A DNA stretch of 64,000 nt, from positions 1-64,000 of the forward strand of contig JAHISP010000026.1 of NCBI GenBank assembly GCA_018818165.1, read 5' to 3'. This document shows positions 1 through 64,000 of this stretch, piece by piece. Below the pieces are notes generated by a model. That model worked only from the letters and a program-made list of their open reading frames with translations. It ran no database searches and was not told the DNA's origin. The position numbers were made by a program, and so were the translations under genes. Origin of the DNA: Bacteroidota bacterium. Lineage in GTDB: Bacteria; Bacteroidota; Ignavibacteria; Ignavibacteriales; Melioribacteraceae. Positions within the stretch are counted from its first letter, which is position 1, and the number at the start of each line of letters is the position of its first letter.

Positions 1-831
1 AGTTAGTATTAAATTCTGTTTCCCAATTTCTTTCGCCTCATAATCAAAGTTAATATTATTGATTCCTGAATCATTCAAATTTATTTGTTTTTGCTGAATA
101 AGCCCAGATTTATCAAACAACGAGACCATAATATTTTTATTCGCAAAATTAAGATTGGAAATCATTCCTCTAATTTCAGTTTTACTATTTAGGTAAATTA
201 GTTTGTTAAATTCCACTTTTTTAATTCCAATATCAGATTGATGAGAAGTATCGCCAACTCCGATAGTAAAAATGGGAATATTTAATTTTTCAATTTCTAA
301 AGTAGAATTTGTGCCATCTGTTATAATTCCATCCGATACAATTGTAACTGATGCAATATTGTCCTTTAGTTCTTTTATAAATTCTGGAATATTTTCAAAG
401 TTTGTTAAAGGTTCACTAAAATTTAGTTTTATTTCATTTTCTGAATTCAACAATGTTACATCTTTACCAAAAGATGCAATTTCAATATTTCCGTTAACTT
501 TATTTTTAAAATCGGAGATAAATTTATGAACTTTATTGCTTCTGTTTAAACTATCCTTATTTACAATTGATGACGAATTATCAATTAGCAAAAGATTTAT
601 CGGTTTATTTCTATTAAGAAAATTTAATATTATTGAAGGTTCAAAAAGAAAAAGAATTATCAAACCCAAAACCAAACTGCGCATAAGTATTAAAAATATT
701 TTAGTAACATTGGAAGTTCGTGGAATTGTGAATCGATATATAAAGTATGTATAGCCAAATCCAATTATTAAAAGTAAAATTAAAATGAGGATGTTACTAC
801 TAATTGTCAAATCGATGTTTTCTAAAGTCAT
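1..831 (-). CDS. VWA-domain membrane protein, partial
   Basis: An open frame of 277 codons starts at the ATG at 831 and runs off the left edge, so the C-terminal part is missing. Two hydrophobic segments (about residues 14-34 and 45-65) precede a von Willebrand A-like domain. That domain opens with LLIDNSSSI, a DxSxS metal-site motif (D84, S86, S88), and has a later strand TIVSDG with D167. In Bacteroidota this layout is common in BatA-like proteins and in long membrane VWA proteins that may carry a glutamine-amidotransferase-like domain; which one applies cannot be seen here. It lies 126 bp downstream of surE on the same strand. The substrate and role are unknown. The short plus-strand frames across it are antisense shadows. 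Confidence 0.75.
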   Translation of the reverse strand, partial: MTLENIDLTISSNILILILLLIIGFGYTYFIYRFTIPRTSNVTKIFLILMRSLVLGLIILFLFEPSIILNFLNRNKPINLLLIDNSSSIVNKDSLNRSNKVHKFISDFKNKVNGNIEIASFGKDVTLLNSENEIKLNFSEPLTNFENIPEFIKELKDNIASVTIVSDGIITDGTNSTLEIEKLNIPIFTIGVGDTSHQSDIGIKKVEFNKLIYLNSKTEIRGMISNLNFANKNIMVSLFDKSGLIQQKQINLNDSGINNINFDYEAKEIGKQNLILT

Positions 832-957
832 AGTTTAATTCTTGAAAAAAGTTATTGTACTTTGCAGTAAATATTACAAATATGCATTTTCAGTTTACAA
901 TTAATCTGTAAAACAACAAATTTGCAGTTTCCAGTCCTAAAGGCGTAAGTCAGAATT

Positions 958-1728
958 TTAAGAATCCCTAAGTGAATCAAAATCCCAATTTTTCATTTTT
1001 TCAAACATTGCATAATCAGTTAAATCAAAATGAATTGGAGTTATGGATGCATATCCATTATTAATTGCAATTACATCTCGGTCAATATCTGTATCTTGAT
1101 AATCCATTTGTCCAGTTAACCAATAATATTTAACACCATAAGGATCCAATCTTTCCTCATAGCAATCTTCCCATTTGGTTAATCCTTGCTTAGTTAATAA
1201 CACTCCTTTTATTTCATTTTCTGGAATATCTGGAACATTAACATTTAATAGAGTCCCCGTTCTAAGTTTATTTTTGCAAACGAGTATTGCAAGTTTGGAG
1301 ACTAATTTTGCAGCATATTCGTAATTTTCTGGAGTATGCGAAGCAACAGATATAGCAATGGAAGGAACATCCATAATTGCAGCCTCACGAGCTGCTGAAA
1401 CAGTTCCAGAATAGATAACATTAATTGCTGCGTTTGAACCATTGTTTATCCCAGATATTACAATATCAGGTTTTTCGTGAAGAATATTTTTAATTCCCAT
1501 TTTAATGCAATCTGCCGGAGTTCCATCAACAGCATAGCCAAAAAGATTTCCATTTATAAAATACTCTTTTACTCTAAGAGGGAACTTCATTGTAATGGAA
1601 TGACCAACTGCACTTTGTTCTGTTGAGGGAGCTACGACAATTACTTCGCCAATTTTCTTTAATTCTTTAACTAATTTACTAATTCCAACAGAACTTATTC
1701 CGTCATCGTTGCTAACTAATATTTTCAA
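958..1728 (-). CDS. surE: 5'/3'-nucleotidase SurE
   Basis: SurE family metal-dependent nucleoside monophosphate phosphatase, cytoplasmic, involved in nucleotide salvage and stationary-phase survival. The N-terminus has the family signature ILVSNDDG, with metal ligands D8 and D9. VVAPSTEQSAVGHSIT follows, and a later SGINNGSN contains the conserved asparagine and serine. The length of 256 aa is normal. The start is an ATG with no strong Shine-Dalgarno. It follows the sigma/anti-sigma pair on the same strand after about 105 bp and may be transcribed with it. Confidence 0.96.
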   Translation of the reverse strand: MKILVSNDDGISSVGISKLVKELKKIGEVIVVAPSTEQSAVGHSITMKFPLRVKEYFINGNLFGYAVDGTPADCIKMGIKNILHEKPDIVISGINNGSNAAINVIYSGTVSAAREAAIMDVPSIAISVASHTPENYEYAAKLVSKLAILVCKNKLRTGTLLNVNVPDIPENEIKGVLLTKQGLTKWEDCYEERLDPYGVKYYWLTGQMDYQDTDIDRDVIAINNGYASITPIHFDLTDYAMFEKMKNWDFDSLRDS

Positions 1729-1833
1729 ATTTTATCCGTTTCAATTTATATTTCAAAAATCAAATATAATTAAATTATGAGAAAAAGATTTGGTCACATT
1801 TTATGCGTTATTTATTGTTGTTTAGAAATGAAT

Positions 1834-2976
1834 CTAATTATTGGCTAGATAAATTGCATCCCACCAACTTTCTAATGAAAGTTGGTCAAGAATTAAAATA
1901 TTTTCTTTATTTATATTTGATGGCATTGGAACCATTTTTTGTAATTTGTTAATAATTATGTCCCTATAATATGGAGTAACTTGTGGGAGCAATGAAAATA
2001 ATGTAAAGGCTTCAGTACTTGTTGAAGTTTTAATTATTTCTCCCAAAACTAAATGATTTTTGGTAAGTGAATACGAATTAATTAGGTCAAAAAATATTTC
2101 GGATGATTTATCATTTATTGGAATAGATACTTCATTTTTCCCACTAATATTAAATTGGTGGTTGGCAGGAATTCTGTATTCGAGATTATCATTTTTAACT
2201 GTTATAAAATTTGTTACTACCATAACATTAGTGTTGCCTTTATTTTCACTGATGCTAAATATTGAATTTGTGCTTTTTATGCTAATCGCGTAATAATTTA
2301 ATTCAAACAATTGATTATTTAAATCTGGAAAGAAACTAAAATTTCCAAAATAATAAAAAATAGAATTAAGTGATTTTTCTCCATTTAAAACTTCAATCTT
2401 GCTAGCTCCAAGAAGTTCTATCTTTCCACACTGCTTAATTACAATCTCTACTTCTTGAGATTCTGTTGTTTCAAATGTTGAATTTACAATTAATTCATTG
2501 GTCTCAAATTTTGCAGTTGTTTTTGATTTTAAAATATTCACAAACCACGGAGTAGTTTTATTCATTTTTATATAACCGTAGTAACCAACGACCGAAACGC
2601 TTAGAACAATAAGAATTAAAGTTGGGATTAATAATCTCTTTAAAATATATTTTGTTTTGGGACTCAATTCTCTTTTTGTCTTAGATTTCTTCTTCTCTGG
2701 TTTTGTACGTTTATTATTGTAAGCCTTTTTGTCTATATTTTTTACTTCTAAATTAGTGCTGAGCAGTGAATTGATGATATTTTCAATTACAGTATCTTGC
2801 GGTGTAAAATTACTTGGAAGATTGTTCAGATTTCTTTGAAGATTTTTGAGTTTTCCCAATTCAATAGCTAAATCGATATTATCTAATAAACAATCCTCAA
2901 ACTCAGTTTGCTCTTCTTCAGAAAGAAGATTGTCAAAATAATCATGAAGTAATATTTCGTTTCTATCACTATACAT
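1834..2976 (-). CDS. FecR-like anti-sigma factor, membrane-anchored
   Basis: Likely anti-sigma partner of the ECF sigma factor immediately upstream. An acidic helical N-terminal segment (about residues 1-60, the place of a ZAS-type sigma-binding domain but without its cysteines) is followed by a lysine-rich linker. A single membrane span lies at about residues 115-135, then a FecR-like beta domain containing SIKSTNSIFSISENKGNT. I chose the ATG at 2976, which overlaps the sigma stop codon by 8 bases and suggests coupled translation. The frame can also start at a GTG at 3012, overlapping by 44 bases, but that has no nearby ribosome site. There is no TonB receptor beside it, so the iron-signalling role of classical FecR is not implied. 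Confidence 0.75.
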   Translation of the reverse strand: MYSDRNEILLHDYFDNLLSEEEQTEFEDCLLDNIDLAIELGKLKNLQRNLNNLPSNFTPQDTVIENIINSLLSTNLEVKNIDKKAYNNKRTKPEKKKSKTKRELSPKTKYILKRLLIPTLILIVLSVSVVGYYGYIKMNKTTPWFVNILKSKTTAKFETNELIVNSTFETTESQEVEIVIKQCGKIELLGASKIEVLNGEKSLNSIFYYFGNFSFFPDLNNQLFELNYYAISIKSTNSIFSISENKGNTNVMVVTNFITVKNDNLEYRIPANHQFNISGKNEVSIPINDKSSEIFFDLINSYSLTKNHLVLGEIIKTSTSTEAFTLFSLLPQVTPYYRDIIINKLQKMVPMPSNINKENILILDQLSLESWWDAIYLANN

Positions 2977-3487
2977 AAGTCTCTGAACTGATAATTCCTT
3001 TGCGTGTTTCACGAATCATTAATTGTATTTCCTCTTTAGTCATTTCTGAGAAGAAATCGGCAATTTCTTCGTAAGTATATTTTTCAATATCATGTAAAAT
3101 AAAAGATATTCTTTCCTTTTCGGGCAACGATAAAATTATATTTTCAAATCTATCTGTGCTAGTAATCTCGTTTTCATTCTCGGAGATTAAGTTTTCTTCA
3201 ATAAGTTTAGCTCTAACTTTTCCAGTTCTTGTCTCATCTAAAAGTCTATATATTGCAATACTTTTTAACCAAACCTCAAATGATTGTTCTTCTCTTAAAA
3301 ATCTGAGATTATCCCAAGCTTCAATAAAAATATCTTGTGTAATAATTTCGGCAACCTTTTCACTAAGTAAAAATCTAACAGCAATATTATATATTTTTTT
3401 TAGATTAATATTACATAATTCTCTATAAGCATTTTTTTTACCTTGCTTAGCAGATTTTATTAATAATTTTATATAATCGTGTTGCAT
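2969..3487 (-). CDS. ECF-type RNA polymerase sigma factor
   Basis: 172 aa with the sigma-70 region 2 and region 4 layout of extracytoplasmic-function sigma factors. Region 2 is seen as LKKIYNIAVRFLLSEKVAEIIT followed by FIEAWDNLRFLR. Region 4 is seen as LPEKERISFILHDIEKYT and YEEIADFF, a helix-turn-helix for -35 recognition. The adjoining translationally coupled membrane protein is probably its anti-sigma factor. The ATG at 3487 is preceded by an AGGTG ribosome site. Its regulon is unknown, and I saw no clear target promoter in the window. Confidence 0.85.
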   Translation of the reverse strand: MQHDYIKLLIKSAKQGKKNAYRELCNINLKKIYNIAVRFLLSEKVAEIITQDIFIEAWDNLRFLREEQSFEVWLKSIAIYRLLDETRTGKVRAKLIEENLISENENEITSTDRFENIILSLPEKERISFILHDIEKYTYEEIADFFSEMTKEEIQLMIRETRKGIISSETYV

Positions 3488-3520
3488 AAAAAAAACACCT
3501 GAATAAATTTATAAATTAGA

Positions 3521-3543
3521 ATTTAGATAAAAGAAATCTAAAT
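3521..3543 (-). terminator. possible hairpin between STAS and sigma genes
   Basis: ATTTAGAT and ATCTAAAT form an 8-bp stem with a 7-nt loop in the 70-bp gap between the STAS gene and the sigma gene. It is AT-only apart from one G-C pair per arm and has a weak T tract, so it may attenuate rather than end transcription. Confidence 0.3.
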
Positions 3544-3557
3544 AAATAACATTATAC

Positions 3558-3914
3558 TTATGGCAAATCAAAATCTTTTAAAGCATCTTCAATTGAAAAA
3601 AATATTTTAATAATTTTCAACATTCGTGTAGTTTCCAACATAGATAAAACTAAGGAACTTTTATCAGCAAAAACTAAGCAAAATTTTCCTTTTAGGGAGT
3701 TCACTTTTTTTAATGACACTACAATTGCACCTAAGAAAGTCGAATCCATAAACGCAATATTTCTACAATCAATAATAATATTCAGTTTGCCAGACTGAAT
3801 TAGCTCTTCAATTGTATCTCTAAAAAGTGCTGCTTTGCTTAAAGTTGCTCTATCCAATTGTACCCGAACCACAACTGTACTTTCAATTTCTTCTATTATA
3901 AATTCAGCAATCAT
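3558..3914 (-). CDS. STAS-domain protein (anti-sigma antagonist type)
   Basis: A 118-aa single STAS domain, the fold of SpoIIAA/RsbV anti-anti-sigma factors that switch partners by serine phosphorylation. The expected phosphorylation loop is visible as DCRNIAFMDSTFLG, with S58 the likely acceptor. No SpoIIAB/RsbW-type serine kinase is encoded in the window, so its partner is unknown. It lies just upstream of the ECF sigma/anti-sigma pair and downstream of meaB, all on one strand. The core DSTFLG is shared exactly with the C-terminal STAS domain of the large coiled-coil protein at 59422-62100, which suggests common origin or function. Confidence 0.88.
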   Translation of the reverse strand: MIAEFIIEEIESTVVVRVQLDRATLSKAALFRDTIEELIQSGKLNIIIDCRNIAFMDSTFLGAIVVSLKKVNSLKGKFCLVFADKSSLVLSMLETTRMLKIIKIFFSIEDALKDFDLP

Positions 3915-3973
3915 TTAATAGTCCATATTTGTATTTGTGCAAATTTAACAAAAAATCATCAATTTAAAAGATG

Positions 3974-4948
3974 TTATTGGTTGGATTTTATATTATCAAA
4001 ATTAGATTTATAATTCCTTAATATTTGTTCAGCAAGAATATAAGGTGATAAATTTCCATTAATTATTTTTTCAATTGAATTATTTAGAAGTGAAGAATTG
4101 TTTTTAAATACTTCCTTAATGAAAAAATCATTAATTATATTAATAACACGTTCCTTTGCATATTGACTTCTTTTTTTAGCGCAGTTTATATTATTGGAAC
4201 AAAATAATCTATGCCTTTCAATATTTTCTACTAATTCTGTTATCCCAATATTTGAAATAGCACTTGTCTTTAATATTGGAGGTTGCCAGTCTTCAATTGA
4301 AAAATTACGCAATTGCAACGATGATTGAAGAGAAATAAATGCTTTATCTGCATCTGGTCTGTCACTTTTATTAAGCACAAACATATCAGCAATTTCCATT
4401 AAACCAGCTTTCATAGCTTGAATTGAATCACCCGATTCTGGAACTAGAGTAACAATTGTTGAATGCGCAATTTTTGCAATATCCAATTCTGATTGCCCAA
4501 CACCAACGGTTTCAAAAATAATATAATCAAATCCAGATGCATCAAAAACGTCAGCTATATCAATTGTTTTTTTGCTTAAACCACCAAGACTTCCACGCGT
4601 AGCAACACTTCTAATATATACTTTGTCAAGCATTCCAATATCATTCATTCTTACCCTGTCACCAAGAAGGGCACCACCTGAAAACGGACTTGTAGGATCA
4701 ACAGCAATTATTGCAACAGATTTTCCTAATGCAAGAAAATGTTTTGAAATTTGATTGGTGATAGTTGATTTACCAGCTCCTGGTGGACCAGTTATACCAA
4801 TGCGAAATGCCGCTCCAGTTTTTTTGTAAAGTTCTTTTAATATTTCAATTGATAATTCATCCTCAGATTCAACAACAGAAATAATTCTGGCAATTAATCT
4901 CTTGTTTTCAATTGATAAATTTCCAAGTTTATTTAAATCAAAATTCAT
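3974..4948 (-). CDS. meaB: MeaB/ArgK-family GTPase (methylmalonyl-CoA mutase chaperone)
   Basis: A G3E-family P-loop GTPase of 324 aa that loads and protects adenosylcobalamin-dependent mutases such as methylmalonyl-CoA mutase. The Walker A motif GPPGAGKST is at residues 54-62. The family block IAVDPTSPFSGGALLGDRVRM follows, then FETVGVGQSE and the base-specificity motif LNKSDRPDA. The mutase genes are not in the window. Its 5' end overlaps the end of nadD by 11 bases, so the two are probably co-transcribed. Confidence 0.94.
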   Translation of the reverse strand: MNFDLNKLGNLSIENKRLIARIISVVESEDELSIEILKELYKKTGAAFRIGITGPPGAGKSTITNQISKHFLALGKSVAIIAVDPTSPFSGGALLGDRVRMNDIGMLDKVYIRSVATRGSLGGLSKKTIDIADVFDASGFDYIIFETVGVGQSELDIAKIAHSTIVTLVPESGDSIQAMKAGLMEIADMFVLNKSDRPDADKAFISLQSSLQLRNFSIEDWQPPILKTSAISNIGITELVENIERHRLFCSNNINCAKKRSQYAKERVINIINDFFIKEVFKNNSSLLNNSIEKIINGNLSPYILAEQILRNYKSNFDNIKSNQ

Positions 4949-5525
4949 TTTGCCTTGAGTATAGATTATTTTCTTTTATGTAGTTAAGTACTTCTGGAGT
5001 TACAAGCAGATCAATTGGTAAATTATTTAAACTTCGCTCGCGGATAGTAGTCGAATTTATTTCAATAGTTGGGCTATCAACAAAAATAAATTTATCGGCT
5101 TTTATCTTAGGTTCAATTGGCCTTTCAAAAAATCGACGTAAAACTATAACATCAACCAATTCAAGTATTTCTTCCCATTTATACCACTTATCAAAAACTA
5201 AAAAATTATCATAACCAATAATGAGTTCAATGTTTTTATAAATTTTCTTAAAATGCTTAATAGTATCAATGGAAAATGATACACCATTTTTTTTTATTTC
5301 GAAATCGCTTACTCTAAAATCGCTATATTTTTCAACTGCTAATTTTGTCATTGCAAATCGGTGAATGGTAGATGTTGATTCAACTTCTTGTTTTAGTGGG
5401 GATGTGTTTGCTGGGACAAAAATTATTTCGGATAAATTCCTGAGTTCCTTTACTGATCTAGCGGTAATTAAATGCCCTAAATGTATTGGGTCAAAATTAC
5501 CTCCATATATTCCAATTTTTTTCAT
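4938..5525 (-). CDS. nadD: nicotinate-nucleotide adenylyltransferase
   Basis: Converts nicotinate mononucleotide and ATP to deamido-NAD in NAD synthesis. The nucleotidyltransferase signature GGNFDPIHLGH (residues 8-18) and the second motif SSTTIRERSL, here seen as NSTTIRERSL near the C-terminus, are both present. The length of 195 aa is typical. The ATG shares its A with the stop codon of a short upstream open frame (TAATG), and I see no Shine-Dalgarno. meaB follows with an 11-base overlap. Confidence 0.95.
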   Translation of the reverse strand: MKKIGIYGGNFDPIHLGHLITARSVKELRNLSEIIFVPANTSPLKQEVESTSTIHRFAMTKLAVEKYSDFRVSDFEIKKNGVSFSIDTIKHFKKIYKNIELIIGYDNFLVFDKWYKWEEILELVDVIVLRRFFERPIEPKIKADKFIFVDSPTIEINSTTIRERSLNNLPIDLLVTPEVLNYIKENNLYSRQNEF

Positions 5526-5641
5526 TATTTCAAGTCAAAATTATTATTAATATTTAGCAGTTCAGAAATACCTATTCTCAATTGCTCTATTTCTTTAGTG
5601 TAAAGTTCATTATTATTAGTGCTAATTTCAACTTGATGTTT
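5525..5641 (-). pseudogene. possible gene remnant before nadD
   Basis: A 38-codon open frame with no start codon, preceded by an in-frame stop, ends in a TAATG overlap with nadD. The product reads like ordinary helical protein (VEISTNNNELYTKEIEQLRI). This fits the surviving 3' end of a gene once coupled to nadD, but the piece is short and could be chance. Confidence 0.22.
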
Positions 5642-5787
5642 TTAAAAAATTAATTTGAAATGATTTTGCAAACCGACCTTTTTTGAATTTTGATAGTCAT
5701 TACTTTGAAGAACCTCAATAAAAATTGGATATTTAAAGAAATTATAGTACTAAATTGTGGTAAGTTATGAGTGGAGCTTTAAAAGCA
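5642..5787. other. intergenic, nothing recognised
   Basis: AT-rich stretch between the nadD-side remnant and the L27 terminator. I see no RNA gene, repeat or clear promoter in it. Confidence 0.5.
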
Positions 5788-5813
5788 AAAAACCTTCCAG
5801 ATGGAAGGTTTTT
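5788..5813 (-). terminator. Rho-independent terminator after rplU-rpmA
   Basis: AAAAACCTTCC, a 4-nt loop, then GGAAGGTTTTT make a perfect 11-bp stem 20 bp beyond the L27 stop codon. On the minus strand the arm ends in TTTTT, as expected for termination of the L21-L27 transcript. Confidence 0.85.
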
Positions 5814-5832
5814 GAAAATTTAAACAAAGAAA

Positions 5833-6090
5833 TTAAGCAGCATCATAAACACTAATAAATCTTCTATCATCTCTCTTTTTTTCAAATTTTACAAAGCCAT
5901 CAATAAGTGCAAAAAGTGTATCATCACCACCACGTTGAACATTATTACCTGGGTGAAATTGCGTTCCTTTTTGTCTAACCAAAATAGAACCAGCGGTAAC
6001 TTTCTGTCCACCAAATCGTTTAACACCTAAAAACTGTGGTTTACTATCACGACCATTTCTTGACGACCCTTGACCTTTTTTATGAGCCAT
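5833..6090 (-). CDS. rpmA: 50S ribosomal protein L27
   Basis: 85 aa starting [16 protein letters not shown], the conserved L27 N-terminus that reaches toward the peptidyl-transferase centre. [11 protein letters not shown] and [15 protein letters not shown] follow. There is no cleavable N-terminal extension of the Firmicutes type. The ATG has a good AGG ribosome site (ACCGGAGGTAAT). It follows rplU after 12 bp in the usual L21-L27 operon and ends in a strong terminator. Confidence 0.98.
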
Positions 6091-6102
6091 TATTACCTCC
6101 GG

Positions 6103-6411
6103 TTAAGCTATTTTTGTTACTTCAATTCTTGTTAATTGTTGTCTGTGACCGTTTTTCTTTTGATAACCTTTTCTTTTCTTCTTTTTGAACACAATAACTT
6201 TTTCATCTTTTAAATGCTCAAGGACTTTAGCAGTTACTTTCATACCATCAATAGTTGGTAAACCAACTTTTGTTTCCTTGCCATTATTGTAAAGAAGAAC
6301 TGATTCAAATGATACTTCTGTATCAACATCGTTTCCTAATCTTGGAACATAGTATTTTCTATTCTCTTCAACGTTAAATTGTTGTCCAGCTATATCAACA
6401 ACTGCAAACAT
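6103..6411 (-). CDS. rplU: 50S ribosomal protein L21
   Basis: The frame can be extended to a TTG at 6423, but the ATG at 6411 gives MFAVVDIAGQQFNVEENRKY, the normal L21 beginning, and has GGAGG seven bases upstream; I therefore use 6411. The C-terminal KKKRKGYQKKNGHRQQLT is the conserved rRNA-binding tail. It is the first gene of the L21-L27 operon and diverges from the PrsW-like gene across a 135-bp gap that must hold both promoters. Confidence 0.97.
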   Translation of the reverse strand: MFAVVDIAGQQFNVEENRKYYVPRLGNDVDTEVSFESVLLYNNGKETKVGLPTIDGMKVTAKVLEHLKDEKVIVFKKKKRKGYQKKNGHRQQLTRIEVTKIA

Positions 6412-6546
6412 TAATTCCTCCAACTCTTAAAATATTCGAACTGTAAATTTAGTGAAAACAATAAATTAAGTCAATTTATATTTATAACACTTCTCTCGAT
6501 TTCTTTTTATAACTTTGTCATGTTTTATTCATATGGATTTAAATAA

Positions 6547-7293
6547 ATGCTCATACTCTTAATAAGTGGCGCATTTTTCCCAATGCTAATATATCTATAT
6601 TTTCTTTGGAAATTTGACAAAAATGAACCAAAATACATTAAACTAGTTTTTTATAACTTCATTTATGGAGCAACTGCAGCTATTATTTTAGGAATTGTTG
6701 GCAGCAAAATGTTATCATTGCCACTAAATATATTTTTTAGTGATGAGACAATTAATCTAATAAAAATAATCTTAATTGCTCCTTTTGTCGAAGAGATTGC
6801 AAAAGCATTATTTCTATTCAAAGCTATTAAAAATAAAAATATTAATGATTTTACCGATGGATTAATTTATGGTGGTGCAATTGGGCTTGGATTTGGTATG
6901 ATAGAATATTTTTTCTATTTCCTTTTGTTTAGTGATTCCCTTTCTCAACTTATTTCTATATTTGTAATTAAAAGTAGTTTTTCCGTTGTTATGCATTGTT
7001 TATCTACTGCTTTAGTTGGAGGTATAATAAGTTTGACCAAATATTCATCTCAAATTAAATTGGGTATTTCAACCATTTACGCATTAATAATAGCAATGTT
7101 CATCCATTTTATTTGGAATATAAGTGTGATTTTCAAAAATACTTTTTTTGTCGGAATTATTTTTATAATAATTGTATTTCTTCTATTTACTCTAACATAT
7201 TACATCTTATTTAAATATGAGAACAATTTGATTCAAAAAGAGTTAGCTGGTAAAACTTCAGAAAATTCACTTAATAAATATTCTGCTAAATGA
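6547..7293 (+). CDS. PrsW-family intramembrane protease
   Basis: A 248-aa protein with about seven or eight hydrophobic segments. The PrsW family motifs are present: PFVEEIAKAL with E82-E83, GAIGLGFGMIEY with E120, H150 in VVMHCLSTALVGG and H187 in FIHFIWN. PrsW of Bacillus cleaves the anti-sigma factor RsiW at site 1. A membrane anti-sigma factor is encoded about 3.5 kb away in this window, but a link between the two is only speculation. The ATG at 6547 has no strong ribosome site. Confidence 0.85.
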   Translation: MLILLISGAFFPMLIYLYFLWKFDKNEPKYIKLVFYNFIYGATAAIILGIVGSKMLSLPLNIFFSDETINLIKIILIAPFVEEIAKALFLFKAIKNKNINDFTDGLIYGGAIGLGFGMIEYFFYFLLFSDSLSQLISIFVIKSSFSVVMHCLSTALVGGIISLTKYSSQIKLGISTIYALIIAMFIHFIWNISVIFKNTFFVGIIFIIIVFLLFTLTYYILFKYENNLIQKELAGKTSENSLNKYSAK

Positions 7294-7770
7294 CATTATT
7301 CAATTAAGATAGCAACAATCTGTAGTTAGTGTTAAAATAAGTAAAAATAAAATTGTATCAATAAGCAATATTCTTAAATATCGATAAACGTTTTCAAAGA
7401 GGTTACAATTGTTTGAGATAGTATTTGGTTAATCTTCACATTACATATAAAATTATTAAATGAGGTAAAACAAGAGTTGTAATAAAACAGTATTTCCTTA
7501 ACTACAGATGCAAATTAAAATAAAAAACTAGTGTTGATTTACTATTAATTTTAAAACAGCCTCGATGGTCCTTGATAGCAGTGAAAATAAATCTGTGAAA
7601 AATGATATTTCGATGCTATCTAATAGTACAATGGTTTTATATTTATGAAAATATATTTCAAGACGCTGTATCAAATTGTCACAAAATGAGTCAAGTTTAA
7701 TGCTCGGGGGTGGTTTGAACTCGGAGCAAAAAGGCTCGTTATCGGGGCTGAAAGGTTCAAAATTGCAGCA
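7294..7770. other. intergenic region with a repeat copy
   Basis: About 480 bp without a convincing gene. A 36-nt stretch at 7549-7584, with core ACAGCCTC...TGGTCCT...GATAGCA, matches the reverse complement of 16747-16785 near the IS remnant, with about eight mismatches, many of them transitions. The short frame on the minus strand across 7671-7868 is composed of terminator repeats and the end of osmC, and I do not consider it a gene. Confidence 0.5.
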
Positions 7771-7794
7771 AAAAGGTTCACTAATGAACCTTTT
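7771..7794 (-). terminator. terminator after osmC
   Basis: AAAAGGTTCA, loop CTAA, TGAACCTTTT form a perfect 10-bp stem 33 bp downstream of the osmC stop codon. On the minus strand the 3' arm runs into TTTTT. Two degraded copies of the AAAAGG(T/C)TC arm lie just beyond it (7726-7760). Confidence 0.75.
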
Positions 7795-7827
7795 GCATTT
7801 GGAAATATTGTACGTTGAAAAATAATT

Positions 7828-8259
7828 CTATTCAGGAACAACAATTTTGTAGTTATGTGTAATTTCAACAGATTTTTGAAGCATTGCTGTTACTCCGCAA
7901 TAAGTAGTTTGGGAAAGTTCAATAGCACGTTCAACATCTTTGCCTTTTATATCTTTGCCAGTAAATACATATTCCAAATTAATTTTTGAAAATACTTTTG
8001 GATGAGTTTCGGTTTGTTCAGCAGTAATATTTATTTGAAAATCGTCAAGTTTTATGCGTTTTTTCTGTAAAATAGCAATTACGTCAGCACCAGTGCAACC
8101 ACCGAGACTAAGCAACAAAAGCTCTTTTGGTCTAATTGCAGCACCACTTCCACCAAAATTTGCTGGTCCATCCATTGTTACCCAGTGGTTTGAATCCTCA
8201 CTTTTGCCAATAAATGTAATACCGCTTAGTTGTTTTACAATTGCTTTATGTTCTGTCAT
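7828..8259 (-). CDS. OsmC/YhfA-family protein
   Basis: 143-aa OsmC-like protein, a thiol-dependent peroxidase fold that reduces organic hydroperoxides, or the related YhfA group of less certain role. The two expected cysteines are C55 in SLGGCTGADV and C121 in TYCGV. The sequence after the start (KQLSGITFIGKSEDSNHW, MDGP) is closer to the YhfA/SACOL1771-like subgroup than to Ohr. It is separated from the upstream MetX-like gene by 83 bp on the same strand and followed by a hairpin terminator. Confidence 0.9.
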   Translation of the reverse strand: MTEHKAIVKQLSGITFIGKSEDSNHWVTMDGPANFGGSGAAIRPKELLLLSLGGCTGADVIAILQKKRIKLDDFQINITAEQTETHPKVFSKINLEYVFTGKDIKGKDVERAIELSQTTYCGVTAMLQKSVEITHNYKIVVPE

Positions 8260-8342
8260 TGTATTTCCTTTCTATTAAATAATATTTTTAGCAATTTGAT
8301 ACAATTTTTGAAAAATGGTTTCAATAGTTCAATTTATTTATT

Positions 8343-9725
8343 TCAGTTTTGTCTAAGTATTTTGGGAGTTACTAGAGGAATTGTTATTTCCGTTCTCACT
8401 TTTTCTCCTTCTCTTCTTTCAGCGGGTTCAAAATTTAACGTTTTTACAAATTCTAAAGCTAAAGAATCAATAAGTGGGGTAGCCCCTAGTATGATTTCAG
8501 GACACCTAACAGTACCTGTAGTGTCAACTGAAACACGCACGTAAATCCTTTTTTGAAATAAAAGTGAATCAGTGAATTTATAAAAATCTTTTTGAACTTC
8601 TTCCAAAGGCTTAATCATTTCTGGCATTTTGCAAAAGTTCGTGATAGATATAAATTCATTAGGGTTTTGTGTTTCTGACTTTTTACAATTGTCTTTTACA
8701 ACTTGGTTTAAAAATTTATTTATTTCTACACCACATTTTTTAAGCTCACAGCCTATTCCAAGATGCCCACAATTGTTATCCAATAATAATACTTTGCAAT
8801 TTAACTCATTTGCTAATTCAAGTGCTGGTGCTGGATTTACCAAATGGTCGGTCTTATTAAGAATAAAGAATACTTCTGTTTTAATGTGTTTTGCAGTTTC
8901 ACTAACAGAATTATTGAAATTTTTATAAATATTATAGCTTTCCATTGCATTTAATTGAGCTAAATGGTTTTCAATTGTAAATGTCTTTGAAGGTTCGCGA
9001 TTTTCAATTTTTTCATCTATAAATTTATCAAAATCCTCGTGGCTAATGTTTTCAACAATATACTCTGGTGAGCGTGCAAAAAGCTGAGTTGTGTAACTTA
9101 TCATTATGTTAATTAAATCATCGCTTGCACCAAGTTCTTTATACGATTCAATCATTCTTTTTCTGAATTGCATAATTAGCATATCGTAGCTTGAGCGGCG
9201 TGGAGTTGCAACGTAAGGCACAGCTTTATCAATAAAATCTGGATAGGAAACAATCCATTGCAAAGCTTGCATGCTGCCCATTGAGCCACCAACAATTGCG
9301 TAAATATGTTTAAATCCAAAATTTTCGGTAAGCATTTTATATTGTGAATTTACCATATCGGTAATTGCAATTTTGGGAAAGTCTTTTCCGCCTTGTAATT
9401 CAGAATTTGAAGGAGATGTAGAAACTCCATTGGCAAGTGCGTCAATAGCGATAATATAAAATTTGGAATCGTCAACCAATTTGTTTTGACCAATTAAGCC
9501 AGTAATTTGCTCCGCGGTTCCAGCAAACCATGTTGGATAAATAACAATATTTGAGGAATCTGCATTTAGCTCCCCAAATGTTTTATATCCAACTGTACAG
9601 TTTCGTAATGTTTCGCCACTCTCTAACTTTAAATCACCAATATTTGCAAATTGTTGAACCGATTGTCCAAATAAAATAGATGTTAAAATAAGTGTAAATG
9701 TTAAAAATTTACGAAATAAAGTCAT
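8343..9725 (-). CDS. secreted MetX-like alpha/beta hydrolase fused to TonB C-terminal domain
   Basis: 460 aa. A signal peptide (residues 1-20, ending LFGQS) is followed by an alpha/beta-hydrolase domain of the homoserine O-acetyltransferase (MetX) family. Its nucleophile elbow is GGSMGSMQ with S148, and the likely acid and base are D293 and H321 (CGHLGIG). From about residue 375 there is a TonB C-terminal fold (IYVRVSVDTTGTVRCPEI, then FEPAERREGEKVRTEITIP). MetX proper is cytoplasmic and lacks both the signal and the TonB part, so this is unlikely to be a methionine enzyme. It probably acts on an ester substrate in the periplasm. No TonB-style N-terminal anchor or proline-rich linker is visible. 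Confidence 0.8.
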   Translation of the reverse strand: MTLFRKFLTFTLILTSILFGQSVQQFANIGDLKLESGETLRNCTVGYKTFGELNADSSNIVIYPTWFAGTAEQITGLIGQNKLVDDSKFYIIAIDALANGVSTSPSNSELQGGKDFPKIAITDMVNSQYKMLTENFGFKHIYAIVGGSMGSMQALQWIVSYPDFIDKAVPYVATPRRSSYDMLIMQFRKRMIESYKELGASDDLINIMISYTTQLFARSPEYIVENISHEDFDKFIDEKIENREPSKTFTIENHLAQLNAMESYNIYKNFNNSVSETAKHIKTEVFFILNKTDHLVNPAPALELANELNCKVLLLDNNCGHLGIGCELKKCGVEINKFLNQVVKDNCKKSETQNPNEFISITNFCKMPEMIKPLEEVQKDFYKFTDSLLFQKRIYVRVSVDTTGTVRCPEIILGATPLIDSLALEFVKTLNFEPAERREGEKVRTEITIPLVTPKILRQN

Positions 9726-9737
9726 TTTAATACCGAG

Positions 9738-10556
9738 TTATTTTAGAAATAGAATTAAATAGAGATAAATAATTGGAGCAGAAAAAAGAAGTGAGTCAAA
9801 TCTATCAAGAATTCCACCATGACCAGGAATTAAATTGGAGGAATCTTTTACATCAGCATCTCGTTTAATAAGAGATTCAATTAAATCACCAATTTGACCA
9901 AAAATTCCAATAATAATTGTAAATGCAAAAATATCAATCCAATTAAGGAAAGTTAATAGCACAAATTTTAGAACAATAAGCGAAATAGCAGCAAAAACAA
10001 ATCCAGCAATTGCGCCTTCCCAACTTTTTTTAGGACTAACGCGCGGAAACAATTTGTGTTTTCCAAAAGCAGTTCCAATAAAATAAGCTGCCGAGTCAGT
10101 CATCCAAAGGGTAATTAAAATTGAAATAATGATAAAACCACCATTGGCATATTCTTGCATACCACTAGCATAAAATTCTCTAATTGCGACTATTGTGGAC
10201 GAAAAAAAACCAGCGTAAAAAATTCCTAATAAAGTTGAAGAAATATTACTAATAGCGGATTCTTTATCTCTAAATAGTTCAAACATTAATAGAATTGGAA
10301 TGAGTATTAGAAGCAATATTTCATATGTAGCAAAATGGAAATAAGTGTTTAGAATTATAGCCGTAATAGAAATGAAACCAACTAAATTTGAAGTGAAAAT
10401 GTTTTTTTTATTTACAATTTTGGAAAATTCGTAAAATGATGTAAGTCCTATTGCCATAATTAAAATTAGAAATGGAATTCCTCCCCAATAGGTTAATCCT
10501 AATAAAACTGGAATAGTAAATATTGCAACTAAGATTCTGGTTACTCTATTGCTCAT
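9738..10556 (-). CDS. cdsA: phosphatidate cytidylyltransferase
   Basis: Makes CDP-diacylglycerol from phosphatidic acid and CTP in the inner membrane, the branch point of phospholipid synthesis. About eight hydrophobic segments are visible. The family signature is SLIKRDADVKDSS, then PGHGGILDRFDS near the C-terminus, and an earlier DSAAYFIG and SPKKSWEG are also diagnostic. The frame extends to a TTG at 10628, but the ATG at 10556 (MSNRVTRILVAIF) gives a normal CdsA N-terminus and I prefer it. Confidence 0.93.
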   Translation of the reverse strand: MSNRVTRILVAIFTIPVLLGLTYWGGIPFLILIMAIGLTSFYEFSKIVNKKNIFTSNLVGFISITAIILNTYFHFATYEILLLILIPILLMFELFRDKESAISNISSTLLGIFYAGFFSSTIVAIREFYASGMQEYANGGFIIISILITLWMTDSAAYFIGTAFGKHKLFPRVSPKKSWEGAIAGFVFAAISLIVLKFVLLTFLNWIDIFAFTIIIGIFGQIGDLIESLIKRDADVKDSSNLIPGHGGILDRFDSLLFSAPIIYLYLILFLK

Positions 10557-10670
10557 AAAAAAGTACTCTTTTGTTTTAGGGAAATTAAGGCAAGAAGTAT
10601 CTTGCTTATTCGTTATTATAATTTTCAAGACATATTTTTTGATATGCCTTGAAATTAATCTATTTTATTC

Positions 10671-10706
10671 AAAAAAAACCTTGTTCTTTTTAATAAAGAA
10701 AAGGTT
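10671..10706 (-). terminator. Rho-independent terminator after zinc-ribbon gene
   Basis: Read on the minus strand, AACCTTTTCTTT pairs with AAAGAACAAGGTT (one bulged base) and is followed by a run of eight T. It lies 10 bp beyond the stop codon at 10716 and separates this gene from cdsA. Confidence 0.8.
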
Positions 10707-10715
10707 AATAAAATA

Positions 10716-11042
10716 TTAGTCTTCTTTATTTATGTCGCTAATAATGGCAATGGCATCTTCAGCGTCAACTCTCTTTGTAAGTATTTTTATAATTGATAAA
10801 TCTCCAACACCGGGGAAACTGCTATCATTTTGGTTTAAAATAAGCACTTCAATTTCGGCACCTTCCAAATTAGATTTTAGCATATTTGCCTCAATACTAT
10901 CAGCACAGCTATAAACAATTACCCAGTCTTTTGGATGGACCAAATGTCCTTCAAACTCTTTATTAGTAACTAGTTCTTCACCACAGTCTGGACATACTGA
11001 CATTCCTCTGTGGTACTCATATTCGCATTTAGGACAAATCAT
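10716..11042 (-). CDS. zinc-ribbon protein with DUF2007 domain
   Basis: A 108-aa cytoplasmic protein. The N-terminal zinc ribbon has ligands C3, C6, C17 and C20 (CPKC...CPDC). The remainder (about residues 37-105) resembles DUF2007, a small ferredoxin-like domain called a putative signal-transducing protein, recognised by VIVYSCADSIEANMLKSNLEGAEI. The function is not known. It is co-directional with the CPBP protease gene upstream (13-bp gap) and has its own terminator. Confidence 0.75.
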   Translation of the reverse strand: MICPKCEYEYHRGMSVCPDCGEELVTNKEFEGHLVHPKDWVIVYSCADSIEANMLKSNLEGAEIEVLILNQNDSSFPGVGDLSIIKILTKRVDAEDAIAIISDINKED

Positions 11043-11055
11043 AAAACCTCCAAGT

Positions 11056-11985
11056 TTATTGAAACTTATAATAGTTCTTTTTTAAATAAAATAAAAAGAA
11101 AAAAAACAAAATTGTTAGCAAAAGCAATAAAATAATATGTAAAGAAAATTCATCTGGTTTTACAATACTCGTATTCATAAGTTCATCGCTTCCCCAAATA
11201 AAATAGGCAAGGATTGAAATAAAGTTATTAATAAAATGAAGAGTCATTGGTATAACTATTGATTTTGACTGATAGGCAGCAAAACCAAGGTACATAGCAA
11301 GAATTGTGAGCGCTAATAATCCATATGGATTAAAATGGTAAAGTGCAAAAGCAAAGGAAGTAATTAGAATAGCCCAAAATGGTTTCATGGAATATTCTAA
11401 ACTTTTTTGCGTAAATCCTCTAAAAAATACTTCTTCGCAAATTGCTGGTGTTATTGAAACTACTAACACAACAAATACAATTTCAAATAATGATTGAGCA
11501 TTTAGTATAATTCCATACGAGCTTTCCATTAACTTATCTAGATCATCGGCAAAATTTTTCATGTGTTGAAATATTGAAAATGAATCTGCGAGCTGTTGTA
11601 TAATATAATTTTGGACATAAATAAAACTCTGAAGAAGAGGAATAAGAATTACTAAACCAACAATAAAAATTACTACTTCTTTAATTGTTGGAAGTTTAAT
11701 TCGAAGTACGGGGGAAACTTTATCAACATAAACTAGTTTTGCTAACATAATTGTTGGAGCTAAAATAAACAAGAGTTGTCCAGCAACATTAAATAAGCGC
11801 ACAGCATTTACGTTAGCACTTGATAAATCAGTTCCAAAAATTGCAAGAAATAAAAGTCCACCACCAAATTGGAAAAGGAAAAAGACAATAATTAAACCAT
11901 AAATTGCTGCTTTGCCTGGATGCATTGTGGGATTAATTTCATTATCAAAATTATCGTTTTGTGGAGCGTTAAAATTATTGTTCAT
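11056..11985 (-). CDS. CPBP-family intramembrane metalloprotease
   Basis: 309 aa with about eight membrane spans and a hydrophilic N-terminus rich in asparagine. The CPBP (CAAX protease, Abi) motifs are in order: EEVFFRGF with E184, E185 and R189; a second motif with H217 (LYHFNPYG); and the last motif LHFINNF with H250 and N253. These are the expected glutamate and histidine active-site residues. Bacterial members include bacteriocin-immunity proteins and proteases of unknown target. The short gap to the zinc-ribbon gene suggests one transcript. Confidence 0.88.
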   Translation of the reverse strand: MNNNFNAPQNDNFDNEINPTMHPGKAAIYGLIIVFFLFQFGGGLLFLAIFGTDLSSANVNAVRLFNVAGQLLFILAPTIMLAKLVYVDKVSPVLRIKLPTIKEVVIFIVGLVILIPLLQSFIYVQNYIIQQLADSFSIFQHMKNFADDLDKLMESSYGIILNAQSLFEIVFVVLVVSITPAICEEVFFRGFTQKSLEYSMKPFWAILITSFAFALYHFNPYGLLALTILAMYLGFAAYQSKSIVIPMTLHFINNFISILAYFIWGSDELMNTSIVKPDEFSLHIILLLLLTILFFFFLFYLKKNYYKFQ

Positions 11986-12038
11986 AAATTATCAAAATAA
12001 ATTTTTAGTAAAATTAAAGAAATTGAAATTTGCATCAT

Positions 12039-12848
12039 TTACTTAATTGCTTTACAATCATCAAATCTTAAAATTAATTTTTTTACACGGTCTAAATCAA
12101 CGCCATTTTCCCAATTGCCATCTTTCTTAAAATATGAGCCAACGATAAATACATCAGCCAAATTATAATATTTATCAATATTTTCCGCCGTAATTCCAGA
12201 GCCAATTATTATTGGAAGTTTTGTGCATTGCTTTACTGAAGATAACTCATCAATATCGGTTTCAGCTCCAGTTGAAGAGCCAGTAACAACAATTCCATCA
12301 CTCAAAAAGAATTCGGCAGCTTTTGCTGTTTCCACAATAGAAACATCCAAAGTAATTGAATGCGAACTATGTTTTTTTTTAATATCCGTAAAAACCAAAA
12401 CATTTTCAGCTCCAATTTGCTTACGGTATCTAAGAATATTTCCAGCATTTGATTGCGTAATTCCTTCATCAGCCACGTGTGCAAACACAAAACCCTCGGC
12501 GCGGATAAAATCCAAATTTGCGGAATGAGCAATTGCGAGAGCTTCTTTGTTTGCCGAAGCGAGAACTTGAATTCCAACAAAAAGATTTGTCTGCCGTTTA
12601 ATTTCGTAAGCAATTATGGACATAATTGAAGTAATTTCGGGTCCAGATGAATTATTTAAATAAGGAACGTCGTGCATATTTTCAATCATAATTCCTTTTA
12701 ATCCAGCACTTTTATAAATTTTTGCTTCAGAAATTGCTAAATCTATAATATTTTGCACATTCCCAGAATATTTTGGCGTTCCAGGAAGAGCATTTAAGTG
12801 AATCATTCCAATTACTAACTTTGAGTTAATTAAATCTTGTTTTTGCAT
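12039..12848 (-). CDS. BtpA/SgcQ-family protein
   Basis: 269 aa predicted as a TIM-barrel of the BtpA family, marked by GMIHLNALPGTP near the N-terminus, IMIENMHDVPY and VTGSSTGAETD. In cyanobacteria BtpA is needed for photosystem I stability; the SgcQ branch occurs in sugar operons. Neither context is seen here, so the substrate is unknown. The start ATG is at 12848. Nothing adjacent points to a pathway. Confidence 0.85.
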   Translation of the reverse strand: MQKQDLINSKLVIGMIHLNALPGTPKYSGNVQNIIDLAISEAKIYKSAGLKGIMIENMHDVPYLNNSSGPEITSIMSIIAYEIKRQTNLFVGIQVLASANKEALAIAHSANLDFIRAEGFVFAHVADEGITQSNAGNILRYRKQIGAENVLVFTDIKKKHSSHSITLDVSIVETAKAAEFFLSDGIVVTGSSTGAETDIDELSSVKQCTKLPIIIGSGITAENIDKYYNLADVFIVGSYFKKDGNWENGVDLDRVKKLILRFDDCKAIK

Positions 12849-13172
12849 AATATTTTCTGTTTAATTAAAATATTTCAATAATCTTATAATGAGTTTACAT
12901 TTTTTAAATACCAAAATAAATATAACACTAAAAATTAAAAATATTTGTTATGCAATATTTTTTATTTAGGTTGGATTTAAGAAATGCAGATGTATTGTTG
13001 TTTGTGGGAAATGATTTCTTGGGATTTAATGTGAACTGCTTTTCTTGAATTAAAATGAAGTGTTAAATAATTTTTTCTATAAATGAAATGAAAGACTGTG
13101 ATTTTATCTTTTGCTCACTTCAAGATCAAATTCTTTAAAGTTATACTTACAATTAAAATTGGAATATAATTC
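12849..13172. other. intergenic, nothing recognised
   Basis: About 320 AT-rich bases between the BtpA-family gene and the broken lipoprotein gene. I see no conserved motif, repeat or RNA. It may contain further decayed sequence, since the next gene is also broken. Confidence 0.4.
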
Positions 13173-13701
13173 ATGAAAAAGTACATTGCTCTATTGTTGA
13201 TATATAGTCTTTCATCTTGTAACCTTCTTTTAGATAATGATGATAGATTAGAAGGACATAGTGCTGCAAATCCAATAATTTCTTTTAAAAAATATTATAT
13301 GAAAGAATATCGTGATTATGGAATGCAACCATCTTTTTGAAAAATTGATACATTAAATAGATTCGATACTCTTTTTTTGCAGTTAGTGAATTTTATCGTT
13401 CTGATGGCAAAGGTCCTCCTACAAATGGTGAAAATTTTGAAGTAACTATTACAACAAGTTACGGAGATGTAGAATTATTTCAATTTGATGGAGATAGAAG
13501 TTTTCTTGGTTGGGCTGATAATATAACTGCATATATTCAATTCATAAACTATAAATCTATGATAATTCATCAGATAAACCACGAAAACATAGTGGTTATT
13601 TGGATGTTAATAATACTGGTGATAAAACTATAGCTGAATACAATTCGTATTTGCATAAACATATTGTAAAAGACACATTAATTTATTTGGAGGAAAAATG
13701 A
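13173..13701 (+). pseudogene. lipoprotein pseudogene, broken in three places
   Basis: The start ATG at 13173 encodes a lipoprotein signal (MKKYIALLLIYSLSSCNLL, lipobox cysteine at residue 16). An in-frame TGA at 13338 ends the frame after 55 codons. Reading through it, sensible protein continues (KIDTLNRFDTLF) to a T7 run at 13372-13378, after which the frame moves (AVSEFYRSDGKGPPTNGEN...). It moves again near 13556 to the frame reading YDNSSDKPRKHSGYLDVNNT and ends at the TGA at 13699. The reconstructed product would be about 175 aa. I do not recognise the family. A 9-codon frame (MKKFIWIEH) starts at its stop and may be the wreck of a following gene. Confidence 0.7.
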
Positions 13702-13824
13702 AAAAGTTTATTTGGATTGAACATTGATATTTAACAAAGATACTTGATACTTTTGTGCTTTATTTTCATTCTATTTTTACTATTATTGACAATCGTCGTT
13801 ATTTAGACTACGTTTAAATAACAA

Positions 13825-14199
13825 ATGAAAAAAAATAAGAAAATATCACAAAACATAATAGTTGTATTTATTGTTTTACTTATTTTATCTATACAGTATT
13901 TTATAAATATAACAATACACATACATATTTTGCCTTCGGGACAAATTATTTCGCATAGCCATATTTTACCGTTTAATAATGATAATTCTAAAAATAAATC
14001 TCATTCGCATACAGAAGATGAGTTAAGATTTTACTCATTAAATTCATTTATGCTAAAGTACTTTATTCAAAATCATTTTGAATATAATTTTTACAATGAA
14101 ATAAACTCTATTACTATTACAATTTACGAAAATGTAGTTTGCACAAACTCAGTAAACCTTCTTGCAACAAGAGCTCCTCCACTAACTCCTTTTATATAA
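13825..14199 (+). CDS. small histidine-rich membrane-anchored protein
   Basis: 124 aa. An N-terminal hydrophobic segment (about residues 9-28) is a signal or membrane anchor. It is followed by a cluster of histidines in alternating pattern (ITIHIHILPSG, SHSHILPF, KSHSHTEDE), which looks able to bind zinc or copper. The C-terminus has LLATRAPPLTPF. Small proteins with a similar histidine-rich middle and an R-x-PP end occur next to metal-related TonB receptors and cation efflux genes in Bacteroidota, from general knowledge. It precedes the TonB receptor by 89 bp on the same strand and likely shares its regulation. A metal-binding periplasmic role is inferred, not shown. Confidence 0.6.
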   Translation: MKKNKKISQNIIVVFIVLLILSIQYFINITIHIHILPSGQIISHSHILPFNNDNSKNKSHSHTEDELRFYSLNSFMLKYFIQNHFEYNFYNEINSITITIYENVVCTNSVNLLATRAPPLTPFI

Positions 14200-14222
14200 T
14201 TTATCTTTAATTATTAACTTTA

Positions 14223-14243
14223 GTTCATATCGCAAATATGAAC
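14223..14243 (+). promoter_or_regulatory. inverted repeat upstream of TonB receptor
   Basis: GTTCATAT, five bases, ATATGAAC form a perfect 8-bp inverted repeat 45 bp before the receptor start codon, in the gap between it and the histidine-rich gene. There is no T run, so an operator fits at least as well as a terminator. The binding protein is unknown. Confidence 0.4.
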
Positions 14244-14288
14244 AATAATATTATTTGTATTTATTTACATTAAAAGGACTTTGCATAT

Positions 14289-16649
14289 ATGAAAAAAATA
14301 TCAATTTTTGCACTAATTATACTATCTGTTTTTTATAATTCTATATTATCACAGACAGATGCTAATATAGTAGGTCACATCATTTCCAACGGGGAACATA
14401 TTGCATTTGCAAATGTGATTATTAAGGGGACAACAATAGGAACTTCAACAGATGAAACTGGACATTTTAGACTAGTGAATTTACCTGTGGGTGAATTAAC
14501 AATAAAAGTTCAATATGTTGGTTATAAATCTCAAGAAAGAAAAGTTAATCTTGATAAAAATTCAACTATTGAAATTAACTTTGAAATAGAAAAGGATGTT
14601 CTTTCTCTAAATGAAATAGTTGTTTCTGGAAATAGAAACGAAGGGAATAAAAAAGAACAAAATACAATTGTTAATACTTTATCTCAAAAATTGCTTTCAA
14701 ATACTCAGTCAAATGTATTAAGCGAAGTATTAAAGTATTCGCCAGGGTTAAGAGTTGAAAACAATTGCCAAAATTGCGGTTTTAATCAATTACGAATGAA
14801 TGGATTAGAAGGTCCTTATTCGCAAATATTAGTAAATAGCCGTCAAATATTTAGTGGGCTAGCAGGGGTTTACGGTTTGGAACTAATTCCTGCAAATATG
14901 ATTGAACGTGTTGAAGTAATTAAAGGTGGTGCTTCAGCTTTATATGGTAGTAATGCAATTGGAGGAACTGTAAATATTATACTTGCAGATCCAACAAGTA
15001 ATACATATGGCGTTTCGGTTTCAAATGCAATATTTGGAGCTAATGATAAAGCTTCAAGTAAAAATGCTTATGAAAAATCGTCAAGTTTTAACACTTCTTT
15101 GGTTTCATCAGATGCTCAGACTGGTTTGTCGTTGTTTGGATTTTTAAGAGATAGAGATGATTTTGATGCAAATTCTGACGGATTTTCAGAATTATCAAAA
15201 ATTAAAAATCTAACACTTGGTGGACGATTATTCCATAGATTTACAAGTACTGATAGGCTAAGCATAGATTTCTTCAAAATTAACGAAGACAGACGTGGTG
15301 GAGATAATTTTGAACTTCCAAATCATTTGGCTAATATTTCTGAAGCAGTAGAACACGATATTACAACTGGGGCAATATCTTATGAAAAATTTTACAATTC
15401 TTCTGACTTGTTTACCATTTATGCAGCAAGTCAAAATGTTAACCGAAATTCTTATTATGGTGCTAATCAATCTTTGGCAGATTATGGCAACACAAAAGAT
15501 TTATCCTATAATGCTGGACTTCAATATAATGGAAATTTTACAGATGCCGAAATTACGGTTGGAGCCGAAATTCAAGGAAGTAGTTTAGTTGATAAAAAAT
15601 TAGGCTATTACGACTTGGATAATGCAACAATGGTAAATGGAATTTTAGATATACCATTTATAGAAACCAGAACCATTTCTGACCAAAATTCTTTTACATA
15701 TGCTGTATTTTCACAATATGACAGAAGATTTGGCGACGCAAAGTTATCTGCTGGAATTAGATTTGACAGATATTCAATTACTGAAAAGGGAAATAATTCC
15801 AATATTAAAGGGAATGTTTTTAGTCCAAGAATTAGTTTACTTTATGACATAAGCTCTTCAACTCAATTTAGATTAAATTATGCTCAAGGTTTTAGAGCTC
15901 CACAAATATTTGATGAAGATTTACATATTGAAACATCAGGTGCAAGACAAGTTTTACATAGAAATGATCCGAATTTAACACAAGAAACTAGTAGAAGTTT
16001 TAGTAGCTCTTTAACTAAAACAATGTTATTAAATGATATTTATTTTGAATTTATGGTTGAGGGCTTTTATACAAAATTAGAAAATCCATTTGTTAATGAG
16101 TACTCAGAACCTGATTCTAATGGTACAGTTATTTACAATAGAGTAAATACAAAAGATGGTGCATTTGTAAAAGGAATAAATCTTGAAATAAACATGGCTG
16201 ATATTGAAAATTTAGAAATAAAAACGGGGTTTACTTATCAAAATAGCCAATATCAAGTAAAACAAGAATTTAATGAAAAAAGGTTTTTTAGAACACCTAA
16301 TGATTACGGATTTATTGCTCTCAATTATAACTTAACAAATAATATAGGATTTTCACTAACAGGAGATTATACAGGTAAAATGTTAGTACCTTATTTTGGA
16401 ATAAAACAAATTAATCCAGAAAAAGGTGAATTGCGAGAAAGTGATTCATTTATTGATATGGGATTAAAATTAAAGTATAAATTCAAATTAAATGGAGCTT
16501 CTTCTCAGTTGTTTGTTGGAATAAAAAATATCTTCAATTCATATCAATCTGATTTTGACAAAGGGATAGATAGAGACCCAGCTTATATATATGGACCAAT
16601 TTTACCAAGACAAATTTACTTTGGTATCAAAATTGGAAACAACATATAA
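14289..16649 (+). CDS. TonB-dependent outer-membrane receptor
   Basis: 786 aa. A signal peptide ends at about residue 22. A carboxypeptidase-regulatory-like beta-sandwich follows (about 25-108, with GTSTDETGHFRLVNLP and VQYVGYKS). The plug domain (about 110-240) contains RMNGLEGPYSQILVNSR and VEVIKGGASALYGSNAIGG. The 22-strand barrel runs to the end, closing with a terminal aromatic-rich strand. A cysteine pair C160-C163 (NNCQNCGF) sits at the start of the plug, characteristic of one Bacteroidota receptor subgroup. The substrate is not evident; the neighbouring histidine-rich protein suggests a metal or metal complex. A strong hairpin follows the gene. Confidence 0.92.
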   Translation: MKKISIFALIILSVFYNSILSQTDANIVGHIISNGEHIAFANVIIKGTTIGTSTDETGHFRLVNLPVGELTIKVQYVGYKSQERKVNLDKNSTIEINFEIEKDVLSLNEIVVSGNRNEGNKKEQNTIVNTLSQKLLSNTQSNVLSEVLKYSPGLRVENNCQNCGFNQLRMNGLEGPYSQILVNSRQIFSGLAGVYGLELIPANMIERVEVIKGGASALYGSNAIGGTVNIILADPTSNTYGVSVSNAIFGANDKASSKNAYEKSSSFNTSLVSSDAQTGLSLFGFLRDRDDFDANSDGFSELSKIKNLTLGGRLFHRFTSTDRLSIDFFKINEDRRGGDNFELPNHLANISEAVEHDITTGAISYEKFYNSSDLFTIYAASQNVNRNSYYGANQSLADYGNTKDLSYNAGLQYNGNFTDAEITVGAEIQGSSLVDKKLGYYDLDNATMVNGILDIPFIETRTISDQNSFTYAVFSQYDRRFGDAKLSAGIRFDRYSITEKGNNSNIKGNVFSPRISLLYDISSSTQFRLNYAQGFRAPQIFDEDLHIETSGARQVLHRNDPNLTQETSRSFSSSLTKTMLLNDIYFEFMVEGFYTKLENPFVNEYSEPDSNGTVIYNRVNTKDGAFVKGINLEINMADIENLEIKTGFTYQNSQYQVKQEFNEKRFFRTPNDYGFIALNYNLTNNIGFSLTGDYTGKMLVPYFGIKQINPEKGELRESDSFIDMGLKLKYKFKLNGASSQLFVGIKNIFNSYQSDFDKGIDRDPAYIYGPILPRQIYFGIKIGNNI

Positions 16650-16700
16650 TTTTATCATAGCAAAGACTGTACTATATTTTGTGTAAATGGCAGAATGCTT

Positions 16701-16732
16701 ATTTGATAAACGGCTTTAGCCGTTTATCAAAT
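16701..16732 (+). terminator. hairpin after TonB receptor
   Basis: ATTTGATAAACGGCT and AGCCGTTTATCAAAT form a perfect 15-bp stem about 50 bp beyond the receptor stop codon. The following bases are AATGAAAAATTTT rather than a clean T run, so it is a strong hairpin and probably a terminator. Confidence 0.65.
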
Positions 16733-16748
16733 ATAATGAAAAATTTTC

Positions 16749-16938
16749 CATGCTGTCGAGGACCACTGAGGCTGTCTCAAAAGTAGCAAGCGGAATATAT
16801 TTTTGTAAAGCCTGCGATGGAAATGGACTTTTGTAATACATAAATTAGTATAAACAAAAGTAGAAAACCATGGAAAAACGAGGAAGATTTAGTCCACTAG
16901 AAAAAGTACAAATATTATGTAGTCACTTCATATTGTAA
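16749..16938 (+). mobile_element. insertion-sequence remnant with truncated transposase OrfA
   Basis: A GAGGCTGTCTCAAAA motif at 16768-16782 resembles an IS terminal inverted repeat. 88 bp later an ATG at 16870 opens a 22-codon frame, MEKRGRFSPLEKVQILCSHF then two residues and a stop. The first 16 residues match the N-terminus style of IS3/IS66-type OrfA transposases (RRFSPEEK-QIL). The frame then leaves the homology and stops, so only one end of the element survives. A diverged inverted copy of its outer end lies at 7549-7584. Confidence 0.5.
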
Positions 16939-16952
16939 AAAACCTATAAGAA

Positions 16953-17459
16953 TTAATGCGTATTAACTTTAAGCATTTTGTCGCACTTTTTAAACTCTAT
17001 CGTTTTAAAAGAATTTACTGCATTAGTGCCTCCAATTATTCCTCCCGCTATTGTACCCACTGGTATCATCAAAAACATTGCTGGATTTTCACTACCGCCA
17101 CCAAAATTAATTTTTGCAGAAGTAGCTGTTACAATTGAAGTCCCTGCTAAAAATCCAAAAATGGAACCTATAATTATACCAGGAATACTAGAGCTATCAT
17201 TATATTTAAGTGAGCAAATATCATCTGTTTTAATTTCCTTAATTTCATTTGAATATTTGATTAAAAGAAGTTCTTTATTAATTTTGATAAATTCTCCTTC
17301 GGTACTTTTGCCATCAATGTAATTTATGACTACGTCCTCGTTTTTAAGTTCATCATTAAGATTATAAAAATATTCTTCTTTTTCTGTTAAAGAAACCCTT
17401 TCAAGATGAGATGAGCATCCCATAAAAATGATTAATAGGACTAAATATATTTTCTTCAC
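16953..17459 (-). CDS. lipoprotein with glycine-rich hydrophobic C-terminal half
   Basis: 168 aa with a lipoprotein signal (lipobox IFMGC, C15). A hydrophilic domain follows (about residues 20-88, including NYIDGKSTEGEFIKINKE, a short beta-rich SH3-like or nutrient-barrel look). Two glycine-rich hydrophobic stretches then occur (about 92-112 and 127-148, with GSIFGFLAG and PVGTIAGGIIGG), similar to glycine-zipper segments of outer-membrane lipoproteins. The family is not recognised. It converges on the IS remnant and stands alone. Confidence 0.6.
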   Translation of the reverse strand: MKKIYLVLLIIFMGCSSHLERVSLTEKEEYFYNLNDELKNEDVVINYIDGKSTEGEFIKINKELLLIKYSNEIKEIKTDDICSLKYNDSSSIPGIIIGSIFGFLAGTSIVTATSAKINFGGGSENPAMFLMIPVGTIAGGIIGGTNAVNSFKTIEFKKCDKMLKVNTH

Positions 17460-17874
17460 TTATCATTGCTCCAAAATTTATTAAAAAATGTCATGCAATA
17501 TTTTAGTCAAGCAAAAATACATATAACGCAAGTGCAAATCTAAATCCTATTTTCAATCTTTCATCTAAAACTCAGTATAAGTAACATTTTTTATTAATAA
17601 ATCATAAGATTTTGCACTACTTAGGTACCAACTTAGATAAAATATGGTATATATCAAAGAAAGACAATTTATCCAAAATTTGTCATTTGAAAGGTACCAA
17701 TGACAATTCGATATGCGGTTATGAGCATTTGTATTTATTACCAAAAATGAAAACTTCCCAAATACTAAGAACCGCTGTAATTGAATCTGTAGTATTAAAA
17801 ATAATTGTATTTTTTGTATTAATTAAGTAATTTTGTTTTCTAAATTTAAACGAAATTAATGAAGTAGGTATATT
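17460..17874. other. intergenic region before rpmH
   Basis: 415 bp that must include the rpmH promoter. A 72-codon plus-strand frame (17612-17830) contains the phrase KICHLKGTNDNSICGY, but it has no ribosome site and no recognised family, and I leave it uncalled. One near DnaA-box (TTATCCAAA) is present at about 17670. A single box is not enough to claim a replication origin. Confidence 0.4.
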
Positions 17875-18021
17875 ATGAAACGAACTTTTCAACCAAGCAA
17901 TAGAAAAAGAAAAAACAAACATGGTTTTAGAGAAAGAATGTCTACTAAAAATGGTAGAGCTGTTCTTTCAAGACGTAGAGCAAAAGGCAGAAAAAGATTA
18001 ACAGTAAGTGACGAATATTAG
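17875..18021 (+). CDS. rpmH: 50S ribosomal protein L34
   Basis: 48 aa, [18 protein letters not shown] then [17 protein letters not shown] and [13 protein letters not shown], a complete and typical L34. The TAG stop is two bases before the rnpA start codon, giving the universal rpmH-rnpA arrangement. dnaA and an obvious origin are not adjacent. Confidence 0.98.
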
Positions 18022-18023
18022 TC

Positions 18024-18443
18024 TTGAAAAGCTTTGGTCTTTCAAAAAGTGAGAGAATCAAAAAGAAAAATGAAATTTCCCGGTTATTCAATTCCGGGAA
18101 AAGAATTTACTCAAATAGCCGAAAATTAAAGGCTATTTTTTGTTTTGGTGAATATGATTCTGGAACAATTAAAATTGTAACTGCTGTTCATAAAAAAGCT
18201 GGAAATGCTGTTTGGCGAAATAGAGTAAAGCGATTATTGCGTGTATCCTATCGTCTAAATAAAAAAATCTTAACTGATATAGTTAAAGAAAAAACTCTTC
18301 TTATTATGATTTCTCCGAACTCAATTAACAAAAAAAACAAGCCAAAATTAAATTTAGATTATGTTCAACTTGATGTGATTGAGTTATTAGAAAAAATTAA
18401 AAAACAAATTTTAATAGAAAACGAAAATGGTGGAAAAAATTAA
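18024..18443 (+). CDS. rnpA: ribonuclease P protein component
   Basis: 139 aa protein subunit of RNase P, which matures tRNA 5' ends. The RNR motif is seen as AGNAVWRNRVKRLLRVSYRL. No ATG lies near the conserved N-terminus KSFGLSKSERIKKKNE. The TTG at 18024, two bases after the rpmH stop, is the only sensible start and implies coupled translation. The stop codon overlaps the yidC ATG (TAATG). yidD, often between rnpA and yidC, is absent. Confidence 0.95.
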   Translation: MKSFGLSKSERIKKKNEISRLFNSGKRIYSNSRKLKAIFCFGEYDSGTIKIVTAVHKKAGNAVWRNRVKRLLRVSYRLNKKILTDIVKEKTLLIMISPNSINKKNKPKLNLDYVQLDVIELLEKIKKQILIENENGGKN

Positions 18444-20305
18444 TGGATAAACAATCAACCTTAGCATTTGTTTTAATGGGACTAGTGCTCGTAGTATGGC
18501 TTTATTTAAATTCTCCAGAACCCCAACCACAAAATATTTCAAAAACAGATTCTACTCTTGTCCAAGAAAAAAATAAGCAAGAAGCGACCAAAGCTATTGA
18601 AAAACAAGTGGAAGAAGTTGTTGACCCAAATTTTAATAAGTCCTCTCAAAATGAATTATTTTCCACTACAGATAAAAAAGCTGAAATAATTACAATAGAA
18701 AATGACCTTGTTAAGCTCGAAATGAGTAGCAAAGGTGGTAAAATTAGAAAATATTATTTGAAAGAATATGCAACTTGGTATTACGATAACTACGAAGAAA
18801 GTGATTTTAATAACACTCACGTTCAATTGCTTAATCAAACAAATGGTGGCGATTTAGATATTGTTTTTTATACTAAAGATGGAAAAGTAAATACTTCAAA
18901 ATTGGATTTTACTTCATCTGTTAGTAATTCTTACTACAAAATTTCTGGTTCGGATTCACTAAAGATTTCATATTCGTACAATATTGAAGAAGGAAAAGTT
19001 ATTAAAAAGAATTTCACATTCTTTGGAAATAATTATCGTTCAAAGTTTGATGTTGAACTTATTAATTTGAGTTCAATTATTGGTGATAGAAGATATGATG
19101 TTGTGTGGGCAAGTGGAATGAACTTTCTTGAATTAAATTCAGTTGATGCCGCAACATATGCAAATGCGTCTTTCTATTCTGGAGGTGAGCATTTTATTAT
19201 TGATGCCGATACTGAAGGGGAACCAGTCGAAAAAGAGGTTAATGGAAAAATAGATTGGGTTAGTGTAAAGAGTAAGTATTTTGCAATGATTTTAGCTCCT
19301 GTTGAACCTAATTCAGATGGTGGGGCAAAAATTGAAGGAGCGTTTGTAAATATTCCAGAACTTGGTGTAAGAGAATATTATAGTACTGGTTTAAAAATGC
19401 CTTTCCAAAAGACAGATTACCAAAAAGATAATTTTACTCTTTATCTTGGACCAGTTCAGTATGATACTTTAAAATCATATAATGCAAATTATGATGCTAT
19501 TTATGATTTTGGAAGTTTCTTTGGATTAAAGTTTGTGACTCGTCCAATTTCGGAATATTTGTTACAGCCTTTGTTTACATTTTTACATAGTATTGTTCCA
19601 AACTATGGAATTGTAATTATACTCTTTTCAATTTTAATAAAACTGGCTCTTTCACCTCTTACAAAACAGAGTTATAAAAGCATGGGAAAAATGGCTCAAC
19701 TTCAACCCAAAATTGCAGAATTGAAAGAAAAGTTTGGTGATGACAAGCAAAAAGTTCAAAAAGAGACCATGAAATTATATTCCACATATGGAATAAATCC
19801 TGCCGGTGGTTGTCTTCCAATGGTTCTGCAAATGCCAATTCTGTTTGCTTTGTTTGCCTTTTTCCGTGTGGCAATTGAGATAAGACACGAATCATTTTTA
19901 TGGATTAAAGATTTAGCTTCGCCAGATTATGTTTTTAGTTTGGGTTTTACAATTCCTCTTGTAAATGTTGACCAGATTACAATCCTAGCGCCATTACTTG
20001 GTGTTACCATGTTCTTCCAACAGAAGATGACTGTTAAAGATCCAAGTCAAAAAGCAATGGTTTACATGATGCCAATAATGATGACATTTATGTTTATGGG
20101 ATTTTCTTCCGGTTTGAACTTGTATTATATGATGTTTAATTTACTTTCAATTATTCAGCAATATTATATTAATAAAAAACAAAGTCATACTGAGTTAGTT
20201 CCAATTGAAAAGAAAAATCAAAAAGTTGGATTTATGCAAAAAATGATGGCTGCTGCTGAAGAAAAGCAAAAAGTTCAACACCAAACATCTAAAAAAAGAA
20301 AATAA
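18443..20305 (+). CDS. yidC: membrane protein insertase YidC
   Basis: 620 aa Oxa1-family insertase for inner-membrane proteins. An N-terminal signal anchor (about residues 7-24) is followed by a large periplasmic beta domain (to about residue 355). The conserved insertase core then begins with YGIVIILFSILIKLALSPLT, LQPKIAELKEKFGDDKQK, YGINPAGGCLPMVLQMPILFAL and the final spans ending in a lysine-rich tail. The arrangement is the Gram-negative type. It is translationally coupled to rnpA and followed by a strong terminator. Confidence 0.97.
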   Translation: MDKQSTLAFVLMGLVLVVWLYLNSPEPQPQNISKTDSTLVQEKNKQEATKAIEKQVEEVVDPNFNKSSQNELFSTTDKKAEIITIENDLVKLEMSSKGGKIRKYYLKEYATWYYDNYEESDFNNTHVQLLNQTNGGDLDIVFYTKDGKVNTSKLDFTSSVSNSYYKISGSDSLKISYSYNIEEGKVIKKNFTFFGNNYRSKFDVELINLSSIIGDRRYDVVWASGMNFLELNSVDAATYANASFYSGGEHFIIDADTEGEPVEKEVNGKIDWVSVKSKYFAMILAPVEPNSDGGAKIEGAFVNIPELGVREYYSTGLKMPFQKTDYQKDNFTLYLGPVQYDTLKSYNANYDAIYDFGSFFGLKFVTRPISEYLLQPLFTFLHSIVPNYGIVIILFSILIKLALSPLTKQSYKSMGKMAQLQPKIAELKEKFGDDKQKVQKETMKLYSTYGINPAGGCLPMVLQMPILFALFAFFRVAIEIRHESFLWIKDLASPDYVFSLGFTIPLVNVDQITILAPLLGVTMFFQQKMTVKDPSQKAMVYMMPIMMTFMFMGFSSGLNLYYMMFNLLSIIQQYYINKKQSHTELVPIEKKNQKVGFMQKMMAAAEEKQKVQHQTSKKRK

Positions 20306-20312
20306 ATTTAAA

Positions 20313-20358
20313 AGAGAAAAGTTAATGCTTAAAATTTCATTAGCTTTTCTCTATTTTT
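20313..20358 (+). terminator. terminator after yidC
   Basis: AGAGAAAAGTTAATG pairs with CATTAGCTTTTCTCT (15 bp with one G-U pair, 10-nt loop) and is followed by ATTTTT. It ends the rpmH-rnpA-yidC transcript and lies directly in front of the patatin gene. Confidence 0.85.
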
Positions 20359-20364
20359 ACTACC

Positions 20365-23070
20365 GTGAAAAAAATACTTAAAATAGCGATAGTATTTATA
20401 ATCTTATTTTCGATAAGTTCCTACGCACAACTGGATACTTTAAAAATTACCCCTAAGTTAATTACAAAAAAACTTCCATTCGGTTTAACAGCAAAAGTTA
20501 GTTCATCATTGCCAAAAGTATCTTTAGTTTTAAGTGGCGGTGGTTCGCGCGCAATTGTTTCACTTGGAGTAATTAAAGCTCTTGTGGAAAATCAAATTCC
20601 AATTGAGTCAATTGTTGGAACAAGTATGGGAAGTATTCTTGGCGGACTTTATGCTTCGGGTTATTCTATTGAAGAACTTGATTCAATAATTACTTCAATT
20701 GATTGGTCTTATTTTTATTCAGCAAAAGAAACCAGAAGAAATGAGCTTTATCTTGACCAGAAAATTACAGAAGATCTTGCACTTATTACATTAGATATTG
20801 ATGGATTAAACCCTGTTCTTCCAACTGCTTTTAATTCAGGACAGCGTTTCCAAAATTTTCTTAATAATTATACAATTAATGCTCCAATACATCCATACAA
20901 TAGTTTTGATGAACTTAAATATAGATTTAGAGCTGTTAGTACCGATTTAACTTCGGGTGAAATGATAATTCTGGAAAAGGGCTCTTTGTCACAAGCTCTA
21001 AGAGCAAGTTCCAGTGTAACATTTCTTCTTGACCCTGTAGAAGTTGATTCTATGTTATTGGTTGATGGAGGATTAGTTGCAAACGTTCCAACAAAAGCAG
21101 CAAAACAAATTGGTAACGATTTTATAATTGCTGTTAATATGACAAGCAATTTAAGAAAACGTGATGATTTAGATACTCCATTAAAAGTTGCAGACCAAAT
21201 AGTTTCAATTCCAATGAATTTAGTAACTGAGCAAAATTTAAAGTTAGCAGATGTAGTAATTACACCAGAATTAGGGAATTGGGAAAGTGATAATTTCAGT
21301 TCGCTCGATAGTTTAATTGAAATTGGCTACAAAACAACTTTAAATAAAATTGATGAAATATTACATGGTATTAAAGAATATCAGATTTCACATATTACTG
21401 ACAGTTTAGTAACTTTTAAAAACTTAAAACCATTTAATCCAAACTCGGATATTGAAAATAAAGTAGCTAATAAATTTATTGGTGTCGATTCAGTAAGTAA
21501 TAAAGAAATAGTACTTGAAATTTGTAATGAATATCTTTCAGGTAAATATGAAGATATTTCTACTAGTCTATTTTTTAGCGATGATACTGCTTTTATTAAA
21601 ATGGATGTAATACTTAAACCTAAAATAAATGAAGTAGAATTAGTTGGAATAAGTAATGATAGAAAAGGAAATATTGAAAGTATTCTTAAACCAGTTATTG
21701 ATGATTATTATTGCAATAATAATTTAGTCGGATATTTGATAAAAGTACAAGCTTTTTATAGAGATATAGGATTTCCATTTGCCGAGATTGAAAAAATTAA
21801 TTTTGACAATGAAACACATAAATTAACAATTAGTATTGATGAAGGTATTGTTGATTTAATTGTAGTTAATGGGAATGAAAGAAGCACAACACCTTTAATT
21901 TTAAGGGAATTGGAAATTAAGGAAGGAGAATATCTAACTTCCAAAAACCTTTCACAAAGTCTTGAAAATTTAAGAACTACTGGATTATTTAATTCAGTAG
22001 ATATAAATATTCAAAAGAATACTGATATTAATATTCTTAAAGTTAACGTTGAAGATAAATTAACAAGTGTGGCAAGACTAGGGCTAAAGATTGACAATGA
22101 AAGATATCTTCAACCATCTATTGATATTAGAAACGAAAATCTTTTTGGCAGTGGAACAGAATTAGGAGTGTATTTTTTAGGGGGCTTAAGAAATCAACAA
22201 ATTATAATTGAGCATAAAGCAAATAGAATTTTTAACACTTATCTTACTTATAAAATTAAAGGTTATTTCGATTCTAATGATATTTATACTTATAAAGACG
22301 ATCCTAGTGTAAGTTCAAATGCTTTTTCGAGATCAAATAATGGAGAATATAGGCAAGAACTTCTTGGTACTTCTGTTGGTGTTGGAACGCAAACTGGTAA
22401 ATTTGGTAATTTAATTGCTGAATTTAGATATGAACGCAACAAAGTATATAACTTAACAAATAAAGTTATTAACCCATATACTTTTAATATTGCTACTCTT
22501 CGATTTAGCATGAGAATTGACACGCAAGATAAATATCCTTATCCTTTAAGTGGCGTTTTACTTCACACCTATTATGAGACAGCTCAGCAGTTTTTGGGTG
22601 GTGATGAATCCTATCTGAAATATGCGCTTTTATATAAGGGGTATTTTTCTTTAAATAGTAATAATACGATAATTCCTAAATTTGAAATTGGCTTTGCTGA
22701 TGAAACTCTTCCTTTAAGCCAGCAGTTTTTCTTTGGTGGAAAATCTTCTTTTTGGGGTTTTAGAGAAAATGAATATCGTGGACGACAAATAATTATTGGT
22801 GGATTAACTTACAGATATAAACTTCCATTCAAAATTCTTTTTGATACTTATTTTTCATGCCTTTATAATCTTGGATCAATATGGGAAAGGGAACAAGAGA
22901 TGAAATTAAAGAATTTCAAACATGCAGTTGGAATTATGGCATCGTGGGATACTCCACTTGGGCCAGTTGATTTGGGAGTAGGTAGAAGTTTTACTATTAA
23001 TAAATTGCTAGACGAATTTATAGTTAGGGGCGAACCCACAGTATACTTATCACTTGGATATTTCTTTTAA
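20365..23070 (+). CDS. patatin-like phospholipase with POTRA and Omp85 barrel
   Basis: 901 aa. A signal peptide (ends SSYAQ, residue 21) is followed by a patatin domain (about 50-260). This has the oxyanion loop SGGGSRAIVSLG, the nucleophile motif GTSMGS (S87) and the catalytic aspartate in VDGGL (D234). POTRA-like modules follow (about 430-590), then a C-terminal Omp85 barrel ending in a phenylalanine. This is the type Vd (PlpD) layout, in which the lipase is exported through its own barrel. The start is a GTG at 20365 with no clear ribosome site, supported by the signal peptide that follows directly. It probably sits in the outer membrane. Confidence 0.9.
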   Translation: MKKILKIAIVFIILFSISSYAQLDTLKITPKLITKKLPFGLTAKVSSSLPKVSLVLSGGGSRAIVSLGVIKALVENQIPIESIVGTSMGSILGGLYASGYSIEELDSIITSIDWSYFYSAKETRRNELYLDQKITEDLALITLDIDGLNPVLPTAFNSGQRFQNFLNNYTINAPIHPYNSFDELKYRFRAVSTDLTSGEMIILEKGSLSQALRASSSVTFLLDPVEVDSMLLVDGGLVANVPTKAAKQIGNDFIIAVNMTSNLRKRDDLDTPLKVADQIVSIPMNLVTEQNLKLADVVITPELGNWESDNFSSLDSLIEIGYKTTLNKIDEILHGIKEYQISHITDSLVTFKNLKPFNPNSDIENKVANKFIGVDSVSNKEIVLEICNEYLSGKYEDISTSLFFSDDTAFIKMDVILKPKINEVELVGISNDRKGNIESILKPVIDDYYCNNNLVGYLIKVQAFYRDIGFPFAEIEKINFDNETHKLTISIDEGIVDLIVVNGNERSTTPLILRELEIKEGEYLTSKNLSQSLENLRTTGLFNSVDINIQKNTDINILKVNVEDKLTSVARLGLKIDNERYLQPSIDIRNENLFGSGTELGVYFLGGLRNQQIIIEHKANRIFNTYLTYKIKGYFDSNDIYTYKDDPSVSSNAFSRSNNGEYRQELLGTSVGVGTQTGKFGNLIAEFRYERNKVYNLTNKVINPYTFNIATLRFSMRIDTQDKYPYPLSGVLLHTYYETAQQFLGGDESYLKYALLYKGYFSLNSNNTIIPKFEIGFADETLPLSQQFFFGGKSSFWGFRENEYRGRQIIIGGLTYRYKLPFKILFDTYFSCLYNLGSIWEREQEMKLKNFKHAVGIMASWDTPLGPVDLGVGRSFTINKLLDEFIVRGEPTVYLSLGYFF

Positions 23071-23139
23071 TTTATTGGTTTTAGTGTTTTACTTTTGTAT
23101 CACTTGTTTACTAGAAAATGTTAACGGAACTAAGAAATG

Positions 23140-23640
23140 CTATTTCATATCAAATAAAATGCTTAATAAATTCGCTTTTGTAAATAGTGGAATATCTTTC
23201 TGAAACTGGATTGTACTATTTTGGTCCCATTGTTTATGGGTTGAAAGCGTATGGGTATGTAAATTCAAAATAGCAAAATTACGACTAACTATTTCGTCAG
23301 TTTTACCAATTACAAAAAATGCTATTACTACTGGTAAATTAAATTCCTTGCTCCATTTCTGATAAGATTTAAAAGCTCGTTCATTAATCAACCAAGTTGC
23401 TCCATGTTTTCCCTTCCAATCAAGAAGTGCTGATTTGTCCTTGTAAGAAATAATTGCATCAGGTTTATCTTCGCCCTTTTCCCAGACCTTTTTGTATCTA
23501 TTGTCTTCGCCAAATTCTGTGCATTTAAAACCCCATTGAGTTAACAGATTCTTTCCTTGAAACTCAGCAATATCATGAAGTTTATAATTTTTTCTAAAAT
23601 CATCGGTCGATTTAATTGGACTAAAATCTAAATTTTTCAT
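23140..23640 (-). CDS. PD-(D/E)XK nuclease-like protein
   Basis: 166 aa from the ATG at 23640; the frame extends three codons to a TTG, which I reject. I do not recognise a named family. The layout suggests the restriction-endonuclease-like fold: an N-terminal helix with a glutamate then LLTQWGFKC (IAEFQGKNLLTQWGF), PD at residues 60-61 (KPDAIIS), then DWK at 74-76 (LLDWKGKHG), which would be the catalytic D...(D)xK. A following segment FNLPVVIAFFVIG is strand-like. Nuclease activity is inferred only. It lies 33 bp downstream of the J-domain gene on the same strand. Confidence 0.5.
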   Translation of the reverse strand: MKNLDFSPIKSTDDFRKNYKLHDIAEFQGKNLLTQWGFKCTEFGEDNRYKKVWEKGEDKPDAIISYKDKSALLDWKGKHGATWLINERAFKSYQKWSKEFNLPVVIAFFVIGKTDEIVSRNFAILNLHTHTLSTHKQWDQNSTIQFQKDIPLFTKANLLSILFDMK

Positions 23641-23673
23641 AGTAAACAACCAAAGTTGTTAGTTTTTGCTCGG

Positions 23674-24690
23674 TTATAAATTATACTTGTTTTTAATCCA
23701 CTCATATGCTTCATTTAATTCTTTTGTCCTTTCTTCTGCCAATGTTCTTAAGTCTAATCCAAGGCTTTCAACTTTGTCTGGATGATATTGCCCAACCAAC
23801 TTCAAATATTTTTTTCTAATTTCCTTTTTCTGAACAGTACCTTTTAGATCCAATAATTTTCCATAGTAAATATATTTTTGCTCTTCCGTTGCAGTCTTCG
23901 AATCAAAACCTGGTTTGCTATGTGAATTGTATTTCTCATATTTTTCGTAACGTTCAAATCTCTCATATCGCTCATATTTTTCGTATTCGTTTTTCTTACT
24001 TTGTCTTTCCGATTGCTCATTGGTTTTATAATTATTTGAATAATTAGATGGTCGTTTCCCAATAGATTTTAGAATCCCATTGTAAAACAGACTATTCCTT
24101 TCACCTTTATTCATTAAATAATCAACTAATAAAAAGTTCAAATGGTTCCAATTGGTAGTAATAATATTAGAGGATAGTTTAGTTAATTTTTTTTCAACAT
24201 GTGTTTGCAACAAATTTGGACGAGCTTTATCTAATTGATTTGGATCAAACTTAGGAGGAACAAATTTCAGCACTTGGTCAACCCAACTTTCATCACTTTT
24301 AAAATCTATTAATGTATATAGTACTAAGAAATCATTTAGAACATCCTGTTTTGAAACATTATTAATAAGTGTTTTAGAATAACTTATACATTTAAGATGA
24401 CCACTTAATGTAGAAATAAATTCATTAAGCACTTGGTCGCTATCCATTCTGAACCATTGATAAAATGTTGTTGAGGAAATTTCATAAATGTAATGATTTT
24501 TAAATTCAATACTGGTCATTACTTTTTTGGGCAAGTATTTTTTTGAAAAATCATTTATTCCATCATAAATGCTTCCAATTGAATTCCAAATTTGGCGGTA
24601 TACTTCACCATAAATAATAGATGCTTCATACGGTTTTTGTTGTTCATACAAATAATCGGCAGAATTTCTCATTCCAGAAATATTACTCAT
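23674..24690 (-). CDS. protein with C-terminal J-domain and charged repeat linker
   Basis: 338 aa. The N-terminal two-thirds is helical and not recognised. A low-complexity linker (about residues 231-256) consists of repeated (Y/F)E(K/R) units such as YERYERFERYEKYEKY. The last 70 residues form a DnaJ domain with the HPD motif at 303-305 (GQYHPDKVESLG) and the usual KELNEAYEWIKNK helix. A J-domain at the C-terminus recalls DjlA-type co-chaperones that bring DnaK to a specific client, but no membrane anchor is seen. It lies between the nuclease-like gene and the REC-SBP-CheW gene, all in one direction. Confidence 0.75.
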   Translation of the reverse strand: MSNISGMRNSADYLYEQQKPYEASIIYGEVYRQIWNSIGSIYDGINDFSKKYLPKKVMTSIEFKNHYIYEISSTTFYQWFRMDSDQVLNEFISTLSGHLKCISYSKTLINNVSKQDVLNDFLVLYTLIDFKSDESWVDQVLKFVPPKFDPNQLDKARPNLLQTHVEKKLTKLSSNIITTNWNHLNFLLVDYLMNKGERNSLFYNGILKSIGKRPSNYSNNYKTNEQSERQSKKNEYEKYERYERFERYEKYEKYNSHSKPGFDSKTATEEQKYIYYGKLLDLKGTVQKKEIRKKYLKLVGQYHPDKVESLGLDLRTLAEERTKELNEAYEWIKNKYNL

Positions 24691-24731
24691 TTACTTTCCT
24701 TGCTTTTTAAAAGGATAATTATTATCGCAAT

Positions 24732-26690
24732 TTAAGAACGTGGAGCATTAAGAACAAATTTATTATTGACAACCAATTTATCTATATTTACAAGAATTGC
24801 GAGACCGTCATCCATTTTTGCAAAAGCTAACATATAGTTTGTCTTATCCGTTTTTACATGGGAAGGAGGATCTACAATTTCACTAGCAGCAATATTTGTC
24901 ACTTTTGACACCGCATCTACAACAATTCCAAGATTTACAAATCGTCCATCCAACTCTGCTTCTAAAACGATAATTATATTTTTATCAGTATATTCACTTT
25001 TTGGCATATTAAAATTCATTTTTGGGTCAATTATGGGAATAAGTTTACCGCGTAAATCAATCATTCCCAGCACAGAAGCTGAAGCATTTGGAACAGCGGT
25101 AACCCCAACCATCCTAATTATTTCTTTAATTTTTAATATGTCAATTCCAAAAGTCTGCTTATTTAAAATAAATGTTAAATATTTTCCTTCAAGATTTAAT
25201 GAAGACTTAGAAGAGATTTCCTTTTTCGAAAGACCTTTTCTTTCCAACAAATTTTCAATTTCGGAAGCAGAATCAAATAATTTTGAACTTTGCGAACCGT
25301 AATTTTGTCCTTTGCAAGCAACTTGTGCAAATCTTAAATCAACAAATTGTTTAACATCTATTATATTTCCAACGTTCATTGTATCATGCATATAATGCTG
25401 CATTTTTTCCAAATCCTCTAAAACTGGATAAAGATCATGGGTCTTAATTCCTAATGGCTCGGTCAAAACGTTTTTGAGTAATGGAACTTTCAAACCAAGT
25501 GTTTTATCAGGATCAAGAAAATCAACTCCAATTTTAGCTGCGGTTTCTGGTCGGTCATTAATATATTTACCCGCTTTTACTAATAAATCAGTCAGTTCAA
25601 AAACAGCTTCTGTGTGATTGTCAATTAAATCTTGTTGAAGTGTAATAACACAGCATGGATGATTATTCCAAAGTTCGGATGATGCAAACTGCATATCAGC
25701 AATTCCGCCAGCAATAGCTTTTGTTCCCAATGGCTCGGCAACTAAGTAGCCAGCTGCGTCGCTATTATCAGCTAAAAATTCTGTCATTTTAATAGGGGGA
25801 GCAACCTCAAAGCTAATATCAACTCCTTCTTGCCCAGAAACACCAGGCTTTAATCCAATTTTACTAAAAAAAAGGTGTGCCAACATATTGTGAACGGAAA
25901 GTGTGTGAGGAATATAAAATGATTTATGCTTAAAAAAGTTTTCTTTTTCTGTAAAAAAATCTCCACCTTTTTTGTTTCTTACAAACATACTTCCATTTTT
26001 GTGAGCAAATAATACAAGCTTAATAGGAACATTGTAATTATATAAATCCATTGCAATTGGTGCTAAAACACAAGCTCCTTCTACTGTTCCTTGTTCAAGT
26101 GATGCACCAACGGGATTCCAGCTTGACATGCATTCAGTTTCTAATTCAAAATGCTTTGGTTTATATTCGCCAGTATTAATTAAGTGTTTTAAAACTCCTA
26201 ATACTAAGTGATCAGTTATTTGAATGTGAGCTAATTTTATAATTACTTTCCCAAATTCATTTATTCTGGCTCTTGGTCTAATAGTAGCAACTTTGTCTTT
26301 TTTCTTTTCACCAATTGCTTCTTCAATTTTAGTTTTTAATTCATCGGCATTAAATGGTTTTGATATAAAACTGTTTGCTCCTGCTTCAACTGCCGAGGCA
26401 ATTTCTTTTTTTTCGCCTCTTCCTGTAGCCATTAAAAATGGAAGACTTTTGAATTTTTCACTTTCTTTTACCCATTTCAATAATTCAAACCCATTCATAT
26501 TGGGCATATTCCAGTCACTTATAATTAGATTAAACCCTTCTTCGTTGGTTAATTTCTCAATAGCATCATTTCCATCTTCAGCCTGCACAATTTGTTCAAT
26601 TCCAAGTTGTTTTAGAACTTTAATTTCCATTTTGCGCATTACGGCAGCATCTTCTACTAGAAGAATTTTGATGTTTGTTTTTAGAGACAT
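24732..26690 (-). CDS. fusion: CheY-like receiver, NMT1-type substrate-binding domain, CheW
   Basis: 652 aa with three domains. Residues 5-125 are a CheY-like receiver: acidic pair E13-D14, phospho-acceptor D59 in SDWNMPNMNGFELL, T89 and K111. Residues about 145-480 resemble the NMT1/NrtA type II periplasmic binding fold, with SVHNMLAHLFFSKIGLKPG, VAEPLGTKAIAGG and NNHPCCVITLQQDLI, but there is no signal peptide, so it must act in the cytoplasm. Residues about 500-640 are a CheW domain (TFILNKQTFGIDILKIKEII, GMIDLRGKLIPIIDP). A plausible role is coupling cytoplasmic ligand sensing to a chemotaxis array. No CheA or receptor gene is in the window. Confidence 0.82.
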   Translation of the reverse strand: MSLKTNIKILLVEDAAVMRKMEIKVLKQLGIEQIVQAEDGNDAIEKLTNEEGFNLIISDWNMPNMNGFELLKWVKESEKFKSLPFLMATGRGEKKEIASAVEAGANSFISKPFNADELKTKIEEAIGEKKKDKVATIRPRARINEFGKVIIKLAHIQITDHLVLGVLKHLINTGEYKPKHFELETECMSSWNPVGASLEQGTVEGACVLAPIAMDLYNYNVPIKLVLFAHKNGSMFVRNKKGGDFFTEKENFFKHKSFYIPHTLSVHNMLAHLFFSKIGLKPGVSGQEGVDISFEVAPPIKMTEFLADNSDAAGYLVAEPLGTKAIAGGIADMQFASSELWNNHPCCVITLQQDLIDNHTEAVFELTDLLVKAGKYINDRPETAAKIGVDFLDPDKTLGLKVPLLKNVLTEPLGIKTHDLYPVLEDLEKMQHYMHDTMNVGNIIDVKQFVDLRFAQVACKGQNYGSQSSKLFDSASEIENLLERKGLSKKEISSKSSLNLEGKYLTFILNKQTFGIDILKIKEIIRMVGVTAVPNASASVLGMIDLRGKLIPIIDPKMNFNMPKSEYTDKNIIIVLEAELDGRFVNLGIVVDAVSKVTNIAASEIVDPPSHVKTDKTNYMLAFAKMDDGLAILVNIDKLVVNNKFVLNAPRS

Positions 26691-26900
26691 AATTGGACCA
26701 GAATTTAATAGATGATTTATTGTTTAATGAATAAAAGATATAGTCATTATCGAACATTATTATAATAAATTAAGTTCTAATTATTATCATCTTTCAAATA
26801 ATATTATCTAATTAGGTGAAACTAATTTGCTAATTTATTTTTCATGTTTTGTATCTTTCATTTTTAAAAATAATTTTGAATTTAATATTGGAGAGAATTT

Positions 26901-27191
26901 ATGGAATTTGTAATAATTGGTTATGATGGCAAAGATAGCGAAGCGATGAATAGACGATTGGCAGTTAGAGAAGCACATTTAAAAAATGCTGACAAAATGT
27001 ATGAAGAGGGTAAATTACTTTTTGCATCTGCTTTACTTGATGAAAATGAAAAAATGAATGGCTCAATTATGTTTTGTGATTTTCCTTCTCGAGAAGCCAT
27101 TGATGAAGAATGGTTAAAAACTGAGCCTTATATTATTGGCAAAGTGTGGGAAAAAGTTATTATAAAGCGTGCAAAAATAGCAAAGCATTAG
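26901..27191 (+). CDS. YciI-family protein
   Basis: 96-aa YciI-like dimeric alpha-beta-barrel protein of unknown biochemical role. It shows the family pattern of an N-terminal EFVIIGYDGKD strand, RLAVREAHLKN helix, GKLLFASALLDE and MFCDFPSREAIDEEWLKTEPY. The catalytic-type histidine lies in REAHL. GGAGAG precedes the ATG as a ribosome site. A perfect palindrome follows the stop codon. Confidence 0.88.
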   Translation: MEFVIIGYDGKDSEAMNRRLAVREAHLKNADKMYEEGKLLFASALLDENEKMNGSIMFCDFPSREAIDEEWLKTEPYIIGKVWEKVIIKRAKIAKH

Positions 27192-27208
27192 GAATTTAAA
27201 TTCCTAAT
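27187..27208 (+). terminator. 22-bp palindrome between convergent genes
   Basis: ATTAGGAATTT and AAATTCCTAAT form a perfect palindrome overlapping the yciI-like stop codon and lying 20 bp before the end of the convergent metallophosphoesterase gene. It may serve as a bidirectional terminator, though no loop or strong T run is present. Confidence 0.4.
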
Positions 27209-27229
27209 GTTCAATTATTGACTAGCGTT

Positions 27230-28492
27230 TTATATTTTTCGTAAAGTAATTAATCCAACTTCTGGCGGCATTCCAATTCGTCCAGGAAAACCTATGAAAC
27301 CAATTCCAGTATTTACATTAAACATTTGATTATTGTTTTTGTAAATTCCGCCCCATTGTTTGTATCTCAAATTTACTGGCGACCAACGCCAGCCTGGAAT
27401 TTCAATTCCAAATTGAGCACCATGAGTGTGACCAGAAAGAGTTAAATCAATATTTGTTTTGTTTGTAACTTCTGCGTCCCAATGAGTTGGATCGTGTGAC
27501 ATCAAAATTTTAAATGAATTGTCGTTTACATTTTCAAGTGCTTTATTCAAATTGCCATATTGCGGAAATGGTGGAAGTCCCCAATTTTCGACTCCAATTA
27601 ATGAAAAAGAAGCTTCACCAAAACTAATATTTGCAGATGAATTCAATAGCATTTTAAATCCAATTTGCTCTTCATATTTAATAAGTTGAGCAAGGTTTTC
27701 ATTTTTCTTTTCAATTGTATTCCAGTGAACATATTCGCCATAATCGTGATTTCCCAGAATTGAATACATTCCATATTTTGCTTTTAACTTTGAAAGAGTC
27801 GGAATAAAAGGCTCAACTTCGGATGCAACATTATTAACCAAATCTCCAGTAAAAAGTATTAAATCGGGATTTTGCTCATTTACCAATTCAACAATTTCTT
27901 CCACCTTATCTTTGCTCGATAAAAAGCTTCCAAGATGAAAATCTGAAATCTGAACAATTTTAAATCCATTAAATTCATTTGGAAGATTTTTAAAGAAAAG
28001 ATTTGATTTCCTAACTATAAAATTAAAACGTCCCCAGCCAATTCCATAAATAATTGAAATAAATGGAATTCCAGCCATTATGAATCCAACGCGTGTAAGA
28101 AATGTACTTCGTGAAATTTTGTTTTTTTCTGAATTATTCGATTTTAGGTTTTTCAGTTTTATATATGAAAATTTAGTAAAGTGGAAAATATCATCTAAAA
28201 AATTAAAGACAATAAATAATAATCTAGGAATATATAACAATAAAAATGTACCACTAAAGTAATTGAAATATATCATTGCATATTCTGGACTAACGTTTTG
28301 CCGAAACAAAATCATAACCGAAAGCGCGATAATTATGAGCAAAGGAATGCTCCAGTAGATAAAAAATAAAATTTTCTTAACCTGTTTGGTTAGCTTTAAA
28401 TTTATTTTTTTTAACCCTTTAAACGAATAAAAATCAATAATAAATATTATTAAACTAAAAATTATAATTGCTATATATGGTGAACTACGCAT
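27230..28492 (-). CDS. membrane-anchored metallophosphoesterase
   Basis: 420 aa. Four or so hydrophobic segments in the first 170 residues are followed by a calcineurin-like phosphoesterase domain. Its metal-ligand motifs are in order: QISDFHLGSF (DxH), LFTGDLVNN (GDxxN), ILGNHDYGEY (GNHD), LMSHDP and SGHTHGAQFG (GHTH). This is the YkuE/YaeI type of membrane-associated phosphoesterase, some of which act on lipid A precursors or other phospholipids. The substrate here is unknown. It is monocistronic and converges on the YciI gene. Confidence 0.9.
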   Translation of the reverse strand: MRSSPYIAIIIFSLIIFIIDFYSFKGLKKINLKLTKQVKKILFFIYWSIPLLIIIALSVMILFRQNVSPEYAMIYFNYFSGTFLLLYIPRLLFIVFNFLDDIFHFTKFSYIKLKNLKSNNSEKNKISRSTFLTRVGFIMAGIPFISIIYGIGWGRFNFIVRKSNLFFKNLPNEFNGFKIVQISDFHLGSFLSSKDKVEEIVELVNEQNPDLILFTGDLVNNVASEVEPFIPTLSKLKAKYGMYSILGNHDYGEYVHWNTIEKKNENLAQLIKYEEQIGFKMLLNSSANISFGEASFSLIGVENWGLPPFPQYGNLNKALENVNDNSFKILMSHDPTHWDAEVTNKTNIDLTLSGHTHGAQFGIEIPGWRWSPVNLRYKQWGGIYKNNNQMFNVNTGIGFIGFPGRIGMPPEVGLITLRKI

Positions 28493-28700
28493 AAATTTAA
28501 CTCAAAAAAAATATTTAAAAATCAATTTATAAATAACAATAAATTTCTTACAATTCCACTATCTATTTTAGTATACATCTGTCTAATAAATAATAATTTT
28601 TTAAAAGCTATTTGTCGTTTTTAATATTAATTTCTATCATTAGTTAAAAAAAAGTTTGGCATTTAATATGCTAAATAACAAAAAAACATTTGAGGAAAAG

Positions 28701-29294
28701 ATGAAAAACATATTATTTGTACTAACTGCTATTTTAATACTTACAACCGTATCTATTGCCCAAGTGAAAACGGGTGAGAAGACAATTACAATAAATAAAG
28801 TCACTGGAGATACAACATATACAGAATCCGTTATTATTTCTGAGAGCGAAGATATTACTCCTCGAAACAATATGATTGTAATTAATCCCCTTAAATTTTT
28901 CCTGCTTTATAACATTTCATATTTTCATAAAATATCAGAGTCAACAGACATTGGCTTTGGAATTCAAACACCAACAATAGAAGGCGTTTCTGGAATTGGA
29001 TTTAATTTTGAAGTCCGTTATCATCCAAAAGGTAAAAATATGGGAGGATTTTACATTGCTCCTAATGTGTCTTATAATATATTATCGTCTACTAGTTCTA
29101 GTGGCTCAGACACAAAACTATCTTCAATTGGGGGACTTTTAGGGTGGCAATGGTTCCCAGGAGATGAATTTGCTATTGGGTTAGGAATTGGTATTGACTT
29201 ATATACCGGATCACAAAAAGATGGTTGGGATATTTATGAAAATTATGAAGGACTTATGCCTGCTGTAAGATTTGATATTGGATATGCTTGGTAA
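28701..29294 (+). CDS. secreted outer-membrane beta-barrel-like protein
   Basis: 197 aa from the ATG at 28701, chosen because GAGGAAAAG lies just upstream and a clean signal peptide follows (MKNILFVLTAILILTTVSIAQ). The frame can be opened earlier, at a TTG at 28656, but that would bury the signal. The mature part has alternating aromatic/glycine strands such as GFGIQTPTIEGVSGIGFNF and a terminal aromatic residue (FDIGYAW), typical of small eight-stranded barrels. No specific family is recognised. The lipoprotein gene 90 bp downstream is co-directional. Confidence 0.7.
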   Translation: MKNILFVLTAILILTTVSIAQVKTGEKTITINKVTGDTTYTESVIISESEDITPRNNMIVINPLKFFLLYNISYFHKISESTDIGFGIQTPTIEGVSGIGFNFEVRYHPKGKNMGGFYIAPNVSYNILSSTSSSGSDTKLSSIGGLLGWQWFPGDEFAIGLGIGIDLYTGSQKDGWDIYENYEGLMPAVRFDIGYAW

Positions 29295-29383
29295 TAGCAA
29301 CACAAGTTTTCCGCTTTTAAAAAGCAACAATTTGAGAGTAAAATCGTCCAATGAAAGATTATAAAATTAATAAGGAATTGATC

Positions 29384-30118
29384 ATGAAAAAGATATTTAA
29401 AGTAATACTGCTTTTTGTTTCCATTTTGTTTATTACTGCAGGCTGTGATGAATCAATTACCGATTCTAATGGGATTAAAGGCTCAGGGAATGTTGTTGAT
29501 GTTGCTATAGATTTCACCAATTTTTCAAAAGTTGAAGGTGGAAATGCATTTAAAATTAATATTACTAAAGGTGAAGTTTATTCCGTTGTTTTAAAAGTGG
29601 ATGATAATATTGTAAAATATTTGGAAGTCTCAAAAGAAGGCAATGCACTGAAAGTATTTCTTGAAAACGGACATTCATTCAATAATGTAACACTTGAAGC
29701 TTATATTACTATTCCTAATCTTGAAAGTGTTAATTTTAGTGGAGCTGTTAACGCCAGCATTAATAACTTTGAATTTGAAAATGATTTAAATGTTGAATTG
29801 TCAGGAGCAAGTAATTTAACAAGTAATATTAAAACAGGTGACGTTATCTTTAAAATATCAGGAGCTAGCAGAGCAACACTTAGTGGAAGAGGAGAAAACA
29901 TAAGTGCTAATGTAAGCGGAGCGAGCAGTTTACAATTGTTTAATTTTTCAATTATAAATGCTAATCTAAATATAAGCGGAGCATCTTCATCTACTTTAAA
30001 TATTAGTGGATTACTTAACGCAAATATAAGTGGTGCATCAAGTCTTTATTATTCTGGAAACCCAACAATGGGAAATATTAATATATCTGGAGCATCAACC
30101 ATTCAAAGACTTAATTAA
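29384..30118 (+). CDS. GIN-domain (DUF2807) lipoprotein with SGAS repeats
   Basis: 244 aa from the ATG at 29384, which has AAGGAA upstream and is followed by a lipobox ending at C21 (FITAGC). The earlier ATG at 29351 gives an extended N-terminus and is less likely. The body is a right-handed beta-helix-like head_GIN domain, common in Bacteroidota surface proteins. Six copies of a SGAS(S/N/R/T) turn at roughly 10-15-residue spacing are visible, for example NVELSGASNL, IFKISGASRA and NINISGASTI. A surface or periplasmic binding role is likely; ligand unknown. A hairpin follows. Confidence 0.85.
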   Translation: MKKIFKVILLFVSILFITAGCDESITDSNGIKGSGNVVDVAIDFTNFSKVEGGNAFKINITKGEVYSVVLKVDDNIVKYLEVSKEGNALKVFLENGHSFNNVTLEAYITIPNLESVNFSGAVNASINNFEFENDLNVELSGASNLTSNIKTGDVIFKISGASRATLSGRGENISANVSGASSLQLFNFSIINANLNISGASSSTLNISGLLNANISGASSLYYSGNPTMGNINISGASTIQRLN

Positions 30119-30124
30119 AACTAA

Positions 30125-30156
30125 TGAGATGTTATCTTTCAAAAGATAACATCTCA
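30125..30156. terminator. hairpin between convergent genes
   Basis: TGAGATGTTATCTTT and AAAGATAACATCTCA form a perfect 15-bp stem with a 2-nt loop, seven bases after the GIN lipoprotein stop. The bases after it on the plus strand are A-rich, and on the minus strand the T run precedes it. It may end transcription from the MerR gene as well. Confidence 0.5.
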
Positions 30157-30240
30157 AAAAAGCTTAACATATTGTTTTAGAGTGAAACTAGAATAGAAAA
30201 ATCTAGTTTACCTGAGTTTTCTTTCTTGGAAACTTATGGT

Positions 30241-31050
30241 TTATTCTTCAATAAATATTTGAATTTCGGTTAAGTAGTTTTTAGGATTTCCTTTGAATAT
30301 CATACCCGGACCTTTTAAATAAACTTCTCTTGTCGGTAATTTAGTTTTAATTCCTTTTTCATTAATGTATTCAAAAAGGTGCTTGTAAGACTGTGACAAA
30401 GTTTCGTATGAACCCTTGTGAATAATTGTGTAACATTTTCCACCTTTAAGTTCACGTACGGAAATATCATCCGTTCCAGTACCTTTTCTTATCGGAAAAC
30501 ATGCTTCATAATCAGCATCATCTTCTTTGTATTCACCATCATAATAAAGTGCAATTGGTTTGCCGTTTAAGTATCGACCAAATATTTTACCAACTTTCGA
30601 AAACCCTTCTCCAATATCTTGGTATTTCCCTTGCATCCTATAGCCGGCAATAAGTACTGTGTCTACTATTTTTTCTTCAACATCAAAAATTTGTTCTGTT
30701 TTCATTTTATTCTCCTTTTCAATTTTAATTATACTTTCAAGTGAATTAAGAGTTGTTTTGTATTGGGCAATTTTGGATTGAATTTGTTCTGATTTCATTT
30801 TCAGTTGCTCCAACAAATCTGATTCGTCACTACATTCTTCGAGTATTATTTTTATTTCGGCTAACGAAAAATCAAAATTCTTTAAAATTTTGATAATCCG
30901 GGCGGTTTCAAAATTTGACTCATTGTAATATCTGTATTTTGTAAATTCATCAATTTCTGTTGGAATTAAAATTCCCTTTTCATGATAAAGACGTAACGTC
31001 TTAATTGATATTGACGTTATACTCGAATATTGACCTATACTAAACTTCAT
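30241..31050 (-). CDS. MerR-family regulator with GyrI-like effector domain
   Basis: 269 aa. Residues 1-70 are a MerR winged helix (FSIGQYSSITSISIKTLRLY, TKYRYYNESNFETARIIKIL). A coiled-coil dimer helix (about 75-115) follows. The C-terminal part (about 120-268) is a GyrI/SOUL-like ligand-binding domain with IAGYRMQGKYQDIGEGF and GGKCYTIIHKGSYETL. This is the BmrR/BltR-type layout, which responds to lipophilic or cationic compounds. It is transcribed away from the GntR-ABC operon and its own promoter has the 19-bp spacer typical of MerR control. Confidence 0.92.
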   Translation of the reverse strand: MKFSIGQYSSITSISIKTLRLYHEKGILIPTEIDEFTKYRYYNESNFETARIIKILKNFDFSLAEIKIILEECSDESDLLEQLKMKSEQIQSKIAQYKTTLNSLESIIKIEKENKMKTEQIFDVEEKIVDTVLIAGYRMQGKYQDIGEGFSKVGKIFGRYLNGKPIALYYDGEYKEDDADYEACFPIRKGTGTDDISVRELKGGKCYTIIHKGSYETLSQSYKHLFEYINEKGIKTKLPTREVYLKGPGMIFKGNPKNYLTEIQIFIEE

Positions 31051-31098
31051 AAAACACTCACAATTATTGTTAAAAAGTAGCTACTCTTTTCAGTTACA

Positions 31099-31129
31099 AA
31101 TATAAGTACTCCACCAAGGGGAGAGTCAA
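31099..31129 (-). promoter_or_regulatory. MerR-type promoter with 19-bp spacer
   Basis: Read on the minus strand, TTGACT (31129-31124), 19 bases, TATATT (31104-31099). The 19-bp spacer is two bases over the optimum, which is characteristic of promoters activated by MerR proteins. The spacer carries an imperfect dyad (ACTCTCCCCTTGGTGGAGT). It lies about 50 bp before the MerR start codon, so autoregulation is likely. Confidence 0.75.
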
Positions 31130-31141
31130 GAAATTTTTTTC

Positions 31142-31182
31142 TTGACAAAATAAATTCAACTGTATATATTGCATCAGTACAG
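31142..31182 (+). promoter_or_regulatory. sigma70-like promoter of the GntR-ABC operon with possible operator
   Basis: TTGACA at 31142-31147, 17 bases, TATATT at 31165-31170, a consensus promoter 37 bp before the GntR start. CTGTA at 31160-31164 and TACAG at 31178-31182 form an inverted repeat flanking the -10 element. This is a candidate site for the YtrA-type repressor. The back-to-back MerR promoter starts only 12 bp away. Confidence 0.6.
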
Positions 31183-31206
31183 ATAGAACAGTGAACAAAA
31201 ATTAGA

Positions 31207-31581
31207 ATGATACTTAATTTAACAGATTTATCAAACGAGCCTTTACAAAGTCAAATTTATAGGCAAATTCGTACTATGATTTTGGCGGGAGACCTAAATG
31301 CAGGTGAAATGCTTCCATCAATACGTGGATTAGCACGTAATGAAAAAGTAAGTGTAATTACTGTTCAGCGTGGATACGAAATTCTTGAAAAGGAAGGATT
31401 AATTGTTTCACGAAGAGGGAAAGGATTTTTCGTTGCAGAATTACATGTTGATAGAAAAAAAGAATTATCCGAAGAACGATTTATTGAAAAGATTGAACCA
31501 ATAATTCAGTTGGCAACCGAAGAAGGAATGACAATTGAGGGGATTGAAAAAATATTATTAAAAATACTTAAAAGTAAATAG
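31207..31581 (+). CDS. GntR-family regulator, YtrA type
   Basis: 124 aa, a short GntR protein with an N-terminal winged helix (SNEPLQSQIYRQIRTMILAG, LPSIRGLARNEKVSVITVQRGYE) and a small C-terminal helical dimer segment (residues 80-124). This is the YtrA subfamily, whose genes usually head ABC-transporter operons they repress. That is also the situation here: an ATPase and four membrane proteins follow. The start is an ATG at 31207. The likely operator overlaps the -10 region upstream. Confidence 0.92.
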   Translation: MILNLTDLSNEPLQSQIYRQIRTMILAGDLNAGEMLPSIRGLARNEKVSVITVQRGYEILEKEGLIVSRRGKGFFVAELHVDRKKELSEERFIEKIEPIIQLATEEGMTIEGIEKILLKILKSK

Positions 31582-31591
31582 TGAGACTAAA

Positions 31592-32464
31592 ATGAAACAT
31601 GCTTTTAAAATTGATGGAATGGAAAAATCATTTCAAGAATTCAAACTTGGCCCAATAAACTTGGAATTAGAACAGGGAATGGTAATGGGTTACATTGGTC
31701 CCAACGGCTCAGGTAAAACTACAACAATGCATTGCATGGTGGGACTTGTAAAACCAGATTTGGGAGAAGTTGAAATATTTAACAGAAAAAATGACTCAAA
31801 CAAAACTAATTGGAAATTTGATATTGGATATGTTGGTGATAAGCATGTATTCTACGAAAATTGGTCGGGAATGAAAAACTTAGAATTCCTTCAGCAATTT
31901 TACCCCAATTGGGATAAACAGTTCGAAAGTGAATTAATTAAGCGCTTTGAAATTCCAATCACAAAAAAAGCGAAAGAACTTTCGTCCGGAAACAGAGTTA
32001 AGTTATCCTTAATTGGTGCATTAGCACATCGTCCAAAATTGTTATTATTGGATGAACCAACATCCGGTCTAGACCCTGTTGTGCGAACAGAGCTGTTGGA
32101 TATTCTATTTGAAGTAGTTGAAAGTGGAGAGCGTGCAATTTTCTATTCAACCCATATTTTATCTGATATTTCCAGAATTGCAGATGAACTTACATTTATT
32201 AATAATGGACAAATTATGCTCACAACTCCAAAGGAAGATTTAACTGAAAATTGGAGAAGAATTTCGTTTAAACTTCCTGAACCAAAAACTACTTTTATAA
32301 ATACTCAAGTAATTGATGTGGAAGGAAATAATTATAAAATAATTAGTAGTAATTTTAATGCAACACTAACCGAATTGAAAAATTTGAGAGCAGAAAATAT
32401 TACAGAATCTATAATGAGTATTGATGAAATAGCTGTGCAGATATTAAAAAATAATAAAACATAA
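31592..32464 (+). CDS. ABC transporter ATP-binding protein
   Basis: 290 aa nucleotide-binding subunit of the type paired with ABC-2 permeases. Walker A GPNGSGKT (residues 36-43), signature LSSGN (130-134) and Walker B LLLLDEPTSGLD with D154 and E155 are all present. The ABC signature deviates from LSGGQ. The C-terminal 70 residues form an extra domain with an RISFKLPEP strand, common in YtrB-like ATPases. It follows the GntR gene by 10 bp and must serve the four membrane proteins downstream. Confidence 0.94.
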   Translation: MKHAFKIDGMEKSFQEFKLGPINLELEQGMVMGYIGPNGSGKTTTMHCMVGLVKPDLGEVEIFNRKNDSNKTNWKFDIGYVGDKHVFYENWSGMKNLEFLQQFYPNWDKQFESELIKRFEIPITKKAKELSSGNRVKLSLIGALAHRPKLLLLDEPTSGLDPVVRTELLDILFEVVESGERAIFYSTHILSDISRIADELTFINNGQIMLTTPKEDLTENWRRISFKLPEPKTTFINTQVIDVEGNNYKIISSNFNATLTELKNLRAENITESIMSIDEIAVQILKNNKT

Positions 32465-32529
32465 CAAACTTGGTATCTAAATATTTAATTCAGAGTTTAC
32501 AAAGAAAGTAATAAGTAAAGGAGTTAGCA

Positions 32530-33183
32530 ATGTTACATTTATTAAAAACAGAAATAGAATATTATAAGTATTATCTGGGTGGAATAATGCTTTTACCAAT
32601 TCTATTTTTACTTTTTGCAATGCTTAATATCCATCTTTTCCAGGAGACCTATTTTCTAAAAAAATATTTTTGGTCAATGCTTGTTGGGATCGGAACTTAT
32701 GCATTAGTGTTTATTCTCTGGACTCTTCGAAAAAGGGAACTTAGAGAAAGAATTTTTGCATCACTTCCACTTACAATTAATCAAATATCAATTGCTCGAG
32801 GACTTTTTGGTGTACTTCCATTTTTAGTTGTTGGAATATTTATTGAATTACTAAATAAAATAGTTCATGATGAGCAAGTCATTTATATTCACAGAATATT
32901 TGCGCAGTTAGGAATGATGTTTATTTTTCTAATGGCAATTGATTTGGTATTAAACTCTTGGAATGTATTTGCAAGGTTAGAAATTTTTCTAAGAGTTGGA
33001 CTAATATTAGTGCTTATGGTTTTAATATTAGCAACTAGTTCATCTGTCATCTACGCGATGTCTTCTTCGATATTAAAACCCTTTGGGTTTGGTGGAGAAG
33101 AAATCTATTTCTATATCTGGGGTTTGATTTTGGCATTAATTGACATAATTATTTTTACTAAACGAAAGACTTTTTTTGACTGA
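32530..33183 (+). CDS. ABC-2-type permease-like membrane protein 1 of 4
   Basis: 217 aa with six predicted membrane spans and MLHLLKTEIEYYKYYLGG at the N-terminus. It shares with the next three genes the middle motif LP(x)5I(S/A)IAR, here LPLTINQISIAR, and the ending KRKTFF. These are probably permease-like subunits of the same transporter. GGAGTTAGCA lies upstream as ribosome site. Function beyond transport is unknown. Confidence 0.65.
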   Translation: MLHLLKTEIEYYKYYLGGIMLLPILFLLFAMLNIHLFQETYFLKKYFWSMLVGIGTYALVFILWTLRKRELRERIFASLPLTINQISIARGLFGVLPFLVVGIFIELLNKIVHDEQVIYIHRIFAQLGMMFIFLMAIDLVLNSWNVFARLEIFLRVGLILVLMVLILATSSSVIYAMSSSILKPFGFGGEEIYFYIWGLILALIDIIIFTKRKTFFD

Positions 33184-33190
33184 GGATTAT

Positions 33191-33793
33191 ATGTGGCAAA
33201 TTATTAAAGCAGAATATTTTTATACGTTGTTTGCTTACAAATGGAAAGTACTCTCAATAATTGCCGGAATTATTTTGTTACCAGTTGTCTTTCAAGATAA
33301 ATCATTAGTAATTATCTATCTATTCTTGGGTGTGATATTTCTTTCATTTTATGACGATAATAGATATTATATTTATCAAACACTTCCAGTTAAATCTAAA
33401 AAAATTGCTATTGCACGTTTAATAATGCTTGGTATAAATTTAGCAGTTTTAACTATTCTTGTCCTTCCATTTATTATCTATAAACAAACTGGAAGGATAA
33501 ATAATATTAATCAATTATTGATTCTTATTAACGGTGTATTACTCATGAGATTATTAACATTTTCATTATTTGATATTATTTCAGACAGTTGGGCCAAGAA
33601 AAAAAGAATAAAACTTACTTTACTATTCTCACTTGTTATTTCAATTGCTATTGCATTTAGCTACATAACAATTTATTTCAAAAACCCAGAACTAATAATG
33701 TACTTATCATTTAGTTTAATTCCATTATTTGCATTTATATCAATAAAAACATTTTTGGCAAAAGAAAGAGTTGTTGTAAGAGAGGAGTTATAA
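33191..33793 (+). CDS. ABC-2-type permease-like membrane protein 2 of 4
   Basis: 201 aa from the ATG at 33191, chosen over a TTG at 33176 because GAGG lies seven bases upstream and MWQIIKAEYF matches the paralogues' start. Six membrane spans. The shared motif is LPVKSKKIAIAR. It begins seven bases after the previous gene's end and its own stop directly touches the next start, so all four are one operon. Confidence 0.65.
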   Translation: MWQIIKAEYFYTLFAYKWKVLSIIAGIILLPVVFQDKSLVIIYLFLGVIFLSFYDDNRYYIYQTLPVKSKKIAIARLIMLGINLAVLTILVLPFIIYKQTGRINNINQLLILINGVLLMRLLTFSLFDIISDSWAKKKRIKLTLLFSLVISIAIAFSYITIYFKNPELIMYLSFSLIPLFAFISIKTFLAKERVVVREEL

Positions 33794-34453
33794 ATGTGGC
33801 AAGTTGTCAAATCAGAAATCAAATACTTTAGTCTATCATTATTAGCTCCATTCTTGTTGACAATAATGTTTCAGATAATAGTATTTATGCCAAAAATTAT
33901 TTTTATTGGTAGTAAAGGTTCAGCAGATAGGTTAGCTCAAAGTAGTAGTTTTTATACGTTGGCATTGCTTCTAGCTATATTTGCAATATGGCAAAACAGA
34001 AACAAGGAAAAAAGAGAACGCACATTAGTTCTTCTTCCGTTTTCAAGTCAAGAGATTGCAATAGTGCGTTTTTGGACAGCACTTTTCCCATTTATTATTT
34101 TGATAGCATATTTTATTCTTTCAAATAAATTTATTGAATATTTATTTCAAATTAAAAGCACACTACCATTCAATCAGTTTGGAATCCTACTAATTATTTT
34201 TGCAAGCTACATTCGTACAAGAGACGATTGGTTTTCACATTGGAATTTTGGAAAGAGAGTGCAAACAGCATTTGTTTCTGTTTTAATAATTCAAATTTTA
34301 GTAGTTGCTATATTCTTAGGTCTTCCAAAGATTTATAATAATTCATTAAATGTGTTAAAAAAATATTCTGAATTAATTTTTATCATTTTGGGATTAGTAA
34401 TAATGGTTACAACAATCTATTCATTTCAAAAAAGAAAAAGTTATTTGAGTTGA
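33794..34453 (+). CDS. ABC-2-type permease-like membrane protein 3 of 4
   Basis: 219 aa, six predicted spans, starting MWQVVKSEIKYF with AGAGGAG upstream. The shared motif reads LPFSSQEIAIVR and the tail KRKSYLS. The start codon follows the previous stop with no gap. Confidence 0.65.
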   Translation: MWQVVKSEIKYFSLSLLAPFLLTIMFQIIVFMPKIIFIGSKGSADRLAQSSSFYTLALLLAIFAIWQNRNKEKRERTLVLLPFSSQEIAIVRFWTALFPFIILIAYFILSNKFIEYLFQIKSTLPFNQFGILLIIFASYIRTRDDWFSHWNFGKRVQTAFVSVLIIQILVVAIFLGLPKIYNNSLNVLKKYSELIFIILGLVIMVTTIYSFQKRKSYLS

Positions 34454-34460
34454 GGTCTTT

Positions 34461-35150
34461 ATGTGGCAGTTAGTTAAAACAGAAATAGAATATTTTAAAA
34501 TGCTTTACATATTAAGTCTTGCATCAGTAGTAGCCGTAAATTTGGGCTTAACTATTGACGACCGCTGGGTTGAAGCGCAAAATGATTTTCCTGGTTTGCG
34601 AGTAATTTGGATAGGAATTAGCATCGTTGTATTCTTTTTTACTCTTCTATTTAACAGAAAGATAGGACGTTTAAGAAATAATATTTTACTTCCACTATCA
34701 AATATTAAAACTGCTATTTCCAGACTAATTCCTTTCATTATGTTTTGGATATTTATTTCTGTTATTTTAATATTCTTTTATATTATAAATATAAATTCGT
34801 TCCCCACTGTTAATTGGTTGCTTAACTTTCTTAGTTTAACAGGAATAATTTTGGTAATCAATTCGATTCCAATTTTTTATTCGGATTTTTATAGCACATA
34901 TTTTTCAAAAAAAAGTAAAATATATATGATGCTATTTTGGATAATTCTTTGGACTATATATATTTTGATGAACATAATTTTTGCAACTTATTTTGATTTT
35001 ATTTCTGCTGAATTCTTTGCAAGAAGCAGAGTTGAGTTAGCAAAAATATACTTCTCTGATTTTGCACCACAAATATATATTCTTTTAGGCGTTGTTTTAT
35101 TCTTTGGATCAATATTTACATTTAACAGACGCAAAATATTTTTGGAATAG
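34461..35150 (+). CDS. ABC-2-type permease-like membrane protein 4 of 4
   Basis: 229 aa, six predicted spans, starting MWQLVKTEIEYF, nearly identical to the start of the other three. The shared motif reads LPLSNIKTAISR and the tail RRKIFLE. It is the last gene of the GntR-ABC operon; an inverted repeat overlapping its end may terminate the transcript. Confidence 0.65.
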   Translation: MWQLVKTEIEYFKMLYILSLASVVAVNLGLTIDDRWVEAQNDFPGLRVIWIGISIVVFFFTLLFNRKIGRLRNNILLPLSNIKTAISRLIPFIMFWIFISVILIFFYIININSFPTVNWLLNFLSLTGIILVINSIPIFYSDFYSTYFSKKSKIYMMLFWIILWTIYILMNIIFATYFDFISAEFFARSRVELAKIYFSDFAPQIYILLGVVLFFGSIFTFNRRKIFLE

Positions 35151-35180
35151 TAGGGAGTTGACACATCCAAAAATATTTTG
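35132..35180. terminator. inverted repeat at the end of the ABC operon
   Basis: CAAAATATTTTTGGA and TCCAAAAATATTTTG are perfect 15-bp arms separated by 19 bases, the first arm lying inside the end of the fourth permease gene. It sits between convergent genes and could terminate both, though it lacks a tight loop. Confidence 0.4.
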
Positions 35181-35216
35181 AAACAAATTATTTACCAAAG
35201 CATTCAACACAAATTA

Positions 35217-37157
35217 CTAGCTAACTGGCAATGTAACAATAAAATCACTTCCTTTGCCAATCTCACTTTCAATATTTATTGTGCCACCGTGCATATCAAC
35301 CATTTCATTTACTAATGCTAATCCTAAACCGGTACCTTTTTCGCCGCTTGTTCCAATGGTAGTGTGTTTGTTGCCAATTCTAAAAATATTTTCCATTTCA
35401 TTTGGTTTCATTCCAATCCCATTATCAGAAACAGTTATTAGAATATTTTCACCAACCAATTTTGAAGAAACAGAAATAGTTCCACCAATGTGAGTGAATT
35501 TAATAGAATTAGAAATTAAGTTACGCAATATTGAATGAAGCATATCATCATCTGCAAAAATAGAAATATTATTTTCAATTTTATTTAACAACTCAATTTG
35601 TTTTGTTTTAGCAGTTGCTGAAAGTAAATTAATTATATCGGTAACAATTAAATGTGGTGAAATTAAAGTTTTTTTCAGTTCCATTTTATCCGTTTGAATA
35701 CTAGCCCAATTAAGCAAATTTTCTAATAGTTTCAACTGTGATTTAAGTGAACTTGAAATAACATCTAGATTTTCTTTAATTTCTTCCTCAGAAAGCGTTT
35801 TCATATCTTCATTAAGTATTTCCACCAAACCAAGAGTCGTATTAAAAGGGCTTCTCAAGTCATGAGCAATAATAGAAAATAATTTGTCTTTTGTAGAATT
35901 TAGTTCTAAAAGTTTTTGTTCCGATTTTTTAAGATTTTCTAATGCTAACATTCTTTTTGTATTATCATGTGCAACATATAGTACAGAATTACTTGAGATA
36001 TAAGACAATCTTGCCCTAAACCACAATTTATTTGAGTTTATTTCTAAAGGATAATCTATTGTTACAGTTTCTTTTGTACTAATACATTCCAAAATTGCAT
36101 TCATAAAAAAATCAGCATTTACTTTATCAAACACATCATAAAGTGATTTCCCTAATATTTTTTCTCTTGGTAGAATTAGCAAAGATTCATTGGTTGGAGC
36201 TATTTGCACGTATTCACCTTTTTTATTGAATTCAATAATTAAATCTTCCATAGCACCAAATAATGCTTTAAGCTCTTTTTCATGAAGTCTTATTTTAAGA
36301 ATTGCTTTCGATAAAAGTAGAATAAGAATACTAATTAATATTGAGCTTAAATATAGTATTATTGTTATAAATTGCGTTTTATCAATAAATGTTTTCCAAC
36401 CAGTAACAGGTACACTTGCTAATTGCCAATATCCTGTTGGTAAAAGTATATTCACAATTACGGGATTATTCTTAAATATTTCTGCATCGCCCCAAAATAC
36501 TGGTCCATTTTCACCTGTTCCGTCAGTTCCCCTTAATGCAAATCTATAATTATCATCCGAAGTATAAAAATTTATCTCATTGAATAATTTATCTCGTAAA
36601 ATTACAATATCTGTTACTCCCCAAAATTTTGACGAGTCGATACCGCTTTTTGCAAAAATTGGAGTATAGCTAATGAAAGCAATTCCTCCCTCAATAAGTT
36701 CAACTGGTCCAGCAAGAAAAGTATTTTTTGTAATTATTGTACTCTCAACAATTTTTCTCCTTTTGGGATGTTGAAGTAAATTTAAACCAATTGCAGACTG
36801 ATGGCCTTCCGAAGGGAAAATGGCATTTATTATGCAATCTTTTGATAATGCCATTGTGCTAATTATTGAGTCCTTTTGTATTAATTTTTCTGCTAATTGA
36901 TAGAACTCCTGTTCAGAAATATTTGGGTTAATTGATGTATAAGCAGCTATACCTTTCGTATAATAAATTCGAGAATTTAAAGATTTTTCTATCAACGATT
37001 TTTTAGTGATTAAAAAATCATACAAACTGTTTCTAACATCTTTTTCTCTGTTGTCATTATAATATTTGGTGAATTGTGAGATTAGTAAAAAAAATAACAG
37101 AAATGATATTGCAGCATAAATATATGGTTGATACTTATTCTTATTTGTTGAATTCAT
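35217..37157 (-). CDS. sensor histidine kinase with CHASE and PAS domains
   Basis: 646 aa. A membrane span (about residues 10-30) and a second (about 263-287) enclose a periplasmic CHASE domain (YTKGIAAYTSINPNISEQEF). A PAS domain (about 295-415) and a HisKA domain with H432 in SIIAHDLRSPFNTT follow. The ATPase domain has N-box ILRNLISNSIKFT, DNGIGM, GTGLGLALV. CHASE domains sense small extracellular ligands. It is an orphan: no response regulator is adjacent apart from the distant receiver fusion at 24732. It converges on the ABC operon. Confidence 0.9.
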   Translation of the reverse strand: MNSTNKNKYQPYIYAAISFLLFFLLISQFTKYYNDNREKDVRNSLYDFLITKKSLIEKSLNSRIYYTKGIAAYTSINPNISEQEFYQLAEKLIQKDSIISTMALSKDCIINAIFPSEGHQSAIGLNLLQHPKRRKIVESTIITKNTFLAGPVELIEGGIAFISYTPIFAKSGIDSSKFWGVTDIVILRDKLFNEINFYTSDDNYRFALRGTDGTGENGPVFWGDAEIFKNNPVIVNILLPTGYWQLASVPVTGWKTFIDKTQFITIILYLSSILISILILLLSKAILKIRLHEKELKALFGAMEDLIIEFNKKGEYVQIAPTNESLLILPREKILGKSLYDVFDKVNADFFMNAILECISTKETVTIDYPLEINSNKLWFRARLSYISSNSVLYVAHDNTKRMLALENLKKSEQKLLELNSTKDKLFSIIAHDLRSPFNTTLGLVEILNEDMKTLSEEEIKENLDVISSSLKSQLKLLENLLNWASIQTDKMELKKTLISPHLIVTDIINLLSATAKTKQIELLNKIENNISIFADDDMLHSILRNLISNSIKFTHIGGTISVSSKLVGENILITVSDNGIGMKPNEMENIFRIGNKHTTIGTSGEKGTGLGLALVNEMVDMHGGTINIESEIGKGSDFIVTLPVS

Positions 37158-37193
37158 TAAAATACAATCCTTTTATATAATCAATATATTTTA

Positions 37194-39578
37194 TTATTTA
37201 TTTGATTTCAATTCTTTGATATAAACATCACTTTGCGGAAATGGAATTGTGATATCGTTTTCTTCAAAAATTTGGTTAATAGCAAAACGAAGTTCACTTT
37301 GCGATAAATACCAATTATCAATATTTTCAGCCCAACATCTTAGCGTGAAATCTAAAGAACTATTTCCAAAATTTTGAAAAAGGACAATTGGTGCTGGCTC
37401 CTCCAATATTTTTTTGTTATCGTTAGCACATTTTAGCAATAGTTCCTCAACTTTTCTTACATCGCTGCCGTATTTAACACCAACACTTACGTCAATTCTG
37501 CGATTTTTGTCACTCAAAGTCCAATTGGTTAATTCAGTAGATATTAAATTTCCATTTGGGACTACTATTTCGGAACCATCAAAAGATTTTACAATGCTGG
37601 CTCTAATTCCAATTTTTTTCACAGTTCCAGTAACATCGCCGACTTTAATAATATCTCCAATTTGAATTGGATGCTCAAAAATTAAAATTATTCCCGAAAG
37701 AAAATTATTAACTAAACTTTGCAACCCAAATCCTATTCCAACACCCAAAGCTCCAAAAAGAAGAGCAAATTTATTGAAATCAATTCCAATAGAAACTAGT
37801 GCCATTAATAAGCCAATACTAAGAATTAAATATTTAGTAATGGATGTAATAGTTCCAGGTACGCCACGTGAAAGTTCCAATTGAGGTAATACATCAATTT
37901 CCAAAATAAAATGAATAAACTTTGATAGTTGAAACGAAATCCAAATTGTAATTGAAAAAAGCAAAATATTGCTAAGCGAAAAAGATATAGAACCATAGCC
38001 CAAATTTATAGAAAGTAATTTTATTATTGCATTGTACACAAAATCGTAGATACTAAACGAATTTAGCAAAATACCAATCCATGCAAGTGAAAGTGAAATT
38101 CTAATTACATTGCGAGCCGTTGAAATTATTTGGGGAGAATGAAAAAGTACAATTTTTAATTTTTGCAGAGCTTTAGTTTTCAAAATTATAAGAACTATAG
38201 CATTAAAAACTAAGTTGGCAGTAACAAACAATATTGTTGCATAAATAGTATTATGAAAGCCATTAAATAAAATATTTGATAAAGCAACATAACCCAAAAT
38301 ATCAAATAGCATAACTAGCAAAATAAGACCAAAGCTAATATTAAATGAGCTGTTAACTAAATTAGCAATTTTATCATTAGGCAAAAATGATGAAATTAAA
38401 TTTTCTTTTTTTACCCAGTAAATTGCAAATAATGTTAAAAATGACAAACAGAGTAGAATTAAATTTCCTAGTAAATTATCATTTCCACTACTTACCCTTA
38501 ACTCATTAACGAAAAAGAGAAACATAAATATGTAAAGCGTGGACTTTAATCTTGAATCAATTATCTTAAGAAGAATAAATAAAAGTGGAATTAACATCAA
38601 CACTCTTCTAATTCCTTGAAATGCAAAAGAACCTTCGCTCGTATAGGATAGAAAAAGAAGAAAAAGTAAAAAAGAAATTGAAAAAGGTTTATTGAATAAT
38701 AATATAGCTTTATGAATAGTTGGATTATCATCTTCTATTTTACTTCCATAATATTTTAAGCCAAAAGTAAAAGCTAAAAACAGAAGAAAAATTAAAATAC
38801 CAGGAGCAAGTTTCCGCTTATAATAATCGTAAAAACTTATGGTATAGTTTGAATATGAAGAAGCCAAATTTGAAGCTTGTTCTAAGATAGAATTTGAATT
38901 GGTTGTATCGGATAGTTGTTCCCACAAAGGATCTGAGTTTCTATCAAACACAGCTTTTTGCTTTAATAAAATTGCTTTATCCAAAGTATTAATTCTATAT
39001 TTAATTGCAATATTTCTATTTGAAAGAGCAATTTGGATAGAAAGCAAATCATTAGATTCATTTTCCATAACTTGAATTAAGCTAAGAATATTTTCATTTA
39101 TTGATTTGATTGAGGTTAACAACTCATTGGGTAAATCAGTACTCTTATATTTTTTATAAGTTTGCTCCCAATTTAAAAGCATATTTTGCTGTGATTCACT
39201 ATCTTTTCCTAAATCATGAATTCTTTCGGAAATAGTAGCTAGAGATTCTAATACTTTTTCTTTAAGTGAATTCCAACGTCTTTGTAAATTTTGTAACTGA
39301 ACCAAGTTAGAATTTGATAAACTAATTGAATCTGAAATCTCAAATAATTTTTCAAATCTTTTATCAATTGATGTAAGCTCCTTTTTTGAAATAGATACCA
39401 TTGAAGTAGTTACAATTCTATTATTTTCTTCTTCTAAATAAGCGGTAGTATTTTCAATTTGTATTGGAATTTCAGACACGTTAAAAATAATAACACCCGA
39501 ACTATCTTTCTCATTACTTAAGATTAGAGAGCTGGAAAAAACAATAAACAATAAAAAATAGAAAATGACTTTTTTCAT
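37194..39578 (-). CDS. large MscS-family mechanosensitive channel
   Basis: 794 aa. A signal peptide is followed by a periplasmic helical region (about residues 25-255), about eleven membrane spans, and a C-terminal MscS core with the pore helix LFGALGVGIGFGLQSLVNNFLSG and the beta domain ILIFEHPIQIGDIIKVG. The long periplasmic domain recalls MscK/MscM types. It protects against osmotic down-shock by releasing ions. It follows the histidine kinase gene's upstream side on the same strand after 36 bp. Confidence 0.93.
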   Translation of the reverse strand: MKKVIFYFLLFIVFSSSLILSNEKDSSGVIIFNVSEIPIQIENTTAYLEEENNRIVTTSMVSISKKELTSIDKRFEKLFEISDSISLSNSNLVQLQNLQRRWNSLKEKVLESLATISERIHDLGKDSESQQNMLLNWEQTYKKYKSTDLPNELLTSIKSINENILSLIQVMENESNDLLSIQIALSNRNIAIKYRINTLDKAILLKQKAVFDRNSDPLWEQLSDTTNSNSILEQASNLASSYSNYTISFYDYYKRKLAPGILIFLLFLAFTFGLKYYGSKIEDDNPTIHKAILLFNKPFSISFLLFLLFLSYTSEGSFAFQGIRRVLMLIPLLFILLKIIDSRLKSTLYIFMFLFFVNELRVSSGNDNLLGNLILLCLSFLTLFAIYWVKKENLISSFLPNDKIANLVNSSFNISFGLILLVMLFDILGYVALSNILFNGFHNTIYATILFVTANLVFNAIVLIILKTKALQKLKIVLFHSPQIISTARNVIRISLSLAWIGILLNSFSIYDFVYNAIIKLLSINLGYGSISFSLSNILLFSITIWISFQLSKFIHFILEIDVLPQLELSRGVPGTITSITKYLILSIGLLMALVSIGIDFNKFALLFGALGVGIGFGLQSLVNNFLSGIILIFEHPIQIGDIIKVGDVTGTVKKIGIRASIVKSFDGSEIVVPNGNLISTELTNWTLSDKNRRIDVSVGVKYGSDVRKVEELLLKCANDNKKILEEPAPIVLFQNFGNSSLDFTLRCWAENIDNWYLSQSELRFAINQIFEENDITIPFPQSDVYIKELKSNK

Positions 39579-39626
39579 AATATGATATCTGGCTTAAATT
39601 TTGAAAATTATTACAAGTGAATTTAT

Positions 39627-39839
39627 TTATTTAGAAATTGATTCTAAACTATCTTTTATCTTTTTTAGAGAGTCTAATTCTGAATTTAGTGAATTAATCT
39701 CACTACTTTTTGCTTCTTTTTCAATCATGAGGCTATCGAGAAGCTGCTTGTTTTTATCTGGTTTTACCTCTTCTTTGTCGGAATTATTACACCCTATTAA
39801 AAGTGCAGAAAGTAGTAAAATTATAATTGTTTTTTTCAT
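39627..39839 (-). CDS. small coiled-coil lipoprotein
   Basis: 70 aa. Lipoprotein signal MKKTIIILLLSALLIGC (C17), then a charged helical tail with heptad-like spacing (EINSLNSELDSLKKIKDSLE). The start overlaps the stop of the upstream VOC gene by four bases (ATGA). A structural role at the outer membrane is likely, in the manner of Lpp, but this is inference. Confidence 0.6.
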   Translation of the reverse strand: MKKTIIILLLSALLIGCNNSDKEEVKPDKNKQLLDSLMIEKEAKSSEINSLNSELDSLKKIKDSLESISK

Positions 39840-40255
39840 TTTGTCGTTTTTCCATTTAACATGTTAGTAAATATTTTATCAACTGGTTCCCATAACTCAA
39901 TTTTATTTCCCTCTGGATCCAAAATATGGATGAATTTTCCATATTCAAATTCTTCTATATTATCCAAAATCTCAACTCCATCTTTTTTGAGTTCTGTGAC
40001 TAGTTCATCTAAATTTTCGACACGGTAATTTATCATAAATTCCTTTTTTGATGGCTCAAAATATTTTGTATCATTTGGAAAAGGCGACCACTGAAGATAA
40101 TTGATCTCGTCTGGATTATTGGCATTTCTAAATTCAAACGGTGAGCCATATTCATCAGTTACTAACACAAGATTTTTATTGTACCAGTCCTTCATTTTTT
40201 CTGGATTCTGGCACTTAAAAAATATTCCACCAATTCCAGTTACTTTTTTATTCAT
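39836..40255 (-). CDS. VOC-family (glyoxalase/bleomycin-resistance-like) protein
   Basis: 139 aa, vicinal oxygen chelate fold with two beta-alpha-beta-beta-beta halves. The metal-binding residues appear to be present: GGIFFKCQNPEKMKDWY at the first half and FIHILDPEGNKIELWEP at the end, the latter containing the usual H and E. Members detoxify methylglyoxal or bind antibiotics; the substrate here is unknown. Its start lies one base after the epimerase-like gene, so the two are an operon. Confidence 0.88.
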   Translation of the reverse strand: MNKKVTGIGGIFFKCQNPEKMKDWYNKNLVLVTDEYGSPFEFRNANNPDEINYLQWSPFPNDTKYFEPSKKEFMINYRVENLDELVTELKKDGVEILDNIEEFEYGKFIHILDPEGNKIELWEPVDKIFTNMLNGKTTK

Positions 40256-40256
40256 A

Positions 40257-41198
40257 TTATTTTTCTCTTTTACTAAATTCTGATTGGATAATGTTTTTTA
40301 TTCCATCAATATATGGTGTTGGAACAAAATTAAAATGATTTTCAAATTTGGAACTGTTAAAAACATAGTCACTATCATATTGATAAGCCATCTCTTTTAA
40401 TTCCTTCATCAGTGGAATAAACAGAGAAAGAATTTTTAGAAGAAACATTGGTAAAACTTGAGCTTTTGGTTTAACACTCATTTCTTTTGCAATAGTTTCA
40501 ATCCATTCTTTTCCAGTTAGTGGATTTTGAGCGGTTGGCAAATGCCAAACTTGATTATAAGCATCTTCAGTATTTCCTAATAAAGCGGTGGCTTTTCCAG
40601 CATCTGGTGTGTAAGTAAACGAGTGTTTGTAATTTAATGAAACTAACCAATTTGCCTTTTTACCATTCCATAAATTATTAAATACAATTTCTGTAAGTAT
40701 GCTTGTTTTTTTTATGTTTGGACCATAAAAATCGGCGGAGCGTGCAATTAAAGCAGTTAAGTTTCCCGCATTAACTTCATCCAAAATCATTTTTGCAATT
40801 TGGGCTCTAACTTTTCCTTTTTCACTTACTGGATTTACGGGGGTTTCTTCAGTTAAGTTGTTTACAAAACGTGAATCGTACATATATACGTTATCAAAAA
40901 ATACTAATTTTGATTTGTGAATTTTGCAAGCATCAATAACATTTTGCATTACTAAGGGCCAGATTGATTTCCAAACTTTTGCTTTATATTCAAATCCAGC
41001 AGTAAGATAAACAACATCTGAGCCTTCAACTGCCTTTAGTACATCATCTTTTATGGTTAAGTCTGCTTTGAAAAGCAAATCATTACTATTTACTTTTTGT
41101 GGATTTCTACTTACTAAACGGATAATATTTGTAAAAGGTAATAATTCTTTTGCTAGTTCTTTTCCAATAGCGCCACCAGAACCTAATATGGTTTGCAT
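40257..41198 (-). CDS. NAD(P)-dependent sugar epimerase/dehydratase-like protein
   Basis: 313 aa, extended SDR family. The nucleotide-binding motif is GSGGAIG (residues 6-12). Rather than the classical YxxxK pair, the sequence around residues 105-130 is VFFDNVYMYDSR and SEKGKVRAQ, so the catalytic tyrosine and lysine are not obvious and an atypical SDR role such as an isoflavone-reductase-like or regulatory one is possible. It is the first gene of the SDR-VOC-lipoprotein operon. Confidence 0.8.
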   Translation of the reverse strand: MQTILGSGGAIGKELAKELLPFTNIIRLVSRNPQKVNSNDLLFKADLTIKDDVLKAVEGSDVVYLTAGFEYKAKVWKSIWPLVMQNVIDACKIHKSKLVFFDNVYMYDSRFVNNLTEETPVNPVSEKGKVRAQIAKMILDEVNAGNLTALIARSADFYGPNIKKTSILTEIVFNNLWNGKKANWLVSLNYKHSFTYTPDAGKATALLGNTEDAYNQVWHLPTAQNPLTGKEWIETIAKEMSVKPKAQVLPMFLLKILSLFIPLMKELKEMAYQYDSDYVFNSSKFENHFNFVPTPYIDGIKNIIQSEFSKREK

Positions 41199-41327
41199 TT
41201 CTCACCTATTTTTATGATAGTAATTTGTAAAGATAAATAAATAATTCCACTCAAGAAATTTTAGTTAATTATTTAGAAAATCCTTTTTATATTAAATCGT
41301 TAATAAATAAAAAAAAAAGGAGTAAAA

Positions 41328-42320
41328 ATGGAATATAGATATTTAGGAAAATCGGGTTTGCAAGTTTCGGCGCTTTCTTTTGGAACTTGGGTGACATTCA
41401 ATGACCAAATTAATGACGACGTTGCTTATAATTGCATGAAAGAAGCTTACGATAACGGGGTAAATTTCTTTGATAATGCTGAAGCATATTCTGGTGGTGA
41501 AGCAGAAAAAATGATGGGTCGTGTTATAAAACGTGCAGAGTGGAAGCGTTCAGATTTGGTGCTTTCCACAAAACTATTTTGGGGTGGAAAAGGAGTAAAC
41601 GATAGAGGTTTATCGCGTAAACACATTTTAGAAGGCACAGATGCTTCACTAAAAAGAATGGGAACTGATTACGTTGATTTATTATTTTGTCATCGCCCAG
41701 ATTTTGAAACCCCAATGGAAGAAACAGTTAGAGCAATGAACCACGTTATAAATCAAGGTAAAGCACTATATTGGGGAACCAGCGAATGGTCGGCAATGCA
41801 AATTATGGAAGCATATCAAATTGCGAAACGTGAGCATTTAATTGCACCATTGATGGAACAACCAGAATACAGTATGCTCCACCGCGAAAAAGTTGAAAAG
41901 GAGTTCAAACATCTTTATTCCGAAATTGGACTTGGAACAACAATTTGGTCACCACTTAAAAGCGGTATTCTTACAGGAAAATATAATGACGGATTACCAA
42001 GCAATACACGCCTTTCGTTGCCTGGTTATGAGTGGTTAAAAGAAAGACTTCTTTCTGATGATGGACAAAAAGATATTCAAAAAGTTAGAGAACTTACTGT
42101 TGTTGCAAAAGAACTTGGAATTTCAATGGCACAGCTTGCTTTAACTTGGGCTTTGCATAACCAAAATGTTAGCACTGTAATTACTGGTGCTTCATCTGCT
42201 AACCAGGTAAAAGAAAATATGAAAGTACTGGATTTTGTAAGTTTATTAACTGAAGATGTTCTTGCTAAAATTGAGAAAATTCTTGATAACAAACCATCTC
42301 CAGAAAATAATATGAAATAA
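41328..42320 (+). CDS. aldo/keto reductase (YghZ/Kv-beta type)
   Basis: 330 aa, TIM-barrel NADPH-dependent reductase of aldehydes and ketones. The catalytic tetrad is D49, Y54, K82 and H122, seen in [23 protein letters not shown] and [10 protein letters not shown]. The cofactor-loop region has [12 protein letters not shown] and [13 protein letters not shown]. The length and motifs are those of the potassium-channel-beta-like AKR group. A strong AAAAGGAG ribosome site precedes the ATG. A hairpin terminator follows. Confidence 0.95.
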
Positions 42321-42333
42321 TAATCAGAGATTC

Positions 42334-42363
42334 TGTAGTGGATGGATAATTCCATCCACTACA
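42334..42363. terminator. bidirectional terminator
   Basis: TGTAGTGGATGGA, loop TAAT, TCCATCCACTACA form a perfect 13-bp stem between the convergent aldo/keto reductase and DUF819 genes. T runs are weak on both sides, but the stem is strong and well placed. Confidence 0.65.
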
Positions 42364-42394
42364 TATAATTAAATTCTTTCATAAATACTTTAGC

Positions 42395-43555
42395 TCAAAA
42401 CTTAAAACTCTGCAACCAATATCCCAAACCAACACCAATAAAAGTTGCAACGGCGTAACCAAGAGTTCCAACTAAAATTGCCGGAATTACGAGTCCTTTC
42501 CAATTACGAGCAACAGCCATTGCCGCAGCGGTAGTTGGGCCGCCCATATTTGCGTTGGAAGCAATTACAATTTCGGCTAAATCTAATTTAAATAATTTAC
42601 CAGCACCTAATAGAAAAATTAGATGAATTGTTAAAATTAAACCAGCAAAAACAAAAAGTATTGGACCATATTCCAGAACCACAAAAATATTTGCACTTGC
42701 TCCAATTGCAGCAAAAAATATTTGCATAAAAAATGTTCCAATCATATCTGCGCCTTCAATGCTTCCAATTTGTTTTGGAAAAACAGTGGCAATTAGAACA
42801 ACTATTGCTGTAATAATTAAAATACTGCTGCCATTAATCCCAGATAAATCAGCTAATAAATTTCCTATTGCACAAATTGAAACAGAAATAGCAATTGCTT
42901 TCGATAAATTGGAAAGTGAAATATTACTTTGAAGAACTTGAGTTTCCTCATAATTATGTTCATCATTTTCAGCTTGCAACTGATGATGATTTGGATAACG
43001 ATTTTTCAGAAATCCAATTGAAGGAATTGCAAATAGAATTAGAAAATAAACTGCCATAACTAAATTGTCAGCAGCAACTCCAGCAGCTAACAAATTACCA
43101 GAATTTAGCTCAACAGCCTCTGCTGCTGCAACATAATTCATGGAACCACCAATATATGTGGATGAAAATATTGCTGCTAGTTTCCAACCATTTTCACCAA
43201 GTGGAATAACGAAGAATGCAACAATTGTCCCAATCACAGTTCCAATTGCACCAAAGAAAAAAGCAAGCAGAGTTGGGCCCGCTTCTTTGATTATTTTTTT
43301 CAAATCAGCCTTAAATAAAAGCAGAGGAATTGCAATTGGCACCAAATACGACCAAACAATATCGTAAGATGGGGCAGCTGAGGGAATAATAGATAAGTTT
43401 GATAGCAAAAATGTTCCAAATATTGCAATTACAACTGCGGAAAGTTTTGAACCAATTTTAGTTTTTTCTGCCCAAATACTAAAAGCTGCAACAGAAATAA
43501 GAATTGCCCATAACATCCAATTTTGGTCAGGTTGTATTAAAGTATTTTCTATCAT
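42395..43555 (-). CDS. DUF819-family membrane protein
   Basis: 386 aa with about ten to eleven membrane spans and the DUF819 hallmarks IPLLLFKADLKKI, GPTLLAFFFGAIGTVIG, AAIFSSTYIGGSMNYVAAAE and ASNANMGGPTTAAAMA. The family resembles the YjcL/gluconate and bile-acid transporter fold and is presumed to be a transporter. Its substrate is unknown. It is a single gene between convergent and divergent neighbours. Confidence 0.88.
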   Translation of the reverse strand: MIENTLIQPDQNWMLWAILISVAAFSIWAEKTKIGSKLSAVVIAIFGTFLLSNLSIIPSAAPSYDIVWSYLVPIAIPLLLFKADLKKIIKEAGPTLLAFFFGAIGTVIGTIVAFFVIPLGENGWKLAAIFSSTYIGGSMNYVAAAEAVELNSGNLLAAGVAADNLVMAVYFLILFAIPSIGFLKNRYPNHHQLQAENDEHNYEETQVLQSNISLSNLSKAIAISVSICAIGNLLADLSGINGSSILIITAIVVLIATVFPKQIGSIEGADMIGTFFMQIFFAAIGASANIFVVLEYGPILFVFAGLILTIHLIFLLGAGKLFKLDLAEIVIASNANMGGPTTAAAMAVARNWKGLVIPAILVGTLGYAVATFIGVGLGYWLQSFKF

Positions 43556-43734
43556 TATTAAAACTCATTTAATTTTTGTAAAAATAATTAAAACTTATTA
43601 AAAAAACTTTACTCAAGTACTTAAAATCACTTTACAATATTATTTATCATATTGCTTGTTTCAAAAAATATAGCGAAGTTGACAGAGAAATTGAAAAATA
43701 AATTTATAAAATTTTTAAAATGAAAGGTGTAAAA

Positions 43735-44760
43735 ATGAAAGCACTAATTAAAAAATTTCCAGAAAAAGGTCTTTGGCTTGGTGAAGTAGAAAAACCTATT
43801 ATTGGGAATGATGAACTCCTAATTAAAATTAAAAAAACAGCAATTTGTGGAACTGATTTCCATATTTACAAATGGGATGAATGGAGCCAGAATACAATTA
43901 AAACCCCATTGGTTATTGGTCATGAATATATGGGTGTAGTTGCCGAAAAAGGAAGTAATGTAAAGTACTTTAATATTGGTGATAGAGTTGTTGGCGAAGG
44001 GCATTTAATTTGCGGAACTTGTAGAAACTGTAGAAGAGGAATGTCTCATGTATGCGAAAATACGGTTGGAATTGGTGTAAACATTGATGGCGCATTTGCA
44101 GAGTATTTAAAAATTCCAGCATCCAACGCACTAAAATTAAACGACCGAATTACAGATGACATTGCAGCATTGATGGATCCTTTTGGAAATGCAACTCACA
44201 CAGCTTTATCGTTTCCATTACTCGGTGAAGATGTTTTAATTACAGGCGCTGGTCCAATTGGCTGCATGGCAATTGCTGTATGTAAACATGCTGGCGCTCG
44301 TCATGTAATAGTTTCGGATGTAAACGACAAAAAATTAGAACTGGCAACAAAAATGGGAGCGACAAGAGTATTTAATCCATTGAAAGAAGACATTAAAAAA
44401 ATTAGAAATGAAGAAGATATTAACCATGGTTTTGATGTTGGGCTCGAAATGTCAGGTTCCCCTGCAGCTCTAAACTTAATGATTGAAGAAATGTACAATG
44501 GAGGAAAAATAGCATTACTTGGAATTTTACCAAGCGAAACTAAAATTCAATGGAACAAAGTAATATTTAAAGGATTAGAATTGCGCGGAATTTATGGAAG
44601 AAAAATGTACGACACTTGGTACAAAATGGAACAAATGTTATACAGCGGTTTAGATATTTCACCAGTAATCACTAATCATTTCCATTATACCGATTTCCAA
44701 AAAGGTTTTGACGCAATGGAAAGTGGCGAAGCAAGCAAAGTAATTTTAGATTGGGAATAA
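43735..44760 (+). CDS. tdh: L-threonine 3-dehydrogenase
   Basis: 341 aa from the ATG at 43735, chosen over an ATG at 43720 because AAAGG lies upstream and the length then equals the usual Tdh length. It oxidises threonine to 2-amino-3-ketobutyrate with NAD. Catalytic zinc ligands are C38, H63 and E64 ([14 protein letters not shown]); the structural zinc cysteines are C93, C96, C99 and C107. The NAD-binding motif is [11 protein letters not shown]. kbl, which uses its product, lies downstream, completing the pathway to glycine and acetyl-CoA. Confidence 0.96.
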
Positions 44761-44775
44761 AATTAAAAAATGAAT

Positions 44776-44852
44776 TGTCATTCCCGCAAATGTAAGCGAG
44801 AATCTTAAAAAAAATAGTGAGAGATTCCCGATAGTAGCATTCGGGAATGACA
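44776..44852. repeat. 77-bp palindromic repeat element between tdh and kbl
   Basis: The ends are TGTCATTCCCG and CGGGAATGACA, perfect 11-bp terminal inverted repeats. Inside are two hairpins, ATTCCCGC...GCGAGAAT (one mismatch) and ATTCCCGA...TTCGGGAAT. The ATTCCC/GGGAAT theme resembles the REP-like and MITE-like repeats with core ATTCCCGC found in many bacterial genomes. It sits in a 143-bp intergenic gap of a functional operon. Confidence 0.7.
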
Positions 44853-44903
44853 GGCTTAGAAGTGAGCAGTTGAACGAAAAATAAAAATTAAATTGGAGCA
44901 GCA

Positions 44904-46103
44904 ATGTTTAATCAAAATAAAGAAAGATATAAAAACGAATTAATTGAAATTGAAAAAGCTGGACTTTATAAAAAAGAAAGAATTATTACAACTCCACAAG
45001 GTGTGGAAATTAAAACACAAGAAGCTGGAAGTGTTCTAAACTTTTGCGCAAATAATTATCTGGGTTTATCAAATAATCCAAGATTAATTGAAGCTGCAAA
45101 AAAGGCAATGGATGAATGGGGATTTGGACTTTCATCAGTCCGATTTATTTGTGGAACTCAAGATTTACACAAACAACTCGAAGCAAAACTTTCCCAATTT
45201 CTTGGAACTGAAGATACAATTCTGTTTTCTTCTGCTTTTGATGCAAATGGAGCAGTTTTTGAGCCGCTTCTTGATGCTGATGATGCAATAATTTCGGACG
45301 AGCTAAATCATGCTTCCATAATTGATGGCGTGCGTCTTAGCAAAGCTCAACGGTTTCGTTACAAAAATAATAATATGGCGGATTTGGAAGAGCAACTAAA
45401 AGCAACTTCAAATTGCAAAACGGTTCTTATTGTTACAGATGGCGTTTTTTCGATGGATGGAATAATTGCACAAGTTGATAAAATTTGCGATTTAGCGGAT
45501 AAATATGGCGCAATGGTAATGGTTGATGATTCGCACGCAACCGGATTTTTGGGTGCTTCTGGAAAAGGAAGTTATGAATACTCAAATGCAGTTGGAAGAG
45601 TTGATATTATTAGCACAACTTTTGGAAAAGCACTTGGCGGTGCTTCCGGCGGTTGTATTTCTGGCAAAAAGGAAATTGTTGATATGCTTCGCCAACGAGC
45701 GCGTCCATATTTGTTTTCAAATTCACTCGCTCCAGCTATTGCGGGTGCAACTCTCGAAGTTTTGGATATGTTACAATCTTCATCCGAATTACGCGATAAA
45801 GTAATGAAAAATACAAAACGTTTTAGAAAAGGAATGACAGAAGCGGGATTTAGAATAGTTGAAAGTGAACATCCAATTGTTCCAATTATGCTTGGACATT
45901 TAGAAAATGATGCTCGACTTTCACAAGAATTTGCAAATAAATTGCTTCAAGAAGGGATTTATGTTGTTGGGTTTTACTTTCCAGTAGTTCCAAAAGGAAA
46001 ATCAAGAATTAGGGTTCAAATAAGTGCTGCTCATTCTGAAGAAAATATCGATTTTGCAATTGAAAAATTTACTAAAGTTGGAAAGGAATTGGGGATAATT
46101 TAG
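44904..46103 (+). CDS. kbl: glycine C-acetyltransferase (2-amino-3-ketobutyrate CoA ligase)
   Basis: 399 aa PLP-dependent alpha-oxoamine synthase. The PLP lysine is K242 in [13 protein letters not shown]. The D208 and H211 of [11 protein letters not shown] stack on the cofactor, and [14 protein letters not shown] is the conserved start. It cleaves 2-amino-3-ketobutyrate with CoA to glycine and acetyl-CoA. GGAG precedes the start codon. It pairs with tdh, with a palindromic repeat in the gap. Confidence 0.96.
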
Positions 46104-46209
46104 TCGTTGGGTGGAATCAGTAAAATGAAACTACCCAAATTTATTTTGGAATAAGTTATCGTAATAAATTCCAAAAAATGTAATAGTAAGTTGAAACGGA
46201 GGCAAAATT

Positions 46210-47049
46210 ATGAGTAAAGAAATTACAAAAAGTGCACAAACAGTTTTTGAGCAAATCAAGCGAGTTGACGAAAACGGAAACGAGTTTTGGACTGCGAGAG
46301 ATTTGTTTAAAGTATTGGAGTATTCAGAATATCGTCATTTTAAGCCAGTAATTGAAAAGGCTAAAGAGGCATGTGTTAATAGCAAGTACAAACTAGCAAA
46401 CCATTTCGAGGATATGCTCGAAATGGTTCCAATAGGTTCTGGAGCCGAACGCAAAACTGAAAACATTAAGCTTTCGCGTTATGCTTGTTATCTAATTGTG
46501 CAAAATGCAGATCCGAATAAGGAAGTAGTTGCTCTTGGGCAAACATATTTTGCTGTTCAGACGCGTTTGCAGGAAATTCAGCAAATGGATAAGTACAATT
46601 CATTAGATACTGAAGATGAAAAGCGTCTTTTTTTGCGTAATGAATTGAAAAGGCATAATTTACAATTAGCTGATGCAGCAAGAAATTCTGGAGTTATTTC
46701 TCATTATGATTATGCAATATTTCAAAATCATGGTTACAAAGGGTTATATGGTGGGCTTGACGCAAAAGCAATTCACGAAAATAAAGGTTTAAAGAAAACT
46801 CAAAAAATATTGGATCATATGGGAAGTACTGAATTAGCTGCAAATCTTTTCCGTGCAACTCAAACGGAAGAAAAATTAAAGCGTGAGAACATAAAAGGTA
46901 AAAATGAGGCAAATAAAACTCATTTTGAAGTTGGCAAAAAAGTACGTCAAACCATTAAGGAGCTAAATGGAACAATGCCCGAAGATTTACCAACAAAAGA
47001 AAGCATCAAAAAATTGGAAGACAAATCAAAAAAAATAGGAAAGAAATAA
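46210..47049 (+). CDS. dinD: DNA-damage-inducible protein D homologue
   Basis: 279 aa, BRO-N-like domain followed by a helical region. It matches DinD through NEFWTARDLFKVLEYSEYRHF, KLSRYACYLIVQNADPNKEVVALGQTYFAVQTR and GYKGLYGGLDAKAIHENKGL. DinD inhibits RecA-mediated strand exchange in E. coli. I see no LexA-like box upstream. Homologues are often carried on mobile regions, but no such sign is close here. A terminator follows. Confidence 0.93.
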   Translation: MSKEITKSAQTVFEQIKRVDENGNEFWTARDLFKVLEYSEYRHFKPVIEKAKEACVNSKYKLANHFEDMLEMVPIGSGAERKTENIKLSRYACYLIVQNADPNKEVVALGQTYFAVQTRLQEIQQMDKYNSLDTEDEKRLFLRNELKRHNLQLADAARNSGVISHYDYAIFQNHGYKGLYGGLDAKAIHENKGLKKTQKILDHMGSTELAANLFRATQTEEKLKRENIKGKNEANKTHFEVGKKVRQTIKELNGTMPEDLPTKESIKKLEDKSKKIGKK

Positions 47050-47051
47050 AA

Positions 47052-47078
47052 AAGCCGAAAACATGATGTAATCGGCTT
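47052..47078 (+). terminator. terminator after dinD
   Basis: AAGCCGA, 13-nt loop, TCGGCTT, then CTATATTTTTTT. The stem is 7 bp, begins two bases after the stop codon and is followed by a T-rich tail. Confidence 0.75.
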
Positions 47079-47106
47079 CTATATTTTTTTGTAAAATTGA
47101 AACTAA

Positions 47107-48063
47107 TTAAAATTTGGTACTTCCAACAGCTTTGTTGTATGTCCAAGAAACATCAACCCAAGCTGGGTCGCCAGGATTTCCACCACCATAATTAACTATT
47201 TTTAATTTAGAATAGTTTCCATCAGCATCATAAAGGAATACGTAACTTGACTCTCTATCTCCAATTTGAGTTGCCCAATTTGCATCTTTAACTGGAGAAT
47301 CAACTCCATCAGTTAAATCAGAACCAGCAGCAACTTTAAAGTATGTTTCTCTTGTCATTCCATTTTCGCCTTTAGCACTTCTAACAATATAATTGCTACC
47401 ATCACTTGATGAATAATAATAAATGTCAACATTACCATTAACACCAGAACTTGATGAAATACTTAATGCTTCACCAGTAGATAAATCTAAACCACTTGGT
47501 TGAGTAGAGGTTGTTCCTACAGTTTCCCACAATCTGATAGTTGTATAAGTAGCATATAATGGAGCTAAATCAACATCTAAAGAAGTAGAAGAACTTGAAA
47601 CGACAAGTACTTGAGTATAATCTTCAAAATTTTCTTTCTTCAAAGTAATTGTATAATTTCCGTAAGGCATATCAGTAAAAACTTGTGGAGTTACAAAACC
47701 GGAATTTGAGCCATTAATCCAAATTTCCGCTCCAACTGGAGTTGACGAAATAGTTACATCAGTAGCTGTAGGTTTAAGAACTACACTCACTACACCTTGC
47801 TCTCCAGCAGTTACACTAACTGAAAAAGTAGTATCCCTGTAATTTACTAGCGATAAAGTCACATCGCGTATTCCAGCTTGAGCTTCAACTGTAGCAGGAG
47901 TAACTTGTTCTGTACTCACTCCATCAATAGAAATTAATGCACCAGCAGGAGTAGATGACAAAACTAAACTACCGTTTGCCACTGGTTCTACGGTATTATC
48001 TTCACAAGCAACCGCAACAAGTACTAAAGTTAGAATTAATAATACTCTACTTAAATATTTCAT
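47107..48063 (-). CDS. PEGA-domain lipoprotein
   Basis: 318 aa. Lipobox ending at C20 (VLVAVAC). Two tandem PEGA domains follow (about residues 30-100 and 100-170), each with a GSLVLSSTPAGALISIDG or TISSTPVGAEIWING start and a TVTLSLVNYRD or TITLKKENFED end. The C-terminal 150 residues (RESSYVFLYDADGNYSKL, PAWVDVSWTYNK) form an unrecognised beta-rich domain, a HmuY-like heme-binding fold being possible but not shown. Likely surface-exposed or periplasmic. Confidence 0.8.
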   Translation of the reverse strand: MKYLSRVLLILTLVLVAVACEDNTVEPVANGSLVLSSTPAGALISIDGVSTEQVTPATVEAQAGIRDVTLSLVNYRDTTFSVSVTAGEQGVVSVVLKPTATDVTISSTPVGAEIWINGSNSGFVTPQVFTDMPYGNYTITLKKENFEDYTQVLVVSSSSTSLDVDLAPLYATYTTIRLWETVGTTSTQPSGLDLSTGEALSISSSSGVNGNVDIYYYSSSDGSNYIVRSAKGENGMTRETYFKVAAGSDLTDGVDSPVKDANWATQIGDRESSYVFLYDADGNYSKLKIVNYGGGNPGDPAWVDVSWTYNKAVGSTKF

Positions 48064-48070
48064 ATATCAC

Positions 48071-48574
48071 CTATAATTGTTTTTTGTTTAAATTAAATTT
48101 TAATTTTTTTCCATCAAGATTCATTGTAAATATACCTTCCATAGATTTTAAATCATCTGAAAGTTTTGCAGAATAAACTCCCTTTGCTCTGCTATGTAAC
48201 ATATCTTTCATAAAAACATTATTAGTTACAGTGTCAATTGTTCCTTCAACTTCTTGTTTTGAAACGTTGCGATAATTAACAGTAATATTTCCTTTGAAAC
48301 TGTTACCGTTTTGCTCCACAATCGAAAGAGTTGCATCGCGGCTATCAAATTTACCTCTCCAAGAACCTTTGAAATCGGGTACCACATTTTTATTTTCTGC
48401 TTGTACCTTATTTGTATCATTCTGAACAACCTCTTTTTGTATCTGCGGTTTTTCAGTAGTGCCAATAATTTCCTCTTTTTTTGAAGATTGTTCCTTATCA
48501 CTGCAACCAGATATGAGCAAACAACCAACAATAAAAAATGAAACAAGAAGCACTTTTTTAGCATTTAACATCAT
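48071..48574 (-). CDS. lipoprotein of unknown function
   Basis: 167 aa. Signal with lipobox LLISGC (C24), an acidic low-complexity linker (about residues 26-65), then a beta-rich domain from GSWRGKFDSRDATLSIVEQN onward resembling lipocalin-like or DUF-type small barrels. Seven bases separate it from the PEGA gene downstream, so the pair is probably one operon. Confidence 0.7.
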   Translation of the reverse strand: MMLNAKKVLLVSFFIVGCLLISGCSDKEQSSKKEEIIGTTEKPQIQKEVVQNDTNKVQAENKNVVPDFKGSWRGKFDSRDATLSIVEQNGNSFKGNITVNYRNVSKQEVEGTIDTVTNNVFMKDMLHSRAKGVYSAKLSDDLKSMEGIFTMNLDGKKLKFNLNKKQL

Positions 48575-48766
48575 ACTTACCTCAATTATTTAATATTAGT
48601 AAATATACCAATAAAATATTGAAAATCTAAAAAAGTAAACATATTAAACCTTAAATTGAATAAAAAATTTTGTATTTGAATCAAATTCGTTAATTGAGTA
48701 TAGTAGGTGAAAATATTTGATGACTATTGCTTGTTTTAGTCAGAAACCCTTTACTTTAAAAGAGAA

Positions 48767-48797
48767 AAACCCTCAAAACAATAAGTAATGAGGGTTT
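48767..48797 (-). terminator. terminator of the initiator tRNA
   Basis: On the minus strand AAACCCTC, 15-nt loop, GAGGGTTT, then TTCTCTTTT. It begins five bases after the tRNA 3' end. Confidence 0.8.
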
Positions 48798-48801
48798 ATT
48801 G

Positions 48802-48874
<73 letters not shown>

Positions 48875-49220
48875 ATATAATTTTTTGTAAGAACTTTTAA
48901 GTTAAGCCAGCTAGCTTATAACTTATAAAAGCAAAAATATATTTGCCTTAAATTTTAGATACCAAATATAAGTATTGGCACGGTTAATGTCAAGTTTTAA
49001 CACGAGGTATAAAATTTACTCTGTTTTAGTTAAGATTATGTATTTTAGTAAAATAAGTCTGTGCAATTTAAACAAATTAGAAAGTGTTCCAAATTCAGTA
49101 AATTAAAGCTATTTGATAGACGGGCTTTCTAAATTGCATTTTAAAATGTATAATTACTAAAACATTTAAAGTATTTATCAATAATGTAAAAAGGAAATAT
49201 TTACAATTTGAAAGGTAATT
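48875..49220. other. intergenic between tRNA and recN
   Basis: About 345 bp that must hold the promoters of the tRNA (minus) and recN (plus). No additional gene, RNA or repeat is apparent. Confidence 0.5.
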
Positions 49221-50927
49221 ATGTTAAAATCTCTTCTTATTAAAGATTATGCATTAATTGAAAATATTAATGTGGAGTTTGGAAAAGGATTAAATATTAT
49301 CACTGGTGAAACTGGTGCAGGAAAATCAATTTTAATTGATGCAATGGGCCTTTTGCTGGGTGAGCGGGCGTCAACTCAAGTTGTACGAAAAGGTGCAAAA
49401 AAATCTATTGTTGAAGGAATTTATGATGTTTCATCCAATACAAAGGTGGAAAATCTATTAAATGCTAATGATATCGATTATTTTAGTGAATTAATTGTAC
49501 GTAGGGAAGTTTCGCTAGAAGGTTCAAATAGATGTTTTTTAAATGATACTCCAACATCGCTTGCATTATTAAAAGATATTGGAAATATGCTTGTCGATTT
49601 ACATGGGCAGCACGAACATCAGTCACTACTTAGAAGCGTAACTCATATCGATTTTTTGGATGAATTTGCTGAATTATCAAGTCAACTTAAGGAATACAAA
49701 ACAGAACATTCCAAGCTTGGAGAAATTGCAAAGGAACTATTTGTATTAAAAAACAAAGAAAACTCCCTTAAAGAAGAACGTGAATCATATGAATTTCAAA
49801 TTAAAGAAATTGATGCAATTTCACCGCAGCCTAATGAAGAAGCTTTATTGAAAGATGAATTAAATATTCTCCAAAATTCAGAAAAATTACTTTCCCTAAC
49901 TGAAGATATTTACAACAGAGCTTATGAAAATGAAGATTCTGTGCAGGATAATTTGGCAAAAATTCAAAGTAGTTTAATTGAACTTTCCAAAATTGATAAT
50001 TCATTTTCTGAAATGGTTGGTGAAGCTGATTCAGCAATTGTAATAATAAATGATATTTCAGATTTTATTAGAAGCTATAAATCAAGGGTTGAAGATGATC
50101 CAACAAAATTGGATGAAATAAGAGAACGCCTTGGTGCACTTACGCTTCTTAAAAAGAGATATGGTGGAACTTTAGAAAAAGTAATTGAACATCGCGAAAA
50201 TATTGGAAGAGAGTATGATATTACTTCTAATTATAATGAGAAGATTATACAGTTAGAGAATGAATTAAAAGCTGTTAGAAAATCGACTGGTGAAATAGCA
50301 AAAAAAATATCTGAGATAAGAAAACTTGTTGCTGATAAAATTAGGACAGATGTAATTAGTTCATTAAATGATTTGGGAATTTCTGACTCTGACTTTAGAG
50401 TACAAATTAACAATAACCAAGCAAATGAAAGTGCAGCTAATTATTTAATAATTGATGAAGTTAAATACAAATTCAATTCAAAAGGTTTTGATGAAGTTGA
50501 GTTTCTACTTTCAACCAATCTTGGGGAGGATTTAAAACCGCTATCCAAAGTTGCATCTGGTGGTGAAATATCTAGAATAATGTTGGCTCTTAAAAGCATT
50601 TTAGCAAAATCCGATAAATTGCCTCTACTAATTTTTGATGAAATTGATACTGGAGTAAGTGGAAGAATTGCCCAAAAGGTAGGTGCTACTTTAAAATCAC
50701 TTTCTCAGTTTCATCAAATTATTTCTATAACACATTTGCCTCAAATTGCTTCATTATCGGATGAACATTTTTCTGTGGAAAAGAAAAAAATTGGTACACG
50801 GGTGGTAAGTTCGATAAGAAAATTAGATAGCGAAGAAAAGATAAATGAAGTTGCCAAATTACTTAGTGGAGAAGATGTTACAGAAGCTTCATTGTTGAGC
50901 GCAAAAGAGTTAATGGGGCTAAATTAA
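49221..50927 (+). CDS. recN: DNA repair protein RecN
   Basis: 568 aa SMC-like ATPase in double-strand break repair. Walker A GETGAGKS (residues 29-36), a coiled-coil middle (about 160-380) and the C-terminal ATPase half with KVASGGEISRIMLALKSIL, LLIFDEIDTGVSG and ISITHLPQIASLSDEH. The full length is slightly longer than E. coli RecN. Ribosome site AAAGG is present. It is a single gene. No LexA box was recognised upstream. Confidence 0.97.
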   Translation: MLKSLLIKDYALIENINVEFGKGLNIITGETGAGKSILIDAMGLLLGERASTQVVRKGAKKSIVEGIYDVSSNTKVENLLNANDIDYFSELIVRREVSLEGSNRCFLNDTPTSLALLKDIGNMLVDLHGQHEHQSLLRSVTHIDFLDEFAELSSQLKEYKTEHSKLGEIAKELFVLKNKENSLKEERESYEFQIKEIDAISPQPNEEALLKDELNILQNSEKLLSLTEDIYNRAYENEDSVQDNLAKIQSSLIELSKIDNSFSEMVGEADSAIVIINDISDFIRSYKSRVEDDPTKLDEIRERLGALTLLKKRYGGTLEKVIEHRENIGREYDITSNYNEKIIQLENELKAVRKSTGEIAKKISEIRKLVADKIRTDVISSLNDLGISDSDFRVQINNNQANESAANYLIIDEVKYKFNSKGFDEVEFLLSTNLGEDLKPLSKVASGGEISRIMLALKSILAKSDKLPLLIFDEIDTGVSGRIAQKVGATLKSLSQFHQIISITHLPQIASLSDEHFSVEKKKIGTRVVSSIRKLDSEEKINEVAKLLSGEDVTEASLLSAKELMGLN

Positions 50928-51134
50928 AAAGGTGAAAATTTAACAAAAATCATTAAAAAGTGAATTATAATCAGAAATAAAAAACAATATGAAAGATGAT
51001 GTCTTTTATTTGTTGGATTTTGATTAAGATCACAGCATTATTTGTGGTTATTATATATATTACCATCTGTAAGTTTTATTTATGCAATAATTGTAACTTA
51101 AAATATATTTCAATTAATTAAAAAGGATCAAGTT

Positions 51135-51782
51135 ATGAAAACTAAATTACTAATTCCTATCTTTTTATTTTTCTTTTTGGCAACATCAATATCTGCTCAA
51201 GATTATGCTGCAGCAGTAAAGGTTAGTTCATTGGGATTTAGCGGAGAGGTGATTAGATCATTTGGCGAACAATTTAATGTTCGTGCAGGTTTTGCTTTTT
51301 TTAGTATAAGTTTAGATGGTGGTGGTGGAACTGAAGATTATACATATACTGCTGATGCAAAATTATCATCGTTTTCTGCGCTTGTTGATTATTTCCCATT
51401 CGGTGGCATATTCAGAATTTCAGGTGGCGCCCTTGTTAATTTGAACAATGCAACTACTATTCTAACTCCTACCAAAACCTACACAATAGGTAATGATGAA
51501 TACACACCTGAGAAACTAGGAAACTTAGACGCTAAAATTGATTTTGATCCTGTAGCTCCATATATTGGAATAGGATGGGGTAATCCAACCGCTGGAGTCT
51601 CTGGACTGTCTGTAACTTTCGATATTGGCACAATGTATCAAGGAGCTCCTTCAGTTGATTTAACAGCTAAAGGATTGTTAGAACCTTCAGCTTCACAAGA
51701 TCAAGAAGATCTTATAACAAGTAATCTGGATTGGTTTAAATGGTATCCAATTATATCACTTGGACTTAATTATAAATTTTAA
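51135..51782 (+). CDS. outer-membrane beta-barrel protein
   Basis: 215 aa. Signal peptide ending TSISAQ (residue 21), then alternating strands such as KVSSLGFSGEVIRSFGEQFNV and a terminal phenylalanine (GLNYKF), typical of small porin-like barrels. No family with assigned function. It is 18 bp before the next lipoprotein gene and shares its transcript. Confidence 0.75.
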   Translation: MKTKLLIPIFLFFFLATSISAQDYAAAVKVSSLGFSGEVIRSFGEQFNVRAGFAFFSISLDGGGGTEDYTYTADAKLSSFSALVDYFPFGGIFRISGGALVNLNNATTILTPTKTYTIGNDEYTPEKLGNLDAKIDFDPVAPYIGIGWGNPTAGVSGLSVTFDIGTMYQGAPSVDLTAKGLLEPSASQDQEDLITSNLDWFKWYPIISLGLNYKF

Positions 51783-51800
51783 AATATCGGAGATATCAGA

Positions 51801-53486
51801 ATGAAATCTAAAAATACTTTACTAATACTATTGTTCATAGCCCTGATGGGTTTGTCGCTTGTATTTACATCATGCGATATAAAAAATCCAGTTGATGGGT
51901 TAGAAGTAAGAATTAAAAATATTACAAGAACTACTTATGTAACTGTAAAAATTCTTGATGCTGCCTCAGGTAAATTAGTTGAAGAAGATGTTACCGTTCA
52001 GTTTACAAGCGTTTATAAAGATAGCATTGTTTCATCTACAAATACCCCAGTAACAAATGCAAGTTTAACTTCCACTCAGGGATTACTATCCTTTTCGTTT
52101 GCAGATAATGTGATTCCTTCGGCATCGAACCCAGTAAAATTAAATCTAGTTTGTACTGCAAACGATTATCTTAGCACTAGTAAACCAATTCAAATTTATG
52201 CAACAGGCACAAGTGAATTTGAAATTATAATGACCAGCGTAGCTAATACACCAGTTGGTGTTAAATCTAATACAGAATCTACCGGAAAAGCTAGTAAAAC
52301 TGATGGAACATCTGATCCAATAGTTGTTTCTTCAGGCGTTGAAACTAGTTCAGGAGCTAGCGCAGGAATAACTATTCCTAGTGGAACAAAATTACTCGGC
52401 AAAGATGGAAATCCGCTTGCAGGAGATGTATCCACAAGAGTTACATATTTTAATCCATTAGATGAATCTTCTAAAAATGCATTCCCTGGTGGTTTTAATG
52501 TTACTGTTACAAATGAAAATAATCAAATGCAATCAGGTGGATTTGTTACAGCTGGATTTGTGGCAGTTGATATAACGGTTGGTGGTCAAAGCGTTGAAGG
52601 TTTTTCAAACGGTTCATTATCAGTAAATATGGAAATACCACAAGGAACTAAAAATCCTACTACTGGAGAGAATGTTAAAGTTGGAGATAAAATTCCTCTT
52701 TGGAGTTATGACGAAGATTTAGGCGAATGGAAATTTGAACAAGATGTTGAAGTTACAACTTTAGGCACAGTTGCTGCTGGTTTATCAATTATGTCTGGCA
52801 AAATGGGTGTAAGTTTTAAAGGTATTAGTCACTTATCATATTTTAATCTTGATTGGTTTTCATGGTATGAAAGTACATGCTATGAAGGTGTAACTTTAAG
52901 ATTGAGAAATTTATCAGGTGGCTGTTTCAAAGTTAAAGTAGAAATTATTGATAATGAAACTAATTTGCCTGCAACATACTGGGCAACGCATATATTTAAT
53001 GGCATGGACTCAGATGATATAACTATTTATAATTCTGTTGGAAATAAAGCAGTTACAATTAATGTTCGTAGTTCTGTTACAAATGATTTACTTTATTCTA
53101 CTGTAGTAAATAACTTATGTGAAAATGTAGTTGTTGATTTACCATTTACACCTGCTCCTGGCGGATATCAAAGTGTTACTATTAATCTTGCTATTACATG
53201 TGAAAGTACAAGTACAAACCCAACTGGACTTAGTCCTGACGGATTCCCACTTTGGGCAAGAGAAGTAACTGAAAATGGTGGTTGGAACGGCAATTGGTTC
53301 CAAATTGGTGCATTTAATAATGGATCACTAACATACTGTCTTCCACTTGGTACTTTTTATGAATTTGCTGTAGAATATGATGGGGAATGGTATTTCTCTT
53401 TAGATTACGAACCTCCATTCGAAATTACAACTGCAGTAATCAATTATTCAATTATTGATGACCCTCGAATTTGTGATGAATTATAA
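51801..53486 (+). CDS. large beta-rich surface lipoprotein
   Basis: 561 aa. Lipobox ends at C25 (LVFTSC). The N-terminal part contains Ig-like strands and an ESTGKASKTDG type linker. A ZU5/carboxypeptidase-like segment is suggested around residues 170-340 (GTKLLGKDGNPLAGDVSTRVTYFNP, IPLWSYDEDLGEWKFE). The C-terminal 200 residues contain a scattered set of cysteines (ESTCYEG, GGCFKVK, NLCEN, TYCLPLG, RICDEL). Not recognised as a known family. Located with a barrel gene upstream and a terminator downstream. Confidence 0.7.
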   Translation: MKSKNTLLILLFIALMGLSLVFTSCDIKNPVDGLEVRIKNITRTTYVTVKILDAASGKLVEEDVTVQFTSVYKDSIVSSTNTPVTNASLTSTQGLLSFSFADNVIPSASNPVKLNLVCTANDYLSTSKPIQIYATGTSEFEIIMTSVANTPVGVKSNTESTGKASKTDGTSDPIVVSSGVETSSGASAGITIPSGTKLLGKDGNPLAGDVSTRVTYFNPLDESSKNAFPGGFNVTVTNENNQMQSGGFVTAGFVAVDITVGGQSVEGFSNGSLSVNMEIPQGTKNPTTGENVKVGDKIPLWSYDEDLGEWKFEQDVEVTTLGTVAAGLSIMSGKMGVSFKGISHLSYFNLDWFSWYESTCYEGVTLRLRNLSGGCFKVKVEIIDNETNLPATYWATHIFNGMDSDDITIYNSVGNKAVTINVRSSVTNDLLYSTVVNNLCENVVVDLPFTPAPGGYQSVTINLAITCESTSTNPTGLSPDGFPLWAREVTENGGWNGNWFQIGAFNNGSLTYCLPLGTFYEFAVEYDGEWYFSLDYEPPFEITTAVINYSIIDDPRICDEL

Positions 53487-53512
53487 TTAATAATTCAGTT
53501 TATAATAATTAT

Positions 53513-53543
53513 AAAAACCCCTTAATTTTATTAAGGGGTTTTT
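53513..53543 (+). terminator. strong terminator
   Basis: AAAAACCCCTTAA, loop TTTTA, TTAAGGGGTTTTT (13-bp perfect stem) followed by further T. Ends the barrel-lipoprotein transcript. Confidence 0.93.
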
Positions 53544-53621
53544 TGTATGTATGATTAAAAAAGTAAAACTTAATGTCAGCAAAAAAAATATTAAAATAAC
53601 TTGGAAAACTAATCTGAAATA

Positions 53622-54749
53622 ATGAAAGAAATTGCAATATATATTCATATTCCATTTTGTGATCACAAATGTATTTATTGTGATTTTTATTCCATTACAA
53701 AAACTGATAATGTTGGACCATTTTTGAATGCTCTAAAATTAGAAATACTAAACAGCCGTGAACATTTAATTGAAAGTGAAATCACTTCAATCTTTTTTGG
53801 TGGAGGCACCCCGTCTTTACTGAGCTCGCAAAATATAAGCAGAATTATAAATGTGTTTTATTCTAATTTTAATATATCTAAAAATATAGAAATAACTTTA
53901 GAAACAAATCCTGGAACAGTTAAATTAGAGAAGTTGAAGGAATTTAAAAATATTGGTATAAATAGATTAAGCATTGGAGTTCAGTCGTTTGATGACAGAG
54001 AGTTGAAATTTTTGACGCGCATTCACGATAAAGATCTTGCAATTGAAACTATTAAAAACGGAAGTAAAGCTGGATTTGAAAATATAAATTTGGATTTAAT
54101 TTTTAACCTTCCAAAACAAACGCGTGAAATATGGGAATTGAATCTTAAAACGGCACTTGAGCTTCCAATTACACATATATCAGCATATAGTTTAATTTTA
54201 GAAAGGGGAACTATTCTAAATAAACTGATTCTTGATAAAAAAGTTAAAATGAATGAAGATGATTTTGATGCCACACTTTATGAAACTACTATTGAATATT
54301 TGAGCAAAAATAAATTTAATCAATATGAAGTTTCCAATTTCTGCGTTGAAGGTTTCGAGTGTGCTCACAATCTTGCATATTGGCAGCATAAAAATTATTT
54401 AGGATTTGGTCCTTCGGCACATTCCTTTTACGAAAACAAACGATGGTGGAATTTTTCTGGTGTTAAGCAATATATAAATAAAATTGAAGAAAATGGGAAT
54501 GCAATTTGTTCTGATGAAATATTAAGCGCGGACCAATTGCTAGATGAGTTTGTAATGCTTGCATTACGTAGCAATGGACTGGGTTTAGAAACACTCGAAA
54601 AAAAGTTTGGAAGTAACTGGTACATAAAAAACAAAACTTATATAAATGAGCTAAAAAAAAATAAGTATATAATTGAGAGAGAGAATTTTATTAAATTTAC
54701 ATCTAAAGGATATTTGCTATGTGATGAAATTCTGTTACAATTTAAATAG
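53622..54749 (+). CDS. hemW: HemW, radical SAM heme chaperone
   Basis: 375 aa HemN-like radical SAM protein. The cluster cysteines are C13, C17 and C20 (CDHKCIYC), FFGGGTPSLL and IGVQSFDDRELKFLTRIH follow. HemW binds heme and transfers it to target proteins rather than oxidising coproporphyrinogen. The length fits HemW and not HemN, which is longer. It stands 70 bp upstream of the symporter gene. Confidence 0.93.
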   Translation: MKEIAIYIHIPFCDHKCIYCDFYSITKTDNVGPFLNALKLEILNSREHLIESEITSIFFGGGTPSLLSSQNISRIINVFYSNFNISKNIEITLETNPGTVKLEKLKEFKNIGINRLSIGVQSFDDRELKFLTRIHDKDLAIETIKNGSKAGFENINLDLIFNLPKQTREIWELNLKTALELPITHISAYSLILERGTILNKLILDKKVKMNEDDFDATLYETTIEYLSKNKFNQYEVSNFCVEGFECAHNLAYWQHKNYLGFGPSAHSFYENKRWWNFSGVKQYINKIEENGNAICSDEILSADQLLDEFVMLALRSNGLGLETLEKKFGSNWYIKNKTYINELKKNKYIIERENFIKFTSKGYLLCDEILLQFK

Positions 54750-54818
54750 ATAGCAATCAACTTATCTAAGTCAAATCTCCTAAGTAACGTAAATCTAAAA
54801 CAATAAAAGTAAAAGATT

Positions 54819-56042
54819 ATGAAAAAACTTGAGCTTCATTGGCAAATATTAATTGCACTTTTAATTGCAATTCTCTGGGGATTGTTTCTAACGGACTATG
54901 TTTATTTAATTGATTGGATGGGCGTTCTATTTCTTAGAGCTTTGAAAATGATAATTATTCCTCTCATTTTTAGCTCAATTGTTACTGGGGTTGCAAATAT
55001 TGGGGATGCCGAAAATCTTGGAAGATTAGGCGCAAAAACATTTTCATATTACCTTGTTACTTCTACCTTTGCAATTTTAACAGGATTGTTTTTTGTAAAT
55101 ATTCTTCAGCCTGGAGTTGGAGCTGAGCTTGGCTTTTCTAAAATGGTTGAAGGACTTTCAACGGATAAAGTTTCTTTTGGTGATACAATAATTAATATTA
55201 TTCCAACAAATATTTTTAACGACTTTGCAAATGGAAATGTTCTTCCAATTATATTTTTTGCAATTCTGTTGGGCTACTTTATAACAAGAATTGATGACAA
55301 ACCAAAAATAGTTATCACAGATTTTTTCAACGCGCTTTTTGATGTTGTAATGAAAATTACAATGTTCATCATTAAGTTCACTCCACTTGGAATTTTGGGA
55401 ATTGTAGCAAAAGTTGTTGCCGAACAAGCTAGCGATAAAGAAGCATTGTTGGCTATTGTAGGAAGATTAGGTTTATACATGATAACCGTTATTCTTTCGC
55501 TTGGAATTCACTTTTTTATTACACTCCCACTTTTAGTTAAATTTGTTGGACGTGTTAAGCCATTTGAGCATCTAAAAGCCATGCGAGTACCGTTGCTTAC
55601 TGCATTTTCAACTTCTTCATCAAGCGCAACTTTGCCACTTACCATGGAAGCTGTGGAGTATAATTCTGGTGTTTCAAATAAAGTTACAAGTTTTGTGCTT
55701 CCACTTGGCGCAACGGTTAATATGGATGGCACAGCCCTTTACGAATGTGTTGCAGCTATGTTTATTGCACAGGCTTACGGTGTTGAACTTGGCTTTACAC
55801 AACAAATTATTGTTGTTGTAACTGCTTTGCTTGCTTCAATTGGTGCTGCTGGCATTCCTATGGCGGGATTAGTTATGATATCAATTATACTTTCTGCTGT
55901 CGGTCTTCCACTTGAGGGAATTGGATTGATATTAGCAGTTGATAGAATTCTAGATATGTTAAGAACTACAACTAATGTATGGAGTGATACTTGTGGAAGT
56001 GTTATTATTGCAAAATCAGAAGGTGAAAATTTAAAAGTTTAA
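54819..56042 (+). CDS. dicarboxylate/amino acid:cation symporter
   Basis: 407 aa DAACS-family (GltP/DctA) transporter with eight spans and two re-entrant loops. Family motifs TAFSTSSSSATLPLTMEA (serine-rich HP1), GATVNMDGTALYECVAA (NMDGT) and GAAGIPMAGLVMI with MLRTTTNVWSD are clear. Substrate is glutamate, aspartate or a C4-dicarboxylate; the sequence does not decide. It is followed by proC after 18 bp. Confidence 0.94.
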   Translation: MKKLELHWQILIALLIAILWGLFLTDYVYLIDWMGVLFLRALKMIIIPLIFSSIVTGVANIGDAENLGRLGAKTFSYYLVTSTFAILTGLFFVNILQPGVGAELGFSKMVEGLSTDKVSFGDTIINIIPTNIFNDFANGNVLPIIFFAILLGYFITRIDDKPKIVITDFFNALFDVVMKITMFIIKFTPLGILGIVAKVVAEQASDKEALLAIVGRLGLYMITVILSLGIHFFITLPLLVKFVGRVKPFEHLKAMRVPLLTAFSTSSSSATLPLTMEAVEYNSGVSNKVTSFVLPLGATVNMDGTALYECVAAMFIAQAYGVELGFTQQIIVVVTALLASIGAAGIPMAGLVMISIILSAVGLPLEGIGLILAVDRILDMLRTTTNVWSDTCGSVIIAKSEGENLKV

Positions 56043-56060
56043 TAAAAATTAGGAAATAAA

Positions 56061-56876
56061 ATGGAAAAGATAAAAGATAAAATTGCAATTATTGGAAGTG
56101 GAAATATTGGAAGCGCAATTGCACAAGGGCTTCTGGATGCACAGATAATTACTGCTAATAAACTAACATTAACTAAAAGAAAACTTGAGTCATTAGATAA
56201 ATTTAGCAAAATAGGTGTGAAAATTACCTCAGATAATATCGAGGCTGTTAAAAATTCGACAATAATAATAATAGCAGTAACACCTCAAAAAATGGATGTT
56301 GTTCTAGATGAGATCAAAGATTTCATAAATCCCAAAAAGCATTTAATCCTTTCAATAATCACTGGTGCTGAGATAAGCCATTTCAAAGAGAAATTAGGAG
56401 AAGCTGTGCAAGTAGTTAGGGTTATGCCAAATACTGCAATTGCTATAAAAGAATCGATGACATGTATAAGTGCTAACAAAGAAGACGAGCAAGCACTTAA
56501 AACTGCTGAAATTATTTTTAATACGGTTGGTAAAACAGCCATAATAAACGAAGATTTAATGATTCCGGCTACAGCTCTTGTTGCTTGTGGAATTGCATTC
56601 TTTTTACGTGCTATTCGCGCTGCTGGACAAGGTGGAACCGAAATAGGGTTTCATGCTGAAGATGCAATTATGCTGGCAGCACAAACCGCAAAGGGTGCGG
56701 CTTCTCTTTTGGCAAATCGTGGGTTTCATCCCGAACGTGAAATTGATAAAGTTACAACTCCTCAAGGGTTAACAATTACTGGGCTTAATCAAATGGAACA
56801 TCACGGATTTAGTTCAGCAATGATTACAGGAATTGTTTCATCTGCTAAAAGAGCAGAAACTATATTTAAGAAATAA
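56061..56876 (+). CDS. proC: pyrroline-5-carboxylate reductase
   Basis: 271 aa, last step of proline synthesis. N-terminal Rossmann motif AIIGSGNIGSAIAQGLL and the conserved C-terminal DKVTTPQGLTITGLNQME are present; VRVMPNTAIAIKESMT is also typical. It follows the symporter with a short gap; a shared transcript would fit glutamate-to-proline traffic, though that is inference. Confidence 0.95.
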   Translation: MEKIKDKIAIIGSGNIGSAIAQGLLDAQIITANKLTLTKRKLESLDKFSKIGVKITSDNIEAVKNSTIIIIAVTPQKMDVVLDEIKDFINPKKHLILSIITGAEISHFKEKLGEAVQVVRVMPNTAIAIKESMTCISANKEDEQALKTAEIIFNTVGKTAIINEDLMIPATALVACGIAFFLRAIRAAGQGGTEIGFHAEDAIMLAAQTAKGAASLLANRGFHPEREIDKVTTPQGLTITGLNQMEHHGFSSAMITGIVSSAKRAETIFKK

Positions 56877-56924
56877 AAACAATTAGGTAAAATTCTAATT
56901 CCCAAAAATTAATTGAGCAGAAAA

Positions 56925-59333
56925 ATGAAAAAGCAAATTCTTATTATATTTTTACTTGTCGCTACCTCTTTACTAGCAGAAAATTACAGAAAAGTAAAAC
57001 TTAGTATTTCAAGTAAAAGTGAAATTGTTCAATTACAGAAATTTGGTATTGCTCTTGATGATGCTTATCAAAATAAAGATGGTTCAATTGATGTATTTCT
57101 AAATGAAAAAGAATTTTCCTACTTGAGTAGAACATCTTTAAAATACGATGTGGTAATTGATAATTGGGAGCAATATTATAATGAGAAAAGAACAAAATCA
57201 TCAAGCAATTTAACTCTTTCCAAAGTTGGTGTAAAATATCCAGTTAACGGATTTACATTTGGTTCGATGGGTGGTAATTATACACTAAGTGAAGTTTGGG
57301 AAAAGATTGATGAAATGATTGCAACTTATCCACATTTAATTTCGGAAAAAGATAGCATTGGCGCATCATTAGAGAATCGTCCAATTTATGCTGTTAGAAT
57401 CTCGGATAACCCAAATACAAATGAAGATGAACCCGAAGTTTTATATACTGCACTAATACATGCACGTGAACCTGAAAGTATGATGCAGATGATGTATTTC
57501 TTGTATTATCTGCTTGAAAATTATGGAACTGATGAAGAAGTTACATACTTGATTGATAACCGTGAAATGTATTTCATCCCAGTAATTAATCCTGATGGTT
57601 ATGCATATAATGAATCCACAAATCCCAATGGTGGAGGGATGTGGCGTAAAAATAGACGCTATAATATTGATGGAACTTATGGTGTTGACCTAAACAGAAA
57701 CTATGGATTTGAATGGGGCTACGACAATTATGGCTCAACTGGAACTCCATCTGGTGAAACTTATCGTGGACAATCAGCTTTTTCAGAGCCAGAAACCGAA
57801 ACCGTTAGGCAATATTGCATAAACCATGATTTTAGATTGGCTCTTAATTATCATACTTATAGTAACTTGCTTATCACACCTTGGGGATATATTCCTGAAG
57901 CTACTCCTGACTCTGTCTTTTATAGCGAAATAGCATCAGATATGACTCAGTTTAATAATTATCAATGGGGATATTCGGAATCAGTAATTTATGCTGTTAA
58001 TGGAGATTCGGATGATTGGTTTTATGGTGAACAAACTGAGAAAAATAAAATATTTGCAATGACTCCAGAAGTTGGAAGTGGTAGTGATGGTTTTTGGCCA
58101 AATCAGGATAGAATTATTCCTCTAGCTGTAGAGAATGTTTATCCAAATCTTTATTTGGCTTGGGTAGCTGGAGGCTTTGTAAATACTCTCAATTTCAATT
58201 TTGATAAGCAGTTTTACTCCGCCAATGATTCTGGCAATATTGATATCACACTCAAAAATAAAGGTCTTGAAGATATTGATAATATTAATGTCATTATAAA
58301 TATTAGCGATAATGCTGAGTTGTTAAATGAAGCAAATTTTAATGCTGGTAAGATTTTAGCAAGAAGCGGTTTGCTGTTGGAAGATCTTGTTAAATTTAAA
58401 GTTAAAGACTCAACACCAGCTGGGGATTCTGTTTTTGTGCAAGTGAAATACTATTCATCGGATTTATTACTTACAACTGATTCATATTCATTTATTGTTG
58501 GTACTCCCACAATTTATTTTGTTGATTCACTTAACACGCTTGATAACTGGGCTTTATATACAAATGGAATTAAAAATTGGGATATTAGTACGGATAATTT
58601 TTATTCTTTTCCATCTTCAGCTACTGATAGTAAAGTTGGGAATTATTTGTCAAATACTAAAACATCTATAACCTCAAAATTTGTAATTGATTTAGAATCT
58701 ATTGCTAATCCATTTCTGAAATTTAGGACTAAGTACAATATTGAATCAGGTTGGGATTATGGTCAAGTATCAACTAGCAGTGATTCAGTTTCTTGGGAAC
58801 CCATTGGTGGAGATAGAGCAAAATATGGCTCTGGTAATTTTCAGCCGAGTAATGAATTAATTTATGATGGTTTGCAAAGTGAATGGATTTCAGAAATAAT
58901 TAATTTAAATAACTATAATGGGAAAAAAATATATTTAAAATTTGAATTATGCTCCGATGAATCTGAAGAGAAAGATGGTTGGTATATTGATAACGTAGAG
59001 ATTATGGGGTTTGCGAATAAAATTGTTTCCATAAAAGATGAAACCGAAATTCCAACTAAAATTTTACTTTCACAAAATTATCCAAATCCCTTTAACCCAA
59101 GTACTTTAATAAAATATTCAATTCCAAATAATGGCAAAAGTGAAACATCAAACGTGAAACTTATTGTATTTGATGTTCTTGGAAATGAAGTAGCAACTTT
59201 GGTAAATGAACAAAAATCAGCTGGCAATTATAACGTAGACTTTGATGCAAGTAATTTAAGTTCGGGAATTTATTTCTACCAATTGCAAAGTGGTAATTTT
59301 ACTGAAAGCAAAAAAATGATTTTATTAAAATAA
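56925..59333 (+). CDS. secreted M14 zinc carboxypeptidase with T9SS sorting domain
   Basis: 802 aa from the ATG at 56925; an extension to a TTG at 56913 is possible. A signal peptide, then an M14 domain with zinc ligands H179, E182 (IHAREPESM) and H310 (LNYHTYS), and catalytic E382 (MTPEVGS). An immune-inhibitor-A-like region with MAM-type features follows (about 520-690). The last 90 residues are a Por-secretion sorting domain with LSQNYPNPFNPSTLIKYSIP, GNEVATLVNEQ, GNYNVDFDAS and SGIYFYQL. This implies the organism has a type IX secretion system. A terminator overlaps the stop codon. Confidence 0.94.
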   Translation: MKKQILIIFLLVATSLLAENYRKVKLSISSKSEIVQLQKFGIALDDAYQNKDGSIDVFLNEKEFSYLSRTSLKYDVVIDNWEQYYNEKRTKSSSNLTLSKVGVKYPVNGFTFGSMGGNYTLSEVWEKIDEMIATYPHLISEKDSIGASLENRPIYAVRISDNPNTNEDEPEVLYTALIHAREPESMMQMMYFLYYLLENYGTDEEVTYLIDNREMYFIPVINPDGYAYNESTNPNGGGMWRKNRRYNIDGTYGVDLNRNYGFEWGYDNYGSTGTPSGETYRGQSAFSEPETETVRQYCINHDFRLALNYHTYSNLLITPWGYIPEATPDSVFYSEIASDMTQFNNYQWGYSESVIYAVNGDSDDWFYGEQTEKNKIFAMTPEVGSGSDGFWPNQDRIIPLAVENVYPNLYLAWVAGGFVNTLNFNFDKQFYSANDSGNIDITLKNKGLEDIDNINVIINISDNAELLNEANFNAGKILARSGLLLEDLVKFKVKDSTPAGDSVFVQVKYYSSDLLLTTDSYSFIVGTPTIYFVDSLNTLDNWALYTNGIKNWDISTDNFYSFPSSATDSKVGNYLSNTKTSITSKFVIDLESIANPFLKFRTKYNIESGWDYGQVSTSSDSVSWEPIGGDRAKYGSGNFQPSNELIYDGLQSEWISEIINLNNYNGKKIYLKFELCSDESEEKDGWYIDNVEIMGFANKIVSIKDETEIPTKILLSQNYPNPFNPSTLIKYSIPNNGKSETSNVKLIVFDVLGNEVATLVNEQKSAGNYNVDFDASNLSSGIYFYQLQSGNFTESKKMILLK

Positions 59334-59343
59334 AATCATTTTT
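59312..59343 (+). terminator. terminator overlapping the carboxypeptidase stop codon
   Basis: AAAAATGATTTTA, loop of six, TAAAATCATTTTT (13-bp perfect stem). The 5' arm lies within the last codons of the gene and the 3' arm ends in a T run. Confidence 0.7.
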
Positions 59344-59421
59344 AATTCCAACTGAGTTATCTTGGGCAACAAAATAATAAATATTTAGGAAAGATTAGAA
59401 AGGAGAGATATCTAGTAAATA

Positions 59422-62100
59422 TTATCCATTATAGAAACTATAAAAAGCAGCGTTTAAATCTTCTTCTAATGTAAAAACTCTATCCAATCCTGAAAGTATA
59501 AATGTGGTTGTGGTCATTTTTGTAAGTTCAACTATTACTTTCATTTCTCTATCATTTCTTCTTAACTGTTTTAAGAATGCCACCATAACACCAAGGAAAG
59601 TAGAATCCAAAAACTCTGAGTAAGAAACATCAAGAATTATTTTTTTACTATTACTTTCAAAAACTTCGTTTAAAAAGGTCTTAAAACTGCCTGCTTTATC
59701 TGAAGTACATCTTGATAAATTAACAATAACAATTGATATAAATTCGTACTTGAAATGCTGAAAGTGTTTTGTTCTATCACGCTGAATATTAAGACCAATT
59801 GGAAGTTTAGGTGAGGTTTCTTCCTTCAAAACATGTGTTTGAGTTTGGGAAACTTCAGCTATTGGTTTAGTTGAAGTTACAATTTGTTCCTCAACAACTT
59901 GTTGTACTTCAGTGTCTCGCTCGTTTTTAATGGTTAAATTTCTTTTCTCTTCAGCTATTGATTTATATTGTTCAGCAACAGATTTTAGTAATTCTTCTCT
60001 TTCTTTTTCTATTTCTTTTTCTCGTTGTTCAAGTAGTTCAGTTTCTTGTTGCAACATTTTTTCTGAGAATATCCTATCCTTTTCTATTTCTGCTTCCTTA
60101 ATTGCAAGTTGCTGTTCCTTCTTTTCAAGAATGCCCATTTGCATGCGCAGAGTATCGGCTGAAACACTTTCTCTTTGAGCTAATTCCTCCGTTTTCTTCT
60201 TTAAATTTTGCTCAATTTCTGTAAATAACTCTTCCTTTTTAATTGCAATTTGAAGTGCTTGTTCTTTTTCAATAAGTTCTTTTTGTGTTGCTTCTAACTC
60301 TTTCTCAGCTGCAAATAGTTCTTTTCTTAACGTCTCCTCTTTCAGAGACCAATCTTTCTCATACTGAGCTATTTTTTCATCAACCGAAAGTCCTTCATTT
60401 AATGTTTTTTGTTTTTCCTCTAGTTCAATTGTTTTTCTTTCAATTTCATTCTTTTCTTTTTCAAAGGACTCTTGTTTTAATTCAAATTCTAATTTTTCCT
60501 TTTCAAATTTTTTGTTTAATTCAGATAATCTTTCTTCTTCAGATTTGAGTTCATTTTCTTTTGCAAGTAATTTTTCTTCAAATTCATTTTTCTTAATTTC
60601 TAACTGATTTGCTTTCTCTTCTAATTCTTTTTCAACCTCAGAAAGTTTCTCTTCTTTTGAAAGGGATTTATTAAGCTCGCCTTGCTGAGCAATAAATAAT
60701 TCTTCATTTTGCTGCCGTTCAATTTTAATTTGTTCTTTTTCGTCTTCAAGACTGCTAAATTTTTCGTTTAATTCTTTTTCAAATTCATTTAGCTTTTCTT
60801 CTTTTAAAATAAGACTATTAAATTCTTCCTTTTTATCCTCAAGAATTTTAATCTTTGCTTCATATTCCTCAATCATTATGCGCTTTTCTTCTTCAAAATC
60901 CTTTTCCCTAATCATAAGTTTCTGCTCATAATTTTCCAATTCAGATTCTTTTTCAGAAAGAACATCTTCCTTTTCGAAAAGGGCTTCTTCTTTTTTTAAC
61001 GCATTTTCAATTGCTGCCTTTTTTTCTTCAATTTCTTTAAACTTGTCATCTAATTCTTTTTCCTTTTGTTCAAGTTCAATTTTAAGTTTTTGGCTTGCAA
61101 TTGCAATTTCTTCTTTTTCCTCAAACTCTTTAAATCGTTCATTAATCTCAGTTTCTTTGGCATTCAGTTCTTTTTCTTTACTAAGAATTTCGTCAACATA
61201 TTTTGCTTGTGATGAGAGCTGATTTGATTGTTTAATTAATTCTATTTCTTTTAATGCAAGTTCCTTAGCTTTATCTATGGAATCACTTAGTCGTGATTTA
61301 TCTTTTTCAATTATTTCTGTCTTTCTTTGAAGATCCGCTTCTTTTTCCTTTAGCTTTCTTAACCCATCTTTAAGGGTTAATTCTGCAGCAGCTTTAACTT
61401 CCTCAATAGATTTTTCATCAAGTAAAAGTGCCTGTTCTTTTTTTTCCAACTCAGCTAGTTCGTCCTGCAAAGATTTTTCAGCAAATAATTTTTCTTGATA
61501 TAAATTCTCTTTTAATCTAAGAAGTTCAGTCTCTTTTTGATGGAGTTCTGAAAAACGATTCTCAATTTCCTTTTCAGCTATATTTTTTTCTTTTATTATC
61601 TCAGATTGAATTCTATTAAAATCAGTTTCAGAAATATCGTTCAGTATATTTTCATTAAAAGGCTTATAATTCAGTTTATTAATGTTGTTTTTTTGCGTTT
61701 TCTTTTTAGGTAAAGGGAAATGGATATTATTTTTTAAATTATCAATTAGAGCCCAATCTTTAACAATCAAATTATTTAATTCTTCCATAGAAATCGTTAC
61801 AATTTCAGTATCCTGCAATGCAATTGCTCTAGAATTTCTTGTAATGGAATAATAATGTTCGTCATATCCAAAAAAATCACCCGTAGTAAGAACTATTGAA
61901 TTTGGTCTATCGGCATCCAATTCTTCATGTGTAATTAAATTTACTTTACCTTCTATAATTAAGAATAGACTTTTGGTTGAATCATTTTCACGATATATTG
62001 TTCTACCCTCTCGGAAATGTGAGTAATTAAAGTTGAACTCACTAAGAATATTCTCTGTAAATTGCGTGCCGTTAAATAATTTATTTTGGTGTAATTGCAT
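59422..62100 (-). CDS. cNMP-binding / long coiled-coil / STAS protein
   Basis: 892 aa. Residues about 10-130 are a cyclic-nucleotide-binding (Crp-like) domain (LFLIIEGKVNLI, LTTGDFFGYDEHY). About 160-750 is a nearly uninterrupted charged coiled coil dominated by E, K, L and Q. The C-terminal about 130 residues form a STAS domain, with DVSYSEFLDSTFLGVMVAFL, where S833 occupies the phosphorylation position. No membrane span or DNA-binding domain is visible. The protein probably dimerises and links nucleotide sensing to a STAS partner. It shares DSTFLG with the small STAS protein at 3558. The start is an ATG at 62100. Confidence 0.8.
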   Translation of the reverse strand: MQLHQNKLFNGTQFTENILSEFNFNYSHFREGRTIYRENDSTKSLFLIIEGKVNLITHEELDADRPNSIVLTTGDFFGYDEHYYSITRNSRAIALQDTEIVTISMEELNNLIVKDWALIDNLKNNIHFPLPKKKTQKNNINKLNYKPFNENILNDISETDFNRIQSEIIKEKNIAEKEIENRFSELHQKETELLRLKENLYQEKLFAEKSLQDELAELEKKEQALLLDEKSIEEVKAAAELTLKDGLRKLKEKEADLQRKTEIIEKDKSRLSDSIDKAKELALKEIELIKQSNQLSSQAKYVDEILSKEKELNAKETEINERFKEFEEKEEIAIASQKLKIELEQKEKELDDKFKEIEEKKAAIENALKKEEALFEKEDVLSEKESELENYEQKLMIREKDFEEEKRIMIEEYEAKIKILEDKKEEFNSLILKEEKLNEFEKELNEKFSSLEDEKEQIKIERQQNEELFIAQQGELNKSLSKEEKLSEVEKELEEKANQLEIKKNEFEEKLLAKENELKSEEERLSELNKKFEKEKLEFELKQESFEKEKNEIERKTIELEEKQKTLNEGLSVDEKIAQYEKDWSLKEETLRKELFAAEKELEATQKELIEKEQALQIAIKKEELFTEIEQNLKKKTEELAQRESVSADTLRMQMGILEKKEQQLAIKEAEIEKDRIFSEKMLQQETELLEQREKEIEKEREELLKSVAEQYKSIAEEKRNLTIKNERDTEVQQVVEEQIVTSTKPIAEVSQTQTHVLKEETSPKLPIGLNIQRDRTKHFQHFKYEFISIVIVNLSRCTSDKAGSFKTFLNEVFESNSKKIILDVSYSEFLDSTFLGVMVAFLKQLRRNDREMKVIVELTKMTTTTFILSGLDRVFTLEEDLNAAFYSFYNG

Positions 62101-62250
62101 AATATATTTTTAATTAAAATTAACCATTATGGTTAAAATAAACTCCCGATTAACATTTTTTAAAATAGTGTTTTTTAACGAAATAATGAAGAATTAAAAA
62201 GCATAAAAATATATTATATATTTATTCTATAAAACTATTTGTTGGACAAC

Positions 62251-63138
62251 ATGATTTTTCTTGGTGAAATTGCAGCATTTGTTGCAGCTCTTTTGTGGTC
62301 TGTAAATGCTATTGTTCTTTCTGAAGCTCTAGCCAGAGTGGGTTCATTCAATGTAAATATTGGAAGACTTTTTTTCGCATCAATATTTTTACTTCTAACA
62401 ATAATATTGTTTTCGCTACCTGTAAATTTATATTGGCAACAATACTTCTATTTAATTTTAAGTGGAATAGTTGGATTAGTAATTGGCGATTTGGGAATGT
62501 TAAAATCATATCAAATAATAGGTCCACGATTAGGAATGCTAATGATGTCTTTCGTTCCATCCATATCTGTTGTGCTTGCATATATTTTTTTAGACGAAGT
62601 ATTAACTCTTAGTCAAATATTTGGAATTATTATCACGTCTTTAGGACTTGCTATCGTCATTTTACAGAAAAAACCTATTTCAGAAAGATTCCATTTTACA
62701 ATTCAGGGTGGATTTTATGGATTAATTGCTGCTGTTGGACAAGCGGTTGGTTTAATCTTTGCTAAAGAAGCATTCAATTATGCTGAAATGGATGAATTTG
62801 TAGCAGCATTTGTTCGCATAATATTTTCACTTATACTCCTTGTCCTTTTAGGTCGATTTTTAGGATTGTCCAAAAATCCAATTAGAGTTTTTAAAGATGA
62901 TAGAAAGGCATTAAAACTCATTATTTGGGGTGCAATTTTAGGACCTTATCTTGGAATTACAGCTAGTTTAATTGCAATTTCAAACACAAATGTAGGTATT
63001 GCTTCAACACTTATGGCTACAGTTCCAATTTTAATGCTTCCAATTTCTAAATTTTATTATAAAGAAAAACTAACTCTTTTTTCAATATTTGGAACTATTG
63101 TCGCCGTGGTTGGCATTGCGGTGATTTTTCTTTTTTAG
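62251..63138 (+). CDS. EamA/DMT-family transporter
   Basis: 295 aa from the ATG at 62251; the frame extends four codons to a TTG at 62239, which I consider less likely. Ten membrane spans in two EamA repeats (FLGEIAAFVAALLWSVNAI and IQGGFYGLIAAVGQAVGLI). Members export amino acids or other metabolites; the substrate is unknown. It is followed by the convergent tRNA-Arg gene. Confidence 0.9.
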   Translation: MIFLGEIAAFVAALLWSVNAIVLSEALARVGSFNVNIGRLFFASIFLLLTIILFSLPVNLYWQQYFYLILSGIVGLVIGDLGMLKSYQIIGPRLGMLMMSFVPSISVVLAYIFLDEVLTLSQIFGIIITSLGLAIVILQKKPISERFHFTIQGGFYGLIAAVGQAVGLIFAKEAFNYAEMDEFVAAFVRIIFSLILLVLLGRFLGLSKNPIRVFKDDRKALKLIIWGAILGPYLGITASLIAISNTNVGIASTLMATVPILMLPISKFYYKEKLTLFSIFGTIVAVVGIAVIFLF

Positions 63139-63166
63139 ATGAAATGAATAATACTCGAAAATTAAG

Positions 63167-63240
63167 TACCCACGGCGGGATTCGAACCTGCGACCTACAG
63201 TTTAGGAAACTGTTGCTCTATCCTGCTGAGCTACGTGGGC
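63167..63240 (-). tRNA. tRNA-Arg (CCT)
   Basis: 74 nt cloverleaf: acceptor GCCCACG/CGTGGGT (G-T at 1-72), D arm with GCTCAGCAGGATAGAGC, anticodon stem ACAGT/ACTGT with loop TTCCTAA (anticodon CCT, reads AGG), T arm GCAGG-TTCGAAT-CCCGC approximately. CCA is not encoded. No integrase or att repeat is seen beside it. Confidence 0.93.
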
Positions 63241-63445
63241 GATTAAAAAATCAAATACAAAGATAAATAAAAAAACAATAAACACCGATTCCCAGTAAAA
63301 TGAAATAAAATATTTAATCAACAAATCAAAATAAGGCTAAAAAAATAAAAATAACATTTTTATATTAATAGTCGATAGTTATTTACAAGAAACAATTAAA
63401 TGTGTAATTTCACTTTTTTGAATATATTTTCTTTAACGAGGTAAA

Positions 63446-64000
63446 ATGGAATTTAAAAAAGTATCTGTTGAAATTTTAGATAATGAAGTATCTAAAATTA
63501 AACAATTTCTAATGTCTCTTTCTGATATACGTAACTCTATTTCAATTAAAAAATTGGAAGGCGGTAATGAATCAAAATCTGATTTTTATGTTTTTACTAT
63601 CGAGCAAGATGTATTAAAAGAATTTGTTATCAAACTAAGCAATGCTAATTTAAAGATAGTTACACAAGAAGAAATTAATGAAAAGTTAAGGTCAACAATA
63701 AAAAGTAATGCGGCATATAATTCAGCTACAGATACTGATATTAGCCCAGCTGATTTAAAGGCAGCGAAGAGCGTGAAAACTATTGAAGACTTTATAAAAG
63801 AAGGTGAATATAAAATTTTACTCAATATTATTAAAGACATAAGACTTGAACAAAATAAACGAAATAGAGCCGAAGGCGCTCTACCAGCAGCTGTAAAAAA
63901 AGCTATCGAAATACATTATGAAGAGGGATTACAAAGCAAAAGGCGAGCTTTTGTTTCTTTAGAAGAATTAGTTGAAATTGCCACAAATTCTCAGTTGAAA
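63446..64000 (+). CDS. hypothetical protein, partial
   Basis: 185 codons from the ATG at 63446, running off the right edge. AACGAGGTAAA upstream is a good ribosome site. The part seen is alpha/beta with charged residues (SVEILDNEVSKIKQFLMSLS, NEKLRSTIKSNAAYNSATD, RAEGALPAAVKKAIEIHYEE). I recognise no family. Plausibly cytoplasmic. Confidence 0.55.
   Translation, partial: MEFKKVSVEILDNEVSKIKQFLMSLSDIRNSISIKKLEGGNESKSDFYVFTIEQDVLKEFVIKLSNANLKIVTQEEINEKLRSTIKSNAAYNSATDTDISPADLKAAKSVKTIEDFIKEGEYKILLNIIKDIRLEQNKRNRAEGALPAAVKKAIEIHYEEGLQSKRRAFVSLEELVEIATNSQLK

Follow-up and report, generated by a model that had tools for sequence, protein, structure and literature searches.

The window analysed here, a 64,000-nucleotide stretch of contig JAHISP010000026.1 from an Ignavibacteria genome (GCA_018818165.1), encodes a protein in which a receiver, a substrate-binding domain (SBP) and a CheW domain follow one another (Table 1). 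Judging from its sequence, we consider it on balance probable that this protein is a cytoplasmic, ligand-sensing coupling protein of chemotaxis, docked in the array through CheW and gated by phosphorylation. This reading builds on domains that score above cut-off, a receiver with its phosphorylation residues in place, a set of SBP motif residues that does not vary and purifying selection, on the occurrence of CheA in all carrier genomes examined in the class, on the linkage of relatives to chemotaxis and transporter genes, and on the precedents of CheV, CheWS, NasS and CmpC.

Domain organization of the window protein

The open reading frame starts with ATG and runs for 652 codons with zero internal stops; frame 1 of the plus strand across 24732-26690 is stop-rich. 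Pfam recognizes Response_reg (residues 9-123, E 2.3e-25), NMT1_2 (PF13379; residues 151-387, E 4.9e-21, 76.1 bits against a cut-off of 24.7) and CheW (residues 503-640, E 2.9e-29), each above the curated cut-off and in the order proposed in an earlier note on this DNA, which had suggested a domain search and had read a CheY-like receiver, an NMT1/NrtA-type SBP region and, last, a CheW domain. The two receiver residues named there, D59 and K111, are correct, and D14 and T89 are also present. The absence of a signal peptide, claimed in the same place, agrees with the receiver at the N-terminus and with low N-terminal hydropathy: the Kyte-Doolittle mean over 19-residue windows reaches at most 1.54 in the whole protein and 0.76 in windows starting within the first 40 residues, and hydropathy, the one measure used for this, thus indicates neither a membrane segment nor a signal peptide.

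Table 1. Features of the receiver-SBP-CheW gene, in window coordinates
Feature	Coordinates	Strand	Basis
Whole gene, receiver-SBP (NMT1_2)-CheW, 652 aa	24732..26690	-	ORF and Pfam
Receiver domain, residues 1-130 (D14, D59, T89, K111)	26301..26690	-	Pfam Response_reg 9-123
Cytoplasmic NrtA/CmpA-type SBP, residues 145-470	25281..26258	-	Pfam NMT1_2 151-387; sequence similarity to 3un6, CmpC/NrtC and NrtA
CheW domain, residues 503-640	24771..25184	-	Pfam CheW
H267, at the NrtA H196 ligand position by alignment	25890..25892	-	Alignment and CmpC H409 = NrtA H196; H in 76/78
HPCC motif, residues 344-347; C347 aligned with NrtA K269	25650..25661	-	78/78 SBP domains; CmpC alignment; equivalence putative

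Encoded next to the gene are one protein with a DnaJ domain and one of the patatin-POTRA-Omp85 type. The former (23674-24690, minus strand) is encoded just downstream on the same strand and combines a C-terminal DnaJ domain (Pfam) with a charged, Tyr-rich low-complexity stretch. The latter (20365-23070, plus strand) is by Pfam a fusion of a patatin-like phospholipase, POTRA and Omp85, and resembles type Vd autotransporters.

Fold and conserved residues of the SBP

The homology of the window SBP to solved SBPs is strong by sequence comparison. With phmmer, the domain matches 3un6 at E 4e-16, and a 28-row SBP profile reaches 3un6 at E 3.5e-28, the cytoplasmic CmpC/NrtC domains at E 8e-14 to 2e-12 and NrtA at E 7e-11; among solved structures, these searches reach only binding proteins and the CmpC/NrtC domains. 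AlphaFold models made with four sequences were poor (full protein and SBP domain: pLDDT 49.1 and 49.9, pTM 0.34 and 0.50), and the fold assignment therefore rests on homology. Foldseek with the SBP model (pLDDT 49.9) placed 3un6, NrtC, the CmpC regulatory domain and NrtA at the top, with TM 0.37-0.45 and an rmsd of 9-11 Å, which may be taken as weak support. The SBP assignment made for this region in the earlier note holds by sequence, with Pfam, phmmer and the profile, and structure prediction adds little on a two-lobed SBP fold.

Residue conservation was counted over 78 receivers and 78 SBPs, leaving out the L202 receiver (27 residues matched in a start-trimmed frame) and the L219 SBP (matched in two pieces). 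In the receivers, D14, D59 and K111 are present in 78/78 and T89 in 77/78. The SBPs share H155, D160, H161, W191, N192, H230, G233, S234, H262, S265, M302, W341, H344, P345, C346 and C347 without exception (78/78), while H267 and E319 are found in 76 of them and N232 in 66. CmpC H409 corresponds to H196 of NrtA and to Q198 of CmpA, as described in PMC11349869; by count, the same histidine is number 408 in the deposited chain. The other charge-balancing residue of NrtA is given as K269 (PMC8786288). It lies 73 residues after H196, and the CmpC lysine located 73 residues after its own histidine aligns with C347. By this alignment, window H267 would occupy the NrtA H196 position, and all members read probably have a cysteine where NrtA has its nitrate lysine, K269. 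This mapping runs through CmpC and not through a direct alignment with NrtA, since a PDB search with residues 325-460 alone yielded only 3un6 (E 1.4). The cysteine at the K269 position (C347, 78/78) led us to reject a nitrate sensor as a reading.

Distribution and selection

The earlier note had suggested looking for homologues of the same architecture. An SBP query of 391 genomes sampled from the class located a receiver-SBP-CheW frame of 648-686 aa in 13 of them (E <= 1e-30), including that of the window. Here and elsewhere, sampled genomes were drawn evenly from the larger groups. A whole-protein search of 395 genomes of the phylum, with three candidates scored per genome, gave five full-length matches, the window's included. 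Two Ignavibacteria MAGs (L001 and L002) encode the same protein at 56-57% identity; they were found among the 80 relatives kept out of 335, most of which match only the receiver or CheW. In the class of the Desulfobacteraceae MAG that carries L003, SBP matches were detected in 105 of 389 genomes (E <= 1e-45). For 99 of the 105, the best match falls within an open frame of at least 456 aa; the remaining six have SBP matches of 1e-71 to 1e-79, and the three of them that are listed have frames of 316-319 aa. Beyond these two classes the spread is thin. One of 245 genomes from the phylum of a Thermodesulfovibrionia MAG encodes the full receiver-SBP-CheW protein, and among 246 sampled from that of a Planctomycetota MAG, four have matches, located in open frames 317-361 aa long. 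No match was obtained in the phylum of a Rhodoferax MAG (0/269 genomes) or in single genomes (0/10), although zero counts from samples without any positive carry little weight, and viral contigs scanned for further SBPs gave no relative. One family from the phylum of the window (L107-L112 and L114) has SBPs 31-34% identical to the window SBP that lack the receiver, start with an N-terminal twin-arginine-type leader and carry the motif as WPNHICC.

In a 77-row tree of receiver-SBP regions, the 13 Ignavibacteria proteins group with two proteins from one genome of the Desulfobacteraceae class (G959) with support of 100/100, and this clade nests within 33 receiver-SBP-CheW proteins (93/91, not starred). 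The architectures other than CheW all come from the Desulfobacteraceae-class sample. As the root was placed at the midpoint, the tree does no more than suggest that receiver-SBP-CheW was transferred into the Ignavibacteria. Close pairs show the pattern expected of purifying selection. For L145 and L146, dN/dS values are 0.037/1.00 for the whole protein, 0.040/1.18 for the receiver, 0.028/0.95 for the SBP and 0.031/1.12 for CheW; for L140 and L185 they are 0.059/0.54, and dS is saturated between L145 and L148. Given this selection and the recurrence of the same frame in 13/391 genomes, the window-type frame is more than a product of chance.

Architectures of receiver-SBP proteins

The 63 stretches from the Desulfobacteraceae class comprise 60 picked from the listed SBP matches of that class to cover length classes, together with L003, L140 and L141, so that the counts of architectures are not frequencies. 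Combined with 12 further Ignavibacteria loci and the window, they provided 77 distinct receiver-SBP proteins, which were scored by phmmer with pieces of the window protein and of L003. The SBP is preceded by a receiver in all 63 Desulfobacteraceae-class loci, the receiver of L202 lying partly inside the frame. By phmmer, 39 of the 77 proteins, the window protein included, are receiver-SBP-CheW, 28 show receiver-SBP and no other domain and five are receiver-SBP-HATPase-STAS; a Pfam scan covered part of the 28 and all of ten unusual proteins. Single proteins read receiver-SBP-receiver-SBP-CheW (L203), HATPase-receiver-SBP-HATPase-STAS (L217) and, with the SBP matched in two pieces, receiver-SBP-CheW (L219), and one that reads receiver-SBP-receiver-SBP by phmmer (L215) gains a CheW domain by Pfam. 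Pfam also found SpoIIE on L210 and L212 (below cut-off on L209) and an N-terminal histidine kinase on L208. In L214 (6978-10058, minus strand, 1027 aa), receiver-SBP is fused to a CheA core with H-kinase_dim, HATPase_c and two CheW matches, apparently a CheA with its own ligand-binding domain.

The L003 protein, from a Desulfobacteraceae MAG, is a receiver-SBP-HATPase_c_2-STAS protein whose gene is located directly upstream of genes for CheA (Hpt, H-kinase_dim, HATPase, CheW, receiver) and CheW, with an MCP further on. On the same stretch (6709-13157), the receiver-SBP-HATPase-STAS gene lies between CheA and a receiver protein that has, by eye, a PP2C/SpoIIE-like tail, a position that hints at a chemosensory kinase connected to a partner-switch output.

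The window protein is one branch of a larger modular family. Receiver-SBP could be a two-input module, in which a solute bound by a cytoplasmic domain of the periplasmic binding type gates the output of a response regulator. Plugged into CheW, CheA, SpoIIE, HATPase-STAS or a histidine kinase, and in part encoded beside the importer of the solute, it would let the cell weigh an internal solute against kinase activity without a chemoreceptor. We put this broader proposal forward tentatively, at a little under even chances.

Gene neighbourhood and the transporter

Many stretches end at contig ends, and all neighbourhood counts for the Desulfobacteraceae class are therefore lower bounds. A separate CheA core was found on at least 16 of the 63 stretches, and a separate CheA, CheW, MCP or CheD gene on at least 23. 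A permease, an ATPase and an exported SBP, which together form an NMT1_2-type ABC transporter, are present on at least 18 of the 63; family names for transporter and chemotaxis genes were checked by Pfam on L003 and L232. The trio adjoins receiver-SBP-CheW in L140, L183, L185, L186 (with CheD) and L195, and receiver-SBP alone in 13 loci (L220, L228, L229 and L231-L240). Of the 63 loci, 28 are of the CheW type; a separate chemotaxis gene accompanies at least eight of these and the trio at least five, low numbers that count against a sensor working in the array. In clustering of 25 loci, the recurrent neighbours were the transporter trio, CheD, a small acidic protein and housekeeping-like genes; aminotransferase-like genes seen by eye beside L232 did not recur in four or more of the 25.

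Across the 18 exported SBPs, identity to the window SBP is 21-25%, and 17 of their frames, as called, carry a twin-arginine pair within the first 25 residues. At 18 positions compared with the window SBP, all 18 keep D160, W191, H230, N232, G233, S234 and S265, and also H267, M302, W341, H344, P345, C346 and C347, 14 positions in total. H155, H161, H262 and E319 differ, which counts against the array sensor. The simplest reading of the shared positions is that receiver-SBP and exported SBP may bind the same or a similar ligand. The operons of L232 (8065-13909) and L240 (8062-13977) encode a signal-less cytoplasmic SBP, an ABC ATPase, a Tat-type exported SBP, a permease and receiver-SBP, and a CheD gene lies divergent to them; 13 loci contain this set, either with CheD or without it. 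Cytoplasmic SBPs of the transporter operons are of an HPCC kind in 9/18 and of an HPGS kind in 8/18.

In the Ignavibacteria, a chemotaxis neighbour was found at two of the 12 other loci (CheW at L142 and MCP at L149), and no neighbour family is common to more than three of the 13. The Ignavibacteria gene is an orphan, which again counts against the preferred reading.

Chemotaxis genes in carrier genomes

According to the earlier note, a genome without CheA would have refuted its reading. The window genome (4.88 Mb, 105 contigs) has two CheA (PF02895) matches, eleven MCP matches and nine CheW-domain matches, including the window protein, which is the sole CheW or MCP match on its own contig. 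In a search of this genome for NMT1_2, no second protein was found besides the window protein, a result that counts against the array sensor. The co-occurrence with CheA that the note had suggested examining holds in all 13 carrier genomes of the class Ignavibacteria (13/13, PF02895). As CheA is also common in relatives without a receiver-SBP-CheW protein (18/23), co-occurrence is a necessary condition passed and no significant association.

Comparison with known systems

The window protein would work like CheV, CheWS, NasS and NrtC/CmpC and, by tests of their features, is a member of none; by analogy, it may best be placed functionally between CheV and CheWS. Like CheV, it would unite a CheW-like domain and a phosphorylatable receiver in one cytoplasmic protein, and the phosphorylation residues are present here. 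The usual order in CheV is CheW then receiver. In the window protein the receiver is N-terminal and is separated from CheW by an SBP of about 330 residues, whereas CheV has no ligand-binding domain; with NMT1_2 in between, the two-domain make-up of CheV is not reproduced. Phosphorylation of CheV is described as changing how it binds receptors and as required for its function and for binding some receptors, with D238 as the phosphosite in Pseudomonas aeruginosa (PMC12691637). CheWS of Treponema denticola is a cytoplasmic SAM sensor anchored to arrays by CheW, and thus offers the likeness of a small-molecule sensor brought into the array by a CheW domain; it differs in having a CheR-like SAM-binding sensor and no receiver, and is described in spirochetes (PMC10653840). 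No Pfam match to a CheR-like SAM-binding domain was found in the window protein at E up to 1.

NasS, of the NasT-NasS pair, is an NrtA-like sensor without a signal sequence, predicted to be cytoplasmic and acting on a response regulator; it differs in being a separate protein whose partner NasT is an RNA-binding antiterminator, and in reportedly keeping all nitrate-coordinating residues (PMC3795266), where the window family has a cysteine at NrtA K269. Of the NrtA nitrate site (H196 and K269), the window protein retains the histidine as H267 and has C347 at the K269 position, in the alignment via CmpC. The C-terminal domain of NrtC/CmpC is cytoplasmic and NrtA-like, and is regarded as regulatory and as binding a solute (PMC11349869). 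These domains are the second-closest solved relatives by profile, but their fusion partner is an ABC ATPase instead of a receiver or a chemotaxis domain, and they have a lysine where the window family has C347. The closest solved relative by sequence, the Staphylococcus aureus SBP 3un6 (E 3.5e-28, first also in Foldseek), has an aligned Cys-Cys pair but is an ABC-type import component.

Proposed mechanism and alternative explanations

In the mechanism that we propose, the CheW domain would dock the protein into the array of CheA and chemoreceptors, and the NrtA-type domain would close on a small cytoplasmic solute; for Desulfobacteraceae-class members encoded beside the transporter, this is probably the imported solute or a close analogue. 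Solute binding would alter how the adaptor couples receptors to CheA, and phosphorylation of D59 by CheA would set the gain or provide feedback or adaptation, as proposed for CheV. All of these steps, from docking and ligand binding to phosphorylation and an influence on CheA, are inferred.

One alternative is that the protein is a CheV-like phosphate sink or adaptor in which the SBP has lost solute binding and serves merely as a structural or protein-docking part. A receiver and CheW suffice for CheV-like function, CheV itself being a receiver-CheW fusion described as a phosphate sink (PMC12691637), and the Ignavibacteria, by the search of the window genome, have no transporter gene of the NMT1_2 family. 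We consider such a loss unlikely given that 78 SBP domains with differing fusion partners are identical at fourteen or more positions, which are also kept in distant exported transporter SBPs, and that the SBP has the lowest dN between L145 and L146 (0.028). Receiver-SBP might otherwise touch the ABC transporter, as the NrtC/CmpC tail does, and report or regulate transport instead of sensing free solute, a view favoured by the adjoining permease, ATPase and exported SBP in 18/63 loci and by the NrtC/CmpC regulatory domains as closest solved cytoplasmic relatives. This appears rather unlikely, since 45 of the 63 stretches have no complete transporter set (18/63 being a lower bound) and the window genome has no other NMT1_2 protein, so CheW-fused members cannot everywhere depend on a transporter.

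The conserved histidines and cysteines invite two further explanations. Binding of zinc or iron by the invariant His/Cys set, with no organic or oxyanion ligand, would fit the invariance of HPCC and several histidines in 78 SBPs and the alignment of C346-C347 with the Cys-Cys of 3un6, the nearest solved relative, whose entry title we take to denote a structure with zinc. The models are too poor for metal-site geometry, though, and zinc in a crystal may be adventitious; we regard a metal sensor as improbable. Catalysis would suit the same residues if the SBP-fold domain, like Thi5, were an enzyme through which the protein coupled a metabolic reaction to signalling: Thi5 and 'Enzyme of biosynthetic pathway' entries appear lower in the Foldseek list obtained with the poor model, and the active-site histidine of Thi5 is described as working with PLP and Fe(II) (PMC10848271). 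As binding proteins and CmpC/NrtC domains are all that the sequence searches reach, and the fusion partners seen are signalling domains, an enzyme seems very improbable indeed.

Novelty and implications

Cytoplasmic NrtA-like sensors have precedents in NasS and the NrtC/CmpC tail, and a CheW adaptor that senses a ligand has one in CheWS. No description of the receiver-NMT1_2-CheW architecture was found among the papers listed from the open-licence literature, judged by title and abstract start, and the main text of a survey of CheA architectures (PMC10782961) does not contain 'NMT1', 'SBP' or 'substrate-binding'. Muok et al. (2023) report 30 undescribed CheW architectures in Pfam 35, 12 of them with input domains, and the bare order receiver-NMT1_2-CheW may already be listed in that survey (PMC10653840). 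The family, its alternative outputs, the conserved SBP motif and the link to a transporter were not found in the open-licence literature searched.

If the proposed reading is true, some arrays of Ignavibacteria and of relatives of Desulfobacteraceae would read an intracellular solute through a coupling protein, bypassing the receptors, and the same sensing module would also feed outputs other than chemotaxis. The role of CheW-fused domains, the purpose of CheV-type phosphorylation and the imports of HPCC-type NMT1_2 transporters would become testable, and a single binding screen with the soluble domain could settle the ligand for the whole family. The family probably lets some bacteria steer by the contents of their own cells.
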